Shown here one piece after another: positions 1-32,663 of a stretch of 32,663 nucleotides of DNA (its first letter is position 1; the number at the start of each line of letters is the position of its first letter). The translations under genes were made by a program, and so were the position numbers. A model generated the notes under the pieces. That model saw only the letters and a program-made list of their open reading frames with translations. It was not told the origin of the DNA and ran no database searches. Origin of the DNA: Candidatus Methanophagales archaeon (lineage in GTDB: Archaea; Halobacteriota; Syntropharchaeia; Alkanophagales; Methanospirareceae). The stretch lies in assembly GCA_029241965.1 (NCBI GenBank), contig JAPWVK010000147.1:1-32663 (forward strand). The letters run 5' to 3'.

Positions 1-1
1 A

Positions 2-664
2 ATGCTTTTTCTTACTTTTCTCTTTACCCTCATCTATTTCATCTATCGGTTTAAAGAACCCGAACCCGGATCAGAACACGAGGCTGAAAGAGGAAGCATG
101 TTTCGTATAACGCTATACAAAACAACAGACGCTTTTCTCATCTTTTTTATCCTCTTGGTATTGCTGCACAGCCCGTTTGAGCATTTCCCTATGTCTATGC
201 AGACAGTGCTAACAGAGGGAGCAGGACTTAATCCATTGTTACAGACGTTCTGGGTGCTTATCCTCCCTCCGATAGTTTTCTTAGGGTACGCATTTGTCTT
301 TTTTGCATTTGCGCTCACGCTAACAGGCATGATAACAGGTGGGTTAGAAGAGCGAGAAAGAAGAACGTTAAAGCGTTCTCTTTATGCAGCATGGTTATTT
401 TTAGCACTTGGAATAGCTCTTGGAGGTTGGTGGTCGTATGAAGTGCTGGGTTGGGGCGGGTACTGGTCCTGGGACCCGGTAGAAACGGCTTCTTTATTGC
501 CTTGGCTTGCTCTTACTGCGTATTTCCATTTATCGCCTAAGAGCAGCAGAGACGAGAACATGGCTGGAGAATTTACGCTCCTGCTTACTTTTTTAGCTAT
601 TATATTCAGCTCTGCACTGACTCGAGGTGGGCTGTTAGAGTCAGTTCATGCTTTTGGCCGCTGA
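2..664 (+). CDS. ccmF: Cytochrome c maturation protein CcmF, N-terminal part (probably truncated by window start; ends at in-frame TGA)
   Basis: WWD motif 'GWGGYWSWDPVETASLLPWLALTAYFH', 'GLNPLLQTFWVLILPPIVFLGY' and 'SVHAFG' are CcmF hallmarks; several hydrophobic TM segments. Confidence 0.85.
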   Translation: MLFLTFLFTLIYFIYRFKEPEPGSEHEAERGSMFRITLYKTTDAFLIFFILLVLLHSPFEHFPMSMQTVLTEGAGLNPLLQTFWVLILPPIVFLGYAFVFFAFALTLTGMITGGLEERERRTLKRSLYAAWLFLALGIALGGWWSYEVLGWGGYWSWDPVETASLLPWLALTAYFHLSPKSSRDENMAGEFTLLLTFLAIIFSSALTRGGLLESVHAFGR

Positions 665-682
665 CCTGTCGGGCCAGCGCTG

Positions 683-1750
683 ATGTTATTTGCAGTGGGC
701 ATTCTTTTTTTCTTTTTCTATCTATGCCGAAAAGCGAAAAAACCTCTTTATACCTTTGACGTTGATAGTTCTTCCCTCTCCTCCGTCTCCCTCGTCATCG
801 CATACTGGTCACTGATATTCCTCATGATAATATGCTTTCTTGGAGATGCAGCGCCAATAATAGGCGGTTTATTCAGCGAGAACCCAATGACCACGAGTCC
901 AGAATTTTATAACAAATGGTGTTTCCCCTTTACACTCGCTTTCGTAGCTGCTTTAGCGGGCTGCAACACTAGCGCATACATAGAACTGAAGAAATATTTT
1001 GGGCTAATCCTTGCAGTGTTGGGCTTTGGAGTCGTTTTAGCGTGGCTCGGGCAACCAACGCCAAATCCACTTGCTAATTTCGGGCTTCCTCTTATACTCG
1101 TGGCGGGGTTTACTATCGCATACAATTTCGCTCGTGTTCTACGACGAAGCGCAAAAAGGAGTTCCACACGCTTGTGGGGCAAAACCATCGTGCATTTTGC
1201 AATCATCCTCATTTTAATCGGCGTTTTTGTGAGTTCCACTATGGAAACAGAGAGCGGGTTCATCCTCGCAAAGCCGAACTCCACGATTGAGGCTCTGGGA
1301 ATGGAAATCGAATTGAATGATTTTACTATATCTACCAGTACAGGAAGCGTTTACTCGGCACAGCATCGCTTCATGCTTCCTGAATACTCGGCACTAAAAA
1401 TGGACGTTTCGATTAAAGACGCCGGGGACGTTCATCAGGGGGCTATGTGGATAAAATATTATTCAAATCATGGCGCTGTGTCGGAGCCTTTAATCATTTC
1501 AACGCTCACGGGCGACATATACGTTTATATGCAATCTACAAAATCCTCTACGGATTCGCTGCTTTACGCGCTTATGGGGCAGAAAGTTCAACCTGAAAAT
1601 GTTATCGTCAGCGTAAAAAGAATTCCATTAATTGGACTTGTCTGGACAGGGATATTATTACTGGGACTTGGAATGGCGGTGTTATTAGTGGGGGAGTTTG
1701 TGAACACAGGGGAAAGTAACCGCAGAGTTTACAGAGAGCGCAGAGAATAG
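683..1750 (+). CDS. ccmF: CcmF, C-terminal part (same frame as the preceding ORF)
   Basis: Same reading frame as 2..664; translation across the TGA reads VHAFGR*PVGPALMLFAVG, continuous with CcmF; multiple TM segments and C-terminal CcmF-like soluble region. Confidence 0.7.
   Translation: MLFAVGILFFFFYLCRKAKKPLYTFDVDSSSLSSVSLVIAYWSLIFLMIICFLGDAAPIIGGLFSENPMTTSPEFYNKWCFPFTLAFVAALAGCNTSAYIELKKYFGLILAVLGFGVVLAWLGQPTPNPLANFGLPLILVAGFTIAYNFARVLRRSAKRSSTRLWGKTIVHFAIILILIGVFVSSTMETESGFILAKPNSTIEALGMEIELNDFTISTSTGSVYSAQHRFMLPEYSALKMDVSIKDAGDVHQGAMWIKYYSNHGAVSEPLIISTLTGDIYVYMQSTKSSTDSLLYALMGQKVQPENVIVSVKRIPLIGLVWTGILLLGLGMAVLLVGEFVNTGESNRRVYRERRE
1718..1746 (+). repeat. Short CGCAGAG-rich direct repeat overlapping the 3' end of ccmF
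   Basis: aaccgcagagtttacagagagcgcagaga; two CGCAGAG units; encodes the unusual tail NRRVYRERRE. Confidence 0.4.
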
Positions 1751-1814
1751 CGGTTTGGTGGGTTAGAGCGTTAGGACGGCTACTATCGTCATCCCAGTAA
1801 CAAATCGCAATTAA

Positions 1815-1935
1815 TAAACCACGAGATTAACCCCCAGAAACAGAGGTTAATTGGGGCTGAAATCATAGATGAAGCACTGAAAAACGATTGTTATTATTGC
1901 TATCTCGTGAAATCTGCGTAATCTTGTGGTTATAA
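1815..1935 (+). repeat. Degenerate copy 1 of the dispersed CCACGAGATT / TCTCGTG-TGTGGTTA repeat
   Basis: Left 'aaaccacgagatt', right 'tctcgtgaaatctgcgtaatcttgtggtta', matching the ends of copies 2-5. Confidence 0.6.
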
Positions 1936-2008
1936 TTTTCGTTCTCTGTGGTAATTTGAAATGTGACATGGTCAATGTAAAAAAAACGAGAAGGGGAAGA
2001 AGTCATCG

Positions 2009-2029
2009 AAGTCGGAAAAATTCCGACTT
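2009..2029. terminator. Hairpin between convergent ccmF and cytochrome genes
   Basis: AAGTCGGAA-AAA-TTCCGACTT perfect inverted repeat. Confidence 0.5.
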
Positions 2030-2068
2030 TCACCTTTTGCCTCTTCCTCAACTTTTCTCCTGCCCAAT

Positions 2069-2551
2069 CTACTTCGATATTGGATGGCAAATCGTGCAGG
2101 TCTCTGGTCTAACCGTTAGTTCATGGTCATCATGGCAGGTTATGCACTCATAACCACTATACTCCGGGAATTGCTCACCCATCCACGAGATATGCTCCTC
2201 GTGTCCTGCTGGGTACTGCAAGTGGCATTCCATGCAAAATTCGCTTTTTGGTGCTTCGGGAATCTCATCTTCGATTTCTGATGCTTCTATCCCCTTAATG
2301 TGCTCAATGCCATGCCCTATGGGTGCTCCTTCAGGCCTATGGCATTCGTGGCAATCCATCACACCAGCAACTCCATGGGTTGAAACCTCTAGGGAGTCAT
2401 AGAAGGGCTGCATCTCATGACACATCTTACTACAGCTCTCTGGTTTGTGCATTTCTTCCATCATTATAGGCATCATAACTGCCGCGCCACCGATAAATCC
2501 AACGGTAACCAGTACGACCAGCGCAATAATCACTTTCTCACCTGTTTCCAT
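2069..2551 (-). CDS. Membrane-anchored multiheme c-type cytochrome, NapC/NrfH-like
   Basis: N-terminal TM; CHECH, CMECH, CITCH, CTICH heme motifs plus CSKMCH (CX3CH) followed by EM. Confidence 0.85.
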   Translation of the reverse strand: METGEKVIIALVVLVTVGFIGGAAVMMPIMMEEMHKPESCSKMCHEMQPFYDSLEVSTHGVAGVMDCHECHRPEGAPIGHGIEHIKGIEASEIEDEIPEAPKSEFCMECHLQYPAGHEEHISWMGEQFPEYSGYECITCHDDHELTVRPETCTICHPISK

Positions 2552-2671
2552 ACTCGAACCTCCTAATCACATTTCTGATTTCCATTTTTTATACACTCCA
2601 AGAATTTACTTACTTTTAAGCAGGCGATGATATATAAACTTTTCGATTTTTTCGCATCACGGTAAAAATTA

Positions 2672-2685
2672 GAAAGTTTTATATA
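2672..2685 (+). promoter_or_regulatory. Archaeal BRE/TATA promoter of the Yip1-like gene
   Basis: gaaagttttatata about 40 nt upstream of ATG 2723. Confidence 0.5.
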
Positions 2686-2722
2686 GAGGAAAAAGTCCTT
2701 TGTAATGTGGTGATTAGTAGAA

Positions 2723-3268
2723 ATGGAAATGTTAAGTAGAATACGTGGTTTCTCCTTCAACCCGTCAAGAGAGTTTGAGGCGGCGAGGGAAGACACCGTA
2801 GGTGATGCTTTTAAGTATTTCGTACCGCTTCTGGCGTTTCTTGCGGCAATTTTTGCAATCGCGGTGACGGGGATAGTGCTAATGCTTGGAATACCGGATA
2901 TTAGTGGATTTGTACCACTGCTCGGTGCGGGTGCTTTTGTGGGTATAATCGTTGTCGGGATATTCGCCGCTATGTATATCAGCGTATGGCTTCATATCTG
3001 GGTCTATTTGTTTGGCGGCAGGAAGGGTTTTAAGCAGACAGTAAAAGCGATTACGTATGGTTCAACACCGTGCTTAGTATTGGGCTGGCTACCAGGACCA
3101 AACATCATCATCGCACCGATATGGTCACTGCTGTTAGTGATTAATGGTATAATTGAGCTTCACGAGATGTCGCCAGGAATGGCAATTCTTTCGGTTGTAT
3201 TTGCGATTCTTGCTCCGTTTGTTATAGCCGGAGTAGCAGTTGCCGCTATTGCACTAGTAATGCTCTGA
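2723..3268 (+). CDS. Yip1-domain-like integral membrane protein
   Basis: N-terminal 'SRIRGFSFNPSREFEAAREDTVGDAFKYFVPLLA' followed by TM segments, typical of archaeal YIP1-family proteins. Confidence 0.65.
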   Translation: MEMLSRIRGFSFNPSREFEAAREDTVGDAFKYFVPLLAFLAAIFAIAVTGIVLMLGIPDISGFVPLLGAGAFVGIIVVGIFAAMYISVWLHIWVYLFGGRKGFKQTVKAITYGSTPCLVLGWLPGPNIIIAPIWSLLLVINGIIELHEMSPGMAILSVVFAILAPFVIAGVAVAAIALVML

Positions 3269-3424
3269 TTTAAAACGTTTCTTGCACAATAGAGGGAGAG
3301 AGGGAAGCATCTATGATATAGTCTCTGGTACACAAAAAAGAAAAATCTTCTTAAACCTCACTGCAGTTGGAGATATAGCAGAAAAGGTGCAACGGGAAGA
3401 CGCGGGTAGGTGGAACGTCTTCTA

Positions 3425-3905
3425 TCGAGTCCATTACCGCTCATCCACTTCGTCTCTTAATATAAAGATTACGCATGCCACTCTTCATAGATTGCTCTAC
3501 CTACTTTTGGGTGAAGCCGGCAAGTGTAATTATTGATATTCGTGCAACCTACTGTTTTTTTCACGGGATGTTATCCATTCCCATACCTTTCTCGGTGCAA
3601 CAACATTATCATTAGTGGTCATTATTGCAATTATATACTCCGTAACCCGCTTGAACAAATCTCAAACAGTTTTAAAATCGAACAGGATTACTCTTTACAA
3701 TCAATTGTTATTGGAGCAGTATTTGGAGTCTGGATACATATTATACTTGATGCCTTTTTATATCCAGAAATGTCTCCGCTTTGGCCCGCTCCGGGAAATC
3801 CTTTGGTTGGGACCTTCGATGCTATCATTGTATACGGTTTTTGTATCGTGGGATTTGTGATTGGCGGGGTGATTTATGTTTATAACAGCTATAAAAACCA
3901 TACGT
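3425..3905 (+). pseudogene. Frameshifted remnant of a membrane-bound (YdjM/DUF457-like) hydrolase family protein
   Basis: Homology-like pieces in different frames: 'MPLFIDCSTYFWVKPASVIIDI', 'DVIHSHTFLGATTLSLVVIIAIIYSVTRLNK', 'QSIVIGAVFGVWIHIILDAFLYPEMSPLWP'. Confidence 0.6.
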
Positions 3906-4649
3906 AAAATGAAAGAAAAAGGAGCAATTGTGACAATCCCCATAAAAGGGCTGATAACGTCAGAGGAATCCGCTTTCGGGCTCATGTCAGCATCTACTGA
4001 AGTAATAAGAGAGATAGATGAAGCGGAGAAGAAAAAGAAGATAAAAGCGGTAATATTCGAGATAAATTCCACCGGTGGTACGCCTTTTGCATCCAGGGAG
4101 GTAGCAACTCGAATAGAAAATATGGATAAGCCCACCGTAGCCTGGGTGAGAGAACATGCAGCTTCGGGTGCTTATTGGGTTGCAAGCGCATGCGATGAGA
4201 TTGTAGCTGATGAGCTGAGCACGGTAGGCAGCATAGGGGTGATGAGCATAAGACCAGATATCGGAGAGTTGATGAAGAAGTTTGGCATAGACATTGAGAC
4301 GCTAAAGACGGGCGTCCATAAGGGCTTGGGACTACCGTATGAGAAGCCGACAGAGGTGGAGAGGGAGTTGATGAAGAAAGAATTGGCTGAGATTCAGGAT
4401 TGTTTCTTGAATGCCGTAGCGAAGAACAGAAGATTAGAAGATGCGAAAGTGCAGGAATTAGCCACTGGTAAGGTGTATTTAGGACGCGAAGCAAAACAGA
4501 TGGGATTGGTTGATCATTTAGGTGGGAAGGAACTGGCAATACGCATAGCGAAGGAACGAAGCGGGATAAAAAAGGAGAAGATAATAGATTATGGTGAGAG
4601 GAAGAGAAAAGGATTTTTGAGAAGAGTGATGGAAGAGATGATGCGGTGA
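3876..4649 (+). CDS. sppA: Signal peptide peptidase SppA-like S49 serine peptidase (start may be 3909)
   Basis: 'INSTGGTPFASREVATRI', 'ASGAYWVASACDEIVADELSTVGSIGVM' S49 motifs. Confidence 0.85.
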   Translation: MFITAIKTIRKMKEKGAIVTIPIKGLITSEESAFGLMSASTEVIREIDEAEKKKKIKAVIFEINSTGGTPFASREVATRIENMDKPTVAWVREHAASGAYWVASACDEIVADELSTVGSIGVMSIRPDIGELMKKFGIDIETLKTGVHKGLGLPYEKPTEVERELMKKELAEIQDCFLNAVAKNRRLEDAKVQELATGKVYLGREAKQMGLVDHLGGKELAIRIAKERSGIKKEKIIDYGERKRKGFLRRVMEEMMR

Positions 4650-4653
4650 AACA

Positions 4654-5580
4654 CTACACCCGCTCCAGCCACTTCATATATCGCTCTTCTTTCGCATTCA
4701 CTACGTCAAAGAACTTCCTTTGTATCGCACCTGTCACTTCACCCCTCTTGCCTGCACCTATTGGTACATCGTCTATCTCTCGTATCGGCGACACCTCTGC
4801 TGCGGTGCCCGTGAAAAAAACTTCATCGGCTGATAATAACTCCTCCTTCTTTATGCTTTTCTCTACCACTTCATACCCCATATCACGTGCGAGCTCGATT
4901 ACTGACGCCCTGGTGATGCCAGGAAGAATAGAAGATTCTATTGCGGGTGTGTATAGAGTTGCGTTTTTTACTGCGAATATATTCTCGCCCGGACCTTCCG
5001 CGACATAGCCTTTATTGTCGAGCAATATCGCTTCGTCAACTCCCTGTTCCTTAGCTTCATGTACTGCTAACATCGAATTCAGATAATGCCCCGTAGCTTT
5101 TGCTGTGACGTGCAATGTATTGGGGTCTATCCTTCGCCATGATGAGAATGCACATCTTATACCGTTCTCCAACGCTTCCTCACCAAGATAAGTGCCCCAA
5201 CGCCACGCTGCAACTGCACAATCCACAGGACAGCCCGCCGGGTTCACGCCTAAATGATGGAACCCATAGAAAGCGATTGGCCTTATGTAGCACGCATCAA
5301 GTCCATTTATACGAACCGTCTCTTTTATCGCTTCTGTCAGCTCTTCCTTCGAGTAAGGGATTTCCATCTTGTACAACTCCGCTGATCGATACATCCTATC
5401 CACATGTTCCCTCAGCCGGAAGATAAACGAACCTTTGGCCGTGGCATAGCATCTTATCCCCTCAAAAACACCCGACCCGTAATGCAAACCATGCGCGAGC
5501 ACGTGTACTGTGGCTTCTTTCCAATCCACAAATTCGCCGTTATACCATATTTTTCCCGATTCGGGTAGTCGCTCCACCAT
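4654..5580 (-). CDS. ilvE: Branched-chain amino acid aminotransferase
   Basis: 'IWYNGEFVDWKEATVHVLAHGLHYGSGVFEGIRCY', 'EGPGENIFAVK', 'FFTGTAAEVSPI'; start trimmed to MVERLPESGK. Confidence 0.93.
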   Translation of the reverse strand: MVERLPESGKIWYNGEFVDWKEATVHVLAHGLHYGSGVFEGIRCYATAKGSFIFRLREHVDRMYRSAELYKMEIPYSKEELTEAIKETVRINGLDACYIRPIAFYGFHHLGVNPAGCPVDCAVAAWRWGTYLGEEALENGIRCAFSSWRRIDPNTLHVTAKATGHYLNSMLAVHEAKEQGVDEAILLDNKGYVAEGPGENIFAVKNATLYTPAIESSILPGITRASVIELARDMGYEVVEKSIKKEELLSADEVFFTGTAAEVSPIREIDDVPIGAGKRGEVTGAIQRKFFDVVNAKEERYMKWLERV

Positions 5581-5659
5581 TTTTATCGCCTCTGAAAGCA
5601 ATGTCTTAATAAATTCTACATGTTTGTATTTAAAAATATAGGTCTTTCCAACCCACGAA

Positions 5660-5890
5660 ATGAACGAAGCGGAACGGATAAAAAAGGACATTGCTCTTTT
5701 CGATAAGAGCATAACAGAACTGAGCGCTTTATCGCTCGAAGGCAAGGAGGAAGAAGTGGTAGAACTAGCCAAGGGATACTTTGAGGATACGAAATATTAT
5801 CTTAATAAGGGCGATTACTTCACTGCCTTTGGCTGTATAAACTATGCTCATGGGCTATTAGATGCGATAAGACGCACTAAAGAAGAATAG
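5660..5890 (+). CDS. DUF357 family protein
   Basis: '[36 protein letters not shown]' signature. Confidence 0.8.
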
Positions 5891-5904
5891 GTGACTGCCA
5901 TCTT

Positions 5905-6468
5905 CTATTTTTTCCCCGTGCTGCGGAATAGGACAGCTATTGCAAACCATATAATAAACGGCACCGCTACTTCGCTGACTCCTATTGAATACACGACCAT
6001 CTGCGCAAGTTTTGACCCATAAACATCCATTGGAAAATGTGCCACGAGATCGAGGATGTGCAGAAGAAATAGAATCGGAATACCTATTGCAAGCATTTCA
6101 AGTCGCTTCCTCGGTATTAAGTTAGGCGTTGCTATCGCTAATGCTACTAACGGCACTAAATTGAAATTAATAAGGTAGCCACTCTCCTGCGCGACATGAG
6201 AAAAACTGATGTCTATAAGAGCGGGAGGGCAGCTCATCGCAAGTAAAATGGGTCTTGCGCAGAAGAAAATAGCGCTCTGATAGTACTCGCCGAGATAATA
6301 ATACCATACAACTAAAACTACCGCGGAGACAACCAGGAACTCCAGCAAGAAGATCAAAATTTGATTCTTAGTTAAATTTAAAATATCGCATTTACCATTT
6401 GCCGGCGGCTTTTCATCTGTTTTCGCTTCCTTATTCCCCCCAATTCCCCTACGCTTATTCTTCGCCAT
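5905..6468 (-). CDS. Exosortase H-associated-like membrane protein (archaeosortase partner)
   Basis: Multi-TM protein overlapping the 3' end of the archaeosortase gene by 14 nt; genomic context. Confidence 0.5.
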   Translation of the reverse strand: MAKNKRRGIGGNKEAKTDEKPPANGKCDILNLTKNQILIFLLEFLVVSAVVLVVWYYYLGEYYQSAIFFCARPILLAMSCPPALIDISFSHVAQESGYLINFNLVPLVALAIATPNLIPRKRLEMLAIGIPILFLLHILDLVAHFPMDVYGSKLAQMVVYSIGVSEVAVPFIIWFAIAVLFRSTGKK

Positions 6469-7075
6469 CTGCCACCACCACCTTCAGCCATATCAGAAAG
6501 AGCACTACCACGAATATGATAAAAGAAGCCTGCCACAGATACACGTGCATAAACTCAAACATCTTGGGATTGTGCATGCCAACAAGAGCCAATACGAAAA
6601 TACGAAGGAGGTTTATTGCATAGAGGCTGGGTACGCCGAAGAGGATGCCCAGAGCTTTGTGCTTTGGCGTTGCGGGATATGCTAATACGCAGGAGCAATA
6701 AACGATAGAGGAGAAAACTGCGGTACATTCGTCTATTATCTCCATCGAGAAGCCATTGATTGTTAACACGTTGCCCCTCACAACTACGTCCATCCCCACC
6801 AAAGAGAAGATAGCACCTAAAATTAATGCGGTGACGTGCCTCACATGCACCATTATCCCCGAGCCGCTAACGGTTATAGCATAATAAACCATATAAAACG
6901 CGAAACAAAAAGCTAAGAAAAGAGCCACGTACTTTATTGCTTCCCCGTTCTCTTTTGCTATTACCCATACGGTGGTTAATATACCCTTTTTCGCAGGGGT
7001 TTTATCGCTATCACTATGCGCCACCTTCTTCTTGCTCTGCGTTCTGCCCCCTTTTCCCTTTTTTCGGGCCGTCAT
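6455..7075 (-). CDS. Exosortase/archaeosortase family protein, XrtH-like
   Basis: Catalytic triad pattern Cys 'DECTAVFSS', Arg 'YAINLLRIFVL', His 'MFEFMHVYLWQASFI' in a multi-TM protein. Confidence 0.85.
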   Translation of the reverse strand: MTARKKGKGGRTQSKKKVAHSDSDKTPAKKGILTTVWVIAKENGEAIKYVALFLAFCFAFYMVYYAITVSGSGIMVHVRHVTALILGAIFSLVGMDVVVRGNVLTINGFSMEIIDECTAVFSSIVYCSCVLAYPATPKHKALGILFGVPSLYAINLLRIFVLALVGMHNPKMFEFMHVYLWQASFIIFVVVLFLIWLKVVVADGEE

Positions 7076-7154
7076 AAATGCAAAGAAAGAGAGAGAGTTG
7101 AAAAACGTTTAACTATTCCAACTTATTTTACAGTGCGAGAATAAAAACAAAAAG

Positions 7155-7180
7155 GGAAGACGGCCTTATCTGCGTCTTCC
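7155..7180 (-). terminator. Hairpin plus T-tract at the stop codon of the VWA/DUF11 gene
   Basis: GGAAGACG...CGTCTTCC perfect 8-bp stem; minus strand continues ccctttttgtttttat. Confidence 0.5.
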
Positions 7181-8818
7181 TCTCATACCTCTTATTGCAA
7201 CCAGGCTCAGAAGTCCAATCAAAGCCGCGATACCTACTGGCATAAGTACTGGTAGCTCTGGAACCCCTCTGATCTTTGTTATCGCCGACCGATTTATAGG
7301 CTCTGTCTCATTAGTAGTCAAGATAGCGGTATTGGTTATGAGCGTTCCAGCAGGCACAAAAGCATTTATTTTGGCTTCAAACGTTGCATCTCCACCTACT
7401 CCTGGTGCCAACGTGCCGATATCCCATATCAGCGTGTTATTCACAGGATAATAGGTTCCCGCGTCATCATCCGCTGCGTCGGTCAGATCAACGCCGTTTA
7501 AGCCCATGCTTTCTGATATGTAAGTGGTGTTCGCTGGTATCGTATCATGTATCGTAGCGTTTGTAAGCGTTCCGGTTCCGATATTGTTATAGTGTATCCG
7601 GTAACTGAGCGTGTCATTTGGAGCAGCAAAGCTCTTATCAACCGTCTTATACGCAGATAGTTCAAAACTCGGTGGCACTGGTGGCACTAAAACCGTCGTA
7701 TTCGCAGAGGCGCTTTTCGGTTCTGTTTCATTTGTGTCTATCGTGGCGGTATTGGTTATTAATGTCCCATTTTGGAGATAGTCGTGAACCGTTACATCGA
7801 ACGATTGCGTTCCCTCTGCTCCAATCAACAAGTTGCCTATGTTCCAGACGATTTTGCCCGCATCTACTTTTCCACCACCGGATATGCTTCCATCAACTAA
7901 AGTGGTATCTGTGGGAATCGGGTCGGTTAAAACGACTTCTGTAAGGTCTTCGTTATCATCGTTCCTATAGGTTATTGTATAGCTTAGCACGTCACTACAG
8001 TTGCATGTTGATTTATTGACGTCTTTAGTGATGCTGACATGTGGTTTTAATTCCCTTTGCATCTTCTCTTTTATTGCTTCAGGGAAAGCCTCCCAATTTG
8101 GTGCTTCCATGTAAAACCCGGAATGATTAGCTGGTTTAAGTGAATAATTCAACTTAACCAAGAATTCACGGTTATATGGCTGCGCGGGTGGGCGAGCTTC
8201 ATCAATGACATCAACACCGAGAACGTTCACTTCGTCAAAATACCCTTTCTGTATCGCATCATCCCTCGCTTCATATGTTGCATCTACGGCCGGTTGGTAT
8301 TCTTCCCTATTTCCACCACATATCCAATTTGGTCGCCCATCTGTTGATATATCTATTATTTGCCTAACATCTGGGGAGGTATTTCCTCTTGAGACGTAAT
8401 CCGTTAAGGTTTCGTTCGCTAATATGAATGCTCTTGGCATGGGGGTATGATCCCCGGGCTGCGTCATAGCCAATATCGTGTCAGCGATGGAATCGGCAAC
8501 GGTCTGGTTTGTGATTGTTGTAAGTGGCACTTCCACATTAGCGTAATATGGTGGGGAACGTGGCCCCTTAATTTGGTTAGGGGGGAAATACCCAAACATG
8601 ATTACACAAACCGAGATATCACCATTTTGTGGAGTTACCGATGAGTTTGATATAGCATCAGCGTATCCGTTCAATTGTATAGAATAGTTCGCAGGGCTAA
8701 TGCTATTGGACCCATCCAGTAACAAGAACAAATCCACCTTTTCCGCTGCGCTCACTCCTGTCAATGCAAAAGCAGAAATCACTAAAATCGCTGCAATAAA
8801 TATTCCTCTTCCTTTCAT
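7166..8818 (-). CDS. Secreted VWA-domain protein with two DUF11 repeats and a C-terminal archaeosortase sorting tail
   Basis: Signal peptide; MIDAS 'LDGSNSIS'; two DUF11 units ('LSYTITYRNDDNEDLTEVVLTDPIP', 'LSYRIHYNNIGTGTLTNATIHDTIP'); C-terminus VPELPVLMPVGIAALIGLLSLVAIRGMRGRRR (motif + TM + basic tail). Confidence 0.85.
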   Translation of the reverse strand: MKGRGIFIAAILVISAFALTGVSAAEKVDLFLLLDGSNSISPANYSIQLNGYADAISNSSVTPQNGDISVCVIMFGYFPPNQIKGPRSPPYYANVEVPLTTITNQTVADSIADTILAMTQPGDHTPMPRAFILANETLTDYVSRGNTSPDVRQIIDISTDGRPNWICGGNREEYQPAVDATYEARDDAIQKGYFDEVNVLGVDVIDEARPPAQPYNREFLVKLNYSLKPANHSGFYMEAPNWEAFPEAIKEKMQRELKPHVSITKDVNKSTCNCSDVLSYTITYRNDDNEDLTEVVLTDPIPTDTTLVDGSISGGGKVDAGKIVWNIGNLLIGAEGTQSFDVTVHDYLQNGTLITNTATIDTNETEPKSASANTTVLVPPVPPSFELSAYKTVDKSFAAPNDTLSYRIHYNNIGTGTLTNATIHDTIPANTTYISESMGLNGVDLTDAADDDAGTYYPVNNTLIWDIGTLAPGVGGDATFEAKINAFVPAGTLITNTAILTTNETEPINRSAITKIRGVPELPVLMPVGIAALIGLLSLVAIRGMRGRRR

Positions 8819-8960
8819 TTCATCCTCCTTTTTCAGTGTTGTTTCTATATGATAATAACAGGTTGTTTTATCCTATTATATGCTTTTCGGGTACATTTCC
8901 GGTGGAGATAGCAGGTGCTGATAAAATGGGTGCGAAACCAGTAAAAATGAATTATAATTT

Positions 8961-9120
8961 GTATTTGTATACAGGGGTAAAACCACGAGATTTCACAAGA
9001 TTAGCACAAGATTTTGGGGGTTAACATGGGATAAAAAAACCAATAGTGCACTTAAGCCTGATCCCGAGTATTATCTTCTCGTGGAAATCTGTGTAATCTT
9101 GTGGTTAGCTAAACAAACAC
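8961..9120 (+). mobile_element. MITE-like dispersed repeat, copy 2
   Basis: gtatttgtatac...aaaccacgagatttcacaagattagcacaag...tctcgtggaaatctgtgtaatcttgtggttagctaaacaaacac; imperfect TIRs; flanks tataattt / catgattt. Confidence 0.65.
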
Positions 9121-9225
9121 CATGATTTCAAGTCTGAAAACAAGGAAAACATCCGTTAGTTACTCTTTCTTTTCTAAAGAAGCGCGTGATCAAAAAAAAG
9201 AAAAAAAGAAAATTGGTTATTCGTT

Positions 9226-9951
9226 TCAGTCCTTCCTTCTCCACCGCACTAAATACGCGACTGCAAGTAGTCCTGCGATAGCGAAAACGGCTTCAAATCC
9301 AGGGGTTGACGGCTTTGTCGTTGGACTTAGAGTTGGCTTTGGTGTTTCTGCAGGGGTTGTTGTCGGTGCTGGCGTTGCCTCATGTGAAGCCTCGGGACTC
9401 GCTGTTGGTGTGATAGTCTCATTTACCGCTGGTGTAGTAGCCGTTGCATTTGATGATGCTTCTACTTCGCTACTTTCGCTCGCTACGCCATTGCCTGAAG
9501 TTGTTGCTGTTGCTACTGTTCCCTGTTCCAGAAACGTCACCTCCGTCAAATTCCATCCGTCACTAAGACACCGTACGTAAATCCCTGCAACTCCCGTTTC
9601 ATTTCCCGATAGTAGCGCGATTGCGGTGCCATTGTCATCTGTGATTACGTTAATAATGGTGCCGGTATTGCTCTCATTTCCAGCATCGGTAAGCCAAGCA
9701 GATGTTCCCTCCATTATAGACATAATCACAGTCTCATCCTCCGCAGGTTCACCACTATATTCAGTTTCTTCCGGCCACCGAACCACCACTTTTATCTCTG
9801 ACGTGGAATTGCCATCGGCAGGTATTTCAGCGGGATTCGCACTAATTGTCACCCAGTCACTCGCTCTGTCCTCTCCCGTTCCCTGTGCCCCTGCAAGAGC
9901 AGGAAGTGCAAATAAAACAACTGCTAAAATTGCCCATATTCTTATTGTCAT
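9226..9951 (-). CDS. PGF-CTERM-anchored surface protein with Thr/Pro-rich stalk
   Basis: Signal peptide; T/P/A-rich low-complexity stalk; C-terminus 'TPGFEAVFAIAGLLAVAYLVRWRRKD' (PGF + TM + basic). Confidence 0.85.
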   Translation of the reverse strand: MTIRIWAILAVVLFALPALAGAQGTGEDRASDWVTISANPAEIPADGNSTSEIKVVVRWPEETEYSGEPAEDETVIMSIMEGTSAWLTDAGNESNTGTIINVITDDNGTAIALLSGNETGVAGIYVRCLSDGWNLTEVTFLEQGTVATATTSGNGVASESSEVEASSNATATTPAVNETITPTASPEASHEATPAPTTTPAETPKPTLSPTTKPSTPGFEAVFAIAGLLAVAYLVRWRRKD

Positions 9952-9989
9952 CTTCTATAATACCTCCTATTTAACTGTTCACAACACAA

Positions 9990-10013
9990 GATAAAAATCT
10001 TTCGCTTTTTATC
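9990..10013. repeat. Inverted repeat/hairpin in the intergenic region between giant surface protein and PGF-CTERM genes
   Basis: GATAAAAA - 8 nt - TTTTTATC. Confidence 0.35.
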
Positions 10014-10044
10014 TATCCTTCCCATAAAAAATAAAAAGAAGGAG

Positions 10045-10066
10045 GGATAAGGTTTTATCCTTATCC
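10045..10066 (-). terminator. Terminator of the giant surface-protein gene
   Basis: GGATAAGG-TTTTAT-CCTTATCC perfect stem 24 nt beyond the stop; minus strand continues into ctccttctttttattttttat. Confidence 0.6.
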
Positions 10067-10089
10067 ACCTACTAAAGTTTTCCTTTTGT

Positions 10090-13000
10090 TTACGATATTT
10101 TGTATGTCCAGTATGCCTGATCTGGTTCGAGTTTTTCGCCTGGTGGTCCTGGTATCAATGACATGAAGTCATATGGGTACGGGAATCCTTGTCTGTATTT
10201 CAGTATCACTGCACCTAATGGTATGCCATTGTCCTTACCATTCATTGGTAAAGTCTCGTTGCCTGGTCCTATCAGGTTCCAGCCTGGCTGCAAATTGTTG
10301 TATATCTCGTTCCACGTTAGCGACACGCCTGTTCCGTACACTGTAATTGTCTTTGGCGACCATGGGTTGTAGATGTAATAGCCTGTTCCTGCTTCGATTT
10401 CGTCTGCACTGTCCCAGCCGGTTGCTGGATTGTAGTCCCATACTTCCACGTCACGACCGAAAATCGCGTTTGGATCTCTGCTGTTGTTGTCCGGCAGTAC
10501 AGATAGTGACACGTAGTTCTGCCCCACATCGAGCAGAATTTCGCAACTGTCTGTTCCGTTATGATCCGGTATCACTGGGTTCTTGTTCATGTAGATTCCT
10601 GTGTCATCCTCTGGGTTGTACGTGAATGCGAACCTATCTCTCGCTGGGTATGACTGAGCACGGTTCAAGTCGCCTTTTGCATTCGGCGCAAAGAACGAAG
10701 TCGTTATCAGATAACATCCCTGACGTGCCTTGTTCCGCGGATCACCCAATTTACCACGTATATCCGGCTCGAATGTGAGTTGATATTCGCCGCCCACGTA
10801 AACCTCGGGGTTCAACGATGGTATCTTAGGCAGATAGAACCTGGTGTACTCGTCTGGTATCGTCTGTATGTCGAACTTTGTCCATGACTCGATAAGACCA
10901 TTCTCGTCCAGTATCTCTAGCAAGCTAGTCGAATATCTCGGCTCGGGCATTTCATCCTTCCAGCAGAACGCCAACGGATCCATAGGACCTATGATTCGCT
11001 CGTCAACATCGTTTGCAATCCAGTGCTCAATGTCAAAGACCGTGAATCTACTAGGCAGCGGCATTGGTATTCCGCATTCGCAGCACTGCCAGCCATTTGG
11101 CATTGCTACTGTTACGTCGCCCGGATAGAACGGACCTCCATAGTCGCTCCATAACTGCCAATCTGATGGTATCCTTGGCGTAGTCATATCTCCGTCTGTA
11201 TCAATCGGCACTGCACGGAAGAATTTCAACCATGCTGCCGGTGGATACTGCATCGTCAGGTAGCGTTCTCCACACGGGAAGTACTCTCTGCCTGCTTTTC
11301 CGGTATCTTTATCGCCGTAAGGCCACTTGTCCAGTAGTTTCAATGGTTGCCACAGTACTACATCGGTATCGTCCACGATGTCGTGATCCATGTTCATCGG
11401 TGGAAGCACTGGTAGTGCCAATAGCGGATAGCAAGGTTCAACCTTCGTGAGCCATTGCGAGTCTGCACATGGCAGATAATGTTGTTTCAGAGTGTCTTCG
11501 CCATCGCCAAGATTCTTTGGTAGTGGTGTTCTCAATGTTATGTACTTGAACTTCTCACAATCCTCTCTGTTTCCATCGTTGTCCAGAACCTCTATCGCGG
11601 GTATCTCGTATCTCACTCCGTCCACGTAGAAGATGTCTCCTCTCTGTAATTCTTTACCCACTGTGATCAGTGCCTTATCTCCTGAAAAGCGTCCATCGTA
11701 CCGAGCATACCATGTTCGATCTGGGTGCTTTTTTGTTGTTTCTAAACTATGTCTACCGAAGTACTTTCTTTCATTAGTTTCTAAATAGTTTTGTCTGCCG
11801 TCTTCTGGTTCGGAATTACCGTAGTACGATATGAACACCATCGGATAGCTATCAGATATGTCATATCCGTCGAATAACAGACTGTGGTCAAGGAATTGCA
11901 CTTCATCGCCTTCCGCCATGATATATGTCTTCTCTATACTTATTGTTCCGTTTGTTGTTTTCGGTAGTAACCCGTCCATGTCCGATGGGTCGCAAGATAT
12001 GTTTGCTAGTCTTACAAGGTTTTCCCTTACAGACTCGACACCTGTGTTCTCAAACGAATCAAGCCCTATCTGCTTATCTGTTGATACGATGGGGAATGGG
12101 AACCAACTGTCTACATCTGCATGATGTGGTTTCTTGTCCTGCGAATCAATGAGCATATATGTCGTCTCGATAACTATTGCTGGTGCTAATCCGATCATCT
12201 CATGCAAGCCATAGAACTCGTACTCAGGCACATACCATGCTCTTAAGTACTCCTTCAGGTCACTGTTTTCATCCTGTGCATTCATTGGATATTCTGGGCT
12301 ATATGGTAGTATCGCAGCATCAAAGGTGATCGAATCCTTTCTTATCGCTGTCGGATTGAATGGCTCTTCCCAGTTCTCGTACTGCTCGATGTTGCAATCA
12401 TTGGTAATTCCAAACGTGCTGTCACTGCCATTACCGTATATCTTTATGGTGCCCTCCTTGAGCTCTTCATCATAGTACACATAGATGTCATTGACGTCCT
12501 CGCTGTCCCAACTGTCCTCTCTGTCGTATGAGAACGCGACTCTCTGCTCAGTGGAATCTCCACCTCTTTTGTTGTCGTACAAGTCTCCTGTTGCTTGCGG
12601 TGCAATCCACGAAGTCGTGATGATGTAATCACCATCAAGTTCAACTGGCCATTCACCAGCTATTGGTATTGTATAATAGTCTGGTAGTGCCGGCAGCACG
12701 AACTCGGTATACTGATCTGGTAGTGACTGAATATCGAATTTCGTCCATGACTCTACGATTAGTCCTCCTGCCTCTTCTCTGATCTTCTCTATGGTTTTAT
12801 CCACGATGATCTCTGAATCCTCTGCAAAAATATAGAAACCCGGTGGGATATTCCATGGTTGTGGGTATACTAGGCTCTTCAAAAAGCCGTCATCAATCTC
12901 TGCGTCTCCTAGCCCGAATACGTTTATTACTATATTACCAGGATCAATATCCACTAGAGCGTCTTTCGCTGCCAATGTTGCATCAGCATCTCCGATTGGT

Positions 13001-14799
13001 ATGCCTCCATCACTGGATATATCAATTATCTGCAGGCTTGCACTGGCATCAGGATTTTCTTCTATGAGTGTCTTTATTTTGTCGAATGCTGCAGTCATGT
13101 TGGTGTCTTTGTCTATTGCTTTCATATTCTGTATTTTCATTGCAACGCTGTTGACTGTGTCTGGTGTTATTGTAGTAAGTGGTACTTCTACCTTGGCAAA
13201 GTCCGAAAACTGAATCACACACACTGAGACAGTGCCATCCTGAGGTATTTCGTATATCGCTGAAGCTAAACCTTCTATCTGCAAATCAAAGTATCCGTGC
13301 ATAGCCAGGTTTTGCGATGAATCAACAACAAGGAATAAATCCTTTTGCTCTTTACCTTTCCAGTCCTCTTGCAGCTTCTCCAGTAAATTCGTTGAATATC
13401 GCTGTTCTTCTTGCTCTTCGATGTATGTAACCTCTAAGGGGTCTATGTTATCAATTACACGCTCATTGACATCGTATGCTATCCAGTGCTGATTATCATT
13501 TGTATCTGTCATATCGTCGTCCGTATCGAGTTTGGTACCTGCATAATCCTGCCTTGTCCAGTCTCTTTCTTCTGTAGCATCTGTCCACAACGGTATGTCT
13601 ATGTCGTCAACCATCTCATGGTTCATGTTAAACGGTGGAAGCAGCGGTATTAACTCTGATTTCGCGATACAGTCTATAAACTGTGTAGATACAATGCTCT
13701 CATCACGAACAGAACCATCATCACCCTTCGGCAGCTTCGTCCTCAGCGTTATGAACTTGAAAGCATCCGCTTCAGAAACATCGTCATCTGTTGTATCAAG
13801 CACTGCGACTGCCGTTACATCGTATCTTACTGCATCAACGTAGAACACATCGCCCCAGTTTAGCTCCTTACCGACACAGATAAGAGGTCCATTTCGGCGT
13901 ACATACCATGTACATAGCGGCTTTGTGGGATCATCGTGGTTCGCAAGGGTATGCTCGTTGTTATGACGGTCGAAGTATATCTTTTGTTGAGGACCTATAC
14001 TGATCCAGCCTTTTTCTGCATCGTCCAGTTTATTTCCTGTATACCCCACTTTTATAACGTAGTCATCAGTTTCTTCATTGACCGTGGTGAGTTCCACATA
14101 GTGGTCAAAGAACCGCACATTAGATCCTAAAACCGGAGTAAATTGCTTCTCGAGAGTAATGTTCCCTCGTACTGTTGTACCGTCTGGATCAACATTTCCA
14201 CTAACCTTTGCAAGCGTGGTTGTGTTGTCAACATTTGTTCCGCTCTTCCATGCACCGAGTCCTGTTTGTGTATCAATCTCACATGTTGGTATTAAAAATT
14301 GTGTATTTGGTGCTGTGCCCGTTATTGGTAGATACAATGTGTTCAGCAGCATGTAAGTGTATTCCATGTTTATTGTTGGGTATGAGTCATTCTTTCTTGG
14401 ACCATTGTACTGGCCACAGGGCTCGTACCATGACCTCAAGAATATCTTCTCACGGGCGTTCTCTGGACTGCCGATCGCATTACCTACTAATACACGGTAA
14501 TATGGTTCCCCCTCTTCTCCGCTCTCTTCAATAATCGCTGGATTGTACGTAATCGAATCTTTTGGTATTACTGTCGGGTCAAATGGTTCCTCAAAATTGA
14601 TATATCGCTCTGGAGCATTCCCATGTGGTTGCACGTCACCGTATATCCTAATCGAAGAAGCAGGTTCTTCCTCTGGAGAAAAACCCCCATTCGTTCCTGC
14701 CATACTGGTAGGCGCGACCATAGCGAATATCGAAGCGACCATTATCGCCGCCATTGCTATCCCTACTATCACTTTTCCTTCTCTTACTTTTGTTTTCAT
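10090..14799 (-). CDS. Giant (1569 aa) secreted S-layer/sheath-like surface protein, duplicated module with inserted VWA domain
   Basis: Signal peptide; two homologous halves ('VGKELNWGDVFYVDAVRYDVTAVAVLD' / 'VGKELQRGDIFYVDGVRYEIPAIEVLD'); VWA domain 'KDLFLVVDSSQN...LQIIDISSDGG'; C-terminal 'LQPGWNLIGPG...LEPDQAYWTY' domain. Confidence 0.85.
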   Translation of the reverse strand: MKTKVREGKVIVGIAMAAIMVASIFAMVAPTSMAGTNGGFSPEEEPASSIRIYGDVQPHGNAPERYINFEEPFDPTVIPKDSITYNPAIIEESGEEGEPYYRVLVGNAIGSPENAREKIFLRSWYEPCGQYNGPRKNDSYPTINMEYTYMLLNTLYLPITGTAPNTQFLIPTCEIDTQTGLGAWKSGTNVDNTTTLAKVSGNVDPDGTTVRGNITLEKQFTPVLGSNVRFFDHYVELTTVNEETDDYVIKVGYTGNKLDDAEKGWISIGPQQKIYFDRHNNEHTLANHDDPTKPLCTWYVRRNGPLICVGKELNWGDVFYVDAVRYDVTAVAVLDTTDDDVSEADAFKFITLRTKLPKGDDGSVRDESIVSTQFIDCIAKSELIPLLPPFNMNHEMVDDIDIPLWTDATEERDWTRQDYAGTKLDTDDDMTDTNDNQHWIAYDVNERVIDNIDPLEVTYIEEQEEQRYSTNLLEKLQEDWKGKEQKDLFLVVDSSQNLAMHGYFDLQIEGLASAIYEIPQDGTVSVCVIQFSDFAKVEVPLTTITPDTVNSVAMKIQNMKAIDKDTNMTAAFDKIKTLIEENPDASASLQIIDISSDGGIPIGDADATLAAKDALVDIDPGNIVINVFGLGDAEIDDGFLKSLVYPQPWNIPPGFYIFAEDSEIIVDKTIEKIREEAGGLIVESWTKFDIQSLPDQYTEFVLPALPDYYTIPIAGEWPVELDGDYIITTSWIAPQATGDLYDNKRGGDSTEQRVAFSYDREDSWDSEDVNDIYVYYDEELKEGTIKIYGNGSDSTFGITNDCNIEQYENWEEPFNPTAIRKDSITFDAAILPYSPEYPMNAQDENSDLKEYLRAWYVPEYEFYGLHEMIGLAPAIVIETTYMLIDSQDKKPHHADVDSWFPFPIVSTDKQIGLDSFENTGVESVRENLVRLANISCDPSDMDGLLPKTTNGTISIEKTYIMAEGDEVQFLDHSLLFDGYDISDSYPMVFISYYGNSEPEDGRQNYLETNERKYFGRHSLETTKKHPDRTWYARYDGRFSGDKALITVGKELQRGDIFYVDGVRYEIPAIEVLDNDGNREDCEKFKYITLRTPLPKNLGDGEDTLKQHYLPCADSQWLTKVEPCYPLLALPVLPPMNMDHDIVDDTDVVLWQPLKLLDKWPYGDKDTGKAGREYFPCGERYLTMQYPPAAWLKFFRAVPIDTDGDMTTPRIPSDWQLWSDYGGPFYPGDVTVAMPNGWQCCECGIPMPLPSRFTVFDIEHWIANDVDERIIGPMDPLAFCWKDEMPEPRYSTSLLEILDENGLIESWTKFDIQTIPDEYTRFYLPKIPSLNPEVYVGGEYQLTFEPDIRGKLGDPRNKARQGCYLITTSFFAPNAKGDLNRAQSYPARDRFAFTYNPEDDTGIYMNKNPVIPDHNGTDSCEILLDVGQNYVSLSVLPDNNSRDPNAIFGRDVEVWDYNPATGWDSADEIEAGTGYYIYNPWSPKTITVYGTGVSLTWNEIYNNLQPGWNLIGPGNETLPMNGKDNGIPLGAVILKYRQGFPYPYDFMSLIPGPPGEKLEPDQAYWTYKIS

Positions 14800-14814
14800 G
14801 TTCTTTTTTATTTA

Positions 14815-14857
14815 CCTCCTGTGATACAGGTGGGAAGTTTGAGTATATAAAAGCATA
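14815..14857 (-). promoter_or_regulatory. Promoter/SD region of the giant surface-protein gene
   Basis: Minus strand: 'gcttttatatactc' TATA-like, and 'CCTGTATCACAGGAGG' with SD AGGAGG partly inside a CCTGT/ACAGG hairpin. Confidence 0.45.
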
Positions 14858-14993
14858 TGTCGGAAACAGGTGTATTTCCCCTCTGTGCAATCAACATTTA
14901 AATAGGGTACATTTCGTGTCGAGAAAATGTGGAGGATATGTGGAGGGGAAATGCGGGGGAAGCTGGGGAAAAGTGGGGATACTCTAACAAAGG

Positions 14994-15158
14994 GTATTTG
15001 TATAGCAGGGGCAAATAAACCACGCGATTCCACGAGAATCACACAAGGATTTTGGGGGTTAACCTGAGATAAAAGAGTCAATAAAGTGCTTACGTCTGAA
15101 CCATTTTATTGCTTTTCCTGTGGAAATCGGTGTAATCCTGTGGTTAACAAAACAAGCG
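14994..15158 (+). mobile_element. MITE-like dispersed repeat, copy 3
   Basis: gtatttgtatagcagg...aaaccacgcgattccacgagaatcacacaagg...cctgtggaaatcggtgtaatcctgtggttaacaaaacaa. Confidence 0.6.
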
Positions 15159-15314
15159 CAAAAAATAATAGCTATTCTTCCCTTCTTCAGGTGCCCTTGC
15201 GTGAAGCATTTTAGAGTATATACTGCAATCCTGATTTACCCTTGCTCCTATTCTTTCGTTGTAATCGTAAAATATGATATGCTATTTTTGCTTCGGGATG
15301 GCGTAGTTGATCTT

Positions 15315-15905
15315 TTAAGTTCTCTTCACCATCATCGTCAAATTCAAGTCTTTTTCCACTATCTTCTCGTATTTACCTCTTATATGCGGCTTTATCTTCT
15401 CCAAATCCCATATCCCCCTGATTATCTCGCCCACCAACTCGCCATCGTTAAATAATCTTACCGCGCCCTCACTCTCTGATACCACAATAGCCACGGCGTT
15501 TGTTTCTTTCGAGATAGAAGCAGCAGCCATGTGTCTGCTGCCAAACCCCATTGGAAGGTCTATATCATGGGAACCCGCTTCTATGTACCTCGCTGCGGAA
15601 AGAACATAGCCATCGGCACTGATGACAAATGCACCGTCCAGTTTCGACAGTTCGTTTAAAGTTCCCTGAACGTTTGCATTCCTTATATCCTTCATCGCCT
15701 TTGGGTAATTTGCAAGTGGATCCAAGATTAAGGGTTTGGATTTCTTCAATACCGCTTCCTCGTCACCGACCACAAATAGTGCGCCTACCCGCCCCCGCTC
15801 TACACTGTGTCGCGCTATTCCCACCGCTATTTCTATCACCGTCTCTAACACTTCGGGGTCACAGTTCCGCCCCTCTCCACAGATTATGCCTGCCATTTCT
15901 CTCAT
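15315..15905 (-). CDS. dacZ: Archaeal diadenylate cyclase (c-di-AMP synthase, DisA_N domain)
   Basis: 'KLDGAFVISADGYVLSAARYI' (DGA) and 'GFGSRHMAAASISKETNAVAIVVSESEG'. Confidence 0.85.
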   Translation of the reverse strand: MREMAGIICGEGRNCDPEVLETVIEIAVGIARHSVERGRVGALFVVGDEEAVLKKSKPLILDPLANYPKAMKDIRNANVQGTLNELSKLDGAFVISADGYVLSAARYIEAGSHDIDLPMGFGSRHMAAASISKETNAVAIVVSESEGAVRLFNDGELVGEIIRGIWDLEKIKPHIRGKYEKIVEKDLNLTMMVKRT

Positions 15906-15959
15906 ATACTAAAAATATAATCTCTCATCTGTTTATTAAATCGTAGAGGATAGCAAGAA

Positions 15960-16877
15960 ATGATAAATCCTGAGTCTTTTGGCACCGCGCCCCGTTTTGA
16001 GAAACGGATTGTGAAGGCATATTCGCCCTCGCACATCACGGGCTTCTTTAGGATATGCGATAATAAAAATCCGTTGTATAAAGGCAGTGTTGGCGGTGGC
16101 ATCGTATTAGATGCGGGTTGCGTGTCTGAAGTTTCTCTTAATGTCCCTCTGGAGGCAAGAACAGAGCTAAGAATAAACGGTGTAGAAACAGAGGAGGCGG
16201 GTACCACTAAATACGTTGTTGATAGTATGATAGGGAAATGTGAGCGGGAGGTTTATGTAACAGTGTCAACGAACTTTGAAGTTCCGGTAGGCTGTGGCTT
16301 TGGGGCAAGTGGTGCGGGTGCGCTCAGCACTGCCCGTGCACTAAACGAGTTGTTGTCGCTTAATATGACGTTTAGCGAAGTAGCGCAAATAGCACATCTC
16401 GCAGAAGTGGAGAACAGTACAGGCTTAGGCGATGTAATCGCTGAAGCATACGGCGGTGTGGTGATAAGAAGAAAGCCAGGTCCTCCCGGAATAGGTGTGG
16501 TTGAGAAGATACCGAGTCCAGATGTAGAAGAAAAAATAAGCTCTGTTACATTCGGAACGAAATCAACAAAAGCAGTTTTAGCGGATGATTTCCTGAAGCG
16601 TAGGATAAACGAAGCAGGTAAGGCCGCACTGAAAGAGCTGATGAAAAAACGGAATTTAGATAATTTCATGCTGGTATCAAGGGCGTTCTCATTACGAAGC
16701 GGCTTAATAAGTGATAAATGTCGGGATGCGATAGAGGCGGTGGATGCGGAAGGTAAGGTTGCCAGTGTAGCGATGCTGGGAGAAACGGTTTTTATCGTTG
16801 GCGATAGTGAAGCATTGAAAGAGTTCGGAGAAGTAAAAGAAAGTAGAATATCGGCGGTAGGTGCGAGGATTATTTAG
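15960..16877 (+). CDS. Pantoate kinase (GHMP kinase family)
   Basis: 'AYSPSHITGFFRI', 'VPVGCGFGASGAGALSTARALNELL', archaeal pantoate kinase pattern. Confidence 0.85.
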   Translation: MINPESFGTAPRFEKRIVKAYSPSHITGFFRICDNKNPLYKGSVGGGIVLDAGCVSEVSLNVPLEARTELRINGVETEEAGTTKYVVDSMIGKCEREVYVTVSTNFEVPVGCGFGASGAGALSTARALNELLSLNMTFSEVAQIAHLAEVENSTGLGDVIAEAYGGVVIRRKPGPPGIGVVEKIPSPDVEEKISSVTFGTKSTKAVLADDFLKRRINEAGKAALKELMKKRNLDNFMLVSRAFSLRSGLISDKCRDAIEAVDAEGKVASVAMLGETVFIVGDSEALKEFGEVKESRISAVGARII

Positions 16878-16903
16878 CAATAAAAACCGATTACAGAAGC
16901 GCC

Positions 16904-18571
16904 TTAATCTTTAAATATACTTATCTCAAATCCCACCACAGGATAACTCAACCCGAAATTCAGAATAACTTCTGGATGAAGTTCGCCAAAAACGCCTATA
17001 AATTTGTTTTCTAATAATATATCCGCTCTTCTACCCTCTAAGAACGCCCTATCCTCAGACACCACTACTTCTGCATCTGCCCACCCCAGCTCGTTCAGCA
17101 CCGTATCAACCACCGACTTCACCTCCGCGAAATTCGCAGTCGCATGTGTTGAAATACCCGCAAGCCTGTATTCCTCTTTTAAGTTCAGCACTACCGGCCC
17201 CACCTCAAAAATACGCTGTGGCAAGTCCCGATGCTTGTTAAACGAAAGGATTTCCAGCAAATTCGGCATAATAGAGCATCTAAGCATCGTATGCTCGCTG
17301 CTTATCGGAGATGCAACTTTTACAGCAAACTTTGAAAAAGTTTGATCAAAACGCTTCGCAACTTTTAGCCTCTCCCTCTGCATCAGCTCAAACTGCTTCC
17401 GCTCTGAGGTCAATGTGAATGTCAACACCTCAAAATACCCTAAGCCTGTCATTATTTCTCTTACAGTTCTATTTCTCTCTTCTATCGGATGCGCTTCGCC
17501 TATGACCATCGTACCAGGAATCACAGGCTTTATCCGGTCATAACCGTACCCAATAGCGATGTCCTCAATTATATCCCATGTGTGGAGTATATCATACCGA
17601 TAAGCAGGAATATTCACCTCTAACATCCCTTCTGTTTTCACTTTCGCGCCAAGTCCCATTCGCTCACAGCACTTCTTACAATCCTCCACGCTCAAGTCAA
17701 TACCTGTAAGCGAAGTGACTTCTTTCACTGATATTTCCTTCGTCTTGATCTCAAAACGGGGTGTTTCTTTCTGCTCACCGCTTTTATCGCCCGGGAAGCG
17801 AAGCATCACCGATTGAATCTGCCCTCCTCTATCGGCAAGCGCGCATGCTATAATATTGAGTGCCCTCGAAACGTTATCATTTAAGCCTGTAACCTCTATA
17901 AATATGTCCGTCGTGGATTCGGTCACCCTTGTCCGCTCTGCGTTGATAATGGGCGGGAACGAAAGCGCTTTTCCTCCGCAATCCAGAATCAACGGATATT
18001 TAGCCTTGCCTTCGAGAATATAGCGGAAACCAATACCCTTTGGATGCCGCTCTAAAATCTCCGCCATGCTCATCTCTTCTTCAAAGTCTAGTGGAACAAA
18101 AGAGAAGCTGGGATCAACTGCAAGATACCGGAACGGTGGTTTCACGCCCGCTAAGTCATGCACACCCACTGAAACTTTCTCCCTGTTACGACCTATTCCG
18201 CGATGCAAATGCTCCTGTAAGAGCATCAGCGATTCTATCGCCATTGAATCGAACTGCACGTTTCTTACCACACCACAAACGAGGTAAGGTCGCACTTCTA
18301 GAACAGAAGGCTCCACAACCATCTCTATCCCCGATTTCGCCACCTCGTATGTAACCAATCCCGGTTCGATGTCCAGAAACTGTTTCAGAGCACGAGAAAC
18401 GCCCTCTACACTGAAAAGGTCAGGTCTGTTCGGGAAAAACTCCACATCCATATACTCGGCTTCTGTTCTTTCTACATCCGCGCACATCAGTGGCAGTCGC
18501 TCCTTTATCTTCTCGATGCTCACACCGGTAAGGGCTTCCAAATCTTCATAAAACAGTTTTATTACGGGCAT
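16904..18571 (-). CDS. pheT: Phenylalanyl-tRNA synthetase beta subunit
   Basis: Full-length archaeal PheT; 'VEFFPNRPDLFSVEGVSRAL', 'YGYDRIKPVIP', 'SEHTMLRCSIMPNLLEIL'. Confidence 0.95.
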   Translation of the reverse strand: MPVIKLFYEDLEALTGVSIEKIKERLPLMCADVERTEAEYMDVEFFPNRPDLFSVEGVSRALKQFLDIEPGLVTYEVAKSGIEMVVEPSVLEVRPYLVCGVVRNVQFDSMAIESLMLLQEHLHRGIGRNREKVSVGVHDLAGVKPPFRYLAVDPSFSFVPLDFEEEMSMAEILERHPKGIGFRYILEGKAKYPLILDCGGKALSFPPIINAERTRVTESTTDIFIEVTGLNDNVSRALNIIACALADRGGQIQSVMLRFPGDKSGEQKETPRFEIKTKEISVKEVTSLTGIDLSVEDCKKCCERMGLGAKVKTEGMLEVNIPAYRYDILHTWDIIEDIAIGYGYDRIKPVIPGTMVIGEAHPIEERNRTVREIMTGLGYFEVLTFTLTSERKQFELMQRERLKVAKRFDQTFSKFAVKVASPISSEHTMLRCSIMPNLLEILSFNKHRDLPQRIFEVGPVVLNLKEEYRLAGISTHATANFAEVKSVVDTVLNELGWADAEVVVSEDRAFLEGRRADILLENKFIGVFGELHPEVILNFGLSYPVVGFEISIFKD

Positions 18572-18634
18572 CTCTACCTCTCAGTTATCTTTTGTACATG
18601 TTTATCTCTTTTCGCTAAAAAGAATAAAATTTAC

Positions 18635-18793
18635 GTATTTGTATAGCTAATCGAAAAAACCACGAGATTCCACGAGATTAGCACAAGAATTATGGGTTAG
18701 CAGGGGATAAAAAACCAATAGAGTGCTTACGCCTGATCCATATTAATATTTCCCGTGGAAATCGGTGTAATCTGTGGTTAGCTAAACAAACAG
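18635..18793 (+). mobile_element. MITE-like dispersed repeat, copy 4, with 8-bp target-site duplication
   Basis: Ends GTATTTGTATAGCTAA / (rc) CTGTTTGTTTAGCTAA match 13 of 16; flanked by AAATTTAC at 18627-18634 and 18794-18801. Confidence 0.75.
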
Positions 18794-18842
18794 AAATTTA
18801 CTTCTGTTATACTGTTGTATAAAATGAACCGGGCTTTTATAT

Positions 18843-19352
18843 TCAGTTCAATTCTCCCTCAACATCCACCCACAGATGAAGTGAGCGATAAACCGGTTGC
18901 TCCCCCGCTTTATACAATAAGAATTCCATCTTCTGATCCTCTCCTTTCTTCTTCGCTCTAAACATGAAAGGGGTCTCCCAAGTTTCATTATGCGATAACT
19001 CAACAGCTTTTTCATCTATAACATCTCCATTCAACCGCACTTCCAGACGATAGGATGTGTTGGCATATTCGTGATTTACAATGCCTATTATCACATTCCC
19101 ACCCTCTCCGAGTTTTAAATCCGTAGGATAATCTGTGGCGTTTCCTTTAGGACCGAGAATATAAAATTCCGTGAACTTCTCGCCCTGTTTCGGCGTTATT
19201 ATGACATAAAGGGTCATGGAGATCGCAATGATAATCGCGATGACCAGAATGATGGTCAATATCTCATCTACCCTACTGCCCGTTCTTTTAAAAGGTACTT
19301 TACGCGTCTTCTGAAATGGTATCTTACCGGTCCCTCTAAACGATTTTTTCAC
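18843..19352 (-). CDS. DUF1616 family membrane protein
   Basis: Single TM then 'GEKFTEFYILGPKGNATDYPTDLKLGEGGNVIIGIVNHEY', typical DUF1616. Confidence 0.8.
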   Translation of the reverse strand: MKKSFRGTGKIPFQKTRKVPFKRTGSRVDEILTIILVIAIIIAISMTLYVIITPKQGEKFTEFYILGPKGNATDYPTDLKLGEGGNVIIGIVNHEYANTSYRLEVRLNGDVIDEKAVELSHNETWETPFMFRAKKKGEDQKMEFLLYKAGEQPVYRSLHLWVDVEGELN

Positions 19353-19426
19353 TTTTCTGTGTTACATATCTATAATATATCTATACAAGTTGCCCGGATA
19401 TTTTCTGTGATTTATTGTCTGCCTGT

Positions 19427-19888
19427 TCACATCTGACTTTGTCCTGACGATCCTGATGCGAGCCCTTGTAACCTCGCCTGTACCTTCTGCGCCTCTTGCT
19501 CTATCTTTTGCATTATTCCCGTCATTTCTCGCTGTGACAGCTCTAACTCTTCTTTCTTTTCATTGAGGTACTGCGCAGAGGAATCAGGATCTTTTTCCGC
19601 GCTTACCCCTCCTCCTATCATAACTATTACACTATCGGTAGCACTAAGCGTGACATAAATTGATGAATTCGCGCCTATTGGCACTATTAGTTCGTCACCC
19701 TGTTTCAATTTCTTCAACTGTTTTATCGTCTCTATCGCCTTCTCGTGCTCGACTATCGCCTGCTGAACAAAGAGCAATTCCTGAGACGTTGCCTGCGCCT
19801 GCGCCTGATATTGTCGTAAAGTTAATGCTAAAGTCTGCATTTCTGCTTGCTGTTCCCTTCCACCCTCATCGCTCTCTCTTTCTTCCAT
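19427..19888 (-). CDS. pfdA: Prefoldin subunit alpha
   Basis: Coiled-coil ends with central 'ELIVPIGANSSIYVTLSATDSVIVMIGGGVSAEKD'. Confidence 0.9.
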   Translation of the reverse strand: MEERESDEGGREQQAEMQTLALTLRQYQAQAQATSQELLFVQQAIVEHEKAIETIKQLKKLKQGDELIVPIGANSSIYVTLSATDSVIVMIGGGVSAEKDPDSSAQYLNEKKEELELSQREMTGIMQKIEQEAQKVQARLQGLASGSSGQSQM

Positions 19889-20025
19889 TTCTATTACCCT
19901 TAATCTCCAATACCCCTTCTCCCTTTATCCTTATAAAGCTCTCTGGTTTATGAATAAGGTGATGGTTAAGCAGATAGATAGCGTAGCGGACTGAGGCAAA
20001 ATTTGACCATAAAATACGGGGAAAA

Positions 20026-20433
20026 ATGCAGGGAAGCAGGATAAAAGGGAGAAGCATCTCAAAAGGAATAGCATCCGGGAAAGCCTTAATATCTAAGCAA
20101 AGAATCTCGTTCCTCGGTGCTGTGGATCCTAAAACGGGCATTATCATAGATAAATCGCTTGATGTCTATGGAGAAGAGATAACAAACCGGATTTTGATAT
20201 TTCCGAGTGGAAAAGGTTCAACCGTTGGCTCTTATGTGATATACCAGCTTAAAAAGCATGGAAAAAGTCCTGCTGCGATGATTACTCGTCGTGTAGATAC
20301 GATAGTGGCAGTAGGTGCGATTATAGCGGAGATACCTGTGGTTGATTCGCTTGAGATTGATCCGATTGAACGGATACGGGATGGAGGGGAGGTACTTGTA
20401 AATGGGACAGAGGGTTATATTGAATTACGATGA
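20026..20433 (+). CDS. Phosphomevalonate dehydratase small subunit (aconitase X swivel domain, DUF126)
   Basis: 'GKALISKQRISFLGAVDPKTGIIIDKSLDVYGEEITNRILIFPSGKGSTVGSYVIYQL'. Confidence 0.9.
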   Translation: MQGSRIKGRSISKGIASGKALISKQRISFLGAVDPKTGIIIDKSLDVYGEEITNRILIFPSGKGSTVGSYVIYQLKKHGKSPAAMITRRVDTIVAVGAIIAEIPVVDSLEIDPIERIRDGGEVLVNGTEGYIELR

Positions 20434-21373
20434 AAAGATGGAAAGAACATTGGAGCGACAGGGTTATCACTTCGTGGGAACGCACAAGCACAGTGCGGTG
20501 AAAACTTGTCTGTGGTTATGGAAGTCAATGAGAGGCGAAGGAAACTGCTATAAGGGTAAATTTTACGGCATCAGTGCGCATAGGTGCATCCAGATGACGC
20601 CTTCTATATTCTGCAACCAGAGCTGCCTTCATTGTTGGCGCCCTCTTGAAGCGTTCAATATAGGGACAAAAAAGCGTGCAATCGTCTGGGATTCTCCCGC
20701 TGAGATAGTAGAGGGATGCCTGAGAGAGCAAAAGCGGCTCATTTCTGGCTTCAAGGGCTCACCCAGGACGAACATGGATGTTTTTACTGAGGCTACACAT
20801 CCAAAACACATTGCTATTTCGCTCATTGGCGAGCCTACATTGTACCCTTATCTGAAGGAACTCATAGAGGAATTCCATGCCCGCGATATGACCACGTTTG
20901 TGGTGACAAACGGCACGAATCCAGAAGTGGTGCGAGAAATAAGCCCTACTCAATTGTACTTATCCTTGAATGCACCCGATGAACTCGTTTATAATAAAGT
21001 CTCTCACGCTGACCACTGGTCTCGTATAAACGAATCGTTGGAAGAGCTGAGAAGGAAGAAGGGTAGAACAGTGATAAGAATCACCTGCGTGGAAGGGGTG
21101 AACATGTTGAATCCCGAAGGCTACGCAGAATTGTTAAAGATAGCGAATCCCAATTTTATCGAGGTAAAGGCATATATGCACATTGGATATTCAAGGAAAC
21201 GGTTAAGCCGGGACGCCATGCCCACGCATTCACGTGTGAAGGAATTTGCCGGTGAGATTGTAGATTGCTTAGCTGCTCAAGGGCAGGAATACAGGATTGC
21301 GGATGACTCAGAGATAAGTCGGGTGGTTCTTATTTCATCTAAAAAAGCGGTATCAAAATTAAATTGCTTTTGA
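20402..21373 (+). CDS. taw1: 4-demethylwyosine synthase (radical SAM)
   Basis: 'FYGISAHRCIQMTPSIFCNQSCLHCWRP' radical SAM CX3CX2C; TYW1-like throughout; overlaps the previous gene. Confidence 0.93.
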   Translation: MGQRVILNYDEKMERTLERQGYHFVGTHKHSAVKTCLWLWKSMRGEGNCYKGKFYGISAHRCIQMTPSIFCNQSCLHCWRPLEAFNIGTKKRAIVWDSPAEIVEGCLREQKRLISGFKGSPRTNMDVFTEATHPKHIAISLIGEPTLYPYLKELIEEFHARDMTTFVVTNGTNPEVVREISPTQLYLSLNAPDELVYNKVSHADHWSRINESLEELRRKKGRTVIRITCVEGVNMLNPEGYAELLKIANPNFIEVKAYMHIGYSRKRLSRDAMPTHSRVKEFAGEIVDCLAAQGQEYRIADDSEISRVVLISSKKAVSKLNCF

Positions 21374-21400
21374 CGCCTTTTTTTTTTCTTAGCGTTAGGG

Positions 21401-21958
<558 letters not shown>

Positions 21959-21993
21959 TTATTAATGCTGAATAGAACAGAGGAGGTAACAAC

Positions 21994-22575
21994 ATGAATA
22001 GAGCAAAGAGGTTGGGGGCATTAGCCATAGTAGGGCTATTTATCCTGAGTTGTGCTGTTAGCACAGTAATCGCGAGTGGACAAGCTGTCAAAACCGAGAC
22101 GCCAATCGGTAGTCAAGAAGTAGTTAGCAGTCAGGCGTATACATTCTCTCGGGGGGAATATCGTACAGCGAATGCAATCCATCAGGTCCGAACGTCAACA
22201 GGGCGGTATGCTAAAGAACGAGGATTTGTGAGGACCCCATTCAATATGCCAGCATTAGATATACCAACAGATGTGCCAGTGTGGCAGCCACCGGAACAGT
22301 GGGCAGGGGATGACGAGATGTTCACAAGACGGGACGGTATGATGGAAGGTATCAACCAGTATCTTCTTCGTGCAATCAATGACTCAAAAAGGAATCCGTA
22401 CAGCGTTTTTCCGCCGGAAAATACAACAACAGTGCCGATACCAGAAGGGGCTACTACTCTCTTTGGATGGCGTTATCCGCCTGGTAGTGACCCTATGATG
22501 GAGGGTATCAACGACTATCTTCATCGTGCAATCGAAGAGGACAAGTCCTACACTGGCTGGAAAATATTTCAGTGA
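21994..22575 (+). CDS. Secreted protein of unknown function with a tandemly repeated MMEGIN-YL-RAI motif
   Basis: Signal peptide 'RLGALAIVGLFILSCAVSTVIASGQA'; DGMMEGINQYLLRAINDSK and DPMMEGINDYLHRAIEEDK; good promoter and SD. Confidence 0.75.
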   Translation: MNRAKRLGALAIVGLFILSCAVSTVIASGQAVKTETPIGSQEVVSSQAYTFSRGEYRTANAIHQVRTSTGRYAKERGFVRTPFNMPALDIPTDVPVWQPPEQWAGDDEMFTRRDGMMEGINQYLLRAINDSKRNPYSVFPPENTTTVPIPEGATTLFGWRYPPGSDPMMEGINDYLHRAIEEDKSYTGWKIFQ

Positions 22576-22704
22576 AATAAGCGCATCGGAGAAGAACGAA
22601 AGCATATTGTAGTGCGTAAGGTGATAGCTTTGCGCATGTGATCTTTTTTTGATCAATTCTATACCTATTTTTTAATATTGGTTAGACATTATTGCTATAA
22701 TGAG

Positions 22705-24333
22705 ATGAAGATTCCAGTTGATAAGCCAGTTCTGGTAACCTCTGCACTGCCTTATGTTAATGGTGAGTGCCACATAGGGCACCTCAGGACTTACGTCCCC
22801 GCGGATATCTACGTAAGGATGCTCCGGAAAATGGGCTACGATGTACGTTTTATTAGCGGTTCCGATACGCATGGAACGCCAATTGTGCTGAGTGCGGAAG
22901 CGCAAGGTATCACACCTGAAAAGGTAGTCGAGAAGTATCATGAGCATTTCAGACAAGTGTTTAAAGCGTTGAATGTGAACTTTGACTATTACGGACAGAC
23001 CGATTCGGAAAGCAACCATAGGAGGACGGAAGCGATAGTGAAGAAGTTGATAGAGAGGGATTATGTCTATAAAAAAGTTACAAAACAGGCATTTTGCGAT
23101 ACCTGTGGGCGGTTCCTACCGGATAGATACGTGGAAGGTAAATGCCCTCATTGCGGCGCCATTGCACGGGGCGATGAATGTGACCAGAGCTGTGGAAAGC
23201 ATCTTGAACCTGGAGAGATAATAGAGCCAAAGTGTAAGATTTGTGGAAACGCCGCGGTTTTCAAGGACCAGGAGCAGTTCTTCTTCAAACTTTCCACATT
23301 CGCCGATTTCCTGTCCTCATATCTGGATAAATTGGGCGGTACGCTGAATGCCCGGAACTATGCGCGGGAATGGGTAAAGAAGGAACTACGGGATTGGTGC
23401 ATAACGAGGAGCTTAGAATGGGGCGTTAAATTTCCGGGCAGGGATGACCGGGTTGTTTACGTCTGGGTTGATGCACCTATCGGGTATATCTCTTTTACTG
23501 AAGAGTTACTAAAGGGAAGGGAGGGCGCGGATACGGACTGGCGGAAATATTGGAAGGATGATAAAGCAGTTATTGTGCATTTCATTGGCACTGACATTAT
23601 TTATCATCACTGCATATTCTGGCCCGCGATGCTAAAAGGAGCGGAGTATTCGCTGCCTGATGCCGTCGTTGCTTCTGGTATGGTAAAAATAAACGGGGGG
23701 ACTTTTTCAAAGAGCAGAGGGAACGTGGTCTGGACAAAAGAGTTTTTGGAACGTTTCCATCCCGACACGTTAAGGTATTATTTGGTCTCGCAATCGAGCC
23801 ATACGAAGGAGCTGAATTTCTCATGGGACTCTTTTTACTTGCGTGTGAACAATGAGTTGGTTGGTGTTCTCGGAAACCTTGTTCATCGTGTTCTTACCTT
23901 TGCCCATAAAAATTTCGCCGAGGTCCCTGAAGGAAATATAGAAGAAGAGGTATTTGCTGCGATAGAGAAGAGGCGAGATGACGCGATAAGCGCGGTGGAA
24001 GAGTACGAATTCAAGAAGCTTGTTGATGCTGTGATGTCACTTGCAGACTTTGGAAACGGGTATTTTCAGCGTGCGGAGCCTTGGCATTTGATAAAGGAGG
24101 GCGAAAAAGGTATAGAGAGGTGTGGAGTAGTAATAAAAAATGTGTTACAAATACTAAAAGCGGTGTGTATATTGCTGGAACCTGTGATGCCGGAAAAGAT
24201 GGCAGAGGTGTGGCGTCAACTTGGCATGGAAAGCGATGTGCATTCCGCAAAGCTTGATGAGTTAATGGTGCCGATAGAGAGCGGGCAAGCGCTGGGGAAA
24301 CCGAAGATGTTGTTCAAGAGGATAGATGCGTAA
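22705..24333 (+). CDS. metG: Methionyl-tRNA synthetase
   Basis: '[17 protein letters not shown]', four-Cys zinc knuckles, 'KSRGN' KMSKS-like motif. Confidence 0.95.
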
Positions 24334-24353
24334 ACGCATTTTGCAATTCTCTT

Positions 24354-24536
24354 TTATCTTGACCTCTTCACCGTTATCGGGATAACTCCTTTCTCAAATT
24401 CCTGTATCGCTATCTCTATGGAGTCCATTTCGTCTGTCTCTATGAGTACTGGCGCACCTGCGGCTATTTGCAGTGCTCTTGCACCTATAATACGTGCTTC
24501 TTCGTATTTCGTATACTTTTCCCTCTCTTCTTCCAA
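24354..24536 (-). CDS. rpoK: DNA-directed RNA polymerase subunit K
   Basis: '[26 protein letters not shown]...[16 protein letters not shown]'. Confidence 0.95.
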
Positions 24537-24569
24537 ACAAACCGCCCCTTAGCCCTTTTTTATCAAGAT

Positions 24570-24643
24570 GGGGTTGCTGAGATTTGAACTCAGGTCGCGG
24601 CGTCCCGAACGCCGAAGGATAGTCCAAGCTACCCTACAACCCC
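24570..24643 (-). tRNA. tRNA-Pro (anticodon CGG)
   Basis: Cloverleaf on minus strand: acceptor GGGGTTG/CAACCCC, anticodon arm CGGCG-TTCGGGA-CGCCG, T arm CTGAG-TTCAAAT-CTCAG; 3' CCA not encoded. Confidence 0.95.
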
Positions 24644-24657
24644 TTTCCTCTTCTCTA

Positions 24658-24843
24658 TCACCCATACGGTGCCATCTCGTCTATTAACTCTTCATGCGAT
24701 AAAAGCATCCGCCGGCAACAATATCTCATTACCCCCAAGTCATCCATTACCTTACCTGGGTCTTCGTGCTTTATCCGCTCCTTATACTCATCCCACACTT
24801 CCGATATTACTCTTCCGCATGTAAAACACCTAACTGGAATCAT
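24658..24843 (-). CDS. rpoN: DNA-directed RNA polymerase subunit N
   Basis: '[13 protein letters not shown]...[21 protein letters not shown]'. Confidence 0.97.
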
Positions 24844-24851
24844 GGTTCAGT

Positions 24852-25289
24852 TTACCGGTACGATTTTTGTCTGTGCGCCCTTGCACCTTTTGCACCAAAT
24901 TTCTTCGGCTCCTTCTGTCTCACATCACTGACCAATAAGCTTCTATCGTAGTCGAGATAGACTTCCTTTAGATTTTCGTTCTTTGTCCAATCTACTAACC
25001 CACGCGCAATAGCAGTCCGAGCTGCCTCTGCCCGACCCATAAAACCGCCGCCTTTCACTTGTACATCCACCTCGATGCCCTCAATATCACCAGCAACATC
25101 TGGCAGTCCCGAAGCAATGAACATCGGCTCAGAAATCTTTGTTCTTACCACTTCTGGTTCCAGTAGCTCCAAAGGCTTCTTATTTATTCTCACACTACCC
25201 TTACCTTCTTTTACTGTTACTCGCGCAATTGCCATCTTCCGTTTCCCTACCTGGTTCACTATCCGCTTTACCTTTACTTTGGTACCCAT
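24852..25289 (-). CDS. rps9: Ribosomal protein uS9
   Basis: 'GKRKMAIARVTVKEGKGSVRIN...KKFGAKGARAHRQKSYR'. Confidence 0.97.
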   Translation of the reverse strand: MGTKVKVKRIVNQVGKRKMAIARVTVKEGKGSVRINKKPLELLEPEVVRTKISEPMFIASGLPDVAGDIEGIEVDVQVKGGGFMGRAEAARTAIARGLVDWTKNENLKEVYLDYDRSLLVSDVRQKEPKKFGAKGARAHRQKSYR

Positions 25290-25714
25290 CCTAACTTCTC
25301 ACTCACCTCCCCTAAAGTTACATATTTCGCAACTGATAACCGCTCTGCATCTGCACTTTCTACGCGCGTACTTTCTCCCCCCGCGTACTCATCCGGTATG
25401 CCAAGATAAACGTGCAATCGTGAAAAAGCATCTCTACCTCTTTCCCTCTTATACGGTAACATCCCTCTTATAGTCCTCTTCAGTATTCTATCGGGCATTT
25501 TCGGGAAGTAAGGTCCTTGCTCTTTTGAACCCTGATCCTTTCTCCTTTTGTACTCCTTAAATATCGCCACTTTGGAACCACTTATTAACACACGTTCAGC
25601 ATTAACGATTGTTATTCTCTTCTCTTTCTCTCTTAGCAACTTATTAGCCACTTCACTCGCTAATCTGCCCAAGATGTGCCCTGCCCCATCTATTATCTCC
25701 ATCTCTTCACTCAT
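25274..25714 (-). CDS. rpl13: Ribosomal protein uL13
   Basis: 'IIDGAGHILGRLASEVANKLL...RGMLPYKRERGRDAFSRLHVYLGIP'. Confidence 0.97.
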   Translation of the reverse strand: MSEEMEIIDGAGHILGRLASEVANKLLREKEKRITIVNAERVLISGSKVAIFKEYKRRKDQGSKEQGPYFPKMPDRILKRTIRGMLPYKRERGRDAFSRLHVYLGIPDEYAGGESTRVESADAERLSVAKYVTLGEVSEKLGWVPK

Positions 25715-25759
25715 CGCTTCTTTGATAAACCTTTTTTTAATGTTTTATCTCTAAAATGT

Positions 25760-26131
25760 TCAGACGATTATCTTCACACCAGACCCTTTTGGGTTAGCCT
25801 TCACCAACTCCTCGATGCTTATGCACTTTCCTGCTCCTCCTTCGGCCTCACTGATTTTTTCATGCGCCTTTTTGCTGAAGCCCAATGCGGCAACAGTGAC
25901 CTGCTTATTTATAGCACCAGCACTTAGCACTTTCCCTGGTACCACTATCATATCATTCGCATTTGAATACCTATTTATCTTACTCAGGTTTACCTCGGCA
26001 TAATGCCTTTGTGGCTTCTCTAACCGCTTCGCTATGTCTCTCCAAATAGGAGCCTCTTTCTCTCTTGCAATTCTCTTTAACTCCTCTACTAACCCAACAA
26101 TCCTCGGGTTCGTCTTTTTATTTCTTTGCAT
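25760..26131 (-). CDS. rpl18e: Ribosomal protein eL18
   Basis: 'VNLSKINRYSNANDMIVVPGKVLSAGAINKQVTVAALGFSKKAHEKI'. Confidence 0.96.
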   Translation of the reverse strand: MQRNKKTNPRIVGLVEELKRIAREKEAPIWRDIAKRLEKPQRHYAEVNLSKINRYSNANDMIVVPGKVLSAGAINKQVTVAALGFSKKAHEKISEAEGGAGKCISIEELVKANPKGSGVKIIV

Positions 26132-26252
26132 CTCTTCGCCTTTGAATTTTTAAACCTTTGCTTTATAAAATGTTTATACAAATGTATAGGTGAAAGTAAA
26201 AGATTAAAGAAGGCAAAATAAATAAAAGCTATAAAGATTATTCCCAAGACAA

Positions 26253-27542
26253 ATGATAGAGGATTATTCGTGGATTCCTGCAGAGATCAATACTTTCTTT
26301 AAGGATGAATACGGAAAAACGCTATTGATAAAGGGGGCACCGGGGTCAGGGAAAACGGTATTTGCTCTTACTTTGTTAAGCACACTGGAGGGAAATGGCA
26401 CTTATCTCGCCACAAGAGTTGACTCCGATACGCTATACATGCAGCATCCCTGGATAAAGGAAGCGATCTCTCCTGATAACATCATAGATGCTACACAGTC
26501 AGGAGGTGGACACGCGTCGGCATCGCAGGGTGTCACCATAAAGCCACTTAAGTATACAAATGTTCCTGAATTTCTAAAAGCCGTTTATGTACGGACAGAA
26601 AAGATGGAAAGTCCGGTTGTTATCATTGATTCATGGGAGGCAATCGCTTTTTACTCCGGATATTATGAGCAAAGGGATAAAGAGGAATTAGAACATAATT
26701 TGTGTGATGTCGCCAGGAGAACAAAGACGAAGATTATTCTACTCGTTGAATATACAGGGCAAACAGCTCTTGACTATCTCGTTGATGGTGTAGTTGTAAT
26801 AGAAAGCGACTTGTATGAGGAGCGTCGCGTGAGAAGGATGTTCATGCAAAAACTACGCGGCTGTCTGATAACAAATCCCGTTCGCCTCTTCTCGCTTAAT
26901 AATGGCATTTTTAAATGCTTTGTCGAGTTTAAAGGTGTAGAGGTGGCGATAGAAAATCCAGCCATTCGTGACCCAATTCCAGACCTCAGCGATATGAGAA
27001 TTTCAACAGGGATAAAAGACCTTGACCAGGTTATAAGCGGCTATGGTAGTTTTAATCTTTTTGAAGGCGACTATATCACATATGATATTCTAACATGTGC
27101 TCTTTCGATAAATGCACTCAACCTCGGTAGGGACCTCATTTTCGCCTCGACTATGCATACAGAAGACATAAATAAGATTTCTGCCTTTGTGAAGCCGGAA
27201 TATAGGACTAATATAGAGATGGTGGAGGAAATAAAGGATCTCAGGGATAGGATAAAGGGTGAAACGAGTATCGTCTTTCTCAACTTAGAAGAGATAGAGG
27301 ATGCCGATGCAGCGGTTAGAGAAGTAATGTCTTTAATTCGGAGACAGGGCTGTAAGATAATGTGCTTTGGGGGAAGAAGGGGCTGTGAAGAGCTAGATTC
27401 TTTTGCTTCTGTACATATAAAAACAAAATTTGTCTCGGGCGTACCCTGCATCTATGGAGAGCGTCCAAGAACGGAGATCTATGCCATGGAGCTGGATACT
27501 TCGGATAACAATCCGCAAATAAAACTTACACCTATTGTATGA
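26253..27542 (+). CDS. GvpD/KaiC-like RecA-fold P-loop ATPase
   Basis: Walker A 'IKGAPGSGKTVFAL', 'GTYLATRVDSDTLYMQHPWI', 'VVIIDSWEAI'; second half RecA-like without a recognisable P-loop. Confidence 0.75.
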   Translation: MIEDYSWIPAEINTFFKDEYGKTLLIKGAPGSGKTVFALTLLSTLEGNGTYLATRVDSDTLYMQHPWIKEAISPDNIIDATQSGGGHASASQGVTIKPLKYTNVPEFLKAVYVRTEKMESPVVIIDSWEAIAFYSGYYEQRDKEELEHNLCDVARRTKTKIILLVEYTGQTALDYLVDGVVVIESDLYEERRVRRMFMQKLRGCLITNPVRLFSLNNGIFKCFVEFKGVEVAIENPAIRDPIPDLSDMRISTGIKDLDQVISGYGSFNLFEGDYITYDILTCALSINALNLGRDLIFASTMHTEDINKISAFVKPEYRTNIEMVEEIKDLRDRIKGETSIVFLNLEEIEDADAAVREVMSLIRRQGCKIMCFGGRRGCEELDSFASVHIKTKFVSGVPCIYGERPRTEIYAMELDTSDNNPQIKLTPIV

Positions 27543-28324
27543 TTGGAATAGATATATTCAGCGTGACATTTTGTGCGCTCATTCTAATTTACGCATGCTA
27601 CTCAGACATAAAAAAGAGAAGTGTAACAAACCGGCTTTGGCTGCTCATGATCGCCGTGGGGATCCCTATTGCCTTCTACAATGTTCTTATTCAGGGCATG
27701 CCCTTTCTCATCCGTTTTACTTGCTCCGTCCTTTTCACATTTGTTTTGGCTTATCTATTCTTCAGACTCCGCCTTTTCGGTGGTGCCGATGCGAAATGTC
27801 TTATAGCCCTTTCCGTGCTCATCCCCGTGAACCCTTGTTTCACTTTCTGTTCCTATCAATTCCCCATCAATTTCAGTTCTTTCATGATGCACGACCCTTT
27901 TCCATTTGCAGTCACCACGCTTTTAAATGGTGCGCTTCTCTCTTTGAGTGCTCCCCTCGGACTGTTTGTTTATAATCTTCTGACTTTACGTCGTGATGAG
28001 CTGAAGGGGAATTTCGGTTTGGCATTCATCGGCTATAAATTACGTATCGACACGCTTTCCGATATGGTGAACAAGCATACAAGATTAGTGCATTCGTATG
28101 AAGAGGATGAAGGTGACGTAAAGCGGATTTTTATCTTTGGTGGTATAGATATAGATGCAGAAGTGGTGGAGGCGCTAAAGATTTATCATGCGCAGGGCAA
28201 GATTGGCGCTAAAGTCTGGATCACGCCCGAATTACCATTTATACTCTTTATCACTGCTGGATTCTTTACTGCACTCTTATACGGCAATTTGATTTTTTGT
28301 ATTATGTTCTCTCTTATGCTTTAA
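27539..28324 (+). CDS. Archaeal type IV prepilin/prearchaellin peptidase (A24)
   Basis: 'YACYSDIKKRSVTNRLW' and 'FGGADAKCLIALS' (GxGD) active-site Asp motifs, TM segments. Confidence 0.85.
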   Translation: MIGIDIFSVTFCALILIYACYSDIKKRSVTNRLWLLMIAVGIPIAFYNVLIQGMPFLIRFTCSVLFTFVLAYLFFRLRLFGGADAKCLIALSVLIPVNPCFTFCSYQFPINFSSFMMHDPFPFAVTTLLNGALLSLSAPLGLFVYNLLTLRRDELKGNFGLAFIGYKLRIDTLSDMVNKHTRLVHSYEEDEGDVKRIFIFGGIDIDAEVVEALKIYHAQGKIGAKVWITPELPFILFITAGFFTALLYGNLIFCIMFSLML

Positions 28325-28374
28325 CCAAGAACGGTAAGAAAACTCTTGGTAAAAGGATTTTTTTATGGTTGATT

Positions 28375-28875
28375 TCAATCCTCCATTCCAACCGCCATTA
28401 AATACCCACGTGCTCGCTCGGTTTTGGGGTAACGGTTCACGAGCGTCCAGAATTCCGATCCATGCCGCGGCACCTTCAGATGTGCAAGCTCATGCACTAC
28501 GACATAATCATGCACGAATTGCGGCATTTTCAGCAACCTGTCGGAAATCCGGATTGATTTGGTTGTCGTGTTACAAACTCCGAACATACGTGCATTCTGC
28601 TCTGTCGTGTAACATATCTTTGTCCAGGCGAGTTCCCCCGCAAAGTACCGTCTGTTGAGTTCTTGTGCTCGTTTTTCTAACTCAGTATCGGCATCATTAG
28701 TTCTGAGTTCTTCCTTACGCTGCCGCGCCGCGAACCGTTTCTTCGCCCATTGCACGTATTTGAACTCATCATCGCGCGAGAGACCCATCGGGAGATATAA
28801 ATGGATAACACCGTCTACTTCACGTGCACTTATCGTCTTCTTTCTCTTCCGGCTGCGGATAATTTTGACGTCCAC
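28375..28875 (-). CDS. YgjP/DUF45-type zinc metallopeptidase
   Basis: 'VVVHELAHLKVPRHGSEFW' HExxH motif with YgjP context. Confidence 0.85.
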   Translation of the reverse strand: MDVKIIRSRKRKKTISAREVDGVIHLYLPMGLSRDDEFKYVQWAKKRFAARQRKEELRTNDADTELEKRAQELNRRYFAGELAWTKICYTTEQNARMFGVCNTTTKSIRISDRLLKMPQFVHDYVVVHELAHLKVPRHGSEFWTLVNRYPKTERARGYLMAVGMED

Positions 28876-28922
28876 TTCAATAAGTTTTTATACTTTTCGG
28901 TGATTATAATAGAAGCGACAAA

Positions 28923-29369
28923 ATGACAACAGCATACGATGTAGCGCCAGATGAACTGGTGAAGAATGTAGCGGAGAAGTTGAAAAAGAACAAAGCGATC
29001 CATCTTCCAAAGTGGGCTATGGATGTAAAAACGGGCGTGAGCAAAGAGTTACCACCTCAGGATAGCGATTGGTGGTATGTGCGATGTGGATCAGTGTTGC
29101 GGCAAATATACATAAATGGACCGGTGGGTGTAGCGCGACTACGCACGTATTATGGTAGTAAACATAGACGTGGAGTGAAGAAAGGGCGGTTTAAGGAAGC
29201 TTCGGGTAAGATAATAAGGACGGTGCTTTTGCAGTTAGAGCAGGCAGGGTATGTAGTAAATCCGGAGAAAGGGAAGAAGGGGCGGATAATATCGCCGAAG
29301 GGACAGTCTTTTCTCGATGACACTGCGCATGGGATAAAGACAATGGAAAATCAGACGGAGCAGGAGTAG
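28923..29369 (+). CDS. rps19e: Ribosomal protein eS19
   Basis: 'TTAYDVAPDELVKNVAEKLK...DWWYVRCGSVLRQIYINGPVGVARLRTYYG'. Confidence 0.97.
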   Translation: MTTAYDVAPDELVKNVAEKLKKNKAIHLPKWAMDVKTGVSKELPPQDSDWWYVRCGSVLRQIYINGPVGVARLRTYYGSKHRRGVKKGRFKEASGKIIRTVLLQLEQAGYVVNPEKGKKGRIISPKGQSFLDDTAHGIKTMENQTEQE

Positions 29370-29375
29370 CGTAAA

Positions 29376-29708
29376 ATGGCAAGTGAAGACGAATTAGATG
29401 AGATAAGGAAGAGGAAGTATGAAGAGATGCAGCAGTCGCAAGCAGGGGCGGCGGCAGAAGAAGAAAAGAGGCAGGAGTTAGAGGAAGCAAAGAAGAATAT
29501 TATACGGCAGGTTCTCACAACGGACGCACGGGAGCGTTTAAATAACATAAAAATGGCAAAGCCCGAATTTGCAGATGTGTTAGAGAATCAGTTGATTGGG
29601 CTGGCGCAGACCGGAAGGTTAAAGGGCAAGATAAACGATACGCAATTGAAGGAACTGCTGCGACAGATAATGCCGAAGAAACGTGAAATCTCGATTACAC
29701 GGGTATAG
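29376..29708 (+). CDS. PDCD5-related DNA-binding protein
   Basis: 'LTTDARERLNNIKMAKPEFADVLENQLIGLAQTGRLKGKINDTQLKELLRQI'. Confidence 0.93.
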   Translation: MASEDELDEIRKRKYEEMQQSQAGAAAEEEKRQELEEAKKNIIRQVLTTDARERLNNIKMAKPEFADVLENQLIGLAQTGRLKGKINDTQLKELLRQIMPKKREISITRV

Positions 29709-29723
29709 CTAACATTAATACTT

Positions 29724-30038
29724 GTGCAAAGTAAAGTGATAATCGCAGAAATTACTGTTGTTCCCATAGGGACAAAAACGCCGAGTGTAAGTAAATACGT
29801 GGCAAGAGCAGTAGATGAGCTGAAAAAATTAGGATTGAAGCCTGAACTTACAGCCATGGGCACAGTATTTGAAGCAGAAGATATTGCTTTGGTTTTAAAA
29901 GCGTTTGAAGTGGTGCATGACTCGGTTTTCGAGCAAGGTGCGGAAAGGGTCGTTACGACCTTAAAGATAGATGAAAGAAGGGATAAGGGAGGCACAATAA
30001 AGCAAAAGATGCACTCAGTTTACTCGCGCTTAGAATAA
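29724..30038 (+). CDS. MTH1187 family thiamine-binding protein
   Basis: 'EITVVPIGTKTPSVSKYVARAVDELKKLGLKPELTAMGTVFEAEDI'. Confidence 0.9.
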   Translation: MQSKVIIAEITVVPIGTKTPSVSKYVARAVDELKKLGLKPELTAMGTVFEAEDIALVLKAFEVVHDSVFEQGAERVVTTLKIDERRDKGGTIKQKMHSVYSRLE

Positions 30039-30280
30039 CTAAATTTCATAATGATTAATAGGATGTTACAGCCAACGCCCATAATATTCGTAAGTATGAC
30101 GGGGATAGAGCCAATATGAAGCCCGTATAGAATCCATAGGAACATGCCAGAACCCATGAAAAACATCAAAAGGTACGAAAGGTCATCAAGTTTCTTGGTT
30201 CTGTAACCTTTCAGCATCTGCGGGATAAAACTGGTTATGCATATAAACCCGGCAATTAAGCCCAAAAATGTCCAGAACAT
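30020..30280 (-). CDS. SemiSWEET-like PQ-loop/MtN3 transporter
   Basis: 'GLIAGFICITSFIPQMLKGYRTKKLDDLSYLLMFFMGSGMFLWILYGL' three-TM half-SWEET. Confidence 0.88.
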   Translation of the reverse strand: MFWTFLGLIAGFICITSFIPQMLKGYRTKKLDDLSYLLMFFMGSGMFLWILYGLHIGSIPVILTNIMGVGCNILLIIMKFSYSKRE

Positions 30281-30399
30281 GTGTTAGATATTTAATGTTT
30301 GTTAGAACTAAAAAACCAATGGCTTCTGTGATTTGTTAGAATAAAACGAAACATTAATTGCGCTCTTTAGCCAGGAAAAGACAATCTTCAATGCTTAAA

Positions 30400-30439
30400 T
30401 ACGCTTTTAGCTCCTTATTGGCCGGTTCTAAAAAGCGTA
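30400..30439. repeat. Intergenic inverted repeat (stem-loop)
   Basis: TACGCTTTTAG - 17 nt - CTAAAAAGCGTA (one extra A in the second arm). Confidence 0.45.
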
Positions 30440-30477
30440 AATAGTTGGTGTGAAGGAAAGTTTACAAACACAAAAAC

Positions 30478-31248
30478 TCAACGCAGAGGTCTTATCGGCA
30501 CGATATACGGTCTGCCAGCGTGAACGTTTACTTCCACCTCGACACCATAAGCATATTTGATGTTTTCGGTAGTAAGGACAGAGAAAGGTTCGCCGGCTGC
30601 AAAAATAGTGCCGCCATTCATTATTATTATCCTATCGGTATATCGTGCAGCGAGATTGAGGTCGTGGATAGCCATTATTACGGAGATGCCGCGCTCACTC
30701 ACTATTTTTTTAATAATGTCCAGCACTTCAAGCTGGTGCCGGATGTCGAGGTTAGAAGTAGGCTCGTCAAGCAGAAGGACCTCAGGCTCTTGCGTGAGCG
30801 CGCAAGCGATATATATTTTCTGCTGTTGCCCGCCACTGAGTTCATTTATGTCGCGCATAGCGAGGTCTTCGATGTTCAACAGTTTTAGCGTTTCTAAAAC
30901 CTTTTCTATGTCATCATCGCTACTCTTCCAGCCGATATGGGGACGTCTGCCCATGAGAACAGTATCAAAGACCGTAGCGGGAAAGACATTAGAAGTGCTT
31001 TGTGGAATATAACCTATCTTTTTGGCTAATTCCCTCATACGCAGCTTTTTAATATCATGTTCATCCAGCATTATACAACCTTCTTGTGGCGTTAAGATCC
31101 GATCTATGCACCGAAGAAGAGTGGATTTGCCTGCGCCATTGGGTCCCACCACGCCTAATATCTCCGACTTGGCAAGCTCTATACAGATATCCTTTAGTAT
31201 CGGCACGCTTGCGTAGCTAAACTTTATATCTTTTACCTTTAGTTTCAT
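30478..31248 (-). CDS. FecE-type ABC transporter ATP-binding protein (iron/cobalamin/heme family)
   Basis: Walker A 'GPNGAGKSTLL', 'LSGGQQQKIYIACAL', 'LLLDEPTSNLD'. Confidence 0.93.
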   Translation of the reverse strand: MKLKVKDIKFSYASVPILKDICIELAKSEILGVVGPNGAGKSTLLRCIDRILTPQEGCIMLDEHDIKKLRMRELAKKIGYIPQSTSNVFPATVFDTVLMGRRPHIGWKSSDDDIEKVLETLKLLNIEDLAMRDINELSGGQQQKIYIACALTQEPEVLLLDEPTSNLDIRHQLEVLDIIKKIVSERGISVIMAIHDLNLAARYTDRIIIMNGGTIFAAGEPFSVLTTENIKYAYGVEVEVNVHAGRPYIVPIRPLR

Positions 31249-31249
31249 T

Positions 31250-32347
31250 TCACCAATACTCCCTCTTTCTTCTTATTATGAGATAGAGAAACAAAGGACC
31301 GCCCATAATGTATGTCAAGATTCCTACTGGGAGGATCATAGGTGCGATGATTATTCTTGCAACGGTATCAGCGCCAAGTAAAAGAGCAGCACCGAAAAGA
31401 CCGGAAGCGGGGATTAAAAATCTGTTATCACCACCGATAACTATTCGGCATACATGTGGAGCGACTAATCCTATAAATCCAATGGTTCCCGTAAAGCAGA
31501 CGATACCTGCGGTCAGTAAAGAAGCAATCAGCATTATAAAGACTCGAGTACGCTCGACATTTACGCCGAGACTTTTTGCACGCTCATCGCCCGCACCCAT
31601 CACATTGAGGTCCCACGACTTCCACATAAGTGGGATAACACAGCCTGTTAGCACAATAGAGACGGATGTTACTGCGTTCCACTCAGAAGCCCTGCCACCA
31701 AGACTGCCAATCATCCAGAAGTAGGCATCCATCGCCGGATCTGCTTCAGAAAAGTATAATACTAATGCGATTAACCCAGAAAAGATGTAGAATAAAGCAA
31801 TACCAGCGAGAATCATTGTCTCGGGAGTAGCGCTTCGGTAGCGTGCCAATCCTAAGATAATAAATGTGGGAATAAGAGCGAAGAGGAACGCATTGCCTAT
31901 GATGAGATACTCACCATCGACAATTCCTGCACCAAAGCAAATAGCAAGAGTGGCGCCAAATCCGGCACCTGATGCGATACCAATGGTAAAAGGGCTTGCA
32001 AGCGGATTTCTTAAAATCCCTTGCATCATCGTGCCTGCAATCGCAAGCCCCATGCCAGCTAAAATGCCCATTAAAATCCGTGGCATCCTCAGGTTCCACA
32101 CAACAAACTCTTTCGTGGTCGCGGGTTCCTGGAATAGACAACGCCATATTATTGAATAGACTTCCGTGACGGTGATGGGAAAAGAGCCGATTGTTGCTGC
32201 TATACCAGCGATAATAAGAATCAAGAAGAGGGAAAAGAAGATAAACAGGATTTTCCTACCAATAAACTTTTTGTATTGCGCTTTTATCTCTTCACTTTTT
32301 GTTCGCGTTCCTGATATTGCCTCGGTACTTGATGTCATGACAGTCAA
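31250..32347 (-). CDS. FecCD-family ABC transporter permease
   Basis: 'NLRMPRILMGILAGMGLAIAGTMMQGILRNPLASPFTIGIASGAGFGA', 'GTIGFIGLVAPHVCRIVIG'. Confidence 0.95.
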   Translation of the reverse strand: MTVMTSSTEAISGTRTKSEEIKAQYKKFIGRKILFIFFSLFLILIIAGIAATIGSFPITVTEVYSIIWRCLFQEPATTKEFVVWNLRMPRILMGILAGMGLAIAGTMMQGILRNPLASPFTIGIASGAGFGATLAICFGAGIVDGEYLIIGNAFLFALIPTFIILGLARYRSATPETMILAGIALFYIFSGLIALVLYFSEADPAMDAYFWMIGSLGGRASEWNAVTSVSIVLTGCVIPLMWKSWDLNVMGAGDERAKSLGVNVERTRVFIMLIASLLTAGIVCFTGTIGFIGLVAPHVCRIVIGGDNRFLIPASGLFGAALLLGADTVARIIIAPMILPVGILTYIMGGPLFLYLIIRRKREYW

Positions 32348-32522
32348 CTTTCTAAGCGTTATAGATATACAGATATTTTTTCCATGCTCTTTATTAATAA
32401 CATTTTACGATAAAACAATAAATCATGAGGTATATAAAGTTTTTAATATGAACATAAAGGAACTTACAAGGATTTATTTAGCTCGTGCTTCATTTGAGCT
32501 ATTAATTTGATAATTCGTTTTT

Positions 32523-32663
32523 GTATTTGTATAGCTAACTAAAAAACCACGAGATTTCACAAGATTAACACAAGAAATGAGGGTTAGTAGGGGTGGGCGG
32601 GACTATTCGATATAATCGCCAATAGAGTACTAAAAACCGATTCCAATCATTGTTCTCTCGTGG
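32523..32663 (+). mobile_element. MITE-like dispersed repeat, copy 5 (truncated by window end)
   Basis: gtatttgtatagctaactaaaaaaccacgagatttcacaagattaacacaag...caatagagtact...tctcgtgg. Confidence 0.65.

Follow-up and report, generated by a model that had tools for sequence, protein, structure and literature searches.

A MITE family with IS66-type ends in ANME-1 archaea, most likely moved in trans by an IS66 transposase

It has been reported that archaeal MITEs, such as SM1-SM4 from Sulfolobus and those from Haloquadratum, are short, non-coding, intergenic elements with terminal inverted repeats and a target-site duplication; the Sulfolobus families comprise 25-44 copies, and IS66 is not mentioned in the review (PMC10969869). 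MITEPsy1 from Pseudomonas syringae is likewise non-autonomous and has terminal repeats in common with a presumed helper IS (PMC3189936), while ISDge4, from the ISBst12 group of the IS66 family, has a single ORF, 14-bp ends and an 8-bp duplication (PMC12898284). The ANME-1 element described here has the general features of the archaeal MITEs, but unlike the Sulfolobus families it has ~150 copies and an IS66 partner; it is non-autonomous with helper-like ends as MITEPsy1 is, whereas MITEPsy1 is IS5-like, with a 4-bp duplication and few copies. The ANME-1 IS66 resembles ISDge4 in its single ORF, its ~14-bp imperfect ends starting from GT, an AGC near the inner side and its 8-bp duplication, but when its ends GTATTTGTWTAGCT are compared with those of ISDge4, just 6-9 of 14 positions agree, and the MITE itself has no ORF. 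An earlier case of a MITE linked to the IS66 family was not found in the literature searched, nor was a paper on an ANME-1 MITE, and core-like sequence strings tested in the same way gave no match. The ANME-1 element is a new MITE family of a known type; what specialists might find surprising is its modular core.

The window, that is, the whole 32,663-nucleotide stretch that was analysed, is contig C147 of a 2.66-Mb ANME-1/Methanophagales MAG (G000). The element under study and its parts are as follows.

18635-18793, + strand: MITE of type A, 159 bp, no ORF, aligned with copies of the family (A1)
18627-18634, no strand: left target-site duplication, AAATTTAC, present as a single AAATTTAC at the empty site of the sister genome G004
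18794-18801, no strand: right target-site duplication, AAATTTAC
18635-18650, + strand: left terminal inverted repeat, GTATTTGTATAGCTAA, whose first 14 bases equal the IS66 ends
18778-18793, - strand: right terminal inverted repeat, reverse complement CTGTTTGTTTAGCTAA, family consensus GTATTTGTTTAGCTAA
18658-18688, + strand: left arm of the conserved core, with 10-bp repeats AACCACGAGATT/CCACGAGATT/AGCACAAGA, near-invariant in 32 copies
18750-18780, - strand: conserved right core arm, the inverted counterpart of the left arm, from the copy alignment

The initial annotation described a MITE-like element of ~159 bp without an ORF at this position, and the description is exact: the left end matches the reverse-complemented right end at 13 of 16 positions, the 8-bp duplication is perfect, and the two inner arms form an imperfect inverted pair. 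The element folds better than shuffled sequences (z of -3.35 with a DNA model and -3.49 with an RNA model), as expected of a palindromic MITE, and no Rfam match was found in the window. The window holds further copies.

8962-9121, + strand: second MITE copy, with an orthologous copy in the sister genome and flanks tataattt / catgattt (6/8)
14994-15156, + strand: older MITE copy without a recognisable duplication, whose G004 ortholog has another MITE nested inside
32523 to 32662/end, + strand: MITE copy cut by the contig end, also matched by the profile
1810-1932, + strand: decayed copy of the same core, in which type-B arms CAGTAACAAATCGCAATTAATA[core]TAATTTTCG replace the IS66-like ends; profile model positions 17-149

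The end motif TTAGCTAAACAAAC occurs four times in the window at up to 2 mismatches, a number reached by none of 100 shuffles, and the inner repeat CCACGAGATTCCACGAGATTA also occurs four times, against 0 in shuffles. With a profile built from 32 copies, at least 148 family matches at E<=0.01 were found in the genome, a lower bound obtained from 150 scored candidates. In the 32-copy alignment, ~45-50 bp are conserved at each end while the centres differ; most copies are 142-190 bp long, within an overall range of 142-253 bp. Many contigs of the genome, for example C88, C158, C167, C212, C228 and C234, begin or break off ~120-145 bp into a MITE or IS66 copy, a sign of recent, near-identical copies; the flanking 8-mers can be used for contig joining, which was done for C114-C184, C218-C226 and C197-C111. 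Other mobile sequences were seen at some copies. At the starts of contigs C135 and C181 (L129:1-150, L132:1-150), a stretch similar to the 3' terminus of a group II intron, GAGCGGTATGAGG...AAAGTCTCACGTACCGTTC, abuts the MITE right end GGTTAGCTAAACAA, so that introns appear to have entered MITE copies on two occasions at an identical position; at L098:1501-1790 (C27:2938-3227), a MITE left end is followed by a frame that resembles the C-terminal part of an ISL3-family transposase, together with its terminal repeat, which is read as a probable later insertion of an IS into the MITE copy. In addition, palindromic repeats of ~10-bp units in a style like that of the MITE core, some of them nested in MITEs, lie at L294:1058-1398, L418:1501-1800 and in the flank of L019 (GACACAGATTAACACTGATTAACGCAGA...TCTGCGTAAATCAGCGTC; CCGCAGAGTTCACAGAG...CTCTGCGTTCTCTGCGG).

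Evidence for transposition comes from the flanks of the copies and from the comparison with the nearest of the relatives that were compared with the window genome. The initial annotation had named missing flanking duplications at other copies, and missing empty orthologous sites, as observations that would speak against a non-autonomous transposable element; all of its refuting conditions were checked, each with an outcome that favours such an element, and the copies do not sit at fixed loci. Among the 50 own-genome copies with both ends anchored, 19 have identical flanking 8-mers and 27 have 8-mers with no more than one mismatch, whereas flanks of different copies, paired as a control, gave a mean of 0.42 exact 8-mers and never more than 3 in 200 reshuffles; duplication lengths of 6, 7, 9 and 10 stayed at background, with no case in the same copies, and the exact duplication is lost or altered in ~60% of MITE copies. 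The relative, ANME-1 cluster archaeon GoMg2 (G004, QBUM01; sequence-identical where compared), is ~96% identical to the window over the stretch and aligns on either side right up to the insertion point, where it holds the precise empty site CGCTATAAAATTTACTTCC with a single AAATTTAC in place of the two that enclose the element in the window. Reciprocally, G004 carries insertions at window positions ~3547 (duplication CTATTGTT/CTACTGTT), ~9193 (AAAAAAAG/AAAAAAAG) and ~16909 (TTTAAATA/TTTAGATA), at each of which the window has a single target. The empty site and the reciprocal copies within their own 8-bp duplications indicate that the element moved in both lineages after their split, and the MITE family is real, mobile and recently active. 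It is short and non-coding, is bounded by terminal inverted repeats (consensus GTATTTGTATAGC / GTATTTGTTTAGCTAACC), makes a duplication of a constant 8 bp, is dispersed in many copies, and has ends of 13-14 bp in common with an autonomous transposon of the IS66 family.

The element was found in 32 of 59 relatives, with strong matches in the genus and family and none outside the class among the 59 searched. The named genomes that carry it are overwhelmingly Methanophagales/ANME-1; a few matches stand under other names (Spirochaetales, Nitrosotalea and Halobacteria MAGs), which may reflect misbinning of contigs. Spread via viruses was checked as well, and no exact match to the element was found in viral contigs.

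The initial annotation had rightly placed the mobilising transposase outside the window and proposed a search for a transposase gene with the same terminal repeats; this search recovered, in the same genus and at contig ends of the window genome, an IS66-family IS with matching 13-14-bp ends, whose transposase, encoded elsewhere, is the likely candidate. In G004 the IS is 1543 bp long (L186:1240-2782) with the ends GTATTTGTTTAGCTA and GTATTTGTATAGCTC; complete copies of 1540-1543 bp in G004, G002 and G014 have GTATTTGTTTAGCTAC or a near relative at one end and GTATTTGTATAGCTCACC at the other, these being both versions of the MITE ends, and the A/T asymmetry at position 9 is the same as in the MITE (G004, G002). 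The single ORF of the G004 copy, of 466 aa, matches PF03050 (1.4e-34), zf-IS66 and the NCBIfam IS66 model NF033517 (2e-82), so that the IS has the DDE_Tnp_IS66 transposase of the family; candidate acidic motifs (DETG, VVDGW and NLSEQ) can be read from its sequence. IS66-family ends generally begin GTAA; those of the partner begin GTATTT, and another IS66 of the window genome, on C240, starts with GTAACTACTCA. Another element beginning GTATTTGTATAGCGCAGTAAAAA but different inside was seen at L181:1251 and L099:1501, and in G023 it adjoins a canonical IS66 (GTAACTACTCAGCC...).

In the window genome, the full IS is unassembled, and contigs terminate in eight IS66 ends GTATTTGTATAGCTC, of which five are left ends and three are right ends. 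For every right end there is a single left end with an identical flanking 8-mer (AGATAGTT, AAAGGTTT and AAAATAAA), while the twelve other left/right pairings agree at 2-6 of 8 bases; the identical 8-mers at the three pairs indicate that the own-genome IS66 is present in several copies and duplicates 8 bp of its target, as the MITE does. No 8-bp duplication was seen at three complete IS66 copies in relatives (L186, L158 and L189), perhaps due to their age. From the matching ends and the same duplication we strongly infer that the ANME-1 MITE is most likely moved in trans by the IS66 transposase of the same-ended IS, with a probability of roughly 0.86. The substrate would be a ~125-bp imperfect palindrome enclosed by the 13-14-bp inverted repeats GTATTTGTWTAGCT; the ISBst12-like, single-ORF transposase would recognise these ends in trans, cut or copy the MITE and insert it into A/T-rich intergenic DNA, where an 8-bp staggered target cut would give rise to the 8-bp direct repeats.

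Beyond the ~14-16 bp of the ends, no similarity between the MITE and the IS66 was found, and the conserved 10-bp repeats of the MITE are absent from the IS. An origin of the MITE as a plain internal deletion of IS66 was rejected because there is no subterminal homology, and since the IS lacks the inner repeats of the MITE, the MITE may need further recognition. Conservation of the MITE reaches ~45 bp inward, of which only ~14 bp are in common with IS66, and this would suit a different, unsampled transposase from an autonomous element that shares all 45-50 bp of the ends; the match to IS66 would then stem from convergent or shared short ends. No autonomous element with full MITE ends was found among the loci read; left-end-only matches in own and related loci were considered for this part and are decayed or truncated copies beside ordinary genes. 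Such a transposase is nevertheless unlikely, as the exact 13-mer GTATTTGTATAGC, for which the base composition of the genome predicts ~0.1 occurrences, forms the ends of IS66 copies with an 8-bp duplication like that of the MITE.

According to heuristic gene calls, none of the 89 MITE copies with sufficient flank interrupts a called gene; 29 of 85 lie between convergent genes, which make up ~19% of the non-MITE intergenic baseline length, and 6 of 85 lie between divergent genes, which make up ~20%. Convergent enrichment, divergent rarity and a palindrome that folds better than shuffles could be taken for a fixed regulatory repeat, a structured-RNA repeat or a transcription terminator (the initial annotation had itself raised a structured RNA or protein-binding repeat at fixed loci), but this is very improbable and largely refuted by the empty sites: presence and absence are polymorphic at single-copy target sites, Rfam has no match, intergenic enrichment is what selection against gene and promoter damage would produce, and the orientation bias is weak. 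For the latter, 18:6 among codirectional copies in a first pass fell to 32:18 in a larger set (p=0.06), and no claim of a promoter or terminator role is made.

Returning to the IS66-ended MITE, its core also occurs with other ends. Most profile matches from genera g13 and g7 span only model positions ~17-150, and in many copies there the type-B ends TATAGTCATTCC(A/G)GTAATAAATTGCAA... and ...ATTTTCGGAATGACTATA enclose the same core AACCACGAGATT...AATCTTGTGGTTA together with its centre; genomes with the core between other ends are G017, G025 and G011. The type-B right-end motif TTTTCGGAATGACTA occurs 53 times in G017 against 3 for a control pattern and 54 against 7 in G025; in the window genome it is near background (9 against 7, with four exact matches). 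Type B is abundant in genus g13 (G017, G025), while type A is dominant in the genus of the window. A T-rich alternative centre is found with both end sets (type A, L034/L052; type B, L416). A second MITE type, with the core between TATAGTCATTCC / GGAATGACTATA ends and TA flanks, was seen at window 1810-1932 (decayed), L393, L408, L437 and L441. Type-B copies are mostly flanked by TA on both sides, in a small number of cases, which suggests a TA duplication for type B; no transposase was found at the lone TATAGTCATTCC ends at L418, L419, L422 and L424. On the simplest reading of these alignments, the core looks like a unit packaged by two transposition systems, perhaps by nested insertion followed by loss or by recombination. 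We give about even odds to the further proposal that the ~125-bp core is a transferable module under two unrelated end sets (IS66-type GTATTTGTWTAGCT with 8-bp duplications, and TATAGTCATTCC with apparent TA flanks), the non-coding parasite having exchanged one transposase for another between ANME-1 lineages, through either nested insertion or recombination.

For the ANME-1 archaea, which are uncultured methane oxidisers, the results add an abundant, recently active mobile element, which accounts for many breaks in the assembly and provides markers of lineage. The element is a MITE tied to the IS66 family, a "parasite of a parasite", and if the core is truly a two-ended module, it would be a natural case for how non-autonomous elements change their helper transposase.
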